DNA from: Antarctobacter sediminis
GTDB taxonomy: Bacteria; Pseudomonadota; Alphaproteobacteria; Rhodobacterales; Rhodobacteraceae
Assembly: GCF_019218285.1 (NCBI RefSeq)
Contig: NZ_JAHUZG010000001.1
Span: 992,001-1,056,000, forward strand
Direction of reading: 5' to 3'
Length of the DNA stretch: 64,000 nt
The position numbers and the translations under genes are program-made. Shown here piece after piece: positions 1 to 64,000 of the stretch. The notes under the pieces were generated by a model. The model was not told the origin of the DNA. It searched no databases and worked only from the letters and a program-made list of their open reading frames with translations. How positions within the stretch are numbered: position 1 is the stretch's first letter; the number at the start of each line of letters is the position of its first letter.

Positions 1-499
1 AGAACTTGAAGCTGGCGTAGATCCGGTCCTTGCCGCCCCAGATGCCGATGATCAGGAACATCGGGATAAGGCAGGCCTCGAAGAAGAGGTAGAACAGAAC
101 CAAGTCCAGCGCCATGAACACGCCCAGCATGAGCGTCTCAAGCATCAGGAAGGCGATCATGTATTCCTTGACGCGGTGCTTGACGTCCCAGCTGGCCGCG
201 ATGACCAGCGGCATCATGAAGGTGGTCAGCAGCACGAACAGGACCGAAATCCCGTCCACCCCCATGCGATAGCTGAGCCCAAGGAGCCATTCACGCTCTT
301 CCAGCATCTGGAAGCCGGTGTTCGACGCGTCGAACTGCGCCAGGATGAACAGCGAGATCAGGAAGGTCGCTCCCGTGGCGATCATCGCAAGCCATTTCGC
401 GTTGCGTTGCGCCGCCTCGTCGTCGCCCCGCAGGAACAGCGCAAGGATCAGCGCTGCCAGTGCGGGCAGGAAGGTGACGATGGAAAGCAGGTTGCCCAT
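1..499 (-). CDS. nuoM: NADH-quinone oxidoreductase subunit M (5' part; gene runs off the window)
   Basis: Antiporter-like membrane subunit of complex I that takes part in proton pumping in the inner membrane. Only the N-terminal 166 codons are present; the 3' end lies before base 1. The start [17 protein letters not shown] is followed by hydrophobic helices, the stretch [17 protein letters not shown] typical of NuoM, and later helices with [17 protein letters not shown], which holds a conserved membrane Glu. The ATG overlaps the nuoL stop codon (TAATG), so translation is probably coupled. nuoN presumably follows outside the window. Confidence 0.95.
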
Positions 500-2634
500 T
501 AGTGTGCCCCTCCGCTGAGCGTCATCCATGTGATGAAGATCGCGATCCCGATCACCATGGCGAAGGCATAAGTAAAGATGTAGCCGGATTGGGCCCGGCC
601 CGCGAGCCGGGTAAAGAAGGGTACGATGCCCATGGCAAGACCGTTGATCCCGCCCTTGATGATCGCCTCGTCACCGCCCTTCCACAGGATGCGACCCAGC
701 GCCTTGGCGGGCTGCACAAAGAGGAAGTCGTAGATTTCGTCGACATACCACTTGTTCAGCAGGAACAGGTACAGCGGACGCTGGCTTGCCGCGAGGGCGA
801 CGGGCAGCTTGGGGTTCACGATGTAGAACCAGAAGGCCACCACGAAACCAAGGATCATCGCGATGAAGGGAGAGATCTTGACCCACTTCGGGACGTAGTG
901 CGCGTCATGAAGCACGTGGTTGTCGGGCGCCATGTAGATGGCCCCTGCCCCGGGTGCCGCCGCCGCGTGGTCGTCCTTGGCCGCGCCGTGATCGTCCGCG
1001 TGGTCATCGCCATGTGCGGCGTCCTTGACCTCGGCATGGTCGTCCGCGTGACCGGCGTCTTTCGCCTCGGCATGGTCATCGCCATGCTCGGCCGCGGCAA
1101 CCGCCGGAATTCCGAAGAACTTGTTGACGTAGTCTTCTTTGCCGAAGAACGACCCGTACCAGATCATCCCCGAGAAGACCGCCCCCAACGCCAGCACACC
1201 CAGCGGGACCAGCATGACGGTCGGGCTTTCATGCGCGTGCTCATGCGTGTGCTTGTCGCCGCGCGGCTTGCCGTAGAAGGTCAGGAACATCAGGCGCCAG
1301 CTGTAGAAGCTGGTGAACAGCGCCGCGATAACCAGCATCCAGAAGGCATAGCCACCGTTGGTGCCGGCATAGGCGCTTTCGATCACCGCATCCTTGGACA
1401 GGAAGCCGGCAAAACCGATCGTTGTCAGCGGGATGCCGACACCGGTGATGGCCAGTGTGCCGATCATCATCGCCCAGAAGGTATAGGGAAGCTTTTTGCG
1501 CAGGCCACCGTAATTCCGCATGTCCTGTTCGTGATGCATCCCGTGGATCACCGAACCGGCGCCAAGGAACAGCATCGCCTTGAAGAAGGCGTGCGTGAAC
1601 AGGTGGAACATGGCAACCGAATAGACGCCCACACCGGCCGCCACGAACATGTAGCCCAGCTGCGAACAGGTCGAATAGGCGATCACGCGCTTGATGTCGT
1701 TCTGAACAAGGCCGACCGTGGCGGCAAAGAAAGCCGTCGTTGCGCCAAGGAAGGTGATGAAGGCGGTGGCATTGGGCGCGAATTCCATCAGCGGCGACAT
1801 GCGGCAGACAAGGAAGACGCCCGCGGTCACCATGGTCGCGGCGTGGATCAGGGCCGACACCGGGGTCGGACCTTCCATCGCGTCCGGCAACCAGGTGTGC
1901 AGGATGAACTGTGCCGATTTGCCCATGGCACCGATGAAGAGCAGGATCGCCACCACCTCGGCGGCATTCCAGTCGCGCCACAGGAAGGTCAGCTGCGTTT
2001 CCGCAATCACCGGCGTCGCGGCAAAGATGTCGTCGAACTTGATGCTGTCGGTCAGGAAGAACAGCGCGAAGATCCCAAGCGCAAAGCCGAAGTCACCGAC
2101 CCGGTTGACCACGAAGGCCTTGATCGCAGCGGCATTGGCGCTTGGCTTGCGGTAGTAAAAGCCGATCAACAGGTAAGAGGCGACACCCACGCCTTCCCAG
2201 CCAAAGAACATCTGCACCAGGTTATCCGAGGTGACCAGCATCAGCATGGCGAAGGTAAAGAAGGACAGGTAGGCGAAGAAACGCGGTTTGTAGCTCTCCT
2301 CGCCCTCCTTGAAGTTCTCGTCATGCGCCATGTAGCCAAAGCTATACAGGTGCACGAGCGCCGAAACCGTGGTCACGACGATCAGCATGATCGAGGTCAG
2401 ACGGTCCAGCCGGATCGACCAAGAGGTGTCCAGAGACCCCGACGAGATCCAGCGCAGGATTTCGATATGGCGCGCGTCCGGACCGTGCTGGAAAAAGACG
2501 ATCCAGGAAAAGGCACAGGCCAGGAACAGCAGACCCGTGGTGATCCACTGGGCGCCGCGAATGCCGGTCAGTTTCCAGCCAAAGCCCGCAATCAGGCTGC
2601 CCACGAGGGGCGCAAAGAGGATGATGCTCTCCAT
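499..2634 (-). CDS. nuoL: NADH-quinone oxidoreductase subunit L
   Basis: Largest antiporter-like membrane subunit of complex I (711 residues, somewhat longer than the E. coli protein). Conserved NuoL stretches are visible, including [18 protein letters not shown], the proton-channel region [20 protein letters not shown], and [12 protein letters not shown]. The unusual part is an extramembrane insertion at about residues 510-565 made of degenerate His/Asp/Ala-rich units ([16 protein letters not shown]). It lies between the last antiporter helices and the C-terminal hydrophobic segments and looks able to bind metal, but its role is unknown. The gene starts 6 bases after the nuoK stop. Confidence 0.97.
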
Positions 2635-2640
2635 GGGGCG

Positions 2641-2946
2641 TTAGCCTTTCATCACGTTGACGTCTTCCACGGCGATGGTGCCGCGGTTGCGGAAGAAGCA
2701 GACCAGGATCGCAAGCCCGATGGCCGCCTCGGCGGCGGCGACGGTCAGAACGAACAGGGTAAAGACCTGACCGACCAGATCGCCCAGATGGGTCGAGAAG
2801 GCGACGAGGTTGATGTTCACCGCCAAGAGCATAAGTTCGATGCTCATGAGCAGGATGATCACGTTCTTCCGGTTCAGGAAAAGCCCGAAGATGCCGATGA
2901 CGAAGAGCACCGCCGCCACCGTCAGGTAATGTTCCAATCCGATCAT
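2641..2946 (-). CDS. nuoK: NADH-quinone oxidoreductase subunit K
   Basis: Small three-helix membrane subunit of complex I (101 residues, the usual length). The sequence [18 protein letters not shown], the segment [21 protein letters not shown] with its conserved membrane Glu, and [12 protein letters not shown] are characteristic of NuoK. It is followed at once by nuoL. Upstream it is separated from the preceding small membrane ORF by a 150-base non-coding spacer holding a palindrome, the largest gap in the 3' half of the nuo block. Confidence 0.97.
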
Positions 2947-3096
2947 TATCGCCCCTCCGGGCCTTGCGCCCGATTTCGTTCCGTCTCGTTCGGCCCGGTT
3001 CCCCGGACCACTGCGCCCCGGTCGATCTGCCGGGGCTTTCTGGTCTTGGTTCCGCCCCTGTCGAGGCGGAGGTCCCGGGTCAGGCCCGGGACGGGT
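2947..3096. repeat. Non-coding spacer with a perfect 8-bp-stem palindrome inside the nuo operon
   Basis: This 150-base spacer separates nuoK from the upstream small ORF in an otherwise tightly packed operon. At 3072-3092 it holds the inverted repeat GTCCCGGG, loop TCAGG, CCCGGGAC. There is no U-rich tail on either strand, so it does not look like a simple intrinsic terminator. It resembles small palindromic extragenic repeats scattered in alphaproteobacterial genomes and may be such an insertion or an RNA-processing/stability hairpin. Confidence 0.5.
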
Positions 3097-3282
3097 TTAT
3101 CCCTGCCGCCGCCGCAGCTTAAGACGCGACAGCTTGTCTTCGGTCCAGTCCTGCGCCCGCACCGGCAGCAAGAGCATCGCCTTGCGCAAGAGCCAGGCAC
3201 CGAACATGAGCTTGAGGATCCAGAAGCCCACGTATAGCGCCAGCCCGTAAGGCGACAGGACGATTTCCCAAAGCCCCTGCAT
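3097..3282 (-). CDS. Small single-span membrane protein between nuoJ and nuoK
   Basis: 61-residue ORF starting [19 protein letters not shown], with one long hydrophobic segment (about residues 12-40) and a basic, polar C-terminus (KLSRLKLRRRQG). The ATG overlaps the nuoJ stop (TGATG), implying coupled translation. I recognise no family; position suggests a complex I accessory or assembly peptide, which is inference. A GTG three bases upstream is a possible alternative start. Confidence 0.6.
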   Translation of the reverse strand: MQGLWEIVLSPYGLALYVGFWILKLMFGAWLLRKAMLLLPVRAQDWTEDKLSRLKLRRRQG

Positions 3283-3884
3283 CACAGGCCCTGCCCCGGT
3301 TTCACGTCTTTCAGCTCCATCGCCTTGGCCGGATCACGATACATCTGGGCCAGCACATCCTGACGCTTGACGTCCTGACGGTGGCGCAGGGTCAGCACGA
3401 TGGCGCCGATCATCGCGACCAGCAGGATCAGGCCCGCCAGTTGGAACAGCAGGAAATAGTCGTCGTAGAGGATCATCCCCAAGGCCTGCGTGTTGTGCAT
3501 GCCTTCGGGCATCGGCTGGGCCAATTGGGCCGCCGCCATGTCCGAGGACTGCCAGGCGCCAAAGGCCATCGCCAGTTGCATCAGGATCACCAGACCGATC
3601 AACAGCGCCAGCGGCATGTACTTCGCCATCTCCGCCTTCAGTTCGGCGAAATCGACGTCCAGCATCATGACCACGAAGAGGAAAAGGACCGCGACCGCAC
3701 CGACATAGACGATGATCAGCAGCATGGCGACAAACTCCGCGCCCATAAGCACGAACAGGCCCGCCGCCGACAAGAAGGCGAGGATCAGCCAAAGCACCGA
3801 ATGCACCGGGTTGCGGGAAACGACGGTGAACAGACCGCCCGCAATGGCGCCGAGTGCGAAGAGGTAGAAGGCAAAGACCATCAT
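3282..3884 (-). CDS. nuoJ: NADH-quinone oxidoreductase subunit J
   Basis: Membrane subunit of complex I (200 residues). Five hydrophobic helices and the family stretches [40 protein letters not shown] are visible, including the third-helix region involved in the open/closed transition of the enzyme. The ATG overlaps the stop of the upstream carboxymuconolactone decarboxylase homologue (ATGA), and its stop overlaps the next small ORF, so three genes are chained by overlaps. A second ATG directly follows the first. Confidence 0.97.
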
Positions 3885-4288
3885 GTCTCGTCATCCTTGT
3901 TTTCATTGATGACTTCGCGCGCCAGTTCCATGGCGCGGGTCATCGCGGGAATTCCTGCGAACATCGACATATGGCCGATGGTTTCTGCGATTTCTTCGGG
4001 GGTGGCCCCGGCCTCCAATGCATGGCGCACGGTGAGCCGGAACGGCGTTTCTGCCTGAGCCCCCTGCATGGTCAGCCCGGAGAGCGTCAGCAAAAGGCGG
4101 GTCTTGGCATCAAGCCCCTGTTTCGAGATCCCCTTGCCGAACCACATTTCCATGGCGTCCTTGGACATGGTCGGCCAGAGTTTCTCGAACCCTTTGGGAT
4201 CAAAGCTGCTGAGCGCGGGGTTGAAGGCTTTGGCCATCTCCTGCGCCTGCTGCATCATCAATTCGAAAGGTGTCTTGGAGTCGGTCAT
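3881..4288 (-). CDS. Carboxymuconolactone decarboxylase-family protein without cysteines
   Basis: 135-residue protein with a CMD/AhpD-like helical core (about residues 45-125: [52 protein letters not shown]). The redox CxxC of AhpD-type peroxidase members is absent and there is no cysteine at all, so thiol peroxidase chemistry is unlikely. The true activity is unknown. It lies between small ORFs and nuoJ with ATGA overlaps on both sides, so it is made together with complex I; an accessory role is only inference. Confidence 0.85.
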
Positions 4289-4452
4289 GTCCGGGTCTCC
4301 TTCGGGGCGCAGGCCGCATCGACCCGCGCATCAAGTTCACGGCTGAGCACATCCAGCGCCGCGCTGGCACGCTCTGCCTTGGCGGACAGGGCGTCGATCT
4401 TGCGCGTCGCGGCGGTCAGAATATCGTCCAGATAACCGGTGGAAGCGTTCAT
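4285..4452 (-). CDS. 55-residue helical small protein in the nuo operon
   Basis: Short ORF starting MNASTGYLDDILTAATRKID and continuing with a charged, alanine-rich helix (LSAKAERASAALDVLSREL) with heptad-like spacing, so probably a short amphipathic or coiled-coil helix. Start and stop each overlap a neighbour by ATGA: the upstream exported protein gene and the downstream CMD-family gene. This double overlap is the main evidence that it is real. No family was recognised. Confidence 0.6.
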   Translation of the reverse strand: MNASTGYLDDILTAATRKIDALSAKAERASAALDVLSRELDARVDAACAPKETRT

Positions 4453-4946
4453 TGCCCCCCCTCCCCGGTCGGACAGGCACCAAAGACCGAAACCCGCGCT
4501 TCAAGCCAGTTCTGGCCATCCAGCTTGCGCGGTTCAAGGATCGAAACAGCCTCGACCCCGTCGCGCTGGAACGGCGCCACATTGGCCAGCCCCTCGGGCT
4601 TGCCGGTAAAGGACGCCCCCCAGTCCTTCATCAGTCGATCAAAGATCGTCTTCACCATGGCGGCCTGATCCGGCGCGCCAACGGTCATGAAGCAACTGCA
4701 AAAGCCGTCATGCGCCAGCAAGCTGACGACCGCCTCGGGCGGCAGGTGCCAACCCTGTTCGATCTTCTGCAAACCCGCGGCCCTTGCTTTGGCGTCAAAA
4801 GACGCAAACCCGGGCGCAGACGCCATGCAGACCAAGGAAAACACCTCGGCGCGCTGTGCCATCCATTCCGGGCTGCCCTCGACAAGTGTCTGGGCACCCA
4901 CGGCTTGGGTGGCAAGAAGCAGGGTTATGACAGCGGGTCGGATCAT
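4449..4946 (-). CDS. Exported hypothetical protein in the nuo operon
   Basis: 165 residues. The start MIRPAVITLLLATQAVGAQ gives a clean Sec signal peptide with AVGA-Q cleavage and lies 7 bases after the nuoI stop. The mature part has conserved-looking cysteines (FSLVCMAS, GFCSCFMTVG, FGACPT) that could form disulfides in the periplasm. No known family recognised. It is chained to the next small ORF by an ATGA overlap. A periplasmic factor encoded within a complex I operon is notable. Confidence 0.75.
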   Translation of the reverse strand: MIRPAVITLLLATQAVGAQTLVEGSPEWMAQRAEVFSLVCMASAPGFASFDAKARAAGLQKIEQGWHLPPEAVVSLLAHDGFCSCFMTVGAPDQAAMVKTIFDRLMKDWGASFTGKPEGLANVAPFQRDGVEAVSILEPRKLDGQNWLEARVSVFGACPTGEGGQ

Positions 4947-4953
4947 TGGCGGG

Positions 4954-5448
4954 TCAGCGGTACGGAGCGTCCAGTTCGAGGTTGCGGGCGATTTCGGCCT
5001 CCCAGCGTTCGCCGTTTTCCAGCAGCTTGGCCTTGTCGTAGTAAAGCTCTTCGCGGGTCTCGGTCGAAAACTCGAAGTTCGGACCTTCGACAATCGCATC
5101 CACCGGGCAGGCTTCCTGGCAGAAACCGCAGTAGATGCATTTGGTCATGTCGATGTCATAGCGCGTCGTGCGGCGCGAACCGTCGTCGCGCGGTTCCGCG
5201 TCGATGGTGATCGCCTGCGCCGGACAGATCGCTTCGCACAGCTTGCAGGCGATGCAGCGTTCTTCGCCGTTCGGATAACGGCGCAGCGCGTGCTCGCCAC
5301 GGAACCGGGGCGACAGCGGCCCCTTTTCATGCGGATAGTTCAACGTGGCCTTGGGCGCGAAGAAATACTTCAGGCCCAGTTGAAAGCCTTTCACAAAGTC
5401 CGCGAGCAGAAAGTATTTCGCGGCGCGCCCGTAGTCGATGGTCGCCAT
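4954..5448 (-). CDS. nuoI: NADH-quinone oxidoreductase subunit I
   Basis: Peripheral-arm subunit (164 residues) carrying the two [4Fe-4S] clusters that pass electrons from NuoG towards NuoB. Both ferredoxin motifs are intact: [13 protein letters not shown] at about residues 60-72 and [13 protein letters not shown] at about 99-111. The start [19 protein letters not shown] matches the alphaproteobacterial form; a longer in-frame extension upstream is not supported. A single base separates it from the stop codon of the preceding small acidic ORF. Confidence 0.97.
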
Positions 5449-5449
5449 G

Positions 5450-5776
5450 CTAGCCTTGCTCCTGTGCCAGTTTGTGCAGTTCGGCGTCCAGCGCCTCTGC
5501 GTTGGGGGCATCCGCCAACGGATCTCCCAGTCTATCGTCGTCATCCTCGGTGGGGGCGCCCTGCGCCGGGACCGGATCGGCCGCCGCGCGCGCCGCTTCG
5601 GCGGCTTTCATGTCGGCCGCCCAGCGGAATACCGCGGCGGCGATTTCCGTCGCCTGCGGCATCAGGTTGCCGTCACTGTCCACGTCCGGCAGGCCGGTAT
5701 CGCGCACCACGAAATCACCCAAATCGATCATGTCGATGTATTTCGCGTCGAGGATGGCGTTCTTGAGATCAGACAT
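5450..5776 (-). CDS. Acidic hypothetical protein between nuoH and nuoI
   Basis: 108 residues starting [20 protein letters not shown], soluble and acidic, with an Ala-rich middle and an Asp-rich stretch ([15 protein letters not shown]). No signal peptide, membrane segment or recognised domain. It ends one base before the nuoI start, so it is read in the nuo transcript. Coding is supported by operon packing and third-position GC bias rather than by homology. Confidence 0.65.
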
Positions 5777-5880
5777 TGCTTTCTCCGCTGGCTGCGGGGC
5801 CGCGATGATCGCGTGCCCCTGCCAACAGGATATCACCCAAGGGCAATACCTGCGCCGTCCGCTTCACTTTGAAGCTGTCC

Positions 5881-5895
5881 GAAACGATATGTTTC
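5881..5895. promoter_or_regulatory. Inverted repeat GAAAC-N5-GTTTC in the nuoH spacer
   Basis: A symmetrical GAAAC GATAT GTTTC lies in the 135-base gap between nuoH and the upstream-encoded small ORF on its 3' side. It could be a weak hairpin or a regulator half-site pair for an internal promoter. There is no functional evidence beyond the symmetry. Confidence 0.25.
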
Positions 5896-5911
5896 CGATC
5901 AGTCAACAACC

Positions 5912-6949
5912 TCAGCCCCCGGTCACCCAGCGTGCATAGCTTTCAAAGAACCAGCCGAACTTGGCGGCGAAGGCCACAAACACGACCCAGACCAGCGAGA
6001 ACGGCAGGAAGACTTTCCAACCCAGCCGCATCAGCTGGTCATAGCGATAGCGCGGGGTAATCGCCTTCACCATCGCGAAGATGAAGAAGAAGAAGGCCAT
6101 CTTGCCGACCATCCACAGCGCCCCGTCCGGCAGACCCGGGATCGGCGACAGCCAGCCGCCGAAGAACAGCAGCGTCGTCAGGGCGCACATCAGGAAGATC
6201 GCGATATATTCACCAGCCATGAACAGCAGGAAGGGGGTCGAGGAATATTCCACCTGGTAGCCCGCCACCAGTTCCGATTCCGCCTCGGGGAGGTCGAAGG
6301 GCGGGCGGTTCGTTTCGGCCAGCGCCGAGATGAAGAACAGGAAGACCATCGGGAAATGCGGCAGCCAGTACCAGTTGAAGAACCCGAGGTTGCCGTCCTG
6401 CGCCCGCACGATATCGCCAAAGTTCATCGACCCGGTCGAGATGATCACACCGATGATGATCAGGCCGATAGACACTTCGTAGGAAATCATCTGTGCCGCC
6501 GAGCGCAGCGACCCAAGGAACGGGTATTTCGAGTTCGAGGCCCAGCCGCCCATGATCACGCCGTAGACCTCAAGCGAGGAAACCGCGAAGACGTAGAGGA
6601 TCGCCACGTTGATATCCGAGATCACCCACCCATCCGAGAAGGGGATCACCGCCCATGCGATCACCGCCAGCACAAAGCTGAGCATCGGCGCCAGCAAAAA
6701 GACCGTCCGGTCCGCGCCCGCCGGGATCACCACTTCCTTGACGACGTACTTTAGCGCGTCGGCCACGGATTGCAGGATGCCATAGACGCCGACCACGTTC
6801 GGGCCGCGCCGCATCTGGACCGCGGCCCAGATCTTGCGGTCGCCGTAAACGAGGAACAGCAGTGAAATCATCACGAAACCCAGCACCGCAAGGCATTGGG
6901 CGAAAATGATGACAAAGGTGCCCAGAGGCGTGGCGAAGAAGTTTTCCAT
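5912..6949 (-). CDS. nuoH: NADH-quinone oxidoreductase subunit H
   Basis: Membrane subunit at the junction with the peripheral arm, forming part of the quinone site (345 residues, eight predicted helices). Recognisable stretches are [64 protein letters not shown], and the acidic loop expected to contact quinone. The start [14 protein letters not shown] was chosen over an in-frame extension that overlaps the upstream lipoprotein gene. Confidence 0.97.
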
Positions 6950-6956
6950 CAGGTCC

Positions 6957-7352
6957 TCACACCATCGGTATTCCGTTCTCGGCACAGGCCAGCGCCACCA
7001 CTTCGGCGTCGATGGTCTTGAGCCCGCGGGGCAGCGCCGCCGAGATGGTGTAAACCGCATCTCCACGCCAGAGGCCACCCTCTTCGTAAACTGTCGTGCG
7101 CAAATGCCGCGCGAAACCATACCCCCGGATCAGCACGTATTGCGCGGCTGCGCATTCGGCGTAATCCTCGACGTCACCGGCATCGCGCGCACCGCGCATC
7201 TCGACTTCGAACTGCACCAGGTCTCCGTCCAGAAGCCGCGTCTCGATGCCCGAATAGGAGGGCATGAACGGGGCTTCGGGGCCTTCATCCTTGGTGCAGG
7301 CCGACAGGCCGGTGGCAATCACCAGCAGGGGTATGATCGCGAGACCGCGCAC
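6957..7352 (-). CDS. Putative lipoprotein between nuoG and nuoH
   Basis: 131 residues. The N-terminus [19 protein letters not shown] is a type II signal peptide with lipobox LSAC; the mature form would be lipid-anchored at Cys19. The rest is soluble and contains further cysteines ([18 protein letters not shown]). It abuts nuoG (stop and start adjacent) and precedes nuoH by 7 bases, so it is co-expressed with complex I. Function unknown. Confidence 0.75.
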
Positions 7353-9338
7353 TTATTCCGCCGCCAGCGGGGCAGAGGCCCGACCGCGTGCCTGTTTCGA
7401 CAACTCGGCCATCAGTTCCGAGGACCGCGCAATCGGGTTGGTCAGGTAGAAGTCGCGCACCGCATAGCGGAAATCCGCACTGCCCAGCGTTCCCGCCTCG
7501 ACCAGTGTCCAATCGTTCTCGGGGACCTCGTCGATGTTTGCCAGGTGCGGAACCGCGCCGATCAGCGCCTGACGCAGCTCTGCCAGCGTGTTCCACGGCA
7601 GCGCACTGCCCAGTTCCGCCGAAAGCGCCCGCAGGATTGCCCAGTTTTCCTTGGCCTCGCCCGGCGCAAAGCCCGCGCGCAGCGCCAGCTGGGGACGGCC
7701 TTCGGTGTTCACGAACAGGCCCTGTTCCTCGGTGTAGGCGGCACCCGGCAGGATCACGTCGGCGCGATGTGCGCCCCGGTCGCCGTGCGACCCCTGATAG
7801 ATCACAAAGGCGCCTTCGCCGATCTCGACCTCGTCCGCGCCGAGGCTATAGATCACGTCCGCGTCCTGAACCGCATCCATGCCGCGTTCATTCGTGGCAT
7901 CGACGTCCAGCGCGCCAACGCGGGATGCGGCGGTGTGCAGCACCAGCATGCGACCGGACAGCCCCATGCAGGCCGCCAGAACCGCGGCGCCATCAGCCTC
8001 GTTCAGGGCGCCCTGCCCCACGATCACGATGGCCCCTTCGCCCGCGGTCACATTCGCCAGCGCCGCGCGGTCAGTGCCACATTCCTCGACGTCATAGGTC
8101 AGGTCGACAGCCGGACCGATCCGTTTGACCGTCGCACCCAGCGACCACGCCTTGCGGATCCGCGCGTTGAGCACCGGCGCTTCCTCGCGCGGGTTGGTGC
8201 CGACAAGAATGATCTCGCTGGCGGAGTCGATGTCCTCGATCGCAACATTGCCGACATAGGCCGAACGGTTGCCGGCGGGCAGCTTCGCGCCGTCGGTGCG
8301 GCTTTCGACAACGCCGCCCAGCCCCTCGACCATCTGCTTGAGGCTGAAGATCGCCTCGACCGGGGCCAGATCGCCAACGATACCGGCAGGTTTCGCGGCA
8401 CCTTTCAACGCGGCACCGGCCTTGGCCAGCGCCTCACCCCAGCTTGCGGGGCGCAGTTTGCCGTTTTCGCGGATGTAAGGACGGTCCAGACGCTGACGGC
8501 GCAGCCCGTCCCAGACAAAGCGCGTCTTGTCGGAAATCCATTCCTCGTTCACGCCGTCATGGTTGCGCGGCAGAATGCGCATCACTTCTCGGCCCTTGGT
8601 ATCGACCCGGATGTTCGAGCCAAGCGCATCCATCACGTCGATGGTCTCGGTCTTGGTCAGTTCCCACGGGCGGGCGGTGAAGGCATAGGGCTTGGACACC
8701 AGCGCGCCCACCGGGCACAGGTCGATGATATTGCCCTGAAGGTTCGAATCGAGCGTCTGGTTCAGATAGCTCGTGATCTCGGCATCTTCGCCGCGACCGG
8801 TCTGGCCCATCTGGGTGATGCCCGCGACCTCGGTCGTGAAGCGCACGCAGCGGGTGCAGGAAATGCAGCGCGTCATGTGGGTTTCGACCAGCGGACCAAG
8901 GTCCAGATCGTCCACCGCGCGCTTGGCCTCGGTAAAGCGGCTGAAATCGACGCCATAGGCCATCGCCTGATCCTGAAGGTCGCATTCGCCCCCCTGATCG
9001 CAGATCGGGCAGTCCAGCGGGTGGTTGATGAGCAGGAACTCCATCACCCCTTCGCGGGCCTTCTTCACCATCGGCGAGTTGGTCTTGATTTCCGGCGGTT
9101 CGCCGTTCCGGCCCGGACGCATGTCCCGCACCTGCATCGCGCAGGACGCGGCGGGTTTGGGCGGTCCGCCCACAACCTCGACAAGGCACATGCGGCAGTT
9201 GCCGGCGATCGACAGACGTTCGTGGTAACAGAAACGAGGAACCTCGACCCCGGCCTCTTCGCAGGCCTGAATCAGGGTCATCGCCCCGTCCACTTCGATC
9301 TCTTGTCCGTCGATGATGATCTTGCGCAAATCGGACAT
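7353..9338 (-). CDS. nuoG: NADH-quinone oxidoreductase subunit G
   Basis: Iron-sulfur electron-wire subunit of the peripheral arm (661 residues, the short alphaproteobacterial form). An N-terminal [2Fe-2S] domain is followed by cluster ligands in [24 protein letters not shown] and [12 protein letters not shown], then a molybdopterin-oxidoreductase-like C-terminal fold whose catalytic site is not used. The start [18 protein letters not shown] was chosen by homology; the track upstream is a 212-base non-coding spacer. Confidence 0.97.
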
Positions 9339-9550
9339 GCCCGTGCCTCTCCCGTTCTTCGGCTGGCAGCGCCCGCTTGCAAGGCAGGCCGCAGTCCTCG
9401 GCGTTCTATCGTGCAACGTCAGACGTTACCAGATGCAGGCGCAGCGAAAACGCAGGAAAAATCGACGCGGCCCGCAGGTTTTGCCCACAAGCCACATCTG
9501 ACGGACAACAAAAGGAGAATATGATCCGCCCGTTAGGCGATCATCGCGAC
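9339..9550. promoter_or_regulatory. Spacer upstream of nuoG, possible internal promoter region
   Basis: 212 bases without a convincing gene in an otherwise packed operon. At 9415-9427 it carries AACGTC-A-GACGTT, a perfect 6-1-6 palindrome 77 bases upstream of the nuoG start, so a regulator binding here could control an internal nuoG promoter. No clear -35/-10 pair can be asserted by eye. Confidence 0.35.
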
Positions 9551-9943
9551 TCAGCGCAGGAAGAAACCGATAGGCCCGCCGCGTGCGATGTCATCGCGTC
9601 CGAACTGGCACAGCGCCCCCTTGTCCTTGGCGTTCACACCCTGCGTGGCCAGCCAGCTCTCGGCCTTTTTGCGCATACGTTTCTTTTCGGCATCCGAACT
9701 CACGTAGCGGTCGATTTCCTCTTCGGAATAGCCAAGCGCCTTGGCGCGCGATTCCAATGCCTTGATCTGGCGATAGGCGCGCACCATCCGCGGATTGATC
9801 TCGTCACACCGTTTGCGGATGTCGTCTGCGATGGCGATGGCCATCAGCCCGTCGTCGATTTCGCGCACTTCGCTCAGCGGCGGCTTGGCCGCGGCAGGCA
9901 GGGCAAAAGTCAGGCAAAGGGCAGATGTGAGAATCAGGCGCAT
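9551..9943 (-). CDS. DUF5333-type exported protein
   Basis: 130 residues starting MRLILTSALCLTFALPAAA, a Sec signal peptide cleaved after PAAA. The mature part is helical and charged (KPPLSEVREIDDGLMAIAIADDIRKRCDEINPRMVRAYRQIKALESRAKALGYSEEEIDRYV shortened here to its key features), ending in GPIGFFLR. I recognise it as a member of the Rhodobacterales DUF5333 family, whose function is unknown. It sits between nuoG and a block of three non-nuo ORFs. Confidence 0.75.
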   Translation of the reverse strand: MRLILTSALCLTFALPAAAKPPLSEVREIDDGLMAIAIADDIRKRCDEINPRMVRAYRQIKALESRAKALGYSEEEIDRYVSSDAEKKRMRKKAESWLATQGVNAKDKGALCQFGRDDIARGGPIGFFLR

Positions 9944-9990
9944 GAACGGGCTCCCCGTTGAGAAAACTTGCCTGATAGCTGGGGGTCGCA

Positions 9991-10015
9991 GGCCCGGATA
10001 TTCAATATCCGGGCC
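9991..10015. terminator. 25-base near-perfect palindrome (12-bp arms)
   Basis: The arms GGCCCGGATATT and AATATCCGGGCC flank a single C. This is the strongest palindrome in the nuo region, 48 bases upstream of the DUF5333 start and 69 bases after the stop of the upstream 116-residue ORF. As RNA it would form a very stable hairpin, and as DNA it could be a dimeric regulator site. There is no U-tract directly after it on the minus strand, so terminator versus operator is undecided. Confidence 0.5.
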
Positions 10016-10083
10016 GAACTTGTTCTGATTTCGGCAGGTTTCCACGCTTTTTGCGCGGGGGATCGCCGGTTTTGCCCTGCGGA

Positions 10084-10434
10084 TCAGGCCGCTTTGTCGT
10101 GACAACTGCCTTTGAAGGTCAGCGTATCGTCGACAACGCGCAGCGATTGCCCGTCCGCATCAGGCGCCACCGTCCAGTCGATCTCGGAGGTGCCATAGAA
10201 CTGGATGCAATGCTGAGTCGCCTTGTACAGCGCCGACGCGCGCGCGCCCTCGACCGATTTGGACACCTGATAGACGGTCACGGTGAAATCCTGCCGGTTG
10301 CGACGTTCGGATTTCACCACCGTCCGGAACCGCTGGCCGTCAAAAACCGGGGCGTTCGACTTGAAGATCCCGGCCCGTTCACAGCCGCCCAGCGTGGCCG
10401 CCATGGCCAGGATGCAAAGCACACGAGTCATCAT
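10084..10434 (-). CDS. Putative small lipoprotein
   Basis: 116 residues with N-terminus MMTRVLCILAMAATLGGC, a lipoprotein signal with lipobox LGGC. The mature domain is basic then polar, with two cysteines (TQHCIQFYG, TFKGSCHDKAA) that could pair in the periplasm. It is separated by one base from the upstream 110-residue exported ORF. No family recognised. A start at the second Met is equally possible. Confidence 0.7.
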   Translation of the reverse strand: MMTRVLCILAMAATLGGCERAGIFKSNAPVFDGQRFRTVVKSERRNRQDFTVTVYQVSKSVEGARASALYKATQHCIQFYGTSEIDWTVAPDADGQSLRVVDDTLTFKGSCHDKAA

Positions 10435-10435
10435 T

Positions 10436-10768
10436 TCATTGCCCTCCCCGGCACAGAACCTCGAATTCGGCCGCCGTGGCCGTCACCCCGGCCAGAATTG
10501 TTGCAAGCGCGTTGGTCCCACGGCACCCGGCACTGGCGGCAAAGCGCCCCGCCGCCTGCATCTGGGCCTGCGCCGGTGCCGCACCAGCGGCTGTCTTGAC
10601 GCTGACATAGGCCTGAACCGCCTGTGTCGATCCCGATCCGTCGCGCGCCTGCATCTGCACGGCGCGGCGCTGGATCTCGCCGACGAAAGCCTTGGACCGC
10701 ACCGTTTCCGCCTGCGCCACCGACGCCAGCGCCGCAATCAGCGCTGCCGCCCCCAAAATCCGTTTCAT
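10436..10768 (-). CDS. Small exported hypothetical protein
   Basis: 110 residues starting MKRILGAAALIAALASVAQA, a clear Sec signal peptide (VAQA-E). The mature part is Gln/Ala-rich and helical with two cysteines (SAGCRGTNAL, FEVLCRGGQ). It forms a small same-strand cluster with the adjacent lipoprotein and the DUF3291 gene, inserted between nuoF and nuoG. No function recognised. Confidence 0.7.
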   Translation of the reverse strand: MKRILGAAALIAALASVAQAETVRSKAFVGEIQRRAVQMQARDGSGSTQAVQAYVSVKTAAGAAPAQAQMQAAGRFAASAGCRGTNALATILAGVTATAAEFEVLCRGGQ

Positions 10769-10785
10769 TGTCGTTCCTGTCGTTC

Positions 10786-11283
10786 TCAGCTCGCCTCGGT
10801 CACGCACCGCCGATTACGCCACATTTGCGCCTCGGGCAAATGCGCCCAGCCGAACGCGTCGTCACTGTCGCCTTCGCGGCGATGGAGGTCAAGGCGCGCC
10901 AGCGCCTCGTCCAGCGTCGGCCGGTGCCCCGCCGGCACCCACCACATGACGAAATGCTGATCCTGCATCAGTTCGAACCATTCCGCACGGCGGTCATAGA
11001 ACTGTTTGTGGATCGTCCCCCAGACGAATCGCTCAAGGCTTTCAACGTCTTCCCAGACGGTCAGGTTGGCGACGAACTGCGGATCGTCGCCAATGGCGTT
11101 TTCGGTATTGCCCGTCCCCGGTTCGCCCGAACCTTCCATCATCCAGACGAAGCCGGGCATACGCTTGCCCAGCCCGTTGATCTTGTCCAGCGCCCCCATG
11201 AACTCGGCCACACGCGGATCATCCGTCGGCGCGACCAGCCGTCCGATGTTCAATTCCGCAAGGTGAAATCCGTCACGTGTCAT
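10786..11283 (-). CDS. DUF3291-family protein
   Basis: 165-residue soluble protein. The N-terminal pattern HLAELNIGRLVAPTDDPRVAEFMGALDKIN, the motif GFVWMMEG, and FVANLTVWEDVESLERFVWGTIH then HFVMWWVPAGHRPTLDEALARLD identify the DUF3291 family, a dimeric alpha/beta-barrel-like fold related to antibiotic biosynthesis monooxygenases. Substrate unknown. It has no obvious link to complex I and sits with two small exported proteins between nuoF and nuoG. Confidence 0.85.
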   Translation of the reverse strand: MTRDGFHLAELNIGRLVAPTDDPRVAEFMGALDKINGLGKRMPGFVWMMEGSGEPGTGNTENAIGDDPQFVANLTVWEDVESLERFVWGTIHKQFYDRRAEWFELMQDQHFVMWWVPAGHRPTLDEALARLDLHRREGDSDDAFGWAHLPEAQMWRNRRCVTEAS

Positions 11284-11374
11284 CGCTGGGTCCTTCTCAA
11301 ATCCGCTCGCTCCGCGTTGCGAGGCTGACTAATTCATCTTTTGCCAAGGGTTCCGCCCGAACAGGAGGCAGAAC

Positions 11375-11785
11375 CTACCAACCCGCTTTCCAGCACAGGT
11401 CGTAAAACACCCACTGACCATCCCTCTCGCCAGACGAAGACGGCGCGTCGCGCACCTCCAGCGCGTAATGGCGGCAGAAACTCTCTGCCAGCTTGCGGGC
11501 CAGCGCCTCATCGCCCGGTCCCAGTTGGGGGGCCGCGTTGGCTGTCACCTCGATATAGCTTTCCGAAACCCAAACCTTCGACGGCAGGCCGTCCGTCGGC
11601 ATGGGTTCCACATCCTCGCGTTCGTATTGCGAGAAATATCCGTTGAAGGACCGCCCCTTGTACCGGATTTCATCCTGAATAGAAACCGGCTCCCTGTTCT
11701 GGGCCACGGCTGCGCCGGCACAAAGAAAAAGACCCCCTGCCAAGCGGCAGAGGGTCCTGAAATCACAGCCGACCGCCAAGGTCAC
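11375..11785 (-). CDS. Exported hypothetical protein coupled to nuoF
   Basis: 136 residues. The GTG start overlaps the nuoF stop (GTGA), implying translational coupling. The N-terminus ([20 protein letters not shown] and on to AAVAQ) looks like a Sec signal peptide. The mature part contains [21 protein letters not shown] and ends [10 protein letters not shown]. It is probably periplasmic. No known family was recognised. Confidence 0.7.
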
Positions 11786-13080
11786 TCTGCCGCGACCGCG
11801 CTGAGGCGGCCGGTTTTCTGTGCCTTGATGCGATCCTCGATCTCGTCGCGGAAGTTGCGGATCAGGCCCTGGATCGGCCATGCCGCCGCATCGCCAAGCG
11901 CACAGATCGTGTGGCCTTCGACCTGCTTGGTCACATCCCAGAGCATGTCGATTTCTTCCTCGTCGGCCTCGCCCTTCACAAGGCGGTCCATGACGCGCAT
12001 CATCCAGCCGGTGCCTTCGCGGCAGGGCGTGCACTGGCCACAGCTTTCGTGCTTGTAAAACTTGGATAGCCGCCAGATCGCCTTGATGATGTCGGTCTGC
12101 TTGTCCATCACGATCACCGCCGCCGTGCCAAGGCCCGAGCCAAGCTCGCCGCGCAGATAGTCGAAATCCATGATCGCGTCGCGCATCTTTTCGCCGCGCA
12201 CACAAGGCACCGAGGATCCGCCGGGGATCACCGCCTTGAGGTTGTCCCAACCACCGCGAATGCCACCGCAATGCTTTTCGATCAGTTCTTCAAAGCTGAT
12301 CGACATGGCCTCTTCGACAACGCAGGGGTTGTTGACGTGGCCCGAGATGGCGAACAGCTTGGTGCCCTTGTTGTTGTCGCGGCCAAAGCCCGAAAACCAC
12401 TCGCCGCCCCGGCGCAGGATCGTCGGCACAACGGCAATCGATTCAACGTTGTTCACCGTGGTCGGGCAGCCGTACAGGCCCGCGCCCGCCGGGAACGGCG
12501 GCTTCATCCGGGGCATGCCTTTCTTGCCTTCAAGGCTTTCCAGCAGCGCGGTTTCCTCGCCGCAGATATAGGCGCCCGCGCCGTGGTGTACGAAAAGCTC
12601 GAAATCCCAGCCCGAACCGGCGGCGTTCTTGCCCAGCAGGCCCGCGTCATAGGCCTCGTCGATCGCCGCTTGCAGGGCCTCACGCTCGCGGATGTATTCG
12701 CCGCGAATGTAGATGTAGCAAGCATGGGCGTTCATCGCGAAAGAAGCGATCAGGCAGCCTTCGATCAGCGTGTGCGGATCGTGGCGCATGATCTCGCGGT
12801 CTTTACAGGTGCCCGGCTCTGATTCGTCGGCGTTCACCACCAGGTAGGCCGGACGCCCATCCGATTCCTTGGGCATGAAGGACCATTTCAGACCGGTCGG
12901 AAAACCGGCACCGCCGCGACCGCGCAGGCCCGAGGATTTCATTTCCTCGATGATCCAGTCGCGCCCCTTGGCAATGATGTCCTTGGTGCCGTCCCAATGA
13001 CCACGCTTTTTCGCGCCGTCGAGGGTGCGGTCATGCATGCCGTAGAGGTTGGTAAAGATCCGGTCCTGGTCAGCTAGCAT
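11782..13080 (-). CDS. nuoF: NADH-quinone oxidoreductase subunit F
   Basis: NADH-oxidising subunit (432 residues) binding FMN and one [4Fe-4S] cluster. The nucleotide/flavin-binding glycine-rich stretch [16 protein letters not shown] is at about residues 51-66, [19 protein letters not shown] near residue 180, and the cluster ligands [14 protein letters not shown] near 350 with a distal Cys in [12 protein letters not shown]. It follows the DUF5337 ORF by three bases. Together with NuoE it forms the NADH dehydrogenase tip of complex I. Confidence 0.97.
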
Positions 13081-13083
13081 CTC

Positions 13084-13302
13084 TCAATCCTTGTGTTCCT
13101 GGCGGTCCCGCCAGAGCCCGTATAACATCCACATCGCCCAGACAAAGCCACCAAGTGCAGCAAGGTCGAAAAGCGCGCGCCAGCGCTGGCTCAGGTCCAG
13201 CGCCGCGCCAAGTGCATTGGCGACGACCCAGCCGAGGCCCGTTCCCGCGATGACCAACGCGATGACGCGGCCTCTTCGGTTGAATTCCTGGTCCCCGGCC
13301 AT
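13084..13302 (-). CDS. DUF5337-type small membrane protein
   Basis: 72 residues with two hydrophobic segments (VIALVIAGTGLGWVVANALG and LAALGGFVWAMWMLYGLW) and charged ends. I recognise the arrangement as the Rhodobacterales DUF5337 family, usually encoded beside nuoF; function unknown. It lies 13 bases after the helix-hairpin-helix gene and three bases before nuoF. Confidence 0.75.
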   Translation of the reverse strand: MAGDQEFNRRGRVIALVIAGTGLGWVVANALGAALDLSQRWRALFDLAALGGFVWAMWMLYGLWRDRQEHKD

Positions 13303-13315
13303 CGCCGCCCCTGCC

Positions 13316-13993
13316 TTACTTCTTCACCAGACCGGCGGCTTGCGCAACCCAACCGTTGCGCGAGGCACGGCCACGCACACCGGCAAGGTTCTCGTCGGCC
13401 CAGGCGACGTTTTCCTTGGTCCAGGCGGCAATCTGGTCGTAGTGATAAATCCCTTCGGCGTTCAGCGCCTCTGCCAGCTTGGGGCCGACGCCGTTCAGAA
13501 CCGTCAGGTCGTCCGCTTCGCCCTTGGGCGCGCTCAGCGCCTTCGGCTTGACAAAGGCCGGCGCGGCCTCGGGTTCGGCCACGGGCGCGACAACGGTTTC
13601 AGCCTCGGGCGCCGGTGCAACCTCGGCCGGCGTTTCGGCGGGCTTGACCGGGGCCGCCTCGGGCGCGGGTGCTTCGACCACGGCTTCGGCTTTCACTTCG
13701 ACAGCTTCGACAGCTTCGACAGCTTCGACAGCTTCGACAGCTTCGACAGCGGGCTCAGTCGCCGGGGCCTCTTCGGCAACCGGTTCGGCGACGGTCTTTT
13801 CCACCGCGACGCTGACCGCGCCCATCGGTGTACAGATCGAGCCAAAGCCCGTGGGCAGACCGGCCCAGGGCATCATCGCAAGCTTCATCATCCCCTGGCT
13901 GGCTTCCATCGCAAAGCGGGTCTGCAACTGCATCATGCGCATCAGCGGGGTAAAGTCTGGTGTCATCGGAAATAGAGGGGTCGTCATGGTCAC
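13316..13993 (-). CDS. Helix-hairpin-helix protein sharing its C-terminal domain with NuoE
   Basis: 225 residues. The N-terminal third is hydrophobic/Met-rich and phasin-like (MMQLQTRFAMEASQGMMKLAM). The middle is a long Ala/Glu/Val/Pro-rich linker (about 65-150) containing VEA repeats. The C-terminal 70 residues contain a helix-hairpin-helix-like motif (LTVLNGVGPKLAEALNAEGI) followed by YHYDQIAAWTKENVAWADENL and RGRASRNGWVAQA. The last domain closely matches the NuoE C-terminus. The start is GTG with a well-spaced GGAGCGAGAA; an ATG six bases downstream is possible. Confidence 0.8.
   Translation of the reverse strand: MTMTTPLFPMTPDFTPLMRMMQLQTRFAMEASQGMMKLAMMPWAGLPTGFGSICTPMGAVSVAVEKTVAEPVAEEAPATEPAVEAVEAVEAVEAVEAVEVKAEAVVEAPAPEAAPVKPAETPAEVAPAPEAETVVAPVAEPEAAPAFVKPKALSAPKGEADDLTVLNGVGPKLAEALNAEGIYHYDQIAAWTKENVAWADENLAGVRGRASRNGWVAQAAGLVKK
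13696..13749. repeat. Perfect 9-bp tandem repeat, six copies
   Basis: Six uninterrupted copies of CTTCGACAG (plus strand) encode the VEA repeats of the helix-hairpin-helix protein on the minus strand. Unit length is a multiple of three, so copy-number change would lengthen or shorten the linker without a frameshift. Perfect identity suggests recent expansion. Confidence 0.95.
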
Positions 13994-14219
13994 GTTCTCG
14001 CTCCACTAAACGGGCGCAGTCCTGCTGCGCATTGATTAGCGCCGTTCCTCCCCAACAGTGCCGGAAACACGCCTGACATACTGCGCCGCGGCACGCAAGC
14101 CATGGCGTTGTCGCAGCCCCGTTTCCAGGGCCGCCAAGCGCAAGTTTGCCAAGCAGGGCGTGCCCCGTGACCAAGGGCGCGGCAGATGGAAAACCACAAG
14201 GCCGCCCCGGGTTCGCCCC

Positions 14220-14756
14220 CTAGTTCGGAACGTAGGTCCAGCTGCCTTTGCGGCTGGCCAGTTCGGCTTCTCCGGCCAGAGGGGTCGAGGGTTTGATGAC
14301 CGGAGCCGCCGGCGCGGCGGGGGCGGCTGCCATAGGGGCCGGTGCCGGCTCAGCGACGGTGCCCTCATAGCGCCAATCGCCCTTTCGGCTGGCCAGATCA
14401 TCTTCGCCGGCAAGGCTGGCGGTCGGCTTGACCAAAGGTTCCGAAGCCTGTGGTTCGGCTGTCGGCGCAGGATCAGGGGGTGAAACGGGCTGTGGGGCTG
14501 CAACCGGTTCAGGTGCCGGAGCCGCCGCACGGGGCGCAGGGGCCGAAACCTTGGGCGCAGGCTGTGATTGTTCCGAACACAAGACCCGCGACATCAGGAA
14601 GCCAAGCACCCCAAAGACCAGCGCGCCGACGATCAGGGCGCCGATGGCTCCCCAGCCGCCAAGCGTCATCAAAAGTATGAAAGCCAAGGCCCCGGCAACC
14701 GCCGCCACGGTCCAGCTTGTCCGGGCGCAGCCGCCCGATCCATTCGTTCCAGACAT
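14220..14756 (-). CDS. Membrane protein with two LAGE-RKG motifs
   Basis: 178 residues. Two hydrophobic segments at about residues 15-34 and 36-57 form a hairpin; a Pro/Ala-rich linker follows. Two copies of a short motif occur at about 112-130 (SLAGEDDLASRKGDWRY) and 157-175 ([17 protein letters not shown]). The same motif is present once in the neighbouring extended NuoE. The protein is therefore a likely partner of, or shares a binding function with, NuoE. No known family was recognised. Confidence 0.8.
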   Translation of the reverse strand: MSGTNGSGGCARTSWTVAAVAGALAFILLMTLGGWGAIGALIVGALVFGVLGFLMSRVLCSEQSQPAPKVSAPAPRAAAPAPEPVAAPQPVSPPDPAPTAEPQASEPLVKPTASLAGEDDLASRKGDWRYEGTVAEPAPAPMAAAPAAPAAPVIKPSTPLAGEAELASRKGSWTYVPN

Positions 14757-14862
14757 CCCAATTCCTCCCTACCCATTTTCCGGGTTCGTTGCAGGGCAAC
14801 TATCACCGGAAAACAGGCAAGGCGCCAATGAGACTTTGGGACCGTGCGGAAACCGCCGAACC

Positions 14863-16053
14863 TTAGTCCTCGGCAGCAAAGTCCTTGGCTTGCGCGATCC
14901 ATTCATCGCGCGACGCACGGCCCTTGAACCCCTCAAGGTTGTCATCGACCCAGGCCAGTTCCTTTTCCGTCCAGATCGCGATCTGGTCAAAGTGGAACAC
15001 CCCCATGCCGTGCAGCATCTGTTCAAGCTTGGGGCCAACGCCCTTGATCCGTTTGAGATCGTCGGCCTTGCCCTCCCGCGGCGCGGACAGCCCGGCGGGC
15101 TTGTCGGCGTCGGTCGGCTCGGCAGGTTCCGCTGCCGGGGCTTTTTCGGCGGCCGGGGCTTCGTATTTCCAGCTGCCCTTGCGGGTTGCCAGTTCTGCCT
15201 CACCGGCCAGCGGGCTCGACGGCTGGATCAATGCCTGCTCTACAGCGGCGGGCGCTTCGGCCACCGGCTCGGGGATCGGCTCGGGCTTGGCTTCGGCGGG
15301 CACATCGGCCTCGGGCGCTTCGGGTTGCTGGCCACGGGTGCCCGACTGATCGTTCCAAGGCGCCAACAGCGGCACTTCGGTTCCGTCGATGCGCTTGACC
15401 GTATCGCCGATGTCATGCGCCAATTGTGCGCTGGCGTTCAGCTTGATCGAGCCGTTGACGAATTCCGTCAGCGTGGTGATGCCCGATTTGGGTTCCGAGG
15501 CAAAACGTCCGTTCTGCGGGCCGACCTGCGGCACCTCGCCCTTGGCCAGCGCGTCCAGCAGGTTGCGCAGGCTCTCGACGGTCAGATCCTCGTAATAGTC
15601 CTTGCCGATCTGGGCCATGGGCGCGTTGGTACAACTGCCAAGGCATTCCACCTCTTCCCAGCTGAACTTGCCATCGGCAGACACCACATGCGGCTTGTCC
15701 GCAATCTTTTCGCGGCAGACCGAAATCAGATCCTCGGCACCGCAGATCATGCAGGAGGTGGTGCCGCAGATCTGGATGTGCGCCACAGAGCCGACCGGCT
15801 GCAACTGGAACATGAAGTAGAACGAGGCCACTTCCAGCGCGCGGATGTAGGCCATGCCCAGCATGTCGGCCACGGCTTCGATCGCCGGACGGCTCAGCCA
15901 GCCTTCTTGTTCCTGCGCCCGCCACAACAGCGGGATGATCGCGCTGGCCTGACGGCCCTCGGGATACTTGGTGATCTGCTCACGCGCCCAAGCCATGTTG
16001 GCCGGGGTGAAGGCAAAGCTATCGGGTTGCTCGGGGTGCAGTCGGCGCAGCAT
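14863..16053 (-). CDS. nuoE: NADH-quinone oxidoreductase subunit E, with long C-terminal extension
   Basis: Residues 1-170 are the thioredoxin-like [2Fe-2S] subunit of the NADH dehydrogenase module, with all four ligands visible (Cys96, Cys101, Cys137, Cys141). The protein is 396 residues, much longer than classical NuoE. Residues 180-235 are an added segment, 245-330 a Pro/Ala/Glu-rich linker containing the motif [17 protein letters not shown] (281-297), and 330-396 a helix-hairpin-helix domain ([20 protein letters not shown]). Extended NuoE of this kind occurs in Rhodobacterales; the function of the extension is unknown. Confidence 0.95.
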
Positions 16054-16078
16054 GGCTTTCGGCTTTCCGTCTAACGTC

Positions 16079-16140
16079 GGGCGCCGCCGGGCAGCGCCCC
16101 CTTGGGTTTACATCTCTTGTCCTCCGGCCCCGCGGGCCGG
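16079..16140. repeat. Two hairpins in the nuoE upstream spacer
   Basis: GGGCGC (16079-16084) pairs with GCGCCC (16094-16099), and CCGGCCC (16124-16130), loop CGC, pairs with GGGCCGG (16134-16140). They lie between the nuoE start and the stop of the upstream lipoprotein gene and could set relative mRNA stability. No U-tract follows. Confidence 0.35.
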
Positions 16141-16145
16141 CAGCA

Positions 16146-16457
16146 TCAGGTTGCCGCGGCTGGGGCAGGCTCGGTCTTGGGGGCGCAGGTGCCGGTCACA
16201 AGACGCACACCGCCATTGGACAGCGCCACCGCTTCTTTCTGTTCCACCTTGTATTGCGAGATGGTCACGACCTTCTCTCGCGGCATACCGGTTTGCAGTT
16301 CGACCGGAAGGTAATCGCTTTCGTTCACCAGATCGCAGCCGATCGAGGCTACAGCCGCGTCAAAAGCGGCGAGATCTTCCTCGGTCACGCCTTCCGGCAG
16401 GATGCAGCCCGAAACAAAGGCCACCGCACCAAGCGCAAAAGCGAATTTCTTCATCAT
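16146..16457 (-). CDS. Putative small lipoprotein upstream of nuoE
   Basis: 103 residues. MMKKFAFALGAVAFVSGC is a lipoprotein signal with lipobox VSGC. The mature domain (ILPEGVTEEDLAAFDAAV, VASIGCDLVNESDYLPVE, LVTGTCAPK) has two cysteines that could pair in the periplasm. It lies between the 186-residue exported ORF and nuoE on the same strand. No family recognised. Confidence 0.7.
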   Translation of the reverse strand: MMKKFAFALGAVAFVSGCILPEGVTEEDLAAFDAAVASIGCDLVNESDYLPVELQTGMPREKVVTISQYKVEQKEAVALSNGGVRLVTGTCAPKTEPAPAAAT

Positions 16458-16503
16458 GTCGTTCCTTGTACCCGGCCGCCCGGTGGCGACCCGTTCGCCC
16501 CGG

Positions 16504-17064
16504 TCAGGGGCAATCTACCAATTGAGCCTTGCCAACCGACCTATCCAGCACGATCAGCCCCTGGTCCAGCATCAGTTCCGCCGTGTCCTCGGTGATCTCG
16601 CCGATGGCGTCGATCAGATCCTCGGTCATCGCGCCATCATAGACCGCCGTTTCCGCCACGTGGCGCGCCAGAACGGCAAGGAACGCGTCCTCGCCGGTGC
16701 GCAGATCCAGCACACAGCCGAATTCCTTCATCGTCTGGGTGACGGTCGGGATGAAAGCCGCGGGTGGCATCGCCTCCAGCGCCTCCAGAAAGGCCTGTTC
16801 GCCCCGCGCCTTGGACAGGCTGGCACGCGATGCGGCCAACGCAGCCTTGGGCCCGATGATCGGCGCGCAAGTCTCCAGCACGAAGAACCGGTCGCCCGGT
16901 CCTTCCTCGACCTCGCAGTAAAAGGCATGAGCGCCGTTCCGAACCAGCAGACCGTCGTCGACCCCGCCAAGGATCTCGAACCCGAGTTCCTCGTTGAACG
17001 CAGGCACATCCTGCGCAAATGCGGGCGCGACGGTCAGCGCCAGAACGGCGGCAAGCGCTCTCAC
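16504..17064 (-). CDS. Exported hypothetical protein between nuoD and nuoE
   Basis: 186 residues with signal peptide [18 protein letters not shown]. The mature protein is acidic and mostly helical, with cysteines in [25 protein letters not shown] and QLVDCP, suggesting periplasmic disulfides. The ATG overlaps the nuoD stop by four bases (ATGA), so it is coupled to nuoD. No known family recognised. Confidence 0.75.
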
Positions 17065-18281
17065 CTGTCGATCTCCCCGAACACCACGTCCATGGTGCCG
17101 ATGATCGCGGCCACATCGGCCAGCTGGTGCCCCTTGGCGACATGGTCCATCGCCTGAAGGTGCAGGTAACCCGGTGCGCGGATCTTGGAGCGGTAGGGTT
17201 TGTTGCTGCCATCGGCAACAAGATAGACGCCGAATTCGCCTTTGGGTGCCTCGACGGCGGCGTAAACTTCGCCCTCCGGCACGTGGAACCCTTCCGTGTA
17301 CAGCTTGAAGTGATGGATCAGAGCTTCCATCGACCGCTTCATCTCACCGCGCTTGGGCGGGGTGATCTTGCCACGGGCCAGAACATCGCCCTGCCCTTCG
17401 GGCGCGCGCAGTTTCTCGATGGCTTGCAGGATGATCTTGACGCTTTCGCGCATCTCGGCCATGCGGCAGAGATAGCGGTCATAGCAGTCGCCGTTCTTGC
17501 CGACCGGGATCTTGAAATCGAACTCGTCGTAGCACTCATAGGGTTGCGACCGGCGCAGGTCCCATGCAAGGCCCGACCCGCGCACCATGACGCCCGAAAA
17601 GCCCCACTCGTTGATCTCTTCCTCGGTCACCACGCCAATATCGGCGTTGCGCTGCTTGAAGATCCGGTTTTCGGTCAGTAGCCCGTCGATATCGTCCAGC
17701 ACCTTGGGGAAGGTGCCACACCATTCCTCGATGTCGTCGATCAGATCGTCGGGCAGATCCTGGTGGACACCGCCGGGGCGGAAATAAGCCGAGTGCAGAC
17801 GGGCGCCACAGGCGCGCTCGTAGAACACCATCAGCTTTTCGCGTTCCTCGAAACCCCAGAGCGGCGGCGTCAGCGCGCCAACGTCCATGGCCTGCGTGGT
17901 CACGTTCAGCAGGTGGTTCAGGATCCGGCCGATTTCGGAATACAGAACCCGGATCAGCGAACCGCGGCGCGGCACCTCGACCCCGGTCAGCTTTTCGATT
18001 GCCAGACACCAGGCGTGTTCCTGATTCATCGGCGCCACATAGTCCAGCCGGTCGAAATACGGCAGGTTCTGCAAGTAGGTGCGCGATTCCATCAGCTTTT
18101 CGGTGCCACGGTGCAGCAGGCCGATATGCGGGTCGCAGCGTTCCACGATCTCGCCGTCCAGCTCCAGCACAAGGCGCAGCACGCCGTGCGCTGCCGGGTG
18201 CTGAGGACCAAAGTTGATGTTGAAGTTGCGGATCTTCTGCTCGCCCGTCAGGGCGTCGTCAAAACCTTTGGAGCCGTCCAT
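17061..18281 (-). CDS. nuoD: NADH-quinone oxidoreductase subunit D
   Basis: 49-kDa subunit forming the quinone-reduction site with NuoB (406 residues). Conserved stretches are [47 protein letters not shown], and the C-terminal [12 protein letters not shown]. It was chosen to start at the ATG that overlaps the nuoC stop (TGATG); a GTG one codon upstream also exists. It is a separate gene from nuoC, not the nuoCD fusion of enterobacteria. Confidence 0.97.
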
Positions 18282-18889
18282 CACTTCGCCTCTTCCTGCT
18301 TTTCATCGCCGGGCAGCACGTATTGCGCACCTTCCCACGGAGACATGAAATCGAACTGGCGGTATTCCTGAACCAAGCTCACCGGCTCGTAGACGACGCG
18401 CTTTTGCTCTTCGTCGTAGCGCAACTCGGTATAACCGGTTGTCGGGAAATCCTTGCGCAGCGGGAAGCCGCGGAAACCATAGTCCGTCAGGATGCGGCGC
18501 AGGTCAGGATGGCCGGCAAAAAGGATGCCGAACATGTCAAAGACTTCACGCTCGAACCAGTTGGCCGAGGGGTGCACCGATACGATCGACGGCACCATCT
18601 CATCCTCGCGGATCGACACCCGAAGGCGGATCCGGTGGTTCTGGTACATCGACAGGAAGTGATAGACCACGTCGAACCGCTTGGGCCGTTCGGGATAGTC
18701 GACGGCGGTGATGTCCACCAGCGACGAGAAACGGCAGGTCGGGTCGGTCTTGAGGAACTCGACAAAGCCCCGGATGTTCGACGGGGCCACGTCGACATTC
18801 AGCTCGCCATGCGTGACATCCCAGCCGATCACGCAATCGGGGCGTTTCAGCTCGATGTGGCCGCCCAGTTCTTTCAGTGCGTCAGTCAT
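18281..18889 (-). CDS. nuoC: NADH-quinone oxidoreductase subunit C
   Basis: 30-kDa peripheral-arm subunit (202 residues). The family signature [26 protein letters not shown] (only partly quoted: [10 protein letters not shown] and [15 protein letters not shown]) is present. It packs against NuoD and NuoB. It lies 10 bases after nuoB and overlaps nuoD. Confidence 0.96.
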
Positions 18890-18899
18890 CGCAACCCCC

Positions 18900-19433
18900 T
18901 CAGCGCACCAGCGTGCCGGTACGGCGGATTTTCTTTTGCAGCGTCATGATGCCATAAACCAGCGCCTCGGCCGTCGGCGGGCAGCCGGGCACATAGACGT
19001 CGACCGGCACCACGCGGTCGCAGCCGCGCACGACACTGTAGGAATAATGGTAATAACCGCCGCCATTGGCGCAGGATCCCATCGAGATCACGTAGCGCGG
19101 CTCGGGCATCTGGTCATAGACCTTGCGCAGGGCCGGGGCCATCTTGTTGGTCAGCGTGCCAGCCACGATCATCACATCCGACTGGCGCGGGCTGGCGCGG
19201 GGCGCAAAGCCAAACCGCTCCACGTCATAGCGCGGCATTGCAGTATGCATCATCTCGACCGCGCAGCAGGCCAGACCAAAGGTCATCCAGTGCAGCGAGC
19301 CGGTGCGCGCCCAGTTGATGATATCCTCGGTCGAGGTCAGCAGGAATCCCTTGTCCTGAAGCTCGCGGTTGAGGGTCTGTGTGGCCACCTCGCGGTCGAA
19401 ACCGGCGGTGTTCGCCCCGGTCATCACTCCCAT
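18900..19433 (-). CDS. nuoB: NADH-quinone oxidoreductase subunit B
   Basis: Subunit carrying cluster N2, the last iron-sulfur cluster before quinone (177 residues). The tandem-cysteine motif [11 protein letters not shown], the stretch [18 protein letters not shown], and [13 protein letters not shown] supply the ligands. Two starts are possible: 19433 ([12 protein letters not shown]) or the ATG at 19424, which overlaps the nuoA stop as TGATG. Both give a complete protein. Confidence 0.97.
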
Positions 19434-19789
19434 TCCAGCGCCCCTTTCTTCCATTCATAGGCAAAGCCCGCGGTCAGCACCGCCAGGAACACCATCATCG
19501 ACCAGAAGCCCACCATCGAGATATCCTTGAACGCCACGGCCCATGGGAACAGGAAGGCGATTTCAAGATCGAAAATGATGAACAGGATCGAGACGAGGTA
19601 GAACCGGACGTCGAATTTCATCCGGGCATCGTCAAAGGCATTGAATCCGCATTCATAGGCCGACACCTTCTCGGGGTCCGGATTGCGCACGGCAACGATG
19701 ACCGCGGCAAGGATCAGGACGAGGCCGAGACCGATGGCAATGGCCAGAAAGACGAGGATGGGAAGATATTCCCGCAGCATCTCTTCCAA
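19424..19789 (-). CDS. nuoA: NADH-quinone oxidoreductase subunit A
   Basis: First gene of the nuo operon; three-helix membrane subunit at the quinone-channel entrance (121 residues). The conserved loop [21 protein letters not shown] with its quinone-loop cysteine and [15 protein letters not shown] are diagnostic. Its upstream region is the only large gap before a divergent gene, so the main nuo promoter should lie at 19790-20094. Confidence 0.97.
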
Positions 19790-20094
19790 GACGTGGCTCC
19801 TTCAGGATCGGGCGCTGTGGCGCTTGGCTTATTGTCCCATATCCCCGCCTCCCGGCAGGGTCAACACGGGGCAGAAGCATTCAAAGCCCTGCGAATAAAC
19901 GAATTTCCCGGAAAACGGCAGATTTTCCTTTGTAGACAACAGGATGCCGGGAAAATTCGTGCTGCGGGGCAGCAGACGCCGCGCCCAAGCGTCGCGCCCG
20001 TCGGCTCGATCACCGCATCCGGCGGGCGGGTATTCCCCCATGGCCCTGCGGCGCTGATCGCACTAAAGCCGGGGAAAACCCGGAAAGACCCGCC
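19790..20094. promoter_or_regulatory. Divergent promoter region of nuoA and the ATP-grasp gene, with nested inverted repeats
   Basis: 305 bases without a gene. An inverted repeat ACGAATTTCCCGG (19899-19911) and CCGGGAAAATTCGT (19947-19960) spans 62 bases, one base short of perfect symmetry. Nested inside the left part is GGAAAA (19910-19915) pairing with TTTTCC (19923-19928). The AT-rich character of this stretch against GC-rich surroundings suggests a promoter or operator. No -35/-10 assignment can be proven by eye. Confidence 0.5.
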
Positions 20095-20829
20095 ATGACC
20101 GTCCATATCCTTGCCCCCGACGACACGCTTTTTGGCATCAACCGCCATGTGGCCCGGGTGGGATTCTCTCAGCTTGGCGAAGAGGTGTGCCTGTTCGACA
20201 CGGATGGATTCGACGCGCTGGACCTGCGGCCCGGTGACAGGGTCGTCGGCGGAATCGGCTTTGCGCAGCGTGGCATGCGCCGGCTTGGCATTGCCGTTCC
20301 GGATCTGGACAGCGTGCCGGCCGAACTGATGCCCTTTGCCGGGCGGCGGATCTGGCAGGCGACCATGGCCGAGGCGCGCCGGATGGCCGGCAGCGGCTGC
20401 GCTGTCTTTGTCAAACCGCGCCCCGAGCGGCTCAAGCTCTTTACCGGAACGCTGCTGCGCAATTTCGCCGACCTGATCCCGACCGCGCATATCCCCGACG
20501 ACGAACCGGTGATCTGCGCCGATCCGGTGGATTTCGTCACCGAATACCGCGGCTTTGTCCTGCATGGCGACCTGATCGACCTGCGTCCCTATCGCGGCGA
20601 TCCTCTTGCCTTTCCCGATCCCGAGGTGATCCGGAACGCGCTGGCGGTTCAGGCCAGGGCCGCCGCGCCATCAGCCTATGCGCTGGACTTCGGTGTAACC
20701 TCCGATGGCCGGACGCTGGTGGTCGAGATCAACGACGGCTACGCCGTGGGCGCCTACGGGTTGTCCCCGCTGCGCTACGCACGGCTGATCGAAACCCGGT
20801 GGACGGAACTGGAGGCAGCAAGCGCCTGA
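20095..20829 (+). CDS. ATP-grasp domain protein
   Basis: 244 residues. The C-terminal half shows ATP-grasp features: a Lys in CAVFVKPRP, the hinge-like EYRGFVL, DFGVTSDGRTLVVEINDGY with the metal-binding Glu/Asn, and a closing GAYGLSP. It resembles the small stand-alone ATP-grasp group annotated as DUF4343-like. Such enzymes ligate a carboxylate to an amine or thiol nucleophile; the substrate here is unknown. Divergent from nuoA. Confidence 0.75.
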   Translation: MTVHILAPDDTLFGINRHVARVGFSQLGEEVCLFDTDGFDALDLRPGDRVVGGIGFAQRGMRRLGIAVPDLDSVPAELMPFAGRRIWQATMAEARRMAGSGCAVFVKPRPERLKLFTGTLLRNFADLIPTAHIPDDEPVICADPVDFVTEYRGFVLHGDLIDLRPYRGDPLAFPDPEVIRNALAVQARAAAPSAYALDFGVTSDGRTLVVEINDGYAVGAYGLSPLRYARLIETRWTELEAASA

Positions 20830-20843
20830 GGCAGACCTGTGGG

Positions 20844-21230
20844 TCACCCCTGCCCGGCGGTCGAGATCATGACGTAGGCGGCAATCCCCGACATGACCAA
20901 CATGATCGGAAACCACACCGCCCGTTCCCGGGCCGACGGGGTGATCCCGTTCAGGACACTCGCCAGAACGCTCACCCCCAGCGCCAGCCAGCCGCACCAG
21001 CGCGGCCAGTCCAATCCGGGAAAGCCCGCCGCCGACAGGATCGCCAAGCCCTGAAAGGCCACCACCGGCACCGAAACCACGGCAACCAGCCGACCGGACA
21101 GCGGCAAGGCCCCATCGTGGCGGCCCCCTTGGGTCCACGGCCCCAACGGGGCTCCGCCGATCAGCGCGAATTGGAAAAAGATCACCGCGACACAGACAGT
21201 CGCGTACAGATGCGCCAGTTGGATCAGCAT
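20844..21230 (-). CDS. Small integral membrane protein, unknown
   Basis: 128 residues with about four hydrophobic segments (LATVCVAVIFFQFALIGG region, VAVVSVPVVAFQGLAIL, CGWLALGVSVLASVLN, WFPIMLVMSGIAAYVMI). No charged catalytic motif or recognised family. Its stop lies 14 bases from that of the convergent ATP-grasp gene. Confidence 0.65.
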   Translation of the reverse strand: MLIQLAHLYATVCVAVIFFQFALIGGAPLGPWTQGGRHDGALPLSGRLVAVVSVPVVAFQGLAILSAAGFPGLDWPRWCGWLALGVSVLASVLNGITPSARERAVWFPIMLVMSGIAAYVMISTAGQG

Positions 21231-21358
21231 GTCGGCCCTCTGGAAAGTCTCGGTTCTGTTGGCATTTGGGGCATTGCACGGGTCATGTTATCCTGTCCAG
21301 AGACACCCGCGTCACAGGACCCGTCCCGATGCTCCAGCCCACAAGTCGATCCAAAGCC

Positions 21359-21784
21359 ATGCCGCTTACCACTCTGCTGGCGCTCTGGCCACTTGTATCG
21401 ACCGCCCAACACAACAGCGCCGAGCGGATGGAGACCGGCGGCCCCTGCCCCGGTGCCGCGCAGGCCATTGCCCTTGCACCGGCCGGATTTCTCGGCCTTG
21501 ACGGCAGTATCGCGCATCTGACCTTCGGCCCGGCCCTGCACGTCTGCCTGACGGGCGACAGCGTCGCGGTTCACGACAGCGCATCGCGGACCCTGCCCTG
21601 CAAGGCCATCCGGGACAGCGCCGACGAAGGCATCGGCCATGCCTTCACAGCCGAAGGCATCGCGCATCATCTCTGGTTCCACATCCCGCCCGAGGATCCT
21701 GCTCCGACACTTGAGGTCGGGCTGTATCGCGAGGATGAAGAGCTGGTTTGGATCGACACCGGCTTTGCCATCTGCACCGGCTGA
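21359..21784 (+). CDS. Small exported protein, unknown
   Basis: 141 residues from MPLTTLLALWPLVSTAQ, which looks like a short Sec signal peptide. An ATG at 21329 gives ten more residues. The mature part has cysteines at GGPCPGA, HVCLTG, TLPCKA and AICTG, suggesting two periplasmic disulfides, and a beta-rich C-terminus (LEVGLYREDEELVWIDTGF). No family recognised. Confidence 0.6.
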   Translation: MPLTTLLALWPLVSTAQHNSAERMETGGPCPGAAQAIALAPAGFLGLDGSIAHLTFGPALHVCLTGDSVAVHDSASRTLPCKAIRDSADEGIGHAFTAEGIAHHLWFHIPPEDPAPTLEVGLYREDEELVWIDTGFAICTG

Positions 21785-21793
21785 GCGCCGGTC

Positions 21794-22570
21794 TCAGGTC
21801 CAGGGTGCCGGACGCTTGTCGAAAAAGGCCGCGATGCCCTGTTGCGCCTCTTCGGTCTCCCAGCGATCCGCCAGCGCGTCGATTGCCCCGTCCACTGCCT
21901 CTGGCGAAACTTCGCCCGCAAGCCGCCGCAACAACGCCTTGGCATCGCGGACCGCACCGGGCGCGCAGGCCAGATAGGGGGCTATTTCGGCCTCGACCGC
22001 GGCGTCCAGATCCTCGGCTGTGGCCACCCGGTTCACCAATCCAAGGCGCTGCGCCTCCTCAGCCTCAAAGATCCGCGCGTTCATAAAGACTTCCTGCGCG
22101 GCGCGCGCCCCCATGCGATGCACGACATAAGGCCCGATGTTGGCCGGGATCAGGCCCAGCTTGACCTCGGTCAGACCGAACTTGGCGCTGGCGGCAGCCA
22201 CAGCGACGTCACAGACCGAAATCAACCCCAGACCGCCGCCAAAAGCATTGCCTTGCACCTTGCCGATCAAAGGCTGCGGCAAGGCATAAAGCGCGCCAAG
22301 CGCCGTGGCGATGCGCGCCGATTCCGCCCGCCGCGTGGCGCGATCCATCTCGAACTGCGCCCGCATCCACGCAAGATCGCCCCCGGCGCAGAAACTGCGC
22401 CCCTCTGCGGCCAGCACGACCACGCGAATATCCTGCTCGGTGGCCAGCGCCTTGGCGGTGTCCTCCAGCTCGGTCATCATCTGCACCGACAGGGCATTGT
22501 GTTTGTCCGCCCGCGCCAGCCCGATCTCCGCCACGCCACGGGCGTCGCGTGTCACCTTGATAAAGTCCAT
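21794..22570 (-). CDS. liuC: Enoyl-CoA hydratase/isomerase, probable methylglutaconyl-CoA hydratase
   Basis: Crotonase-fold enzyme (258 residues). The oxyanion-hole stretches AAEGRSFCAGGDLAWM and GNAFGGGLGLISVCD and the catalytic-Glu region FGLTEVKLGLIPANIGPYV are visible. Last gene of the leucine-catabolic cluster; by context it hydrates 3-methylglutaconyl-CoA to HMG-CoA, the substrate of the adjacent lyase. The crotonase family is certain; the exact substrate is inferred from context. The start at MDFIKVTRD was chosen over an upstream extension. Confidence 0.9.
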   Translation of the reverse strand: MDFIKVTRDARGVAEIGLARADKHNALSVQMMTELEDTAKALATEQDIRVVVLAAEGRSFCAGGDLAWMRAQFEMDRATRRAESARIATALGALYALPQPLIGKVQGNAFGGGLGLISVCDVAVAAASAKFGLTEVKLGLIPANIGPYVVHRMGARAAQEVFMNARIFEAEEAQRLGLVNRVATAEDLDAAVEAEIAPYLACAPGAVRDAKALLRRLAGEVSPEAVDGAIDALADRWETEEAQQGIAAFFDKRPAPWT

Positions 22571-22609
22571 GTCTCTCTCACTCCCTCGCCTCACCGGCAA
22601 CAGGCGGTC

Positions 22610-23464
22610 TCAGCCCGCCCGCATCGCCCGCGCCATCTCGGCCCCCTGCCGCAACAGGTCGCGATCCAGCCCCGTGTCATACCCAAGCGCCACAAGATGA
22701 TCCTGCACCGCCTCCGTCGCCACGTTGCCCGCAGCACCCGGCGCATAGGGACAGCCGCCCAGACCGCCCACCGCCGCGTCAAAGACCCGCAATCCGCGGG
22801 CCAGCGCCACGTCGATATTCTCCAGTGCCCGCCCGGCCGTATCGTGGAAATGCCCCGCCAGCCGATCCGCCGGCAATTCCTGCAACACCGCCGCCAACAT
22901 GGCATCCACCGCCTCGGGCCGCCCCTTGCCAATGGTGTCGCCCAATGACACCTCGTAACAGCCCATATCCCGCAAGGCCGCCACCACTTGCGCCACAGCC
23001 TCCGGTGCCACCAGCCCGTCATAGGGGCATTCCACCACGCAGGACACATAGCCCCGCACGGGCAGCCCCTGCGCGCGCGCGGCCTCGGCCACCGGAACGA
23101 ACCGCGCCAGCCCTTCCTCGATCGTCGCGTTGATATTGGCCTTGGAAAACCCTTCCGAGGCCGAGCCAAAAACCGCCACTTCATCGGCCTGCGCCGCAAG
23201 CGCCCGTTCCAGCCCCTTCATGTTCGGCGTCAGCGCCGCATAAGACACCCCCTCCGCCCGCGTGATACCCGCCAAAACATCGGCGCTGTCCGCCATCTGC
23301 GGCACCCATTTCGGGCTCACGAAAGAGGCGCATTCGATCCGCCGAAAACCCGCCCCGGACAAGAGATCCACCAGCGCCACCTTCTCCGCCGTGGGGATCT
23401 GTCGCGCCTCGTTCTGCAACCCGTCGCGCGGTCCCACCTCGAAGATCTCGACCGTCTCGCTCAT
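22610..23464 (-). CDS. mvaB: Hydroxymethylglutaryl-CoA lyase
   Basis: DRE-TIM metallolyase (284 residues) that cleaves HMG-CoA to acetyl-CoA and acetoacetate, the final leucine-degradation step. Visible features are EVGPRDGLQNE (metal and substrate site), FVSPKWVPQMADS, VSCVVECPYDG, LGDTIGKG, HFHDTAGRAL and GLGGCPYAPGAAGN with the active-site Cys loop. Its upstream region holds a dispersed repeat whose end provides the ribosome-binding site. Confidence 0.95.
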   Translation of the reverse strand: MSETVEIFEVGPRDGLQNEARQIPTAEKVALVDLLSGAGFRRIECASFVSPKWVPQMADSADVLAGITRAEGVSYAALTPNMKGLERALAAQADEVAVFGSASEGFSKANINATIEEGLARFVPVAEAARAQGLPVRGYVSCVVECPYDGLVAPEAVAQVVAALRDMGCYEVSLGDTIGKGRPEAVDAMLAAVLQELPADRLAGHFHDTAGRALENIDVALARGLRVFDAAVGGLGGCPYAPGAAGNVATEAVQDHLVALGYDTGLDRDLLRQGAEMARAMRAG

Positions 23465-23526
23465 GGCTCTTCCCCTGGTTTCTTCTTGGTTCAAATACTC
23501 ATCTCCCGAGCCGTCCGCCGCAGGCG
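23465..23526 (-). repeat. Dispersed intergenic repeat, subfamily 2, copy in front of the HMG-CoA lyase gene
   Basis: Read on the minus strand: a small GC hairpin (CGCC-GCA-GGCG at 23516-23526), then GAGTATTTGAACCAAGAAGAAAC, then AGGGGAAG and the lyase ATG (quoted in pieces: GAGTATTTGAACC; AAGAAGAAACCAGGGGAAG). The same order and nearly the same bases precede the AlkD-like gene at 41531-41576. The element lies 3' of the GST gene. Confidence 0.8.
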
Positions 23527-23566
23527 AAAGGCGAGAAAACCTGCGCGCCGAAGGCGCTCCTCCGGA

Positions 23567-24250
23567 TCAGGCCTCGTCAGGCACCGGATAGAAATCCTGC
23601 GCATAAAATCGCTGCGGCCCTTCGCGCTCAACCGCGCGCCGATGGGCCGCGCGGGCTTCGATCCGCGCCTTGTAGGCGGACACGCGCGGAAATTCGTCCA
23701 GTTTCACATAGAACGGCGCCGCGAACAGGTTGAACCCCATCATGACGTCCGCCGCCGAAAAGCCCGACGGCAGCAACCATTCCCTGTCCCCCAGACGCGC
23801 CTCCATGCCCGCCAGTGTCTGCCGCAGGCGGGCCACCGTCAGCTTGACCACCACGGGCGATGGCTTGGCCGGGCGGCGCAGGAACACCATCATCAGGTTC
23901 AGCTGTTCGATCAGGCTGGCCTGCGTTTCGGCGTAGTGAATCCATTGCTGGTAGGCGGGACGGTCCTCATGCCCCACCGGCCGGTCCAGCGCGGGCGCAT
24001 GGGTTTCGACCAGATGCTGCACGATGGCGCCGGATTCGCTCATCTCCAGCCCGTCGATCTTGATCGCCGGGATACGCACGGCGGGCGAAATCCGGCCAAG
24101 ATCGCTTTCACGCATTTCCCGCGTACCGATCCGGTGCTCGACGATGTTCAGTGCGCCGAACCGCTCCATCCCGATCTCTTCCAGCAGCCAGAGCACCCGG
24201 AAAGACCGCCCGTATTGCACATGGTGCAGGGTGATGTCGGGCTTGCTCAT
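23567..24250 (-). CDS. Glutathione S-transferase family protein in the leucine operon
   Basis: 227 residues. The N-terminal thioredoxin-like domain (ITLHHVQYGRSFRVLWLLEE, VRIPAIKIDG, MSESGAIVQHLVE) gives the Ser-Gly-Ala-Ile glutathione-binding turn; an all-helical C-terminal domain follows. It overlaps mccA by ATGA, so it is read with the leucine pathway. Its role there is unknown; detoxification of reactive enoyl-CoA or aldehyde intermediates is inference. Confidence 0.88.
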   Translation of the reverse strand: MSKPDITLHHVQYGRSFRVLWLLEEIGMERFGALNIVEHRIGTREMRESDLGRISPAVRIPAIKIDGLEMSESGAIVQHLVETHAPALDRPVGHEDRPAYQQWIHYAETQASLIEQLNLMMVFLRRPAKPSPVVVKLTVARLRQTLAGMEARLGDREWLLPSGFSAADVMMGFNLFAAPFYVKLDEFPRVSAYKARIEARAAHRRAVEREGPQRFYAQDFYPVPDEA

Positions 24251-26184
24251 GCCTCGTCGTCCTCCAGCACCACCAAAGGCGCGCCCGCTTCGACCTGATC
24301 GCCCTCGGCCACCAGCACTTCGCCCACCGTGCCGGCGCGCCCCGCGCGCAGGGTGTGTTCCATCTTCATGGCCTCCAGCACCACCAGCCGGTCGCCCTCC
24401 TCGACCGACTGCCCGACCGAGACATGCACCGACACAACCCGGCCCGGCATCGGCGCAAGGGCGCCTTCGGCTGCCCCTTCGGCCGCGCCCCGGGCCAGCG
24501 GATCGGGCAGGTCAAATCCGATGCCATAGGCGGCAAAGACCGTCACCCGGCCCGCAGCCACAAAGGCCCCGGCCCCCGGCTGTCCGTCGAACGTCCAGCC
24601 ACGCACCCCGCGCAGCGCCTCGACCACCGTGCCCTCGACCGAGATCAGGGCCGAATCCGGGCCGCGCAGCTTGACGCCAATCTGGCGGTTCTCGCCATCG
24701 CGCGCCAGCGTCACAGCCCGCCATTCCGGTGCCCAGAGGCTGAAACCCGCGTCCCAGCCCATGGGACCGCCCAAGCCCGAAGCCGCCAGTGCGGCCTCGG
24801 CCCAGATCTGCGGCGTCACCTCTGCCGGGGCGGTCAGCGCCTCGAGATCACGGGCGATCAGACCTGTGTCCACCTCGCCCCGGCCAAACCCCTCATGTTC
24901 CGCAAGCGCCCCGAGGAAGGAAAGGTTGGTGACCGTTCCCGCAACGCGGGTCTTGCGCAGCCCCTGCGCCAGACGCTGCAGCGCCACCGCGCGGGTCGGT
25001 CCATGCACCACCAGCTTGGCGATCATCGGGTCATAATGCGGGCTGATGGCATCGCCCGAGCGCACGCCGGTTTCCGCCCGGACCCCTGCGGGGAATTCCA
25101 GATCCGCCAAGGTGCCCGTGGCCGGCAGGAACCCCGCTGGCACGTCCTCGGCGTAAAGCCGCGCCTCGAAAGAGTGACCATTGATCGACAGGTCCTCTTG
25201 ACGCGCCGGGAGGGTTTCCCCCGAGGCGACGCGGATCTGCCATTCGACGAGATCGACTCCGCAGATTTCCTCTGTCACCGGATGTTCGACCTGAAGGCGG
25301 GTGTTCATCTCCATGAACCAGAAGCCGTCGGTCCGCAGCCCATCGGCACCGTCAACGATGAATTCCACCGTGCCCGCGCCCTTGTAGCCAATGGCCTCGG
25401 CGGCACGGACGGCGGCGGCGCCCATGGCGGCGCGCATCTCTTCGGTCATGCCCGGTGCGGGGGCCTCTTCGATCACCTTCTGGTGACGGCGTTGAAGAGA
25501 GCAGTCGCGTTCGAACAGGTGCACGGCGCGGGTGCCGTCGCCAAAGACCTGAACCTCGATGTGGCGCGGGCGCTGGATGAATTTCTCGATCAGCACCGCG
25601 TCATTGCCAAAGGCACTGCGGGCTTCAGCCTTGGCGCGTTCAAGCGCGTCGATGAACTCTTCAGGAGCTTCGACCAGCCGCATCCCCTTGCCGCCGCCGC
25701 CGGCGACGGCCTTGATCAGCAGCGGATAGCCCACCCGATGGGCCTCGACCTCAAGATGGCCGGGGTCCTGATCCTCGCCCATGTAACCCGGCACGACAGG
25801 CACACCGGCCTGATCCATCAGGCGTTTGGCCGCATCCTTGAGACCCATCTTGCGGATCGCCTCGGCCGAAGGGCCGATGAAAGTCAGGCCCGCCGCCTCG
25901 ACCGCCTGCACGAAATCGGGGTTTTCCGACAGGAAGCCGTAACCGGGATGGATCGCCTGTGCGCCGGTGGCTTTTGCGGCCTCGATGATGGCATCGCCCC
26001 GCAGGTAGCTTTGCGACGGTGCGGCGCCGCCGATGCAGACGGCCTCGTCGGCCATGGCCACATGCAGCGCATCGGCGTCCACGTCGGAATGGACGGCGAC
26101 GGTGCGCAGGCCCATGGCCCGAGCGGTGCGCATGACACGCACGGCGATTTCGCCTCGGTTGGCAATCAGGATGGTGTCAAACAT
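24247..26184 (-). CDS. liuD: Methylcrotonyl-CoA carboxylase, biotin-carboxylase/biotin-carrier subunit
   Basis: 645 residues. The biotin carboxylase N-terminal half shows ANRGEIAVRVMRTA, the ATP-grasp glycine loop AVAGGGGKGMR, LIEKFIQRPRHIEVQVFGDG, and MEMNTRLQVEHPVTE. The C-terminal biotinyl domain carries EAMKMEHTL with the biotinylated Lys about 35 residues from the end. With the mccB-type partner it carboxylates 3-methylcrotonyl-CoA. Size and partner fit MCC better than propionyl- or acetyl-CoA carboxylase. Confidence 0.95.
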   Translation of the reverse strand: MFDTILIANRGEIAVRVMRTARAMGLRTVAVHSDVDADALHVAMADEAVCIGGAAPSQSYLRGDAIIEAAKATGAQAIHPGYGFLSENPDFVQAVEAAGLTFIGPSAEAIRKMGLKDAAKRLMDQAGVPVVPGYMGEDQDPGHLEVEAHRVGYPLLIKAVAGGGGKGMRLVEAPEEFIDALERAKAEARSAFGNDAVLIEKFIQRPRHIEVQVFGDGTRAVHLFERDCSLQRRHQKVIEEAPAPGMTEEMRAAMGAAAVRAAEAIGYKGAGTVEFIVDGADGLRTDGFWFMEMNTRLQVEHPVTEEICGVDLVEWQIRVASGETLPARQEDLSINGHSFEARLYAEDVPAGFLPATGTLADLEFPAGVRAETGVRSGDAISPHYDPMIAKLVVHGPTRAVALQRLAQGLRKTRVAGTVTNLSFLGALAEHEGFGRGEVDTGLIARDLEALTAPAEVTPQIWAEAALAASGLGGPMGWDAGFSLWAPEWRAVTLARDGENRQIGVKLRGPDSALISVEGTVVEALRGVRGWTFDGQPGAGAFVAAGRVTVFAAYGIGFDLPDPLARGAAEGAAEGALAPMPGRVVSVHVSVGQSVEEGDRLVVLEAMKMEHTLRAGRAGTVGEVLVAEGDQVEAGAPLVVLEDDEA

Positions 26185-26230
26185 GGGAAATGTCCTTTTG
26201 CCGGGGCGTCTGGATCGGGCGGCGGGCAGC

Positions 26231-26280
26231 GAGGGGCCAGCCCCTCGCGCTCCCCGGGATATTTTCAGACAGAAGAAACA
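26231..26280 (+). repeat. Dispersed intergenic repeat, subfamily 1, copy between mccA and mccB genes
   Basis: Hairpin GAGGGGC-CA-GCCCCTC at 26231-26246, then CTCCCCGGGATATTTTC and AGACAGAAGAAACA up to 26280. It sits in a 177-base gap between two genes of the same operon and, unlike the other copies, points against the direction of transcription. It is almost identical to the copy at 43871-43920. Confidence 0.85.
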
Positions 26281-26361
26281 GGGGGCGCGGCGCCTGTGGC
26301 TGGCGCGACGCCGGACGGCGGAATGTGGCGGGGGTCTGCATGGATTACGCTCCTTGCCGGA

Positions 26362-27960
26362 TCACATCCGGAACACGCCAAAGCGTGTTTCCTCGACGGG
26401 TTTGTTCAGCGCCGCGCGCAGGGAGAGCGCCAGCACTTGCCGGGTCTTGCGCGGGTCGACGATGCCGTCGTCCCAGAGCCGCGCCGAGGCGTAGAGCGGG
26501 TGGGATTGTTCCTCGAACATGTCCAGCGTGGGGCGCTTGAACTCGGCTTCTTCCTCGGCGGACCATGTGCCGCCTGAGCGTTCGATGGCGTCGCGTTTGA
26601 CCGTGGCCAGAACGCCTGCCGCCTGCGGGCCGCCCATGACGCTGATGCGGCTGTTGGGCCATGTCCACAGGAACCGCGGCTGGTAGGCGCGCCCCGCCAT
26701 GCCGTAGTTGCCCGCGCCGAAGGAGCCACCCACCAGCAGGGTGATCTTGGGCACCGAGGTGGTGGCCACGGCGGTCACCATCTTGGCACCGTGGCGCGCG
26801 ATGCCTTCGTTTTCATATTTGCGGCCAACCATGAAGCCGGTGATGTTTTGCAGGAACACCAGCGGGATGCGGCGTTGTGAGCAGAGTTCGACGAAATGCG
26901 CGCCTTTCTGGGCGCTTTCGCTGAACAACACGCCGTTGTTGGCGATAATGCCGACGTCCATGCCTTCGAGCCGGGCGAAGCCGCAGACCAGCGTTTCCCC
27001 GAAGCGCGGTTTGAACTCGTCGAAGTAGGAGCCGTCGACCAGCCGCGCGATGACCTCGCGGATGTCATAGGGCGTGCGCAGGTCGGCGGGCACCACGCCC
27101 AGCAGTTCCTCCGGGTCATAGGCGGGCGCCTCGCCGGTGAAGCCCTGCACCTCGCCGCCCGCGCCAAGCGAGCCAACCGCCCGCCGCGCCAGGGCCAGCG
27201 CATGGGCATCATCCTCGGCCAGATAATCGGCCACGCCCGACAGGCGGGTGTGGACGTCGCCACCGCCCAGATCCTCGGCGCTGACCACCTCGCCGGTGGC
27301 GGCCTTGACCAGTGGCGGGCCGGCCAGAAAGATCGTGCCCTGTTCCTTGACGATGATCGACACGTCCGACATGGCCGGAACATAGGCGCCGCCCGCGGTG
27401 CAGGAGCCCATGACTACGGCGATCTGGGCGATGCCCTTGGCCGACATGCGGGCCTGATTGTAGAAGATGCGGCCAAAGTGATCGCGGTCGGGGAAGACCT
27501 CGTCCTGATTGGGCAGGTTGGCGCCGCCGCTGTCCACGAGATAGACGCAGGGCAGCGCGTTTTCCTCGGCGATTTCCTGGGCGCGCAGGTGTTTCTTGAC
27601 CGTCATCGGGTAGTAGGTGCCGCCCTTTACCGTGGCGTCGTTGCAGATCACCATGACCTGCCGCCCGGCGACCAGCCCGATGCCCGCGATCACACCGGCG
27701 CAGGGAGCGGCACCTCCGTACATGCCGTGGGCCGCCGTCAGCCCGACCTCGAGAAAGGGAGAGCCGGGATCAAGCAGGTTTGCGACCCGTTCACGCGGCA
27801 GCATCTTGCCCCGGCTCAGGTGACGTTCGCGGGCCCGTTCGCCGCCGCCCGCCATGGCCGTGCCGACCGCCTCGCGGATCTGTTCCATGGCCTCGAGATG
27901 GGCCGCCCGGTTGGTCTTGAAGGCATCGCCCCCGGTCAGCACCTGCGATTGCAGTTTCAT
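26362..27960 (-). CDS. liuB: Methylcrotonyl-CoA carboxylase, carboxyltransferase subunit
   Basis: 532 residues of the carboxyltransferase (crotonase-superfamily) fold. Recognisable stretches are [58 protein letters not shown] (key part), and [20 protein letters not shown] for acyl-CoA binding, ending [13 protein letters not shown]. Accepts carboxybiotin from the partner subunit and forms 3-methylglutaconyl-CoA. It lies 16 bases after the acyl-CoA ligase gene. Confidence 0.95.
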
Positions 27961-27976
27961 GTCCCCGTTCCCTTTC

Positions 27977-29530
27977 TCATGCCTCGGAGGCGGCGGGTTC
28001 CGCCGCCGCCCGGGCCTTCAATTCCTTGCGGATCACCTTGCCGGTGACCGTCATCGGCAGCGCCTCCAGAAAGGCGATTTCCCTTGGGTAGGAATAGCTT
28101 GCCAGCCGATCTTTCACCCAGTCGCGCAATTCGTCCGCGCCGACCTTTGCGCCCTGTTTCCGGACGACATAGGCCTTGACGATCTCGGTCCGCAGCGGGT
28201 CGGGCTTGCCGACCACGCCCACCGTGGCGACGCCCGGATGGGTCAGCAGGCAATCCTCGATCTCGGCCGGGCCGATGCGGTAACCGGCAGAGGTGATGAC
28301 GTCATCTTCGCGCCCGACAAAGCGGATAAAGCCGTCTTGGATGACACCCCGGTCGCCGGTCACCAGCCAGTCGCCGCGGAATTTCCCGGCCGTCTCCTCG
28401 GGGCGGTTCCAGTAGGCCAGCATCATCGAGGCACAGCCGCGCCGCACCGCGATGTCACCTTCGCCCGCGACCGTTGCGCCATTGTCGTCAATCACCGCCA
28501 GATCAAAACCCGGCGCAGAACGGCCAAGGCAGCCCGGGCGCGGATCGAACAGCGCCGCACAGGAGGAAGCGACCATGTTGCATTCGGTCTGGCCGTAGAA
28601 TTCGTTGATGGTGACGCCAAAGGCATCGCGCCCCCATGCCAGCATCTCCGCCCCCAGCGGTTCACCACCGCTGGCAACCGAGCGCAGACCGTCGATCCGC
28701 GCGTCTTCCGCCTTGAGCATGCGCAGTGCAGTGGGCGGGAAAAACACATTCCGGACAGCATGTTCCGAGGTGATCCTCACGCATTCCGCAACATCAAAAC
28801 GCCGCATACGCGCAGCGACAACCGGCACCCCCAGCGCCAGTCCCGGCATCAGCACATCGAACAGCCCGCCGATCCATGCCCAGTCGGCAGGTGTCCAGAG
28901 CACATCGCCCGGTTGACCAAGGAAATCATGGCTGACCTCGACCCCCGGCAAATGGCCGGTCAGCACCCGGTGCCCGTGCAGCGCGCCCTTGGGTGTGCCG
29001 GTGGTGCCCGAGGTATAGATCAGTACCGCAGGCGTTTCCGGTGTGCTGTCGATCGCCGGTCCCTTGGCGCCTTCGGCGGGAAGGTCGTCCGCTGTCACCA
29101 CGGACAGGTCGAAAGGGGCCAGCATCGCCGCCCCTTCCGCATCCGTCACCACGACAGTTGCACCGCTGTCGCCCAGACGGGCGCGCAGCGCGTCCTCCCG
29201 GAACAGCATGAACAGCGGCACGGAAATCGCGCCCATCCGCCAGCAGGCCAGATGCGCCGCCGCACAAAGCGGCGACTGGCTGAGCAGCACGCCCACCCGA
29301 TCGCCCTGCCCGACTCCTCGGGCCAGCAAGGCGGCCTGTACACGCCGCGACAAGGTTTCGAGCGCCGCATAGGTGACAGGTTGGCCGCTGGCATGGTCGA
29401 GGATCGCCAGCCGCGCCGGATCGCGCCGCGCCCAGCCATCACAGGCCTGCTCGGCCATGTTCAGGCGGTCGGGCAGATCCCAGCGGAACCCGGCGCGCAG
29501 CGCGTCATATGTGGGCGCAGTTTGCAGCAT
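27977..29530 (-). CDS. AMP-forming acyl-CoA synthetase
   Basis: 517 residues of the ANL superfamily. The phosphate loop [13 protein letters not shown], the motif [11 protein letters not shown], the hinge-side [19 protein letters not shown] and the catalytic-Lys motif near the end ([10 protein letters not shown]) are intact. It resembles medium-chain/acetyl-type ligases; it is too short for acetoacetyl-CoA synthetase. Context suggests activation of a branched or short-chain acid such as isovalerate feeding the pathway, which is inference. The ATG overlaps the stop of the upstream gene (TGATG). Confidence 0.9.
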
Positions 29531-30009
29531 CAGCCCGGTGTCACCATGCTTTCGATGTACCATGTCTGCTCGGCGGTTTCGCGCATCAGGCATTCCGCCC
29601 CGGCAGGCCCCGCGCCGGTGCCGCCGCCCCAATGGCTGCGGGCATAGGCGCATTTGGCATCGCGGAACCGGATCCATGCGCGCTGCATCTCGCGCAGGGC
29701 GTCGGCCTGCGACGGCCCAAAGCCGCCGTTATCGACATCCGCCTGTTTCGCATGGCGCATTGCAAAACCGTAAGAGGCATTCAGGCGGTCGTCCCACCAG
29801 TCCAGTTCGCGGGCAAAGCACCCGCTCAGCACGACGGTGGCGTAACCGTTGTCATCAATGCAGGCCTCGGCCGAGAGGCCGATACAGCTGCGAAAATCCG
29901 CCCCCGACCCAAGGCAGGATTCGGTGGCCTGTGACGAAAAACGCAACTCCTGCGCTGCGGCGGGGGCCGCCGAACACGCAAGGGCGAGGGCAATCAGGTA
30001 GGGTTTCAT
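29530..30009 (-). CDS. LprI-like (DUF1311) exported protein
   Basis: 159 residues with signal peptide MKPYLIALALACSAAPAAAQ. The mature part has the DUF1311/LprI-type arrangement: paired cysteines (ESCLGSG, RSCIGLS, EACID, VLSGCFARELDWWDDRLN) and AWIRFRDAKCAYARSHWGGG with ECLMRETAEQ. LprI-type proteins inhibit lysozyme in some bacteria. Its place in a leucine operon, overlapping genes on both sides (ATGA and TGATG), has no obvious metabolic reason. Confidence 0.8.
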   Translation of the reverse strand: MKPYLIALALACSAAPAAAQELRFSSQATESCLGSGADFRSCIGLSAEACIDDNGYATVVLSGCFARELDWWDDRLNASYGFAMRHAKQADVDNGGFGPSQADALREMQRAWIRFRDAKCAYARSHWGGGTGAGPAGAECLMRETAEQTWYIESMVTPG

Positions 30010-30311
30010 GTGCTAGGCTCCTCCATCCGGATGGTTTCCTCCGGGTCCCCTGTCACCAGTCCGCCAAAGCGGTTCACCCGGTAGATGCGCCGATCCTCGC
30101 CGGTTCCGCATCGTATCACCAGCCAAACCTTTTCACCGGGCACCGCCGTGCAATCCGCAGCCGGTGCGCCGGTTTCCTGCATGTAACGTGCGGCATAGGT
30201 CTCGATCGCGGCGCTCTCGCTCAGGTGGGCAACGATCCATCCGGCCCGAAAGGCCTGTATCGCGCCGAACAGAACCAGCGCCGCCAGCGGAAGCCACAGC
30301 AGCACGCGCAT
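30006..30311 (-). CDS. Small membrane-anchored protein in the leucine operon
   Basis: 101 residues starting MRVLLWLPLAALVLFGAIQ, one N-terminal hydrophobic anchor, then a soluble part with two cysteines (AADCTAVPG, VIRCGTGED). No family recognised. It overlaps the LprI-like gene by ATGA and lies 88 bases after ivd, so both small envelope proteins are inserted between ivd and the acyl-CoA ligase. Confidence 0.65.
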   Translation of the reverse strand: MRVLLWLPLAALVLFGAIQAFRAGWIVAHLSESAAIETYAARYMQETGAPAADCTAVPGEKVWLVIRCGTGEDRRIYRVNRFGGLVTGDPEETIRMEEPST

Positions 30312-30399
30312 CCCTACGTCCTCCGCCACGCCTCCGGCCGGGCGCAGAACGAGGCCCCGAAGGGCAGCGCCGCCGACACCAAGACGGCGGCCCGGCCCG

Positions 30400-31563
30400 T
30401 CACGCCATGGATCCCATCAGTTCGCGGCCAATCAGCATCCGGCGGATTTCGCTGGTGCCCGCGCCGATTTCCATCAGCTTGGCATCGCGGAACAGCCGCG
30501 CCACCGGTGCATCCGCAAGGAAACCCGCGCCGCCAAGCGCCTGCACCGCCTGGTGCGACTGCACCATGGCCTGTTCGCTGGCGTAAAGGCAGCAGGCTGC
30601 CGCGTCCTGACGGGTGACTTCGCCGCGATCACAGGCTTTGGCGACCTCATAGACATAGGCCCGGGCCGAGTTCATCGCCGTGTACATGTCAGCGATCTTG
30701 CCCTGCATCAGCTGGAAATTCCCGATCGGCTGACCAAACTGCTTGCGTTCGGAAAGATAGGGCATGACCTCGTCCATACAGGCCGCCATGATGCCCAACC
30801 CGATGCCTGCCAGCACCACGCGTTCATAGTCCAGACCGGACATCAGGACGCGCACACCCTTGCCCTCTTCGCCGAGGATGTTCTCGTAAGGCACTTCGAC
30901 TTCGTCGAAAATCAGCTCGGCGGTATTTGACCCGCGCATCCCCAGCTTGTCGAAATGCTTGGAGGTCGAAAACCCCTTCATGTCCTTTTCGATCAGGAAG
31001 GCGGTGATGCCCTTGGGTCCGGCCTCGGGGTCTGTCTTGGCATAGACAACCAGCGTGTCGGCATCCGGGCCGTTGGTGATCCAGTACTTGTTGCCATTCA
31101 GCACAAAGCGGTCATTCCGCTTTTCCGCCCGCAGCTTCATGCTGACCACATCCGAGCCAGCCGAAGGTTCGGACATGGCAAGCGCGCCAACGTTTTCGCC
31201 CGACAACAGACCCGGCAGGTACTTGCGGCGCTGTTCGTCGGTGCCGTTCAGTTTGATCTGGTTCACGCAGAGGTTGGAATGCGCGCCGTAGGACAGCGAA
31301 ACCGAGGCCGAGGCCCGCGCCACCTCTTCGACCGCGACCGTATGGGCAAGATAGCCCATGCCCGCGCCGCCGAACTCTTCGGGCACCGTGATCCCCAGCA
31401 GGCCAAGGTCCCCCATCTCGCGCCACAGCGGCGCGGGGAACTCGTTGGTGCTGTCGATCTCGGCCGCCAACGGCTTGACGCGCTCCTGCGCCCACCGGTG
31501 CACGGTCTCCTGTAGCGCCAGAACATCTTCGCCCAGATCAAATTTCATCGTCGCAAGAAACAC
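30400..31563 (-). CDS. ivd: Isovaleryl-CoA dehydrogenase
   Basis: FAD acyl-CoA dehydrogenase (387 residues) that oxidises isovaleryl-CoA to 3-methylcrotonyl-CoA, first committed step of this cluster. Family features are [43 protein letters not shown], and catalytic base Glu near [12 protein letters not shown], with [16 protein letters not shown] at the end. A GTG start at 31563 ([11 protein letters not shown]) is preferred because GGGAGGGG lies just upstream and relatives begin similarly; ATG at 31548 is the alternative. Confidence 0.95.
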
Positions 31564-31582
31564 GCCCGCCCCTCCCAAGTAT

Positions 31583-31596
31583 TGAACGCTTGTTCA
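31583..31596. promoter_or_regulatory. Palindromic operator candidate in front of ivd
   Basis: TGAAC-GCTT-GTTCA lies 20 bases upstream of the ivd start, in the short gap to the divergent sulfotransferase gene. The symmetry and size resemble TetR-family operators that control acyl-CoA catabolism in alphaproteobacteria. No regulator gene is encoded in the cluster. The site would lie over or just after the promoter and so fits repression. Confidence 0.5.
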
Positions 31597-31731
31597 TTTA
31601 CTGCGATCCGGTGAGTCGGGTCAATGGTTTTGACCAGCGCCCTTGCGGAAAGCCCGCAGCCCCCGACCGCCCCTTGCCTGCACCGGGCCGAAACGCGTAC
31701 TGAGCACAGGCGGGCAAAAGAGAGCATCCAC

Positions 31732-33339
31732 ATGCAGCGGCAGGACTTCGAGGCCGAACTGGAACGCGCCGAGACAGCGGCCAAGACCGGCGATTCTGCC
31801 AAGGCGCGCAGCCTGCTGGACGCCCTGCCCGACCGCTGGCGCTGGACGCCGCAGGTTTTTGCGATCCGGCACCGGCTGTTTGCCCGCGCGCAACCCGCCT
31901 TTCTGGCCAAGACCCTGCAACCGGCGGAGGCCCAGCGGCTTGCGGCGCTGCTGAACGCGCGCAAGCTGGAAGCGGCTGTGCCCTTTGCTCGCAGCCTTGC
32001 CGCGAAGGCCCCGCAAGCGGCGAGCCCGCATGAGGCGCTTGCCATCGCCTTTAATGCGCTGCGTCGCCCGCAGATGGCCCGTGATGCTGCGGTCGAGGCG
32101 CTGGTTCGCGCGCCCGAACGCGCCACCGTGTACCGCGAGCTTGCGCTGGCGTTTTTTGAACTGGGCGAGACAGAGGCCATGGCCGGCCCGGCCCGTATGG
32201 CCGCCGATGCCTTGCCCGACGACCCGCAGGCGCAGCGCATGGGCGCGGTTTCGGCGCTGATCCTCGGGGATGCGGAAACCGCCCGCACCGGTTTCGGCCG
32301 ACTGGCGGAACTGATGCCGCACAACGGCGCGGCCCATCGTGGCTATGCCGAGCTGCACCGCTATGAAAGCGACCGCGATCCGCACCTGCGGCGGATGCAG
32401 AAGCTGCTGAAAACCGGCAAGGCGACTCCCGCCGAAGAGCTGGAGTTCCGGTTCGCCCTCGGCAAGGCTTTTGACGATCTTCGGCAGGTGGACAAGGCCT
32501 TTGCCCATTACGCCAAGGGCAATGCGCTCAAGAAAGAACTGCACGGTCTGGGAGCCGCCCGCGATGTCCAGGACGCCGCGCTTGTCCGCGACGGCTTTGC
32601 GGGGCTGCACGCCCCGCCCCTTGCAGGCCCGGCCCGACCGCTGCCGATTCTCGTGGTTGGATTGCCCCGGTCAGGCACAACGCTGGCGGAAAGCATTCTT
32701 GGCGCGCATTCGCAGGTGGCCACCGCAGGAGAGCTTCCGTTCCTGCGCCAGCGGTTGTTGCCCATGCTGCGTGAAAACCGCGCGGACCCGGACTCGCTGG
32801 CCAAACTGCGTGACGGTTACCTCGACATCCTCGACAAACACGCACAAGGCGCGGATTTCGTCGTGGACAAGATGCCGATGAACTTCGTTCTTGCCGGGAT
32901 CGTGGCGCGCCTGATCCCGGGAACACGCATCGTGGCCATGCAACGTGATCCACAGGCGCTTGGCTGGTCGGTCTACAAACAGTGTTTCGTCCGCACCGGA
33001 AACGGCTTTGCCTATGATCTGCGCGATATCGCCGAGATCATGGCCCTCTATCGGGATATGACCAGCTTTTGGGAGGAGTGCGGAATCGCATTGCACCGGC
33101 TGGATTACACGGCCCTGACGGAAACACCGCAAGACGCCATTCCGGCCCTGCTGGACGCGCTGGATCTGCCACCTGAATCCGCCTGCCTTGACTTTTCCGG
33201 GTCCGACCGCGCGGTGGCCACGGCCTCCAGCCTTCAGGTGCGCGGCGGGATCTACAAAGGCAGCGATGCGGCATGGCGGCGCTATGAGACACATCTGGAA
33301 CCACTGACAACGGCCTTGCGGGCACAGGCGCTGATCTGA
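31732..33339 (+). CDS. TPR-sulfotransferase
   Basis: 535 residues. Residues 1-260 are helical repeats of tetratricopeptide type (LDALPDRWRWTPQVFAIRH, AIAFNALRRPQMARDAAVEAL, ELALAFFELGETEAMA). The C-terminal part is a PAPS-dependent sulfotransferase: 5'-phosphosulfate loop VGLPRSGTTLAESIL at about residue 308 and 3'-phosphate-binding RDPQALGWSVYKQCF. The acceptor is unknown; such proteins modify peptides or glycans. Starts at MQRQDFEAELERAE. Confidence 0.9.
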   Translation: MQRQDFEAELERAETAAKTGDSAKARSLLDALPDRWRWTPQVFAIRHRLFARAQPAFLAKTLQPAEAQRLAALLNARKLEAAVPFARSLAAKAPQAASPHEALAIAFNALRRPQMARDAAVEALVRAPERATVYRELALAFFELGETEAMAGPARMAADALPDDPQAQRMGAVSALILGDAETARTGFGRLAELMPHNGAAHRGYAELHRYESDRDPHLRRMQKLLKTGKATPAEELEFRFALGKAFDDLRQVDKAFAHYAKGNALKKELHGLGAARDVQDAALVRDGFAGLHAPPLAGPARPLPILVVGLPRSGTTLAESILGAHSQVATAGELPFLRQRLLPMLRENRADPDSLAKLRDGYLDILDKHAQGADFVVDKMPMNFVLAGIVARLIPGTRIVAMQRDPQALGWSVYKQCFVRTGNGFAYDLRDIAEIMALYRDMTSFWEECGIALHRLDYTALTETPQDAIPALLDALDLPPESACLDFSGSDRAVATASSLQVRGGIYKGSDAAWRRYETHLEPLTTALRAQALI

Positions 33340-33479
33340 GCCGGGACGCGGGCCCGGCCCCTGCGCCGCATCTTCGTTACATTTTTCTTCACATCTGCGG
33401 ATTACCCATTCGACCCAAGCCGGGTTCGGGTGCTGTGCCTGCGTCGGGCTGAAATGCACGTTGAACTTCGGACGTCCCG

Positions 33480-34844
33480 ATGCCGACCAGACGATATTTA
33501 CGCAGGTTTCTTGTGGGGTGGTGGATCGCCGCCCTGCTGTCGCTTTCGGTTTCGGCATGGCTTTGGCTGCGGACCGACCGGCTGGAAGACACCTCACTGG
33601 ACCTGACCTCGGCCATGCTGGATCTCGAACGGGCCATTGGCTATGTCGGGCTGATCCACCACTTCAAGAATGCGGTTCTGCGCCCGGACGAACCGCAATA
33701 CCACGCCGATGCCATCGCCAGCCACCGGCGCGCGGTCGACGCGTTGGACCGGATCGAACAGGCGGCACTGGCAGCAACCATTGCCACCGATCTGACCGCC
33801 TTGCGGGACACCTTGCAGGCTTATCGCGCAAACCTTGACATTGCGCGCGACGGCCATGGCCGTGGCCTCACTATTCCCGAGGTCGATGCACTTGTCCGGA
33901 TCCCGGACCAGATCGCCAGCCAGCAGATCGCGGCCAGCCATGCGGGAATCAGGGCCGTCATCGCCGACCGCCACCGCGCCTTGCAAACCGCCCAGACCGC
34001 CAGCCTGCTGATCCTCCTGTGCCTGATCGCCGGTGGCACCAATGCCTTTGTGCGGGTGCGCCGGATGGTCGGCAAACGGGAACAGGCCTTTCGCGACATG
34101 CAACTGGAACAAGAACGCAAACATACGCACAAGCTGGAACATCTTGTCGACCAGCTTAAAACGACCAACCGGCAACAGGCCGAATTCGCCTATTCGGTCA
34201 GCCATGACCTGAAATCACCGACCAACACCGCCCGCATGCTGATCGGCGAATTGCAAGGAGAGGTCAAAGGCACGCTGGACAACTCGGCCCAAGAGCTTGT
34301 CGACGATCTTGAGAACGTGCTGAATCGCATGGGGTCACTGATCGAGGATGTGCTGGACTATACCCGGTCGCTTGGCGGCGACACGATCGGTCAGGCGGTG
34401 GCGCTGGATGCGATCATCGACGATGTGCTCAGCGATCTGCGCGCCGACCTTGCCGAAAGCGGGGCCGAGATCTGCCGCAACCCGCTGCCGACAGTCCCGG
34501 GTCATCCGGTACAGATCCGCCAGCTTTTCCAGAACCTCATCAGCAATGCACTGAAATTCCGCGAACCGGGCAGGATCCCGCGCGTGGAAATCGGCGCGAC
34601 CCCCGCGCCTGACTGCGGTGAGGTGGCCGTTTTTGTGCGGGACAACGGCATCGGCATCGCACCCGAAAACTACGACAAGGTCTTTGGCCTGTTCGGTCGG
34701 CTGCACACACGCGACGATTACGACGGAACCGGGCTTGGCCTGCCGATCAGCCGGCGCATCGCACAGGCCCACGGCGGCGACATCACGATCGACTCCGCCC
34801 CCGGCGAGGGGGCCTGTTTTACCGTGCGGCTGGCCGCCTGCTAG
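33480..34844 (+). CDS. Orphan sensor histidine kinase
   Basis: 454 residues. Membrane helix 1 (about 10-30), a periplasmic helical sensor region (about 31-175), helix 2 (SLLILLCLIAGGTNAFV, about 176-195), a coiled-coil linker, HisKA with phospho-accepting His at about 242 (AYSVSHDLKSPTN), and a HATPase_c domain with N-box QLFQNLISNALKF, G1 VRDNGIGIAPENY, F-box VFGLFGRLH and G2 GTGLGLPISRRI. It is a complete kinase with no response-regulator gene nearby, so its partner lies elsewhere. Confidence 0.92.
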   Translation: MPTRRYLRRFLVGWWIAALLSLSVSAWLWLRTDRLEDTSLDLTSAMLDLERAIGYVGLIHHFKNAVLRPDEPQYHADAIASHRRAVDALDRIEQAALAATIATDLTALRDTLQAYRANLDIARDGHGRGLTIPEVDALVRIPDQIASQQIAASHAGIRAVIADRHRALQTAQTASLLILLCLIAGGTNAFVRVRRMVGKREQAFRDMQLEQERKHTHKLEHLVDQLKTTNRQQAEFAYSVSHDLKSPTNTARMLIGELQGEVKGTLDNSAQELVDDLENVLNRMGSLIEDVLDYTRSLGGDTIGQAVALDAIIDDVLSDLRADLAESGAEICRNPLPTVPGHPVQIRQLFQNLISNALKFREPGRIPRVEIGATPAPDCGEVAVFVRDNGIGIAPENYDKVFGLFGRLHTRDDYDGTGLGLPISRRIAQAHGGDITIDSAPGEGACFTVRLAAC

Positions 34845-36049
34845 GCCGTCGTCGCCCCGCCCGCCTGATAGACGGCGCCAACCTCGGCCCGGATGATCCG
34901 GGCAATCAGCGCGCAGTCCTCAAGGCTGAAGGTCAGGGGGAGCCGCATGTCCAGAAGGCCACGCAGAATGCGATCTGTCTGCGGCATCGGTTCGGACGGC
35001 GCATAGCGCCAGCTGTCATAGCGCGAGGTGAACCCGCTGGGTTCCGCCCCGCCAAACCACTTGAGTTCGACCCCGCGGGCGGCACAGCGCGACAGCACCT
35101 CGCCCACCGCAGCGGCAGTCCAGTCCTCAAGGACAAACTGGATCGAGGAACCAACATAGCTTTCGGCTGCCGGCCGTTCGGGCAGATACAGACCCGGCGT
35201 GCCCCTCAGCCCGTCCTCGACCACGCGGTAACGATCATTCCAGCGCGTCACCTGCGCATCCAGCGCCCGCAGTTGCGGTCGCAGGATCGCCGCGCGCAGG
35301 TTGTCCATCCGCCCCGAGATATTGGGCGTGACATATTTGACCTGTTCGAACACATCGACCGGCGGCGCGGCCAAATGGCGTTCATACAACATGTAAGACC
35401 CCGACAGCATGATCGCACGTGCCGCAAGTTCGGCATCGTCCGTGATCAGAAAACCGCCCTCGCCCGAGTTGACGTGTTTGTAGGTCTGCATCGAATAACA
35501 GCCCATCGCCCCGTGTCGCCCCGAAGGCACCCCGTTCCACGCCGCCCCCATGGTGTGGGCGCAATCCTCGATCACGGTGATCCCGGCGGCGTCGCAGATC
35601 GCCATCAGCCGGTCCATGTCACAAAGATGTCCGCGCATGTGGCTGAGCATCAGCACCTTGGCCCGGTCGGCCTTGGCCTCCAGATCGTCGAGGTCAATCA
35701 CCAGATCCCGCGTCACCCCGACATATACCGGCACCGCGCCGACACCGGCAATGGCGCCCGGCACCGGGGCCAGCGTAAAGGCGTTGGTCAGCACGGGATC
35801 GCCCGGTGCAACCCCCAGCGCGCGCAGGGCACATCCCATGGCATACCCGCCCGACGCCACGGCAAGGCAATAGCGCGCGCCCGTCATGGCCGCGAACTCC
35901 TGCTCCATCAGCGCGGTTTCCGAGGTTTCGCCCGGAGCGGTGTTGTAACGATGCAGACGCCCGCCCCGCATGACCTCGACCGCTGCGGCGATGGCCTCTT
36001 CGGGGATCGGTTCCTGCTGGGTGAATGTGCCGGTAAAACGCTCTGTCAT
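34841..36049 (-). CDS. DegT/DnrJ/EryC1-family PLP-dependent aminotransferase
   Basis: 402 residues. PLP-site features: VASGGYAMGCALRALG near residue 65, the Asp in VIEDCAHTMGA (162), and the Schiff-base Lys191 in QTYKHVNSGEGG. Members of this family transaminate keto-sugars or act in related biosynthesis; the substrate here cannot be read off, and no sugar cluster is adjacent. Its stop codon shares the CTAG tetranucleotide with that of the convergent histidine kinase. Confidence 0.9.
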   Translation of the reverse strand: MTERFTGTFTQQEPIPEEAIAAAVEVMRGGRLHRYNTAPGETSETALMEQEFAAMTGARYCLAVASGGYAMGCALRALGVAPGDPVLTNAFTLAPVPGAIAGVGAVPVYVGVTRDLVIDLDDLEAKADRAKVLMLSHMRGHLCDMDRLMAICDAAGITVIEDCAHTMGAAWNGVPSGRHGAMGCYSMQTYKHVNSGEGGFLITDDAELAARAIMLSGSYMLYERHLAAPPVDVFEQVKYVTPNISGRMDNLRAAILRPQLRALDAQVTRWNDRYRVVEDGLRGTPGLYLPERPAAESYVGSSIQFVLEDWTAAAVGEVLSRCAARGVELKWFGGAEPSGFTSRYDSWRYAPSEPMPQTDRILRGLLDMRLPLTFSLEDCALIARIIRAEVGAVYQAGGATTA

Positions 36050-36162
36050 GGCCGAGTTGTGGCGCGGCTTTGCGGGCCGGTCAATCCGTTCGCGACCTCT
36101 GCCCGCAGGGTTGCGTCGCTTTCTGGCCGCAGGGCCGCGGGGTGCGGGGCTAGGCTGATCTC

Positions 36163-37464
36163 ATGACACCGATTGCATTCATTCATGACCTGCGCTGGCA
36201 GGACCTTCCCGAAGCGGTGCGCGCGCAGGCGCGGCGCTGCCTGCTGGACCTCATCGGCGTGGCAGCCGGTGCCCTGGGCACCGACTTGTCGCGGATCATC
36301 CGCGACCATGCCGCCGAGGATCTGCCCGGCAGGGCACCGATGCTTTTCGACGACAGGCGCGCCGCGCCTGCCGCTGCCGCCATGGCCATGGGCATGACCA
36401 TCGACAGCCTTGACGGCCACGACGGCTATAACCCGGCCAAGGGGCATATCGGCTGCCCTCTCCTGCCTGCATTGCTGGTGTTGGGCGATGCCGCGACTGT
36501 ATCGGGAGAAGATTTCCTGACGGCGCTGGTCATGGGTTATGAATTCGGCGCCCGCGCAGCCGAGGCGCAGCACGGCACCTGCCCCGATTACCACACCTCG
36601 GGCAGTTGGGGTGCGGTGACGGCGGCGGCGGCGGGCGCGCGCCTGCTGGCCTTGTCACCGGACCAGACCCGGCACGCCCTGGGCGCGGCGGAATACCACG
36701 GGCCGCGCAGCCAGATGATGCGCTGTATCGACTGGCCCACCATGGTCAAGGACGGCGCGGGCTGGGGCGCGATGTGCGGCGTGTCTGCCGTGCAACTGGC
36801 GCGGCGCGGCTTTACCGGCGCGCCCGCGATCACCGTCGAACAGGCCCCGGAATACTGGTCCGGGCTTGGCACGGACTGGCGCATCCTGCGGCAGTATTTC
36901 AAACCCTATCCGGTCTGCCGCTGGGCACAGGCCCCGGTCGAAGGTGTGCTGGAACTGCGGCGCGCACACGGCCTGACCTCGGGCGATGTCGACCGGATCG
37001 AGGTAGACAGCTTTCACGAGGCGACGCGGCTGGCGACGGCGCGCCCATCGACCACCGAAGAGGCACAGTATTCGACATCCTTCCCCTGCGCGGTGGCGAT
37101 GGCACGCGGGGCGCTTGGCCCCGAGGATCTGGACGGCGAGGCCCTGCGCGACCCCGAAATCCTGCGCCTGTCCGAAGGGCTGGTCATGGCCGAGGCAGAG
37201 GAAGCCAACCGGAATTTCCCGCTGCACCGGCTGGCCCGCGTGCGGCTGATCCTGCGCGACGGGCGCGAACTGGCGACCGATTGGGTGCGGCCCAAATGGG
37301 ATGCCGAAGCGCCGCCGAGCGATGCGGAACTGTCCCGGAAATTCCACGGGCTGGCCGACCCGGTGCTGGGGCGTGACCGGGCCGAAGCCATCGAACAAGC
37401 CATCGGCGGGCTGGACCGCGCGCCCCTTGGCTCTTTGACGGAACTGCTGTTCCGCGCCCCCTAG
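36163..37464 (+). CDS. MmgE/PrpD-family protein
   Basis: 433 residues of the 2-methylcitrate-dehydratase/cis-aconitate decarboxylase superfamily: LDLIGVAAGALG, MTIDSLDGHDGYNPAKGHIGCPLLPALL (partly quoted), YHTSGSWGAVTAAAAGARLL, and KPYPVCRWAQAPVEGVLEL. No methylcitrate-cycle genes are nearby, so the dehydratase or isomerase substrate is unknown. Divergent from the aminotransferase with a 113-base shared upstream region. Confidence 0.88.
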   Translation: MTPIAFIHDLRWQDLPEAVRAQARRCLLDLIGVAAGALGTDLSRIIRDHAAEDLPGRAPMLFDDRRAAPAAAAMAMGMTIDSLDGHDGYNPAKGHIGCPLLPALLVLGDAATVSGEDFLTALVMGYEFGARAAEAQHGTCPDYHTSGSWGAVTAAAAGARLLALSPDQTRHALGAAEYHGPRSQMMRCIDWPTMVKDGAGWGAMCGVSAVQLARRGFTGAPAITVEQAPEYWSGLGTDWRILRQYFKPYPVCRWAQAPVEGVLELRRAHGLTSGDVDRIEVDSFHEATRLATARPSTTEEAQYSTSFPCAVAMARGALGPEDLDGEALRDPEILRLSEGLVMAEAEEANRNFPLHRLARVRLILRDGRELATDWVRPKWDAEAPPSDAELSRKFHGLADPVLGRDRAEAIEQAIGGLDRAPLGSLTELLFRAP

Positions 37465-37465
37465 C

Positions 37466-38131
37466 CTATCCGATCAGGCCGCGCACCACGCCAGAAAGCT
37501 CGTCGAAGTGGTCGATCACCCCTTCGGGATTCAACGCGCGGACGGCGTCGCCTTCGGGCGCGAATGTCACCAGCACGCAGGGCACGCCCGCCGCCGCTGC
37601 GGTCTTGCGGTCGGTGTCGCTGTCGCCCACCAGCAACGACGCCTCGCGCCGCCCGCCGCACAGATCCACCGAGGCCCAGTAAGGGGCCACGTCAGGCTTG
37701 CGCGTCGGTCCGGTATCGGCCCCGATCAGCGACCCAAAGAGATCGCGCACGCCGAGGCTGGTCAAAAGGACATGTGCCAACGCCTCGGGTTTGTTGGTGC
37801 AGACGCCCACCGCGTAATCCGCCGACCGCAGGGCCTGAACCGCCTCGACCGCGCCGTCGTAAAGGCGCGTGTGCACGTCGATCGACTCGCCGTAAAACTC
37901 CAGAAGGCGCGGATACCAGGCGTCGACCGTGGCCTCGTCCATGCGACCGGCGCGGGTCAGCCCCTCGGTCAACATCCGCCGACCGCCGCGCAGCGCCACC
38001 CCGGCATCGGCCAGCGGATCAAGGCTCACCGCCTCACCCATGCCGTCGAAACAGGCATTGGCCGCGGCGATGAGGTCGCCGCTGGTATCGGCCAATGTGC
38101 CGTCGAGGTCAAAAATTACGCATTTCTTCAT
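37466..38131 (-). CDS. HAD-family phosphatase, phosphoglycolate-phosphatase-like
   Basis: 221 residues. Motif I IFDLDGTLADTSGDL gives the nucleophilic Asp, motif II VCTNKPEALAH, motif III/IV LLVGDSDTDRKTAAAAG. Helical cap of subtype I lies between. It most resembles Gph-type phosphoglycolate phosphatases, but HAD specificity is hard to assign by eye. Its stop lies one base from the end of the convergent MmgE/PrpD gene. Confidence 0.88.
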   Translation of the reverse strand: MKKCVIFDLDGTLADTSGDLIAAANACFDGMGEAVSLDPLADAGVALRGGRRMLTEGLTRAGRMDEATVDAWYPRLLEFYGESIDVHTRLYDGAVEAVQALRSADYAVGVCTNKPEALAHVLLTSLGVRDLFGSLIGADTGPTRKPDVAPYWASVDLCGGRREASLLVGDSDTDRKTAAAAGVPCVLVTFAPEGDAVRALNPEGVIDHFDELSGVVRGLIG

Positions 38132-38254
38132 GGTTCGCCCCTGTGCCGGCAAAGGATGTCACATGCCGCAACCTGCCGTGATCCACGCCACCTTGCGCCA
38201 CTTCGCCACTCGGATAAAACGGGCACGAAAAAGAGGCAATTCCGGAGCAGCCTT

Positions 38255-39607
38255 ATGAGCACCGCCCTCATCACCCTTGCCGCTGGCAAGGGCACCCGCA
38301 TGAAATCGGATCTGCCCAAGGTCCTGCACCGGATCGCGGGGGCCCCGATGTTGTGGCATGCCCTGCGCGCCGGGGCCGCGCTGGACCCCGAGCGCAGCGT
38401 TGTCGTCGCCGGTCACGGCTTTGACCAGGTCGCCGCCTCTGTCCGAGAGTATGACCCCGAAATGCAGGTCGTCGAACAGGCCGAACAACTGGGCACGGGC
38501 CACGCGGTCAAGGTGGCGCTGCCCGCGCTGGAGGGGTTCGACGGCGACGTCGTCGTGCTTTATGGCGATACGCCCTTTATCTCGTCCGACACGCTGGAGG
38601 CGCTGCGCGCCGCTCGGGCCACGCATGACGTGGTGGTGCTTGGGTTTGAGGCCGCCGATCCCGGCCGATACGGGCGGCTGGTTCTGGACGGAGACGAGCT
38701 GGTCAAGATCGTCGAGTTCAAGGATGCCACCGACGCCGAGCGCCAGATCACCCTGTGCAATTCAGGGGTGATTGCCGTCGATGCGGCGCTGCTGATCCGG
38801 ATGCTGGCCAAGCTTGGCAATGACAACGCCAGCGGCGAATACTACCTGACCGACGTGCCGGAACTGGCGCGCGCCGAAGGTTACAAGGCCACCGTGGTGC
38901 GCTGTCCCGAGGCCGAGACTCTGGGCGTGAATTCGCGCAGCGACCTGGCCTTTGCCGAGGCCGCCTTTCAGGCGGCGGCACGGGCGGAGCTGCTGGACCT
39001 TGGCGTGACCATGCAGGCCCCCGAAACGGTGCATCTGGCCTGGGACACGGTGATCGGCCGCGATGCCGAGATCGAGCCGAACGTTGTCTTTGCCCCCGGC
39101 GTCACAGTGGAATCCGGCGCGCGGATCCGCGCCTTTTCGCATCTCGAAGGCTGTCACGTCAGCCGGGGTGCCATCGTCGGCCCCTATGCCCGCCTGCGCC
39201 CCGGCGCGGAACTGGCCGAGGACGTGCACGTGGGCAACTTTGTCGAGGTCAAGAACGCGGTGCTGCACGAGGCCGTCAAGGCCAACCACCTGACCTATAT
39301 TGGCGATGCCGAGATCGGCCAGAAAACCAACATCGGCGCAGGCACCATCACCTGCAACTATGACGGCGTGTTCAAGCACAAGACCACCATCGGCAAGAAC
39401 GCCTTTATCGGGTCCGACACCATGCTGGTGGCCCCGGTGTCCATCGGCGACGGCGCGATGACCGGGTCGGGATCGACCATCACCTCGGACGTGCCCGCCG
39501 GTGCGCTGGCCATTGCGCGCGGCAAACAGGAAACCAAACCCGACCTCGCCACGAAATTGATGAACATGCTGCGCGCCAAGAAGGCCAAGCAAAAGACAAA
39601 CGCCTGA
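38255..39607 (+). CDS. glmU: Bifunctional GlcNAc-1-P uridyltransferase / GlcN-1-P acetyltransferase
   Basis: 450 residues, complete. The N-terminal pyrophosphorylase has TLAAGKGTRMKSDLPKVLH and LYGDTPFI; the C-terminal left-handed beta-helix acetyltransferase has GPYARLRPGAELAEDVHVGN, KANHLTYIGDAEIG and NIGAGTITCNYDG. Makes UDP-GlcNAc for peptidoglycan and lipopolysaccharide. The start is set by GGAG 8 bases upstream. glmS follows after 36 bases. Confidence 0.97.
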   Translation: MSTALITLAAGKGTRMKSDLPKVLHRIAGAPMLWHALRAGAALDPERSVVVAGHGFDQVAASVREYDPEMQVVEQAEQLGTGHAVKVALPALEGFDGDVVVLYGDTPFISSDTLEALRAARATHDVVVLGFEAADPGRYGRLVLDGDELVKIVEFKDATDAERQITLCNSGVIAVDAALLIRMLAKLGNDNASGEYYLTDVPELARAEGYKATVVRCPEAETLGVNSRSDLAFAEAAFQAAARAELLDLGVTMQAPETVHLAWDTVIGRDAEIEPNVVFAPGVTVESGARIRAFSHLEGCHVSRGAIVGPYARLRPGAELAEDVHVGNFVEVKNAVLHEAVKANHLTYIGDAEIGQKTNIGAGTITCNYDGVFKHKTTIGKNAFIGSDTMLVAPVSIGDGAMTGSGSTITSDVPAGALAIARGKQETKPDLATKLMNMLRAKKAKQKTNA

Positions 39608-39623
39608 CCGGGCGTCCTTTTTT
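39600..39623 (+). terminator. Intrinsic-terminator-like hairpin between glmU and glmS
   Basis: ACGCC-TGACCG-GGCGT followed by CCTTTTTT. The stem overlaps the glmU stop codon and the T-run ends 20 bases before the glmS ATG. The stem is short (5 bp), so it may act as a partial terminator or attenuator rather than a full stop. Confidence 0.55.
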
Positions 39624-39643
39624 GACATAGGGAATTTGGAATC

Positions 39644-41461
39644 ATGTGTGGAATCGTAGGCATTCTGGGAAACCACGAAGTTGCCCCGCAATTGGTCGAG
39701 GCGCTGCGGCGGCTGGAATATCGCGGCTATGACAGCGCCGGCATCGCCACCGTGCATGACGGCAAGCTGGACCGCCGTCGCGCCATGGGCAAGCTGGTGA
39801 ACCTTTCGGACGAACTGGTCCATCACCCGCTGGCGGGCAAATCGGGCATTGGCCACACGCGTTGGGCCACTCATGGCGAGCCGTCGACAGACAATGCCCA
39901 CCCGCACCGTTCTGGCCCGGTCGCCGTGGTGCACAACGGAATCATAGAAAATTACAAAGAGTTGCGGGGCGAAGTTAAGGCGTCCGGCCTGGACCCGGTG
40001 ACCGAAACCGACACCGAAACCATCGCCCTGCTGACCCACAGCCTGATGATGTCCGGGCTTGGCCCGGTCGAGGCCGCCATGGCCTGTATCGACAAGCTGG
40101 AAGGCGCCTTTGCGCTGGCTTTCCTCTTCGATGGTGAAGAAAACCTGATGGTCGCTGCGCGCAAGGGATCGCCCCTTGCGGTGGGTCATGGCGAGGGCGA
40201 AATGTATGTCGGATCGGACGCCATCGCGCTGGCCCCGCTGACGCCGCAGATCACCTATCTTGAAGAAGGCGACCGCGCCGTGCTGACCCGCGACGGCGTG
40301 ACCATCCGGGACGAGGAAGGCCGTCTGGTCAACCGCGAGATGCGCACCATCCGCATGGATGCTGCGCGGGTGGACAAGGCCGGGTACAAGCACTTCATGG
40401 CCAAGGAAATCGCCGAGCAACCTTCGGTCCTGTCGAATGCGCTGAACGCCTATCTCACCGAAGACGGCATCGCCCTGCCGGATCCCGGCATCGATTTCAC
40501 CAAGATCGAACGGCTGACCATGGTGGCCTGCGGCACCGCCTATTACGCCTGTTTCACCGCAAAATACTGGTTCGAACAATTGGCCGGCCTGCCGGTCGAG
40601 GTCGATATCGCGAGCGAGTTCCGCTATCGCGAACCTCCGGTCCTGCCGGGCACGGCGGCGCTGTTCGTTTCGCAATCGGGTGAAACGGCGGACACGCTGG
40701 CGGCGCTGCGCTATTGCCGGGACAAGGCTGACAGCATCTATTCCGTGGTCAACGTGCCGGACAGTTCCATCGCCCGGGAAAGCGATCTGGCCCTGCCCAT
40801 TCATGCGGGCGTGGAGATCGGCGTGGCCTCGACCAAGGCCTTTACCTGCCAGTTGAATGTGCTGCTGTTGTTGGCACTGAAAGCGGCCGAGGCGCGTGGG
40901 CATTTGGACGCCGAGGCACGGGAAGAGATCCTGAAGGGCCTGCGCGCTTTGCCGGGCACTTTCAACGCCGCACTGGACCGCGACGAAGCCATCGCAGGCG
41001 TGGCCCGCAAGCTGGCCGAGGCGCGCGACATCCTGTTCCTGGGTCGCGGGCTGATGTACCCTCTGGCCCTGGAAGGGGCATTGAAATTGAAAGAAATCAG
41101 CTACATACACGCCGAAGCTTATGCGTCAGGCGAGCTCAAGCACGGGCCTATCGCGCTGATTGACAAACATGTGCCGGTGGTGGTCATGGCCCCCAAGGAC
41201 GCGCTGTTCGAAAAGACCGTGTCGAACATGCAGGAGGTCATGGCGCGCGGCGGCAAGGTCTGCCTGATCACCGATGCCGAAGGCGCGGCCGCTGCCGGTC
41301 AGGATGTCTGGCGGGTGATCCAGATGCCAACGGTGCCGGATGTCCTGTCACCCATCCTTTATGCACTGCCGGCGCAGTTGCTGGCCTATCACACGGCCAT
41401 TGCCAAAGGCACCGACGTGGACCAGCCGCGCAACCTCGCAAAATCCGTGACGGTGGAGTGA
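39644..41461 (+). CDS. glmS: Glutamine--fructose-6-phosphate aminotransferase
   Basis: 605 residues. N-terminal Ntn glutaminase with catalytic Cys1 (MCGIVGILG), RLEYRGYDSAGIA, and HTRWATHGEPS; two SIS isomerase domains (CGTAYYACFTAKYWFE, FVSQSGETADTLAALR, SYIHAEAYASGELKHGPIAL) and the conserved C-terminal DVDQPRNLAKSVTVE. Supplies glucosamine-6-phosphate upstream of GlmU. No ribozyme-type leader is present in the short intergenic region, as expected for a Gram-negative. Confidence 0.98.
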   Translation: MCGIVGILGNHEVAPQLVEALRRLEYRGYDSAGIATVHDGKLDRRRAMGKLVNLSDELVHHPLAGKSGIGHTRWATHGEPSTDNAHPHRSGPVAVVHNGIIENYKELRGEVKASGLDPVTETDTETIALLTHSLMMSGLGPVEAAMACIDKLEGAFALAFLFDGEENLMVAARKGSPLAVGHGEGEMYVGSDAIALAPLTPQITYLEEGDRAVLTRDGVTIRDEEGRLVNREMRTIRMDAARVDKAGYKHFMAKEIAEQPSVLSNALNAYLTEDGIALPDPGIDFTKIERLTMVACGTAYYACFTAKYWFEQLAGLPVEVDIASEFRYREPPVLPGTAALFVSQSGETADTLAALRYCRDKADSIYSVVNVPDSSIARESDLALPIHAGVEIGVASTKAFTCQLNVLLLLALKAAEARGHLDAEAREEILKGLRALPGTFNAALDRDEAIAGVARKLAEARDILFLGRGLMYPLALEGALKLKEISYIHAEAYASGELKHGPIALIDKHVPVVVMAPKDALFEKTVSNMQEVMARGGKVCLITDAEGAAAAGQDVWRVIQMPTVPDVLSPILYALPAQLLAYHTAIAKGTDVDQPRNLAKSVTVE

Positions 41462-41477
41462 ATGGCACCGGGGGAGG

Positions 41478-41498
41478 CGATTTTTCTATGAAAAATCG
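41478..41498. terminator. AT-rich hairpin downstream of glmS
   Basis: CGATTTTTC-TAT-GAAAAATCG, a perfect 9-bp stem with a 3-nt loop, starts 17 bases after the glmS stop. It is directly followed by the dispersed repeat element. Probably a transcription end or processing site. Confidence 0.5.
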
Positions 41499-41500
41499 GC

Positions 41501-41576
41501 AGGGGGCGCTGCCCCCGGCGCCCTGCGGGCACCTCCCCCGGAGTATTTCGACCAAGAAGAAACAAGGGGAAGCAGC
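41501..41576 (+). repeat. Dispersed intergenic repeat, subfamily 2, copy between glmS and the AlkD-like gene
   Basis: Hairpin GGGGGC-GCT-GCCCCC at 41502-41516, then CCTCCCCCGGAGTATTTCG (41532-41550), ACCAAGAAGAAACAAGG and GGAAGCAGC directly before the ATG at 41577. The purine-rich tail acts as the Shine-Dalgarno region. Compare 23465-23526, where the tail differs by only a few bases. Confidence 0.85.
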
Positions 41577-42254
41577 ATGACCCTGGATGAGGCACTCGCC
41601 CTGTTGAACGCGCAGGGTGATGCGGACCGTGCCGCCGGAGCGGCGGCCTATCACAAGGTGGACCGGGTCTATCTTGGGGTGCCCAATCCCGTGCTGAACG
41701 ACCTGTCCCGCGATTGGCGGGCAGAGATGGATCTGGAGGCGCGCGTCGCGCTGGCCGATGCGCTGTGGCAAAGCGACATCCACGAAGCGCGGATCCTTGC
41801 GGCGAAACTGTTGACGCAGGCGCGCATCCGCCCCGACGAGGCGGTCTGGCGGTTGATCTGCTCATGGGTGCCGGGTTTTGACGCCTGGGCCGTGGCCGAT
41901 CATGCCTGTATGGCGGGGCATCGCCGGGTCATGGCAGATTTGTCGCGGCTGGACGAGATCGAGGCTTGGACCGGCAGCGATCACTTATGGACCAAACGCG
42001 CCGCGCTGGTCATGACGCTGCCGTTGGCGCGTCTGAACTTTCCCAAACCCGAGCAGGTCGCCGCGCGCAACCGGGTTCTGGGCTGGGCCGCTGGCTATGT
42101 GCCGGATCAGCAGTGGTTCATCCAGAAAGCCATTGCCTGGTGGCTGCGCGACCTGTCGAAACATGACGCAGAGGCCGCGCGCGGCTTTCTGGATGTGCAT
42201 GGCCGCGAGATGAAGTCATTTGCCCGCAAGGAAGCGGGCAAATACCTGTCTTAG
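41577..42254 (+). CDS. DNA alkylation repair (AlkD-like) glycosylase
   Basis: 225 residues made of ALK/HEAT-like helical repeats. Features such as HKVDRVYLGVPNPVLNDLSR, ALWQSDIHEARILAAKLL, WTGSDHLWTKRAALVMTLPL and DQQWFIQKAIAWWLRDLSKH match the AlkD family, which excises N3/N7-alkylated purines without base flipping. The last four bases overlap the convergent lipoprotein gene. Confidence 0.9.
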   Translation: MTLDEALALLNAQGDADRAAGAAAYHKVDRVYLGVPNPVLNDLSRDWRAEMDLEARVALADALWQSDIHEARILAAKLLTQARIRPDEAVWRLICSWVPGFDAWAVADHACMAGHRRVMADLSRLDEIEAWTGSDHLWTKRAALVMTLPLARLNFPKPEQVAARNRVLGWAAGYVPDQQWFIQKAIAWWLRDLSKHDAEAARGFLDVHGREMKSFARKEAGKYLS

Positions 42255-42739
42255 CCTCCGGCGAAGACCTTGAGCGTCGGCAGATCGGTCAGCGGCGCTT
42301 CGATCAGCCGCATGGCCGCCAGCGAGATCCGGCTGCCGCCTGTACTGGGCCCTTCGATCGGGATCAATTCGACCTGCGCCGATTTTCCCGTAGCCGGGTT
42401 CAGCACCCGCCCCTGTTGGCGGCTGGTCACCAGCGGCGTTTCCAGCCAAAAACCCGCCGCCGCCGGGTCGCCGAGGCTGGCCACCGTTTCACCAAGCGCC
42501 GTTTCGCCACCGGGTTTCGGCGCTGCGGCGGCCTTTTTGCGTTCGTCCGGGGTGGTCGTATCGAATTGTTCCGCTGTACGAGCCCCGGCCGGAGGTCGCA
42601 CCGCACCGGTTTCCGGCACGGGTTGCGGTTGCGCCGCCGGGGCCGGCCCTTCGGGGCGGTCCTTGAGGAACGGCAGTTTGCCGCAGCCCGCGGGCAGCAG
42701 GGCCGCGACGGCCAGCATGGATATCAGGATACCGCGCAA
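42251..42739 (-). CDS. Putative lipoprotein, unknown
   Basis: 162 residues starting MRGILISMLAVAALLPAGC, with lipobox PAGC. A Pro/Ala-rich tether (about 25-85) leads to a small C-terminal domain (SRQQGRVLNPATGKSAQVEL, MRLIEAPLTDLPTLKVFAGG). Similar Rhodobacterales proteins are sometimes mislabelled as sugar-acid dehydratases, but no enzyme motif is visible here. Divergent from moaA. Confidence 0.75.
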   Translation of the reverse strand: MRGILISMLAVAALLPAGCGKLPFLKDRPEGPAPAAQPQPVPETGAVRPPAGARTAEQFDTTTPDERKKAAAAPKPGGETALGETVASLGDPAAAGFWLETPLVTSRQQGRVLNPATGKSAQVELIPIEGPSTGGSRISLAAMRLIEAPLTDLPTLKVFAGG

Positions 42740-42815
42740 ATCTACGCCTTTCGTCTAGATGACTTTTCTGTCGGCACTCTTGCCGAATTTCCGACCGATG
42801 ACTACTCTCTCGCAC

Positions 42816-43823
42816 ATGACACAGCCGCTCATCGATCCTTTTCAGCGCCCGATCTCATATCTTCGGGTCTCCGTCACCGACCGCTGCGATTTTCGCTGCG
42901 TCTACTGCATGTCGGAGAACATGACGTTCCTGCCGAAGAAAGAGCTGCTGACGCTCGAAGAGCTGGATCGCATGTGTTCGACCTTTGTGCGACTGGGTGT
43001 CGAGAAATTGCGCATAACCGGCGGTGAACCGCTGGTCCGGCGCGATATCCTGACCTTCTTCCGCCGCATGACCCGGCATCTGGACACCGGTGCCCTTAAG
43101 GAACTGACGCTGACGACCAATGGCTCTCAACTGGAGCGGTTTGCGGGCGATCTGTATGAAGCGGGCGTGCGGCGGGTGAACGTCTCGCTCGATACGCTGG
43201 ACGAAAAGAAATTCGCCGATGTGACCCGTTGGGGCCGGCTGCCGCAGGTTCTGAGAGGGCTGGACGCCGCGCAGAAAGCCGGTTTGAGGGTCAAGATCAA
43301 CGCTGTGGCTCTGAAAGGGTTCAACGAAGACGAATTGTTCTCGATAACCGAATGGGCGGCGGAACGCGACATGGACCTGACCTGGATCGAGGTCATGCCG
43401 ATGGGCGATATTGGCAACGAGGATCGGCTTGACCAGTACTGGAAGCTGTCGGATCTTCGGGCGAAGCTGTCAGAACAATATTCGCTGACAGACCTACCCG
43501 AACGCACCGGTGGCCCGGCGCGCTACGTGAGACTGGAAGAAACGGGGCAGAAGATCGGATTTATCACGCCCCTGACACATAACTTCTGTGAAAGTTGCAA
43601 CAGGGTGCGCCTGACCTGCACGGGGGAGTTGTTCATGTGCCTTGGGCAGGAAGACAATGCCGACCTGCGCGCCGCCCTGCGCAACCATCCCGGTGACGAT
43701 GCCCCGCTGGAATCCGCGATCCGTGATGCGATCTCGCTCAAACCCAAGGGCCATGATTTCGACTATTCGCGCCAGACGGTCGACGGGCGGGTATCGCGTC
43801 ACATGAGCCATACCGGCGGATGA
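42816..43823 (+). CDS. moaA: GTP 3',8-cyclase (molybdenum cofactor biosynthesis)
   Basis: Radical-SAM enzyme (335 residues). N-terminal cluster Cys24, Cys28 and Cys31 in [11 protein letters not shown]-side C-terminal cluster in [20 protein letters not shown]; and the conserved terminal Gly-Gly (SHTGG). Converts GTP to 3',8-cyclo-GTP with MoaC. The start [19 protein letters not shown] was preferred over two upstream Mets by family length. Other moa genes are not in the window. Confidence 0.96.
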
Positions 43824-43870
43824 CTTGTTTTTGATCCGGCGGAGCGGCTGCGCCGCGCTGGATTTTGCGA

Positions 43871-43920
43871 TGAGGGGCGCTGCCCCTCAAACTCCCCGGG
43901 ATATTTTCGGACAGAAGAAA
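43871..43920 (+). repeat. Dispersed intergenic repeat, subfamily 1, downstream of moaA
   Basis: Perfect hairpin TGAGGGGC-GCT-GCCCCTCA (43871-43889) followed by ACTCCCCGGGATATTTTC and GGACAGAAGAAA. It lies in the 318-base gap between convergent moaA and anmK, which otherwise contains no gene except a doubtful 45-codon ORF at 43968-44105. Confidence 0.9.
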
Positions 43921-44090
43921 CGGCAGGCGCCTGTCAGCGTTTCGGGATCAGAAACCTTTCCTTAACCATGATCGACCAATCTTGGTTTTGCGGGACAGGC
44001 GGGGACGCCGATGACCGCGACAGGAGAAGCGTTGGCTTCCCGGGCTCGTCTCGTATTGCGGGACGGGCCCTTATCTTGTGGGGCGCCCTG

Positions 44091-44138
44091 TTTCTTCTGT
44101 CCTGAAATATCCCCGCCGGAGGCCCGCGCCGCAGGCGC
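44091..44138 (-). repeat. Dispersed intergenic repeat, subfamily 1, downstream of anmK (inverted)
   Basis: On the minus strand: hairpin GCGCC-TGC-GGCGC (44138-44126), then CCGGCGGGGATATTTCAGG and ACAGAAGAAA. It faces the copy at 43871-43920 tail to tail, so the two form long inverted repeats around a 170-base stretch. Confidence 0.85.
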
Positions 44139-44141
44139 GAT

Positions 44142-45248
44142 TCAACCCTCGACCCGCTCGGGATGACTGATTTGTCCGCCGCCGACCGGGGTGCTCACAC
44201 CCGTCGTTGCCGGCGCAGAGGTTGGCAGGCCGCGTGCGACGCGCACTGCAAGATAGGCAAAGGCCTGCGCCTCGAGCATATCTCCGTCCAGTCCCGCCTT
44301 TTCGACCGGTTCGACCGGGCAATCCAGGCCTGCGGCCAGCATTCGCATCATCACCGGGTTCTTGCGGCCACCGCCGGTGACCAGCACACGGTCGGGCGGG
44401 CTGGGGCAATGTTCCATGCCTTGCATGACCGCGGCCGCCGCCATGCCGGTCATCGTGGCCGCGGCATCGGCGTCGGAGAGTTCGCGCACAAGGTCCAGCA
44501 TCAGCGAAAAATCGTCACGGTCCAGCGACTTGGGTGGCATCTTGCGGAAGTAGGCCTCGTCAAGGAAAAGTTCCAGCGCGCCTTCCTCGACCCGGCCTTT
44601 GCGGGCGATACCTCCGTCGCGGTCGCAGTCGAGGCCCAGACGTTCGGCCACCAGGTCGTTGATCGGCGCATTGGCAGGACCGGTGTCGAAGGCCAGCAGC
44701 GCGCCATCGGCTTCGGGCCGGTCCTTGCTGGGGTCGACCCAGGTCAGGTTGCCGACGCCACCGAGGTTGAGAAAGCACAGCGGGCGCTTGGCGCCGATCC
44801 GGCGGGCGCAGGCCCAGTGGAAAAAAGGCGCCAGGGGCGCGCCCTCTCCGCCAAGGGCCACGTCCGCCGAGCGGAAGTCCCAGACCACCGGTTTGCCGAG
44901 TGTCTGCGCCAGCGCAGCCCCGTCGCCCAGTTGATGCGTGCCGCGGCCACGCGGGTCATGGGCGAGGGTTTGACCGTGAAACCCCACCAGTTGCGCGCCC
45001 GGAAAGCGCGAGAGCAGTTCCGAATGAGCGGATTGTACGACCTGCAAGGGGGCGTCAAGATTTTCGCCCGGCCATGACCCGAGCGCGGATTTCAGAATCG
45101 CGCGTTCTGCCGCGGTGTAGGCACGATAGCCGCTGGTGCCGAAATCGAGGATCGACACGCCATCGGTGTGCAGCATGGCCGCATCCACCCCGTCCAGCGA
45201 GGTCCCGGACATGGCGCCAAGCGCCCAGACGGCCCCTTCTTTCAACAT
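44142..45248 (-). CDS. anmK: Anhydro-N-acetylmuramic acid kinase
   Basis: 368 residues of the ASKHA fold: [58 protein letters not shown] and [15 protein letters not shown]. Phosphorylates and hydrolyses 1,6-anhydro-MurNAc from cell-wall turnover to MurNAc-6-P. It links to the nearby glmU/glmS amino-sugar genes only functionally. Divergent from tyrS with a 62-base gap. Confidence 0.95.
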
Positions 45249-45310
45249 GCTCTTTCCCTCGGCCCTGCCCGCGCTTATACCTGCGCCGCGCAGTATACAG
45301 AGGCACCGAC

Positions 45311-46564
45311 ATGACCTACCATCCCAAATCGGATTTCATGGCCGTCATGATGCAACGCGGCTACCTTGCCGATTGCACCGATTACCAGGCGCTGGACGAC
45401 GCGCTGTCGAACGGGGTGGTGACCGCCTATATCGGCTATGACGCCACGGCGCAGTCGCTGCACGTGGGGCATCTGCTGAACATCATGATGCTGCGCTGGT
45501 TGCAAAAGACCGGGCACAAGCCGATCACCCTGATGGGTGGCGGCACGACCAAGGTGGGCGATCCGTCCTTCCGTTCGGACGAGCGTCCGCTGTTGGGGCC
45601 GGAGCAGATCGACGCCAATATCGACGGCATGAAACAGGTCTTTGCCAAGTACCTGTCCTACGGCGATGCGCCCACCGATGCGCTGATGCTGAACAATGCC
45701 GAATGGCTGGACAGCCTGAACTATCTCGAGTTCCTGCGGGACATCGGGCGGCATTTCTCGGTCAACCGGATGCTGTCCTTTGAATCGGTGAAGTCGCGGC
45801 TGGACCGCGAGCAATCGCTGTCCTTCCTCGAATTCAACTACATGATCCTGCAAGCCTATGACTTCCTGGAGCTTCACCGCCGCTATGGCTGTACGCTCCA
45901 GATGGGCGGCAGTGACCAGTGGGGCAATATCGTCAACGGGATCGACCTGACACGCCGCGTGCTGGACAGCGAGATCTTTGGCCTGACCTCGCCCCTGCTG
46001 ACCACTTCGGACGGGCGCAAGATGGGCAAGAGCCAGGGCGGCGCGATCTGGCTGAACGCCGACATGCTCTCGCCTTACGAGTTCTGGCAATTCTGGCGCA
46101 ACACGACCGACGCGGATGTGGGCCGGTTCATGAAGCTTTATACCGAGCTGCCGGTCGAGGAATGTGAACGTTTGGGCGCGCTGGCCGGGTCCGAGATCAA
46201 CGATGCCAAGATCATCCTTGCCAACGAAGTGACCAAGCTGTGCCACGGCGCCGAAGCCGCAGCCGCGGCAGAGGCTACCGCGCGCGAAGTCTTTGAAAAA
46301 GGCGGCGTGGGCGATGACCTGCCGACGCTGGAACTGACCCCGGCGGACCTGGGCGACGGGATTTCCATCGTTCAACTGATCGTGAAATCGGGTCTGGCCA
46401 AGTCCGGCAAGGAGGCCAAGCGCCTGATCGCCGAGAATGGCGCGAAGATCGACGATGCGCCGCTGACCGATGCCGGCATGATGCTGGACGCGGGCGCGCT
46501 GTCCTCGCCGGTCAAACTGTCGGCGGGCAAAAAGCGGCACGCGCTGGTCAAGCTGGCCCAGTGA
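45311..46564 (+). CDS. tyrS: Tyrosyl-tRNA synthetase
   Basis: Class I aminoacyl-tRNA synthetase (417 residues). Adenylate-site HVGH at residues 51-54, the tyrosine-specific [12 protein letters not shown] and [24 protein letters not shown] as the KMSKS loop near 236, and a C-terminal S4 RNA-binding domain ([21 protein letters not shown] key part). The start at [13 protein letters not shown] is the family start. Confidence 0.97.
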
Positions 46565-46598
46565 ACCTTTCGGCGCGGGTGGTGCGGGTGGTGCGGAT

Positions 46599-46742
46599 CT
46601 AGAACAGCATCTGGATCAGCGCCAGCGCGCCGAAGGGCAGCGACAGCAGACAGGCCAGCAAAAGCGCCGCGCCAGAGGTTGGCCTTGGCCGGGTGGCGCT
46701 GAGAACGCGGGTCGAAACGGGGCGGTGCAAAGCGTTTTTCAT
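46599..46742 (-). CDS. Possible 47-residue membrane peptide
   Basis: Short ORF starting MKNALHRPVSTRVLSATRPR, then one hydrophobic helix (GAALLLACLLSLPFGALALIQ key part) and a C-terminal QMLF. The positively charged N-terminus and single span fit a small inner-membrane protein. No strong Shine-Dalgarno is visible, so coding status is uncertain. It is divergent from the acyltransferase-like gene. Confidence 0.4.
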   Translation of the reverse strand: MKNALHRPVSTRVLSATRPRPTSGAALLLACLLSLPFGALALIQMLF

Positions 46743-46780
46743 GGGGTCAGTTAACAGCATGGAAACTTTCCATGAGGTTA

Positions 46781-47677
46781 ATGCCCCTCATGTCATTGAT
46801 CCTGCCCCTGCCCCAATCCGGTGAATTTGCCCGAGCCTGCGAGGTTCTGGGCCAGCCCTTGCGCCGCCACAGGCGCGAGGCGGGCGGTCAGACGCGCATG
46901 GTGTGGCAGGTTCAGTCGCGGCGGCTGGGTCCGCTGGGGCGGGTCGATCTTGTGTCGCGTGGGCCGGTGGCCGCGACGACAGACGATTTGCGGGACTGGA
47001 CCGAAGGCTGGCGGCGCTGGCACGACGGGCGGCCCCTGCTGCTGAATGCCGACGGGATGACGTGCCAGATGCTGCGCGCAGCCGGGTTCTGGCCGCTGAT
47101 GACCCCGGCGAGCCTTGCGCTGTTGCCTCTGGGTGATGTCACAGACATGCGCGCGGCGCTGGCGCAGAAATGGCGCAACCGTTTGAACCGGGCCAAGCGC
47201 GAAGACCTGCATGTGACCGAAAGGGAGCTGACCGCCGATCACTGGCTGCTACAGGCCGAGGCCGCGCAGGCAAAGGCCCGGCGTTATCGCGGCTTGCCAC
47301 CGGTTTTTGCGCAAGCCTTTGCCGTGGCCAATCCGGGACAGGCGCGGGTTTTCGAAGCGCAGCACAGGGGCGCCCCGTTGGCGGCGGCGCTGATGCTGCG
47401 GCACGGGTGCATGGCCACGTGGCAGATCGGCGTCACCACGGCAGAGGGGCGCAGGCGCCACGCCATGAACCTGATCCTGTGGCACGCGATGCAAAGCCTT
47501 GCGGCACAGGGGCACGAGGTGTTGGACCTTGGGATCCTGAACGCGCAGGACGCGCCCGGCCTGACCCATTTCAAGCTGGGCACCGGGGCGCGGCTGCACC
47601 GGCTGGGCGGGACATGGCTGCACATGGGGGCGCTTGCGCCTTTGGCGCGGCACCTGCCCGCCCGTCTCGCGGCATGA
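46781..47677 (+). CDS. GNAT/FemAB-like acyltransferase domain protein
   Basis: 298 residues. The C-terminal half resembles a GNAT acyltransferase of the BioF2/FemAB type (KWRNRLNRAKREDLHVTE, ARRYRGLPPVFAQAFA, HGCMATWQIGVTTAEGRRRH, LDLGILNAQDAPGLTHFKLG). The substrate is unknown. A GAGG just before 46781 supports this ATG; ATGs at 46772 and 46790 are alternatives. Confidence 0.75.
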   Translation: MPLMSLILPLPQSGEFARACEVLGQPLRRHRREAGGQTRMVWQVQSRRLGPLGRVDLVSRGPVAATTDDLRDWTEGWRRWHDGRPLLLNADGMTCQMLRAAGFWPLMTPASLALLPLGDVTDMRAALAQKWRNRLNRAKREDLHVTERELTADHWLLQAEAAQAKARRYRGLPPVFAQAFAVANPGQARVFEAQHRGAPLAAALMLRHGCMATWQIGVTTAEGRRRHAMNLILWHAMQSLAAQGHEVLDLGILNAQDAPGLTHFKLGTGARLHRLGGTWLHMGALAPLARHLPARLAA

Positions 47678-47681
47678 GGAA

Positions 47682-47702
47682 GGTGCGCGGTGAATGCGCA
47701 CC
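47682..47702. terminator. Bidirectional hairpin between convergent genes
   Basis: GGTGCGC, loop GGTGAAT, GCGCACC lies between the acyltransferase stop and the DUF3179 stop, 36 bases apart. The symmetrical 7-bp stem fits a shared terminator. No U-tract is present. Confidence 0.5.
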
Positions 47703-47713
47703 CTACCCGGGCT

Positions 47714-48682
47714 TCAGTTGCCCAGCATCCATTCGCCGTCCGGCCAGAAGGCATGGAAAGCAAAGGCGAACATCACGTCATGCGGCAGATCCGCGCCCGA
47801 GGCATCGCGCACCCGGACCGAACCCACGTCGCGGCCCTTGGCAATCACACCCGTATCGAGCGCCGAAGCCTGTCCTTCGCGCCAGGTGAGGGTGACGCCG
47901 GCTTCGTGGATCTCCTGCGCCTCGGCGAGGCGGCTCATCGGCCATGCGCGATCCCCCACACGCACCACGCGCATCAGCGGAGCAATGCCATGCGGCGGCG
48001 CCTCACCCGAATAAAGGAACGGGCGTTTCGACCGGTCATAGCCCACATAGGGGTTTCGGCCATAAGGCCGGTTCCACGAGGGTTGCGCCATGACCACCCC
48101 GTCGGGATGACGTTCGCGGAACTGGTCAAAACTCTCCATCCAGCTGGGCAGCGTGACCAGCTCGGTTCCCGTCAACTCGCCCACGATGCCGGTACCGATG
48201 GCCTGTTGCCACCAGCTTTGGGTTTCCTTGTCATACATGACCATGTCGGAATTGCGCAGCTTGCCCGAGACACCGAAGGTCAGCACCTGCCCGCCAACGC
48301 GCCGGTCGAAGGTCAGCGCGGAATTGCACAGCGGGCAGAAGGTGACGGCAACCGGAACATTGCCGATCACGTCGTTCACGATCTCATGCCAGGTCAGGTA
48401 CCGGATCGGATAGGCACGCGGGCGTTCACCCGTCACCAGGACGGTGATGACTGGCTCATTGCCAAGGATGCGGGTCTCATCGCCCGCGGGCAGGAATTGC
48501 GGATCGGACAGCGCCGGAATGCCATCCTTGGGTGGGCCGCCGGACATGATCTCGACCCAGTTCGTGATGCTGGTTTTTTCGAAATCCGTATCGGGCCATT
48601 CGTGCCGCCAGAAGGACGGGTCAGCCGAGGCCAGCGAGGCCGCGAATACCAGGATAAGGCTCAGTCTGGGCAAAAGGCGCAT
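47714..48682 (-). CDS. DUF3179-family exported protein
   Basis: 322 residues with signal peptide MRLLPRLSLILVFAASLASA. The DUF3179 core is recognisable: AYPIRYLTWHEIVNDVIGNVPVAVTFCPLCNSALTFDRRV (only the motif VTFCPLCNSALTF need be noted, with its CxxC), FGVSGKLRNSDMVMYDKETQSWWQQ, and LVTLPSWMESFDQFRERHPDG. Probably periplasmic. The family function is unknown; CxxC suggests metal or redox chemistry. Confidence 0.88.
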   Translation of the reverse strand: MRLLPRLSLILVFAASLASADPSFWRHEWPDTDFEKTSITNWVEIMSGGPPKDGIPALSDPQFLPAGDETRILGNEPVITVLVTGERPRAYPIRYLTWHEIVNDVIGNVPVAVTFCPLCNSALTFDRRVGGQVLTFGVSGKLRNSDMVMYDKETQSWWQQAIGTGIVGELTGTELVTLPSWMESFDQFRERHPDGVVMAQPSWNRPYGRNPYVGYDRSKRPFLYSGEAPPHGIAPLMRVVRVGDRAWPMSRLAEAQEIHEAGVTLTWREGQASALDTGVIAKGRDVGSVRVRDASGADLPHDVMFAFAFHAFWPDGEWMLGN

Positions 48683-48773
48683 GGGGTCTCCTCCGGGTGC
48701 TGCCCCAAGGATGCCGCCAAATCCGCCTTCTGCCCAGCCTTTCCCACGCGCTTGTGAGGCGCGTGAGAGCGGG

Positions 48774-49337
48774 TCACTCGGTCACGGTGACCTTGACCAT
48801 GCGGTCGGGTTCACCCGTAACCTGAAGGGTGCTGCCGTCGCCGCGCTTGATATCGTCCAGCACGTCCAGCCCATCGGTCACGCGACCGACCACCGTGTAC
48901 TGGCCATTCAGGAACGGACCTTCGGCAAACATGATAAAGAACTGCGAATTCGCCGAATCCGGGTCACGGCTGCGCGCCATGCCGACGATGCCGCGCTCAA
49001 AGGGAATGTCGGAAAACTCGGCCTCGATATCATCGTAGGACGAACCGCCAGTGCCCGCGCCGCCAAGTGCGCGCGGGTTCCATTCCTTCATCACCTTGCC
49101 GTTTTCACCGTCGCCGGTCTGGGCCATGAAGCCGTCGATCACGCGGTGAAAATAGACGCCGTCGTAAAAGCCTTCTTCGGCCAGCTTGGTGATCTGGGCG
49201 ACGTGCTTGGGCGCGACCTCTTCCAGCAGGTCGATCTTGATGACCCCGCTGGTGTGGGCGCCCTCGACCTGAATTTCGATCCCGTCGGCCAGCGCGGGCG
49301 CGGCCAAAAGGGCAAAAGCGGCGGCCAGCTTACGCAT
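48774..49337 (-). CDS. Exported cyclophilin-type peptidyl-prolyl isomerase
   Basis: 187 residues with signal peptide MRKLAAAFALLAAPALA. Cyclophilin core: FHRVIDGFMAQTGDGENG, NSQFFIMFAEGPFLNGQYTVVGRV. Acts on periplasmic protein folding. Its start codon lies inside the end of the upstream cytoplasmic paralogue (8-base overlap), so the two isomerases are translationally linked. Confidence 0.93.
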   Translation of the reverse strand: MRKLAAAFALLAAPALADGIEIQVEGAHTSGVIKIDLLEEVAPKHVAQITKLAEEGFYDGVYFHRVIDGFMAQTGDGENGKVMKEWNPRALGGAGTGGSSYDDIEAEFSDIPFERGIVGMARSRDPDSANSQFFIMFAEGPFLNGQYTVVGRVTDGLDVLDDIKRGDGSTLQVTGEPDRMVKVTVTE

Positions 49338-49836
49338 CCGCGGCCACCTTGACCGAGATCATGCGGTCGGGGTTCGCGGGCGGTTCGCCGCGGGTGATGG
49401 CATCCACATGTTCCATGCCGGAAATCACGCGGCCATAGACCGTGTACTGACCGTTCAGAAAGTGGTTGTCGTTGAAGTTGATGAAGAACTGCGAATTGGC
49501 GCTGTTGGGGTTCTGCGAACGTGCCGCACCCAGCGTGCCACGGTCATGCGGCAGCTTGGAGAATTCGGCCTTGAGGTCAGGCAGATCGGAACCGCCGGTG
49601 CCCGCGCGGCGCAGGTTGAAATCCTTTTCCATGTTGCCATGGGCCACGTCGCCGGTCTGGGCCATGAAGCCTTCGATCACGCGGTGGAAGCAGACGTTGT
49701 CATAGGCACCGGCGCGGGCCAGTTCCTTCATCCGTGCGGTGTGATCGGGCGCCACATCGGGCAAAAGCTCGATGGTGACGGTGCCGCCCTTGAGTTCCAT
49801 CAGGATGGTGTTTTCCGGATCCTTGATCTCGGCCAT
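49330..49836 (-). CDS. ppiB: Cytoplasmic cyclophilin-type peptidyl-prolyl isomerase
   Basis: 168 residues, no signal peptide, starting MAEIKDPENTILMELKGGTV. Core motifs CFHRVIEGFMAQTGDVAHG, NSQFFINFNDNHFLNGQYTVYGRV identify a cyclophilin. It is a paralogue of the downstream exported protein. Divergent from pgk with a 122-base shared upstream region. Confidence 0.93.
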   Translation of the reverse strand: MAEIKDPENTILMELKGGTVTIELLPDVAPDHTARMKELARAGAYDNVCFHRVIEGFMAQTGDVAHGNMEKDFNLRRAGTGGSDLPDLKAEFSKLPHDRGTLGAARSQNPNSANSQFFINFNDNHFLNGQYTVYGRVISGMEHVDAITRGEPPANPDRMISVKVAADA

Positions 49837-49958
49837 GTCGTTCTCCGTTCTTAGACTGCGACGAGAGGTAGCCCGTGACGCTGCCGATGCCAAGTGAGCG
49901 TTGACCTGCGGCGCTCATCGGGTCTAGTGGGCCGGGACAGTGGACCGGAGGGATCAAC

Positions 49959-51158
49959 ATGGCCTGGAACACCCTTGATGACATGGACCTGGAGGGCAAA
50001 CGCGTCCTCACGCGGGTCGACATCAACGTGCCGATGGAGAACGGGGAGGTGACGGACACCACCCGGATCGAACGTATCGCAGCAACCGTGCAGAACATTC
50101 TGGACAAGGGCGGCAAGCCGGTCCTTCTGGCGCATTTCGGTCGCCCCAAGGGGGAACGCCGCGAAGACATGAGCCTGCAACCGCTGATCCCCAGCCTTGA
50201 GGCGGTGCTGGGTGTCGAGGTGGTCTTTGCCGCCGATTGCGTCGGCCCGGCCGCGGCGACGGTGATCGACGGGTTGAAGGAAAATCAGGTCGCGCTGCTG
50301 GAAAACACCCGTTTCCACGCCGGTGAGGAAAAGAACGACCCCGAGCTGGTGGCGGGCATGGCCGCGCTTGGCGATGTTTTTTGTTCGGATGCCTTTTCTG
50401 CCGCGCACCGCGCGCATGCCTCGACAACCGGGCTGGCCCATGCCCTGCCGTCCTGCGCCGGTCGCCTGATGCAGGCCGAGCTTGAGGCGTTGGAAAGCGC
50501 GCTTGGCAGTCCTGCCCGCCCCGTGCTGGCCGTGGTTGGCGGCGCCAAGGTGTCGACCAAGCTGGACCTGCTGGGCAATCTTGTCGAAAAAGTCGACCTG
50601 CTGGTGATTGGCGGCGGCATGGCCAACACCTTCCTTGCGGCGCAGGGCATCGACGTGGGCAAATCGCTGGCCGAACACGAAATGACCGGCACCGCCAAGG
50701 ACATCATGGCCAAGGCCGAAGGCGCGGGGTGCAGGATCCTGCTGCCCACGGATGTGGTCGTTGCCCGGGAATTCAAGGAAGGTGCCGAGAACGAAACCGT
50801 CGCCGCCGATGCCTGCCCTGCCGACGCAATGATCCTTGATGCGGGTCCGGCCTCGGTCGAGGCCATCGTCGAGGCCATCGACGAGGCGGAAACCCTGATC
50901 TGGAACGGCCCGCTGGGTGCCTTTGAAATCGCGCCCTTCGACGCGGCCACCAATGCCGCCGCGAAACATGCCGCCGAACGCAGCGAGCTAGGCAAGCTTG
51001 TTTCGGTCGCGGGCGGCGGAGATACGGTTGCGGCGCTGAACAAGGCCGGTGCGGCCTCGGGTTTCAGCTATATCTCCACTGCCGGGGGCGCGTTCCTGGA
51101 GTGGATGGAGGGCAAAACCCTGCCCGGCGTCGCCGCGCTGGACGTGGACGCGAACTAA
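49959..51158 (+). CDS. pgk: Phosphoglycerate kinase
   Basis: 399 residues. [42 protein letters not shown] (partly quoted), [14 protein letters not shown], the hinge [17 protein letters not shown], and [33 protein letters not shown] (key GGGDT and STAGGA) are characteristic. Glycolysis/gluconeogenesis. Ends against a 10-bp-stem hairpin facing the FtsZ-like gene. Confidence 0.97.
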
Positions 51159-51168
51159 GCCATTCCCG

Positions 51169-51193
51169 CAAGCGCCCCGCTCAGGGGCGCTTG
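51169..51193. terminator. Bidirectional 10-bp-stem hairpin between pgk and the FtsZ-like gene
   Basis: CAAGCGCCCC, loop GCTCA, GGGGCGCTTG: a perfect stem 11 bases after the pgk stop and 25 bases from the convergent gene's stop. No U-tract, but the position between convergent genes favours a shared terminator. Confidence 0.7.
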
Positions 51194-51217
51194 ACGATGT
51201 TGCGATGCCCGATGCTT

Positions 51218-52834
51218 CTAGGTGCCGGTCCCGTCGGTCACGAACAACCAGACGCTGACACGGCCCTTGCCCAGATTTCGCGTGGTCGAGCCAAGATGGA
51301 CCTCGGTCTCGGGCCCAAACTGTTCGTGTATACAGGCAAGCGCCTGTTCCAGATCCGCCAGGCCAAGGTCCTGATCCCCCATAACGTTGACCAGAACCGA
51401 ACGTGCGGTCCTGCCGTTCAGCGGTTCCAGCAGGGGATTGGACAAGGCGCTTGACACCGCGTCCCGTGCGGGCTGTGCGCCCTCCGCCGTCCCGAAACCA
51501 ACCGTTGCCGTCCCCGAAAATCCAAGCAGGGCCTTGATGTCCGGAAACTCAAGGTTGACCAGCCCCGGTTGCGTCATGACGTCAGAGAACCCGGCAATGG
51601 CCCGGTAGAGCACGTCGTCGGCAATCGAGAATGCCTCGGTAAAGGTGGTGTTTTCGTTGGCCAGTCGAAACAGGTTCTGGTTCGGGATGACGATCAGCGT
51701 GTCGACCACCCTTTGCAGGCATTCGATCCCGTCTTCGGCTTGCCGCATCCGCTTGGCCCCTTCGAACTGAAAGGGTTTGGTCACCACGCCAATCGTCAGA
51801 CAGCCCAGCTCGCGCGCGGCTTGCGCGACAATGGGCGTGGCCCCCGTGCCGGTGCCGCCCCCCATGCCGGCGGTGATAAAACACATATCCACCCCGGCCA
51901 GATGATCCACGATCTGTTCGATGCTCTCTTCGGCCGCCGCCGCCCCAACAGCGGCCCGCCCTCCGGCGGCCATGCCTTCCGCAACGCGCGCGCCAAGCTG
52001 GATCCGGTTTTCGGCCCGTGATTTCGCCAGTTGCCCGGTATCCGTGTTGGCGACAACGAATTCGACACCGGCCATCGCCTTGGCGATCATGTTGTTGACG
52101 GCATTGCTGCCCGCGCCGCCAATTCCAAACACCGAGATCCGGGGCGTTTCCAGCGTCGCATGGTATCGCTGGTTCTGCTTGCGCAGCAGATGCAGGATGG
52201 CGGGCTGCACATGGGTCAGATCCCCGTCTGCCTGCCGTCCGGGTCCGCCCCCTACCTGCCCGGCCCCCAAGGGAACCGTCCGGGCCGGAAACTGCCCCAA
52301 GGGGATCGGTCGGTAAGTGACCCCGAGAGAATCGATGAATCCGCGCTTGGCAAAGCCAACCAGATCCATTCCCCACTTTTGAAAATGCCAGGGCACCATC
52401 GTCGGGTCTTGGAGCAGGGAAAGATCATCGTTCTCCGAGGTCAGCGGCCGGATTCCGACAAGGAAATCGTCCGGGGCTTCTTCGAAACGTTTCAACAACC
52501 CGTCGCTTGAGGAAACCGGCCTGTCGACGATCAGGTCGGCCCCCGAGCACAGGCCCTGCATCCGGTCAGGCGCGATCCTGTCGGCGGGAGCTTCGCCCGC
52601 TGTCAGCGTGATGCCGACATGATCGGAGGCAAACACATTCTCGGACAGCCGGGACAGCTTGCCGTCCAACGAGGCGATCTGGCCGTCCAGTTGTTCCAGC
52701 CGGTACAGCATGGCGTCATTGGCGGCATCGATTTTCCTTGCCCGCCGAAACCCCGCGACAGACCCATGCACCGCGTGCCCGCCAGAGGCGACAGTGATCC
52801 CACATGCCAGAAGATTGAGCCAGTCGGGTACCAT
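51218..52834 (-). CDS. FtsZ-like GTPase with a novel N-terminal region
   Basis: 538 residues. Residues 1-22 are weakly hydrophobic, 34-67 form a putative coiled coil (MLYRLEQLDGQIASLDGKL), 70-228 match no family I recognise, and 231-535 are a complete FtsZ fold. The nucleotide loop ISVFGIGGAGSNAVNN, the tubulin signature GGGTGTG (325-331), VVTKPFQFEGAKRMRQAE and IPNQNLFRLANENTTFTEAF are intact. The T7 catalytic loop reads NLEFPD (427-432): the second Asp is kept, the first is Glu. There is no linker or FtsA/ZipA-binding tail. This cannot be the main division FtsZ; it looks like a diverged paralogue with a new partner or membrane module. Confidence 0.9.
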   Translation of the reverse strand: MVPDWLNLLACGITVASGGHAVHGSVAGFRRARKIDAANDAMLYRLEQLDGQIASLDGKLSRLSENVFASDHVGITLTAGEAPADRIAPDRMQGLCSGADLIVDRPVSSSDGLLKRFEEAPDDFLVGIRPLTSENDDLSLLQDPTMVPWHFQKWGMDLVGFAKRGFIDSLGVTYRPIPLGQFPARTVPLGAGQVGGGPGRQADGDLTHVQPAILHLLRKQNQRYHATLETPRISVFGIGGAGSNAVNNMIAKAMAGVEFVVANTDTGQLAKSRAENRIQLGARVAEGMAAGGRAAVGAAAAEESIEQIVDHLAGVDMCFITAGMGGGTGTGATPIVAQAARELGCLTIGVVTKPFQFEGAKRMRQAEDGIECLQRVVDTLIVIPNQNLFRLANENTTFTEAFSIADDVLYRAIAGFSDVMTQPGLVNLEFPDIKALLGFSGTATVGFGTAEGAQPARDAVSSALSNPLLEPLNGRTARSVLVNVMGDQDLGLADLEQALACIHEQFGPETEVHLGSTTRNLGKGRVSVWLFVTDGTGT

Positions 52835-52977
52835 TCACATGCCTCTGCGCGCAGCCCTGATCCATGCCAAGAGCCAGGTGGAAGGCTGCGTTTGCGGTGG
52901 ACGCAGCATCGGAAAACTAGTTTGCAGCGCCATCGCCCGGAGGTCGCGGAAAGGCGCTCGTCCGGGTCAGTCCGCAG

Positions 52978-53994
52978 TTACCGGCCCAGTTCGCGTTCCA
53001 TCTTGTACAGCATCTTGATCGCTTCGGGCGCGGTCAGCGCGGTCAGATGTTTGCGCCGATCCCCTCCCGCCACATTGCTGAGGTCAACGATCCGGATCGG
53101 CAAACCCGCCAGCCGCGTCTTGTCCTGGATGGAACCAAGGCGCCATGGCTTGCCCGTCAGCCAGGCCGAAACGCTCAGCGCCGAGTCCAGCTTGGACACA
53201 AGGACGAGGAAAGGTTCGGGGAAGGGTTTGATCTTTAGCGCCTGCTGAACGAACACGTCTTCGTCGATGTCCGGGCTGATCAGCGCGACACCGCGCAGCG
53301 ACGTCAGCGATTTTTCATCCCCCGCGATCGAGGCCTGCCGCAGCGCCTCCATCGTCAGTTGCGCCCCCATGGAGTGCGCCACCAGCGTCACGCGCCATCC
53401 GCTGCCCGTCAGGTCGCGCAAGACCTCGGCCAGCCCGTCGCGCGAGAACATGACGCTGTCGCGGTCATAGACATAGCCGCGCACACGCCCCGCCGAGGCC
53501 CAAGAATACAGGACAATCGGGATCTTGGCGTCGAAATCATGCGCCACCTGCGCCACGCGATAGACGGCTTCGGCGTTGCGGACATTGAACCCATGCACAA
53601 ACAGGACCACGTCCTTGCGCCCCGGTTGCGAGGCGGCGGTCAGCCCGTTCAGAAAGGCGCGCTTGTCCTCATAAGGGGCACCGTCACGGGTAACGAAATG
53701 CCGCGAGGGATCGGGCCTAGCATTGCCGGGCCATTCGATCTCGCCCTCTTTATGGCCGGGCGGGATGGAAATATCGGCCCAGCCATAACGCAGTTCGCGC
53801 GCCCGGTCCGCGCCAAAGGTCTGCCGGACAAGGCTGAGGTCGCCCTGCGGAGCAAGGTTGCGATTGGTCGCCACAAAGACACGGCGCAGGTCGATGGCCC
53901 CGGGCGCCGCCCGTGGCACATGGTCAATCTCGCCACGCGGGGTGCAGGCAGCCACAAGGCCGCACAGCAGGACAATGAATAAGCCTCTCGTCAT
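52978..53994 (-). CDS. Lipoprotein alpha/beta hydrolase (DUF900-like), copy 1
   Basis: 338 residues, lipoprotein signal MTRGLFIVLLCGLVAAC with lipid-attachment Cys17. Hydrolase motifs: oxyanion region VLFVHGFNVRNAEAVYR, nucleophile Ser208 in LVAHSMGAQ, acid region ALISPDIDEDVF, and a late His in RRKHLTAL. Belongs to the DUF900-type serine hydrolases. It is about half identical along its length to the next gene upstream. It is followed after 143 bases by the FtsZ-like gene on the same strand. Start set by the signal peptide. Confidence 0.88.
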   Translation of the reverse strand: MTRGLFIVLLCGLVAACTPRGEIDHVPRAAPGAIDLRRVFVATNRNLAPQGDLSLVRQTFGADRARELRYGWADISIPPGHKEGEIEWPGNARPDPSRHFVTRDGAPYEDKRAFLNGLTAASQPGRKDVVLFVHGFNVRNAEAVYRVAQVAHDFDAKIPIVLYSWASAGRVRGYVYDRDSVMFSRDGLAEVLRDLTGSGWRVTLVAHSMGAQLTMEALRQASIAGDEKSLTSLRGVALISPDIDEDVFVQQALKIKPFPEPFLVLVSKLDSALSVSAWLTGKPWRLGSIQDKTRLAGLPIRIVDLSNVAGGDRRKHLTALTAPEAIKMLYKMERELGR

Positions 53995-54089
53995 GCGCGA
54001 AAAATTTACGTGGACCGCGATTCGTTTCCAGCCCCAAATGCACGAAGCCGCCCGGTCCGTGCAAGCATGCAACGTTTTGAATGGCGCAC

Positions 54090-55097
54090 TCAGGTGCCGC
54101 CCAGATCCCGCAGCAGCCGAATGGCCGCGGGCGCGGTAAAGGCGGTGGAATGACCGGCACGATCGCCGCCTTCGATATCGCTGAGATCGATGATCTCGAC
54201 CGGCAGGTTGCCCAGCCGCGAAGGATCCTGAATGGAACCCAGCCGCGAAGGTTTGCCGGTCAGGAAGGCCGCCAGACCCAGCGCCCTGTCTCGGGTCGAA
54301 ACCATGATCATGAAGGGCTGCGGAAAGGGGCTGATCCGGCGGGACTGCCGCAAAAAGACGTCTTCGTCGATGTCCGGGCTGATCAGCGCCACGCCGGACA
54401 GTTGCCGCAAGGCTCCGCCCTTGCCCGAGATCGACATCTGGCGCAGCGTTTCCATCACCAGTTGGCCACCCATGGAATGTGCCACGATCAGGATCCGCCG
54501 ACCGTCCGCCGCAAGCCCGGTCAACAACGATTCAAGATCGTCGCGGGCAAAGATCACGCTGTCGCGATCATAGACATAGCCCCGCGCATCCCCTGCCGAC
54601 GGCCACGAGAAGGAAATCACCGGTACGTCGGTTTCATAATCATGCGCGATCTGCGCCAGACGATAGACCGCTTCGGCGTTGTTAACGTTGAACCCATGCA
54701 CGAACAGCACCACGTCCTGTGCCGGACCAGCGCGCGGGATGTCCCGCAGAAAGGCATATTGGTTGGCGTACCGCTCGCCCGAGCGGGTGACGAAATGCAG
54801 CGCAGGATCGGGCGGATCGTGGCGGGGCCATTCGATCTGCCCCGGCTGGTGGACCGGCGGGATCGAGATGTCCAGTCGGCCATAACGCAGTTCTGTATCC
54901 CGCTCGGCACCAAAGCTGTGGTGCGGCAGCGCCTGCGACCCATCCCCGATCACCCGGCGGTCCGAGGCGACAAAGACCGGTTGCAAACTGGCCCCGAGGG
55001 CTGCGGGTTTGAACCCTGCGACCACGGTCACCGAGCCGCGCGGGCTGCAACCGATCAGCGCAAAACTCAGGACAAACAGGATCAGAACGCGGTTCAT
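54090..55097 (-). CDS. Lipoprotein alpha/beta hydrolase (DUF900-like), copy 2
   Basis: 335 residues with lipoprotein signal MNRVLILFVLSFALIGC (Cys17). Same architecture as the downstream copy: VLFVHGFNVNNAEAVYR, nucleophile Ser208 in IVAHSMGGQ, LISPDIDEDVF, and HSTAFTAP at the end. Lipid-anchor Cys and nucleophile Ser lie at identical residue numbers in both, which argues for tandem gene duplication. First gene of the putative three-gene unit ending with the FtsZ-like gene. Substrate unknown. Confidence 0.88.
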   Translation of the reverse strand: MNRVLILFVLSFALIGCSPRGSVTVVAGFKPAALGASLQPVFVASDRRVIGDGSQALPHHSFGAERDTELRYGRLDISIPPVHQPGQIEWPRHDPPDPALHFVTRSGERYANQYAFLRDIPRAGPAQDVVLFVHGFNVNNAEAVYRLAQIAHDYETDVPVISFSWPSAGDARGYVYDRDSVIFARDDLESLLTGLAADGRRILIVAHSMGGQLVMETLRQMSISGKGGALRQLSGVALISPDIDEDVFLRQSRRISPFPQPFMIMVSTRDRALGLAAFLTGKPSRLGSIQDPSRLGNLPVEIIDLSDIEGGDRAGHSTAFTAPAAIRLLRDLGGT

Positions 55098-55314
55098 GAG
55101 GCGCACATAGCGCCATGCGGGCCTATTGGTCGACTCCAAAGTCATTCCATCTCACGAATCCGTGCGAATCCCGGGAATTGGCATAAATGCAACGCACAAA
55201 ACCTTAATTTCATGCCGATTCGGAAACCGGCCTATCGCGGGATTCACATTGCCCCGCGGCTGTGTCAGACTCATGTCATACGCCCGCTGCAAGAGGCGTG
55301 ATCGAGGCAGATAA

Positions 55315-55617
55315 ATGACAACCCGTCGACCGCGGCCTTCGCTGGGGGCCCTTGTCTTCTTTACCGTGACGCTGAGCCTGTCGGCCTATTTCACCTTTGC
55401 CGCCGTGCAGGGGGATTTCGGGCTGTTTCGCCGTGCGGAAATCGCGGTGGAAGGGGACAGGCTGGAACGCGAGTTGCAAGAGCTGCGGGCCGAGGTCGCG
55501 CGGATGGAAAACCTCACGCACCGCCTGTCGGACGAGTTTCTTGACCTGGACCTGCTGGACCAACAGGCGCGCGATGTGCTGGGCCTGATGCGCAGCGACG
55601 AGATCGTCGTTCAGTAA
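55315..55617 (+). CDS. FtsB/DivIC-like septum formation initiator
   Basis: 100 residues: short cytoplasmic N-terminus, one transmembrane helix (LGALVFFTVTLSLSAYFTF), then a periplasmic coiled coil (LERELQELRAEVARMENLTHRL key part) and the C-terminal DLDLLDQQARDVLGLMRSDEIVV typical of the family. It helps assemble the FtsQBL divisome complex. It lies just upstream of the pyruvate dehydrogenase genes, an arrangement common in alphaproteobacteria. Confidence 0.88.
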   Translation: MTTRRPRPSLGALVFFTVTLSLSAYFTFAAVQGDFGLFRRAEIAVEGDRLERELQELRAEVARMENLTHRLSDEFLDLDLLDQQARDVLGLMRSDEIVVQ

Positions 55618-55689
55618 AGCCGCCCGCCCCCGCGACAGGCGATCAGGCTTTACGCCGCCGGTCCCCGCGCCTAAGCTTCCTCAAAAGTA

Positions 55690-55703
55690 GTTCAGCCTTG
55701 AAC
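55690..55703. promoter_or_regulatory. Inverted repeat upstream of pdhA
   Basis: GTTCA-GCCT-TGAAC ends 21 bases before the pdhA ATG in the 107-base gap after the FtsB-like gene. Symmetry and position suit a regulator site for the pyruvate dehydrogenase operon; no regulator gene is adjacent. Confidence 0.35.
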
Positions 55704-55724
55704 AAGTGCTGGGGAGGAGACGGC

Positions 55725-56720
55725 ATGGCAGCCCGCAAGACGACGACGAAACCCAATGTCTCGCCCGAGGAACTTACGCAGTTCTACCGCGACATGCTGC
55801 TGATCCGCCGGTTCGAGGAAAAGGCCGGCCAGCTTTACGGCATGGGGCTGATCGGCGGGTTCTGCCACCTGTATATCGGGCAGGAGGCCGTCGTGGTCGG
55901 GCTGGAGGCCGCTGCCGAGGAAGGCGACAAGCGCATCACTTCTTACCGCGATCACGGCCACATGCTTGCCTGTGGCATGGACCCGAACGGCGTCATGGCG
56001 GAACTGACAGGCCGCGAGGGCGGCTATTCCAAGGGCAAAGGCGGCAGCATGCACATGTTCAGCCGCGAAAAGCATTTCTACGGCGGGCACGGCATCGTCG
56101 GCGCGCAGGTGCCGCTGGGCGCCGGGCTGGCCTTTGCGGACAAGTACAAGGGCAATGGCCGCGTGACCTTTACCTATTTCGGGGATGGTGCCGCCAATCA
56201 GGGCCAGGTCTACGAGACCTTCAACATGGCCGCGCTCTGGGACCTGCCGGTGATCTTCGTGATCGAAAACAACCAATACGCCATGGGCACCGCGATGAAG
56301 CGGTCCACCTCGACGCCGGACATCTTCCATCGCGGCAATGCCTTCGGCATCCCCGGTGAAATGGTCGACGGCATGGATGTGCTTGCGGTCCGCGACGCGG
56401 GGCTGAAGGCGGTCAAACACTGCCGCGCGGGCAAAGGCCCCTATATCCTTGAGATCAAGACCTACCGCTATCGCGGGCATTCCATGTCGGACCCGGCCAA
56501 GTACCGAACCCGCGAAGAGGTGTCGAAGATGCGCGAGGAACGCGACCCCATCGACCACGTCCGCGAGATGCTGGTGCAGGGCGGCCATGCCTCCGAAGAG
56601 GATCTCAAGGCCATCGACAAAGAGATCAAGGCCGTGGTCAACGCCTCTGCCGAGTTCGCCCGCGAAAGCCCCGAGCCCGCCATGGACGAGCTTTGGACCG
56701 ACATCTACGCGGAGGCCTGA
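55725..56720 (+). CDS. pdhA: Pyruvate dehydrogenase E1 component, alpha subunit
   Basis: 331 residues. ThDP/Mg site GDGAANQGQVYETFNMAALW with the downstream Asn in VIENNQYAMGT; phosphorylation-loop-like TYRYRGHSMSDPAKYRTREEV (partly quoted) near the C-terminus. Forms the alpha2beta2 E1 with PdhB. The start MAARKTTTK is set by GGGGAGGAG eight bases upstream; an in-frame extension upstream is rejected. Confidence 0.97.
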   Translation: MAARKTTTKPNVSPEELTQFYRDMLLIRRFEEKAGQLYGMGLIGGFCHLYIGQEAVVVGLEAAAEEGDKRITSYRDHGHMLACGMDPNGVMAELTGREGGYSKGKGGSMHMFSREKHFYGGHGIVGAQVPLGAGLAFADKYKGNGRVTFTYFGDGAANQGQVYETFNMAALWDLPVIFVIENNQYAMGTAMKRSTSTPDIFHRGNAFGIPGEMVDGMDVLAVRDAGLKAVKHCRAGKGPYILEIKTYRYRGHSMSDPAKYRTREEVSKMREERDPIDHVREMLVQGGHASEEDLKAIDKEIKAVVNASAEFARESPEPAMDELWTDIYAEA

Positions 56721-56723
56721 GCG

Positions 56724-57107
56724 ATGCCGCATTTCGAAATTCACGCCGCCGATCCGGCACGCGCCCGGCGGTTCTACGGCGGCTTGTTCGGCTGGCGTTT
56801 CTCGCCGATGCCCGGCGCGGAAGAAATCGACTATCACCTCGTGGACGGCGACAACCTTGGCGCGGATCTGACCGGGGGCATCATGAAACGCATGGATGCG
56901 GCCCCTGCCCCGCAGTCCCCGGTGCGCGGCTGCACCCTGACCTTCGAGGTGGCGGACTGCGATGACCGTTACCGCTGGGCGCTGGACAATGGCGGCGCCG
57001 AGGCATTGCCGCCCGCCGATTACCCCGGGATTGGCCGCGCGGCCTATGTCGAGGACGGCGAAGGAAACATTGTGGGCTTCATCACGCCCGAAACGCGGGG
57101 AGATTGA
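56724..57107 (+). CDS. VOC-superfamily (glyoxalase/bleomycin-resistance fold) protein inside the pdh operon
   Basis: 127 residues with paired beta-alpha-beta-beta-beta motifs: [22 protein letters not shown] at the start and [12 protein letters not shown] near the end, where the Glu would bind metal. Three bases after pdhA and four before pdhB, so certainly co-transcribed. No link to pyruvate metabolism is known to me; protection against a reactive carbonyl is only a guess. Confidence 0.88.
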
Positions 57108-57111
57108 CCGC

Positions 57112-58494
57112 ATGGCAACCGAAATCCTCATGCCCGCCCTGTCCCCCACGATGGAGGAAGGCACGCTGGCCAAATGGCTGGTCAAGGAAGGTGATACCGT
57201 GTCCGCCGGCGACGTGATCGCCGAGATCGAAACCGACAAGGCCACGATGGAATTCGAGGCGGTGGACGAAGGGACCATGGGCCGGATCCTTGTGCCCGAG
57301 GGCACCCAGAACGTCGCCGTGAACACAGCCATCGCGGTTCTGGTCGAAGACGGCGAAACACTTGATGATGCGCCCGTGGCCACGGCGCCCCCGGCGCAGG
57401 CCACGGCGGCTGCCGAGGTGGCCCCGTCAGGGGCCGGCGAGAAAGCCGCAACCGCCCCCGCGCAACCTCTGCCCGAAACCCGGGTCGAACCAGACTGGCC
57501 CGAAGGCACCAAGACCAAGAAACAGACCGTGCGCGAGGCACTGCGTGACGCCATGGCCGAGGAGATGCGCGCTGACGGCGATGTCTTCCTCATGGGTGAG
57601 GAGGTTGCCGAGTATCAGGGCGCCTACAAGATCAGCCAGGGCTTGCTGGACGAATTCGGCTCCAAACGTGTGATCGACACGCCGATCACGGAACATGGGT
57701 TCACTGGCATCGGTGTCGGCGCGGCCTTTGGCGGGCTGAAACCGATCGTCGAGTTCATGACCTTCAACTTCGCCATGCAGGCGATGGACCAGATCATCAA
57801 CTCCGCCGCCAAGACGCTGTACATGTCTGGCGGGCAGATGGGCTGTCCGATCACTTTCCGCGGCCCCAATGGCGCCGCCGCCCGCGTCGCGGCCCAGCAC
57901 AGTCAGGATTACGCCGCTTGGTACGCGCATATTCCGGGTCTCAAGGTTGCCATGCCCTATAGCGCCTCCGACGCCAAGGGCCTGCTGAAATCCGCCATCC
58001 GCGATCCCAACCCGGTGATCTTCCTCGAAAACGAAATCCTCTACGGGCGCAGCTTCGAGGTCCCCGTGATGGAGGATTTTACCGTGCCCTTTGGCAAGGC
58101 CCGCATCTGGCAGGCCGGCACCGATGTGACACTTGTCAGCTTCGGCATCGGGATGACCTACGCACTTGAGGCCGCCGAAAAACTGGCCGAGGACGGCATC
58201 AGCGCCGAAGTCATCGACCTGCGCACGCTGCGCCCGCTCGACACGGCCACGGTCATCGCCTCGGTGCAAAAGACCAACCGCTGCGTCACCATCGAAGAAG
58301 GCTGGCCCGTGGGGTCCATCGGCAACCATATCTCGGCGGTCCTCATGCAAGAGGCCTTTGACTACCTCGACGCGCCGGTGCTGAACGTCACCGGCAAGGA
58401 CGTGCCCATGCCCTATGCGGCCAACCTGGAACGCCACGCGCTGGTGACCACACCCGAGGTTGTCGCCGCCGCAAAGAAGGTCTGCTACCGGTGA
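57112..58494 (+). CDS. pdhB: Pyruvate dehydrogenase E1 component, beta subunit, with N-terminal lipoyl domain
   Basis: 460 residues. Residues 1-80 are a lipoyl domain with lipoylated Lys43 in ETDKATMEF; an Ala/Pro linker follows (about 85-130); residues about 135-460 are transketolase-like E1-beta ([61 protein letters not shown]). A lipoyl domain on E1-beta is a known alphaproteobacterial arrangement. This domain is almost identical to that of the downstream E2. Start set by GGGGAGA upstream. Confidence 0.97.
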
Positions 58495-58552
58495 ACATGG
58501 CCTTTGCTACCGCGCCCCATAGCCGAACAGACCAGTAAGAGAGGACGGCCCG

Positions 58553-59854
58553 ATGCCCACAGAAATCCTCATGCCCGCCCTGTCCCCAACGATGGAAGAG
58601 GGCACACTGGCCAAATGGCTGGTCAAAGAAGGTGACACGGTCTCGGCCGGTGACGTGATCGCCGAGATCGAAACCGACAAGGCCACGATGGAATTCGAAG
58701 CCGTCGACGAAGGCACCATGGGCCGGATCCTCGTTCCCGAAGGCACGGCAGAGGTCAGGGTCAACACCCCCATCGCCGTCCTGCTCGAAGACGGCGAAAA
58801 CGCCGAGGATATTACTCAGCCCACGGCCAGCGCGCCCCAAACGCCGGCCCCGGCCACCGGAGAAGGCACGCCCAGAGAACCGGCCGAAGCGCCGCCGGCC
58901 CCGCGCAACGACGGCAACCGCGTCTTTGCCTCTCCCCTTGCCCGCCGCATCGCCGCTCAGAAAGGGCTGGACCTGGCGCAGATCGCCGGCAGCGGCCCGC
59001 GCGGACGCATCGTCAAGGCGGATGTCGAACAGGTCAGCGTCCCCCCGGCAGAACAGGGCACAGCACCGGTTTCACCCCCGTCCCCGACCCCGACGGCGCC
59101 CGCACAAACCGGCCCGCAACAGCCTGCCAGCGCCGATGCCGTGCTCAAGACCTACGCCGACCGTCCGCATACCGAGGTGCCGCTTGATGGCATGCGACGC
59201 ACCATCGCCGCCCGCCTGAGTGAGGCCAAGCAAACCATCCCGCATTTCTACCTGCGCCGGGACATTCGCCTCGACGCCCTCATGGCTTTCCGCAAACAGT
59301 TGAACGACCAACTGGCCTCGCGCGGTGTGAAACTTTCGGTCAATGATTTCATCATCAAGGCCTGTGCGCAGGCGCTGCAAGAGGTGCCCGCCGCCAATGC
59401 GGTCTGGGCCGGCGACCGGATCCTGCAACTCACCCCGTCCGACGTGGCGGTGGCGGTCGCCATCGAAGGCGGGCTCTTCACGCCCGTCCTCAGGGATGCC
59501 CAGCAAAAGACGCTTTCGACCCTCTCCGCGGAAATGAAGGATCTGGCGGCCCGCGCCCGTGACCGCAAACTCGCCCCCCATGAATACCAGGGCGGCAGCT
59601 TTGCCATCTCCAATCTGGGCATGTTCGGCATCGATAATTTCGACGCGGTCATCAACCCGCCGCACGGGGCCATCCTCGCCGTAGGTGCCGGGGTCCGGAA
59701 ACCGGTCGTGGCCGACGACGGCAGTCTGACGGTCGCCACAGTCATGTCGGTGACGCTCTCTGTGGATCACCGGGTCATCGACGGCGCCCTCGGCGCGGAA
59801 CTGTTGCAAGCCATCGTGCAGGGGCTGGAAAACCCGATCGCCCTGCTGGCCTGA
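58553..59854 (+). CDS. aceF: Dihydrolipoamide acetyltransferase (pyruvate dehydrogenase E2)
   Basis: 433 residues. Single lipoyl domain (1-80, Lys43), a peripheral-subunit-binding domain (about 120-160: [32 protein letters not shown]), a Pro-rich linker, and the catalytic domain (about 205-433) with [23 protein letters not shown] containing the catalytic His/Asp. Forms the E2 core of the complex. No lipoamide dehydrogenase gene is seen in the window. Confidence 0.97.
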
Positions 59855-59860
59855 CCGGCC

Positions 59861-59923
59861 TTTCTTCTGTCTCGAAATATCCCGGGGTGAATGCCGCGCC
59901 AGCGGCAGAGGGGCAGCGCCCCT
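59861..59923 (-). repeat. Dispersed intergenic repeat, subfamily 1, between aceF and cysE
   Basis: On the minus strand: hairpin AGGGGC-GCT-GCCCCT (59923-59909), then CACCCCGGGATATTTCGAG and ACAGAAGAAA ending at 59861. It lies 3' of cysE in the same orientation as most other copies and 6 bases past the aceF stop. Confidence 0.85.
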
Positions 59924-59940
59924 GCCCCGAAACCAAAAGC

Positions 59941-59961
59941 GGCGCGCCCCAAGGGCGCGCC
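59941..59961. terminator. Bidirectional hairpin between aceF and cysE
   Basis: GGCGCGCCC, loop CAA, GGGCGCGCC: a perfect 9-bp GC stem between the convergent aceF and cysE genes, next to a dispersed repeat copy. Likely shared transcription end. Confidence 0.65.
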
Positions 59962-59987
59962 TCCGCTCAATCAAACCGGCAAGAACC

Positions 59988-60794
59988 TCAGCTCTGCCGC
60001 AGCAGCTGATCCATGCTGACCGCCGGTTGCGAACAGCCCGCCTCGCCCACCACCTTGGCGGGCACGCCAGCCACCGTCTTGCAGCGCGGCACCTCCTGCA
60101 AGACCACCGACCCGGCGGCAATCCGCGAGCAGTCGCCCACCTTGATATTGCCCAGAACCTTCGCCCCGGCCCCGATCAGAACCCCGTTGCCGATCTTCGG
60201 GTGACGGTCTTCTTCCTCCTTGCCGGTCCCGCCCAGCGTCACCGAATGCAGCATCGACACATTGTCGCCCACAACCGCCGTTTCACCAATAACGATGGAA
60301 TGCGCGTGGTCGATCATGATACCTTTGCCGATGCGCGCCGCCGGATGGATGTCGATGCCGAAAACCTCGGACGATCGCATCTGGAAGAAATAGGCCAGAT
60401 CCCGGCGGCCCTCTGTCCACAGCCAATGTGCCACCCGGTGCGCCTGTACTGCCTGAAACCCCTTGAAGAACAACAGCGGTTGCAGAAAGCGGTGGCAGGC
60501 GGGATCGCGTTCGTAGGTGGCGGTAATATCCGCACGTGCATCCAGCGCCAGTTCCGGAGCCGCGCCATAGGCCTCGTCACAGATTTCGCGCAGGATCTGC
60601 TCCGACATCTCGGGATTGGCAAGCTTCAACGAAATCCGGTAGCTCAGCGCCCTGTCTATCGAGGGATGGTGCAGGATCGAATAGTGCACCAAGCCGCCCA
60701 ACAGCGGTTCGTCGATCACCGCCTTTTCAGCTTCGCTTCGGATGCGGGCCCAGACAGGGTCCAATTCCGCCAGATGTGCGCGCGTTTCGGCCAT
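59988..60794 (-). CDS. cysE: Serine O-acetyltransferase
   Basis: 268 residues: helical N-terminal domain and left-handed beta-helix (GIDIHPAARIGKGIMIDHAHSIVIGETAVVGDNV key parts) with catalytic His in HPAARIG/HAHSIV and the loop LGGTGKEEEDRHPKIGNGVLIG. First step of cysteine synthesis. The C-terminus ends MDQLLRQS without a typical cysteine-synthase-binding DFMI-like tail but close in length. A perfect palindrome lies 21 bases upstream. cysE beside a GTA cluster is usual in Rhodobacterales. Confidence 0.95.
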   Translation of the reverse strand: MAETRAHLAELDPVWARIRSEAEKAVIDEPLLGGLVHYSILHHPSIDRALSYRISLKLANPEMSEQILREICDEAYGAAPELALDARADITATYERDPACHRFLQPLLFFKGFQAVQAHRVAHWLWTEGRRDLAYFFQMRSSEVFGIDIHPAARIGKGIMIDHAHSIVIGETAVVGDNVSMLHSVTLGGTGKEEEDRHPKIGNGVLIGAGAKVLGNIKVGDCSRIAAGSVVLQEVPRCKTVAGVPAKVVGEAGCSQPAVSMDQLLRQS

Positions 60795-60814
60795 GGCTGT
60801 CCTCCTTTGACGCC

Positions 60815-60837
60815 GTGACCCTATCAGATAGGGTCAC
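60815..60837. promoter_or_regulatory. Perfect 23-base palindrome in the cysE / DksA-like divergent promoter
   Basis: GTGACCCTATC-A-GATAGGGTCAC, 11-bp arms around one base, lies 21 bases before the cysE ATG and 32 bases before the DksA-like ATG in a gap of only 74 bases. It is placed to control both genes. It matches no consensus I recognise. A dimeric regulator site is much more likely than a terminator at this position. Confidence 0.75.
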
Positions 60838-60868
60838 CGGATCGAAACGCAAATCCGTGATGAGGTGA

Positions 60869-61216
60869 ATGACCGACATGGATGAGTCCGAAATTGCCCG
60901 ATTCCGCAGGCAAATCGCCGTCCGGCTGATTGAACTGGACGACGAAGACGCCCTTGGTCGAGAGGGACAATCGACCGTTCAGCTTGACCAACAGGCCGTC
61001 GGGCGCCTGTCACGGCAGGACGCCCTATTGAACCAATCCATGGCCAAGGCCACGCAGGCCCGCCGAGATGCCTTGCGGCGCGCTCTTAGGGCCGCAAGGG
61101 ACCGGATCGACAGTGGCACATTTGGCTATTGCGAGGAAAGTGGCGACAGCATCGCCCCCAAACGGCTGGACCTCGATCCCGCCGCCATACGCTGTATTTC
61201 CTGCGCCTCTGGTTGA
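60869..61216 (+). CDS. DksA/TraR-family protein with an incomplete zinc site
   Basis: 115 residues: N-terminal coiled-coil helices (about 1-80: VQLDQQAVGRLSRQDALLNQ, ARRDALRRALRAARDRI) and a C-terminal zinc-finger remnant. The usual CxxC-x17-CxxC is reduced to CEES ... CISC, so one of four Cys ligands is Ser. It may bind RNA polymerase without normal zinc dependence. Start at 60869 or 60878. The 3' end overlaps the opposing GTA-linked gene by 91 bases. Confidence 0.85.
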   Translation: MTDMDESEIARFRRQIAVRLIELDDEDALGREGQSTVQLDQQAVGRLSRQDALLNQSMAKATQARRDALRRALRAARDRIDSGTFGYCEESGDSIAPKRLDLDPAAIRCISCASG

Positions 61217-61491
61217 CCCCGCTCTCGCAGCGCCGCCATCACCGTGATCTGACAATGCAGAAAGTCCGAATCTTCAAAGCAGACTTCCCGCCCTTGCGGC
61301 CAGCCAAAGGCTGCCGCCATCAACGTCCCGTTGCCCCAGCGCGCATGGGCGCGCCCGGTCTGGCGACAATGCGCATCGGCGGCACTGGCGGCCTCGATCA
61401 GCCGCCGCGCCAATGCAGGTCGAGCGTCCGGCGGCACGGGCAACAAGGCCCGCGCCGCCGCGCTGACGTCGCCGGGCAGCACCGGCTTCAC
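61126..61491 (-). CDS. GTA-cluster terminal ORF (DUF7742-like)
   Basis: 121 residues starting with GTG (VKPVLPGDVSAAARALLPV), the GTG overlapping the stop of the upstream tail gene as GTGA. ARLIEAASAADAHCRQTGRAH and HARWGNGTLMAAAFGW resemble the small ORF that closes GTA structural clusters in Rhodobacterales. Function unknown. Its last third is antisense to the end of the DksA-like gene. Confidence 0.75.
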   Translation of the reverse strand: MKPVLPGDVSAAARALLPVPPDARPALARRLIEAASAADAHCRQTGRAHARWGNGTLMAAAFGWPQGREVCFEDSDFLHCQITVMAALRERGQPEAQEIQRMAAGSRSSRLGAMLSPLSSQ

Positions 61492-64000
61492 GCCGACAGC
61501 TCCAGAACGGCCGCAAGACCCGGCCCGTAGCGTTCCGAAACCTGCGCCACCGACAGGGTAAAGGCTCCGTTCAACCCGTCCTCGGCCTGTGCACCCGCAC
61601 CATAAACCCAGACCGGCGCAAGAACCGTTTCCTCACGCACAACCGTATCGCCTTGGCGGACCGTGACCAGATAGGCCTCGCGCTCTTCGCCAAGTGGGAC
61701 CTCGCTGCGTCCCCAGGCATCGCCTTCGATCCGCGTCCGGCGCACCCAATTGATCAACAGACCGCCGCCTTCGTCGCTGTACCCTCCCATCGGTTCGGCG
61801 CGCAGGTGGGCCGGTCGGTAAGGTCGCAAACCATTGCCGTCGAAGGCGTGACTGAGATGTTCATAGGCCGGATGATCATAGGTCTTGCCAGCGGGTCCGA
61901 TCCTGAAATGCCGCTCCAGCCCCCGGTGCAGCGCCTTCAGACCGATCTGGGCAGGCGCCCCATCCAGAAGGACCACCCAGGATCCCACCGGCCAGACCTC
62001 TGGCATCAGGCCGTCACTGCCCGCCTGCCCCCGCAAGCGGTGAGACAGACGCCAGACTCCCTCGGAAACCAGATCAGCATCCCTGAACTGAAACAACTCC
62101 CAATTTCCGGGCGAGCCGTCACCGATCGCCATCAGGTTCGCACCTGACAGGAGCCCCGCGTCGCTGATCGACTGAAGCGTTCCGCTGGCCAAACGAACGT
62201 TCAGCCCAGCGCCCCGGTCGATCACACCGGGCCGCGCGGCGGGCAAGACGGTTTCGGTCAGGCCAATGACCGACTGGCGGGCAATGACATCGTTCAACGC
62301 ATAATCCGAGTCCTGTGCCGCATCGTAAACGGCAACCGCCCCGGGCCATGGTACGCCGGTCAGCGCAATGTGCGGCGCATGGGGCACTTCGTCCCCGCTC
62401 ATCAGCGGAAGATCCAGAAAGACGGGTGTCACAGGTACTGCGGGCGAAAAGGTCCGGATCGGAGCGCTCTCCTCTGGCATCCGTGAGGGCGTGAACACAT
62501 CCGGTTCGATACGCACCGCATCGACAACCTGATGTTCCATGACCTCCACCTTGTCCACTCGCGCAAGGATCGGCCCGCTTTGCGAGGGCAGTCGCACAAC
62601 ATCCCCCGCGCCCAGCGCGAGTTTTGACGGAGGCAAGGCAAAACGCAAACTGTCCCGTGCAACCCGCGCCTCGGCCAGCCAACGCTCGGCCGTCTGCCTC
62701 CCTTCGCTTCGGGTCATGGCCAGCGGCAGGTCCGTTTCGGAAACGGCATGTGTGGCGTCATCGGGCAGGATCGCCTCCTCCGAAGCGACTTGATGATCTG
62801 CATCGGCCAAAACGAACTGGACCCGCACCCGTCCGGCCATCTCGGCTTCACTTGCGCGGATTTCCAGCACGTCCCCCTCGATCTCCTCGCTGATGGCAAG
62901 GTCTTCGCGTGACAGATCGACCGGGCCTTGCCCTCGCCGCATCCGGAATTCCAGAACGCCATCGCGTTCGACAGCATCGAAGCCATGGGCCAGCATCAAG
63001 GGCTGCAAGGCGCGCCGGGCGTCGGTTACTTGTGAAACGGCGTAACCCCGCGCGAACCCGTGTAGACGGCTGGTGTCGATCTCTGTCAAACCAACACGGG
63101 TGCAGATTTCCTCGACGACCGAGGCAAGGCTGCGGCCGGAAATCCGGCCATTCAGCCAATGTCCGCTGCGATAGTTCGGACCGTCCGACCACAAGTCGTC
63201 GTTCGCCGGGAACCAGGGATACGGCCGCGCGTCCCATGCCCAGACAAAACACCGCTCGAGATCCAGCATCGGCCCACCGTAAACTGACGAGACCGGATTG
63301 TGTTCCGCCTCCCCCCAGTAACCAAGCTGAGCCTTAATGTACTGTTGCTGGATCGCCTCGTCCCGCAGGCCGCTGGAGTAATGCGGCAGATCGGATTCCG
63401 AAGATTTCGGATCAAGGAACTTGTTGGGCTCGTTCGTGGCTTTGTCCAGGGCCGCACAGCCCAGTTCGGTGAACCAGATCGGCTTGGACTCAGGTTGCCA
63501 TGTCGTTGGTTGTGCTTGCCGCACGCCGCCAACCCGTTCGTGATGGGCTTGCCCCCACCAATTCCGAATGTCCTTGAACCGCCAGACCCATGGTTCGCCA
63601 TGCGCCCCGTCCAGGATCGGAGTTCGAACCTGCGCATCCCGATCGGCTTGCGAGGCATAGTACCAGTCATAGCCCTCGCCACCTTCGATATTGCTTCGCA
63701 GGTAGCCCAAGTCATGGATCGCACCCCAAGCGGCATCGGCATGAGCGTCACCATCACGCCAATCAGATAGCGGCATGTAGTTGTCGATCCCGACGAAGTC
63801 GATCTCGGTATGTGACCAAAGCGGATCGAGATGATAGTATAGGTCACCGGATCCGTCCTGCGGATGGTAACCGAAATACTCGGACCAATCGGCTGCATAG
63901 CCAATTTTCACATCGGGCCCCAACAGGACGCGGCACTCTGTTGCCAGAGCCTTGAGCGCTTCGACCGCGGCGAAGCCTGACGCGCCCCGGATCTGCGTCA
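61488..64000 (-). CDS. Gene transfer agent baseplate/tail megatron protein (3' part; gene runs off the window)
   Basis: About 837 codons of the C-terminal part of the large host-specificity/baseplate-hub protein of RcGTA-like particles (orfg15 type, normally about 1300 residues). The visible N-terminal portion is a TIM-barrel glycoside-hydrolase-like domain (LLGPDVKIGYAADWSEYFG, EIDFVGIDNYMPLSDW, IWFTELGCAALDKATNEPN); then tail-hub regions (LNGRISGRSLASVVEEICTR) and a C-terminal beta-rich part (GEEREAYLVTVRQGDTVV). The frame stays open past base 64000, so the start and the rest of the cluster lie beyond the window. Confidence 0.9.
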   Translation of the reverse strand, partial: TQIRGASGFAAVEALKALATECRVLLGPDVKIGYAADWSEYFGYHPQDGSGDLYYHLDPLWSHTEIDFVGIDNYMPLSDWRDGDAHADAAWGAIHDLGYLRSNIEGGEGYDWYYASQADRDAQVRTPILDGAHGEPWVWRFKDIRNWWGQAHHERVGGVRQAQPTTWQPESKPIWFTELGCAALDKATNEPNKFLDPKSSESDLPHYSSGLRDEAIQQQYIKAQLGYWGEAEHNPVSSVYGGPMLDLERCFVWAWDARPYPWFPANDDLWSDGPNYRSGHWLNGRISGRSLASVVEEICTRVGLTEIDTSRLHGFARGYAVSQVTDARRALQPLMLAHGFDAVERDGVLEFRMRRGQGPVDLSREDLAISEEIEGDVLEIRASEAEMAGRVRVQFVLADADHQVASEEAILPDDATHAVSETDLPLAMTRSEGRQTAERWLAEARVARDSLRFALPPSKLALGAGDVVRLPSQSGPILARVDKVEVMEHQVVDAVRIEPDVFTPSRMPEESAPIRTFSPAVPVTPVFLDLPLMSGDEVPHAPHIALTGVPWPGAVAVYDAAQDSDYALNDVIARQSVIGLTETVLPAARPGVIDRGAGLNVRLASGTLQSISDAGLLSGANLMAIGDGSPGNWELFQFRDADLVSEGVWRLSHRLRGQAGSDGLMPEVWPVGSWVVLLDGAPAQIGLKALHRGLERHFRIGPAGKTYDHPAYEHLSHAFDGNGLRPYRPAHLRAEPMGGYSDEGGGLLINWVRRTRIEGDAWGRSEVPLGEEREAYLVTVRQGDTVVREETVLAPVWVYGAGAQAEDGLNGAFTLSVAQVSERYGPGLAAVLELSA

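Follow-up and report, generated by a model that had tools for sequence, protein, structure and literature searches.

Antarctobacter sediminis encodes a protein in which a full-length FtsZ core follows about 230 residues that belong to no recognised family. The locus raises the question of whether such a protein builds a cytoskeleton separate from the division ring, as the original prediction proposed, or has some other part to play beside the ordinary FtsZ. We analysed the whole 64,000-nucleotide stretch of DNA that contains the gene (the window) along with the rest of the genome and with related genomes. We refer to the protein as the FtsZ fusion, and its features are listed here.

51218..52834, minus strand: FtsZ-fusion gene, 538 codons, encoding an N-terminal domain and a tail-less FtsZ core (translation, family models)
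52842..52846, minus strand: AGAGG, resembling a ribosome-binding site (RBS), 7 nt 5' of the ATG; an in-frame TGA immediately precedes the ATG (sequence, duplex energy)
52154..52834, minus strand: N-terminal region, residues 1-227, without a Pfam, NCBIfam or PHROG family and coding-like in the ftsZ frame
51605..52150, minus strand: GTP-binding half of FtsZ, residues 229-410 (alignment to the genome's own FtsZ)
51842..51862, minus strand: tubulin/FtsZ signature GGGTGTG, residues 325-331, intact (translation)
51236..51604, minus strand: GTPase-activating half of FtsZ, residues 411-533 (alignment to the genome's own FtsZ, FtsZ_C match)
51536..51565, minus strand: T7 loop GLVNLEFPDI, with Asn427 and Asp432 kept and Glu429 replacing the first Asp (translation, alignment)

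The FtsZ core and the canonical ftsZ of the genome

The family models agreed with this layout. Pfam placed a Tubulin/FtsZ GTPase domain at residues 233-392 (E 6.7e-44) and FtsZ_C at residues 441-533 (E 5.3e-16), the NCBIfam model TIGR00065 (ftsZ) matched above its cut-off (339.6 versus 295.2 bits), and the two collections together put FtsZ at residues 224-533. The FtsZ fusion therefore carries the marks of the FtsZ family (TIGR00065 or PF00091 with PF12327, GGGTGTG, FtsZ_C). It lacks three features of a division-ring FtsZ, namely the linker and C-terminal peptide, a place in the dcw cluster, and both Asp residues of the T7 loop. Since the protein stops 5 residues past the FtsZ_C match (533 of 538), the linker and the C-terminal peptide are absent, just as had been predicted. 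The NCBIfam model for the alphaproteobacterial FtsZ C-terminal extension had no match in the FtsZ fusion and gave 27.5 bits, below its cut-off of 62.95, on the canonical FtsZ of the same genome.

A membrane module had also been suggested for the N terminus. This idea was not borne out by a simple Kyte-Doolittle scan, which found no transmembrane helix (maximum 19-residue mean 1.17); an amphipathic membrane anchor may be present. For the phage tubulin PhuZ there was no whole-domain PHROG match, with weak partial matches to phrog_17961 (E 5.6e-4) and phrog_4733 (E 0.03). PADLOC had no match for the protein, and our promoter scan found none of the scanned type on the strand of the gene.

The genome (5.12 Mb, 21 contigs, 99.95% complete) contains one other match to the Tubulin family at E <= 0.001, on contig 7. 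This is the second, canonical ftsZ that the original prediction asked for (L001:430-2028). Its 532-residue product has about 15 residues ahead of the core and, behind it, a long linker followed by a C-terminal peptide; it ends in DRIEIPAFLRRQAN. The gene lies in a dcw cluster with the order murB-ddl-ftsQ-ftsA-[LysR-like, opposite strand]-ftsZ-lpxC, where the names other than FtsZ were assigned by eye from translations. The LysR-like regulator gene between ftsA and ftsZ, also recognised by eye, occupies L130:4162-5040. Both proteins have the Tubulin/FtsZ GTPase and FtsZ_C domains, but the canonical gene sits in the dcw cluster while the FtsZ-fusion gene sits between pgk and a DUF900 hydrolase gene. 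Because the canonical ftsZ is in the dcw cluster, the FtsZ fusion is an extra FtsZ, and the data support reading it as a paralogue whose N-terminal region is novel.

The N-terminal region and its relatives

Residues 1-227 gave nothing above cut-off in Pfam (best SHMT, E 0.11), NCBIfam or PHROGs. The region looks coding in the ftsZ frame by its codon statistics. GC by codon position is 0.683/0.458/0.736 in residues 1-227 and 0.662/0.476/0.752 in the remainder of the gene. We trained a codon model on 13 recognised genes from the genome. It scored the region at 0.233 per codon in frame, higher than any of 34 open stretches in wrong frames (120 codons or longer; maximum 0.182) and lower than every one of the 13 known genes (0.297-0.686). 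Within residues 181-230 the antisense frame outscores the ftsZ frame (0.304 versus 0.248). A model built on 42 window ORFs chosen for their composition separated less well, probably because its training set included antisense ORFs, and about 24 of 84 wrong-frame stretches reached the score of the N-terminal part. Codon adaptation of the N-terminal part is low (0.594, against 0.545-0.801 for the 42 window ORFs).

We considered a mis-called start, the weakness that the original prediction had itself named. The in-frame codon score above 34 of 34 controls and the RBS at the first ATG argue against it. The duplex energy at this ATG is -5.8, compared to -1.7 to -10.0 at eight adjoining ORF starts. 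Energies at the internal candidates GTG22, TTG189 and GTG209 are -5.3, -6.4 and -5.7, respectively. Given that TTG189 and GTG209 resemble the ATG in this respect, a shorter form of the protein may be made from an internal start, in addition to or instead of the 538-residue form.

Structure prediction, which had one relative to align, gave two models of low confidence (mean pLDDT 36.2 and 36.8). These two models are the evidence for the putative coiled coil of the original prediction, which they suggest around residues 29-67; they also show a possible small alpha/beta domain at about residues 95-180 and a helix at about 211-228. Foldseek with the N-terminal model found nothing in the PDB at E <= 0.001, and a PDB sequence search returned a single match at E 2.1. 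The novelty claimed for this region thus held up, with searches of sequence and structure databases giving no family and one likely relative.

The closest relative is a 273-residue protein of Thalassovita mediterranea CECT 5383 (L094:4974-5792, in the stretch L094:4869-5795), whose gene is flanked by pncA-like (nicotinamidase) and pncB-like (nicotinate phosphoribosyltransferase) genes as named by eye. The two proteins are collinear over nearly all 227 residues, with an identity of 25% (BLAST, 176 columns) to 31% (MAFFT), and they have in common the blocks GF-RAR-ID and GFA-R-----LGV. A pair test gave extreme-value p values of 2e-7 (local) and 3e-8 (semi-global), and none of 608 real ORFs scored as high. 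Over all genes of 394 genomes, the estimated expectation for such a pairing is roughly 0.05-0.3. From these alignments we consider homology likely, and borderline once the number of proteins searched is taken into account. In the Thalassovita protein, the related domain is followed by a C-terminal zinc ribbon (27.4 bits, just under the cut-off of 30.3), whereas in the FtsZ fusion it is followed by FtsZ. If the homology is right, members of one domain family are attached to FtsZ in A. sediminis and to a zinc ribbon in T. mediterranea. The FtsZ fusion also offers a starting point for work on a protein domain that has no name yet.

Further searches, in genome sets that overlap, returned few candidates. 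The N-terminal query had a match at E <= 0.1 in 36 of 394 family genomes, including its own, and the best of the others was G076 (2.1e-4). One match, in G199 (0.0014), was discarded as another frame of an ion-channel-like ORF. With the Thalassovita protein as the query, 19 of 394 genomes matched, and the A. sediminis genome came next after Thalassovita itself (1.8e-4). A profile search of 390 genomes produced three matches, these being our genome, G076 and a 58-column stretch in G265. Within Thalassovita, the profile found the gene in one of nine genomes and not in the eight others. Eight of 137 genomes of the class matched; besides our own, six did so at the zinc-ribbon end alone and the remaining one over a 44-column piece interrupted by a stop. 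A pattern search of the GTDB species collection gave 27 stretches with one relative, the same Thalassovita gene, and no relative of the domain was found in plasmids, phages or viral contigs.

The two halves of the FtsZ core and a candidate role

While aligning the core with the canonical FtsZ of the same genome, we found a split in conservation that is the main feature of this protein and was absent from the original prediction. The GTP-binding half is about 78% identical (143 of 180-183 residues) and the GTPase-activating half about 34% (42/122 to 44/128). The best single breakpoint falls after residue 410 (2dlnL 65), which by the known anatomy of FtsZ lies inside helix H7, where the two subdomains are connected. 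As a yardstick, we compared the canonical FtsZ with that of another alphaproteobacterial family (L098), where the halves share 135 of 180 and 101 of 128 residues and the best breakpoint has a 2dlnL of 7. Next to 36 canonical FtsZs from the same GTDB family (L004-L038 and L097, Thalassovita included), in which both halves are equally conserved (mean 0.95 each), the FtsZ fusion keeps 117 of 133 invariant positions in residues 229-411 and 39 of 96 in residues 412-533. The nucleotide-binding signatures had been called almost unchanged; this is true of the GTP-binding half and not of residues 412-533.

Substitution rates gave the same picture. Relative to six canonical FtsZs of the family, dN is 0.13-0.15 in the GTP-binding half and 0.63-0.67 in the activating half; relative to L098, it is 0.26 and 0.65. 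The corresponding dN/dS values are about 0.03-0.17 and 0.40-0.62, with dS at least 0.8 and partly saturated. For four pairs of canonical proteins, dN in the two halves was 0.011/0.025, 0.050/0.036, 0.200/0.156 and 0.061/0.064. The halves are also alike (0.73-0.77 and 0.73-0.79) in three rhizobial plasmid FtsZ paralogues, from Bradyrhizobium (378 aa), Rhizobium sp. Pop5 (340) and Agrobacterium (335), measured against two rhizobial FtsZs from dcw clusters. As judged by these sequence comparisons, the GTP-binding half is shown to be under strong purifying selection and the activating half to have strongly diverged. The conserved half has one weaker stretch, residues 261-290 near H2/T3, which also contacts the neighbouring subunit and has an identity of just 0.45-0.60.

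Through the alignment, we assigned S. aureus FtsZ equivalents to the key residues, which PMC8936486 names as belonging to the active site. D265 (D46), R362 (R143), N427 (N208) and D432 (D213) are kept. Q48 has become Gly267 and D210 has become Glu429, the latter being the exchange of the first T7 Asp that had been noted before. The region of helix H10 is much changed (DLGLADLEQALACIHEQFG versus DLTLFELDEAANRIREEVD).

According to the part of the literature on subunit stacking, the GTP-binding half of one FtsZ meets the T7 loop, H8, H10 and S9 of the next (PMC8936486). The same source argues, in the sections concerned, that incoming GTP-bound monomers use their top face to join the T7-exposing end of the filament, and that bottom-face mutations are toxic and top-face ones are not (PMC8936486). 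MciZ is described as capping that bottom end, and MinC is proposed by the authors to do so as well (part of PMC11938149). In the FtsZ fusion, conservation of the GTP face goes with divergence of the half onto which the next subunit docks, a pattern that suits a capping or accessory subunit of FtsZ filaments no less than a separate cytoskeleton. With its top half preserved and its bottom half altered, we infer that the protein could join a growing end and then hinder growth. We propose as the favoured explanation, at a probability of about 0.4, that the FtsZ fusion is an FtsZ-derived accessory subunit that would bind GTP, dock on the growing end of FtsZ filaments, and cap or tune them. Its conserved top face would join the exposed T7 end of ordinary filaments, and its altered bottom face would accept the next subunit poorly, so that filaments would be capped, shortened or changed in their turnover. 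The N-terminal domain, situated where canonical FtsZ has about 15 residues, would set the place or time of action, replacing the FtsA-binding tail.

Several observations count against this proposal. Asn427 and Asp432, both catalytic residues of the T7 loop, are retained though a pure cap would not need them; the divergence spans the entire activating half and goes beyond the contact surface; and conservation in the top half drops at residues 261-290. The protein is also an orphan, found in one genome, and this is the main weakness.

We weighed this accessory role against three other explanations. A free-standing cytoskeletal polymer would assemble by itself with GTP and use the N-terminal domain to link the filament to cargo or membrane. 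It would account for the retained GTP-binding half, T7 Asn427 and Asp432, and FtsZ_C match, and for the missing FtsA-binding tail; OdinFtsZ1 is described as bearing an N-terminal amphipathic tether (part of PMC12583498). Faces that meet each other in such a polymer should diverge together, yet the top half has stayed near canonical FtsZ. The S. aureus variants described in part of PMC8936486 bear on this point, with Q48A assembling at reduced GTPase activity and D210N failing to assemble, while the exchange at D210 here is to the milder Glu. No partner genes are evident, the neighbours being pgk and two DUF900 hydrolase genes that keep the same order where the fusion is missing, and hydropathy shows no transmembrane helix. 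A separate polymer, the central claim of the original prediction, is the part that we consider unlikely; the extra FtsZ copy and its novel N-terminal region stand.

Loss of function deserves slightly more weight, though we still regard it as unlikely. A stray duplicate of ftsZ, fused to a neighbouring sequence and without a role, could be open by chance or have been released from constraint recently. This would agree with the presence of the fusion in a single genome among the six of the genus, the dN/dS of 0.40-0.62 in the activating half, the absent tail, the low codon adaptation, and an N-terminal codon score below 13 of 13 known genes. It would not predict a GTP-binding half that kept 117 of 133 invariant positions at a dN/dS of about 0.03-0.17 over a long branch, nor a loss of constraint at a single domain border. 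The 538 stop-free codons, the RBS, and an N-terminal codon score higher than in all 34 wrong-frame controls also speak for a working gene. The last explanation is a regulatory subunit built into mixed FtsZ filaments, altering their bundling or shielding them from H10-binding inhibitors of the Min/MipZ type. The kept T7 Asn and Asp would allow a weak bottom contact, and the much-changed H10 is the site of MinC, SulA, MciZ and MipZ action in the part of the work that covers it (PMC11938149). An efficient bottom contact is doubtful, however, as the remaining activating half has changed too, and we find this explanation improbable.

The capping reading has a counterpart in plants. ARC3 is reportedly a chimera, going by the title of a 2004 paper by Shimada. 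The bacterial FtsZ antagonists MinC, SulA and MciZ are not FtsZs. ARC3 contains an FtsZ-like domain (part of PMC4593956). Its binding partners include both FtsZ1 and FtsZ2, and its MORN domain controls the inhibition that it exerts on ring assembly (part of PMC5855766). By these descriptions, ARC3 of plant chloroplasts resembles the FtsZ fusion in joining an FtsZ-derived domain to a foreign one beside ordinary FtsZ. Its extra domain is a C-terminal MORN, whereas that of the FtsZ fusion is N-terminal and has no MORN match in Pfam. The stronger version of our proposal, in which the protein is an independently arisen bacterial counterpart of ARC3, would make it a GTP-dependent end-cap with a remodelled activating half, its tail swapped for an N-terminal targeting domain of an unnamed family that is elsewhere joined to a zinc ribbon. 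We regard this version as rather unlikely. A natural FtsZ with one face kept and the other changed would be a ready-made tool for asking which filament end grows. It would also reveal how a ring builder can turn into a ring regulator, a step that the chimera ARC3 points to in plants.

Other known proteins share some of these features. The short accessory FtsZs of rhizobia (Rhizobium sp. Pop5 WP_008532632.1, 340 aa; Agrobacterium fabrum plasmid WP_306019442.1, 335 aa) also lie outside dcw and have no long linker, and in A. tumefaciens one of three FtsZs has the linker and C-terminal peptide (part of PMC13170164). The rhizobial proteins consist of the core alone with equally conserved halves, whereas the FtsZ fusion has an N-terminal region of about 228 residues and halves at 0.78 and 0.34. 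It is set apart from them by its N-terminal domain and its one-sided conservation. FtsZl1 and FtsZl2 likewise combine an FtsZ-like GTPase domain with extra regions, but these are C-terminal (with an N-terminal kinase in four planctomycete members) and the cores are far more diverged, as far as the relevant part of PMC2875224 describes them. The N-terminal region of FtsZ is given as a few to about 200 residues, and 20 to over 80 in cyanobacterial division FtsZ (part of PMC6175996). The cyanobacterial peptide and the amphipathic helix of OdinFtsZ1 are N-terminal additions to FtsZ with a function (parts of PMC6175996 and PMC12583498). The cyanobacterial extensions so described are on the division FtsZ, and these parts of the two papers mention no domain of about 228 residues on a tail-less second copy. 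Among the titles and opening abstract lines listed by our searches of the open-access literature, none reports a bacterial FtsZ with such an N-terminal domain.

Distribution and origin of the locus

The original prediction had called for a survey of Rhodobacterales for the same fusion. The FtsZ fusion is not a family found throughout the order: within its genus, its own genome is the single carrier out of six, and among the matches listed (198 genomes) the N-terminal part and the core occur together in its own genome alone. Matches starting at residues 181-210 were rejected as short upstream extensions, four of which run through stop codons. The extra matches in seven multi-match genomes (L119-L128 read) were set aside as parts of canonical ftsZ, splits at contig ends or frameshifts, or another organism; one match (G129:C57, 29% over residues 168-263) lies outside the pieces read. 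A second, partial canonical ftsZ lies beside the existing one at the end of contig 164 in G087 (L127) and on contig 178 in G022 (L128), likely reflecting strain mixture or contamination in draft genomes.

The core matched 116 of 72,556 plasmid records and 24 of 50,697 phage records, none of them at 60% identity or more, and it matched no viral contigs. Of six plasmid records that we opened, three (L113, L114, L117) were dcw clusters. Core identity among the matches listed is 56-65% to family members and 49-57% to other Alphaproteobacteria, ranges that touch. In a protein tree of the GTP-binding half, the FtsZ fusion groups with the family (100/98; two outgroups, midpoint root) on a branch of 1.09, without a resolved place inside it. 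The DNA of this half is 76% identical to the canonical ftsZ of the same genome, below many family members (up to 79%; 78% for G202 of the genus). With identities up to 79% in several members and this tree, no donor can be named. A recent copy of, or gene conversion from, the genome's own ftsZ is not supported, since fourfold-site identity of the GTP-binding half to that gene is 0.43. The same measure is 0.51-0.55 for the ftsZ of three congeners and 0.35 and 0.42 for two other family members; the higher values of the congeners may point to a source close to the genus.

Two further features describe the site.

51159..52977, no strand: interval from the pgk stop to the DUF900 hydrolase stop, 1819 bp (comparison with congeners)
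51170..51192, no strand: palindrome AAGCGCCCC-TGAGC-GGGGCGCTT between the FtsZ-fusion gene and the convergent pgk (read from the sequence, not flagged by the scan)

The DUF900 hydrolase gene and pgk adjoin each other in all five other genomes of the genus, where the same stop-to-stop interval, read from the printed flanks, is an empty site of about 21-24 bases. Because the flanking genes adjoin in 5/5 congeners, the roughly 1.8 kb containing the FtsZ fusion was most likely gained here. Its GC content (0.61-0.66) is the same as that of the surroundings, and no transposase or integrase was recognised among the neighbouring ORFs.

The palindrome forms a stem that resembles a terminator but lacks a T run. 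Two genes for DUF900 alpha/beta hydrolases stand in tandem at 52978-55145 (minus strand), and both are also beside pgk in the five congeners. At the edges of the insert is a 14-nt inverted repeat with 12 of 14 positions matching (51148-51161 and 52983-52996). The repeat may be due to chance, given that relatives have ordinary DUF900 coding sequence similar to its right arm. The pgk product ends in ALDVDAN here (51142-51158) and the pgk ends of the congeners differ, which suggests that the insertion edge altered the last pgk codons.
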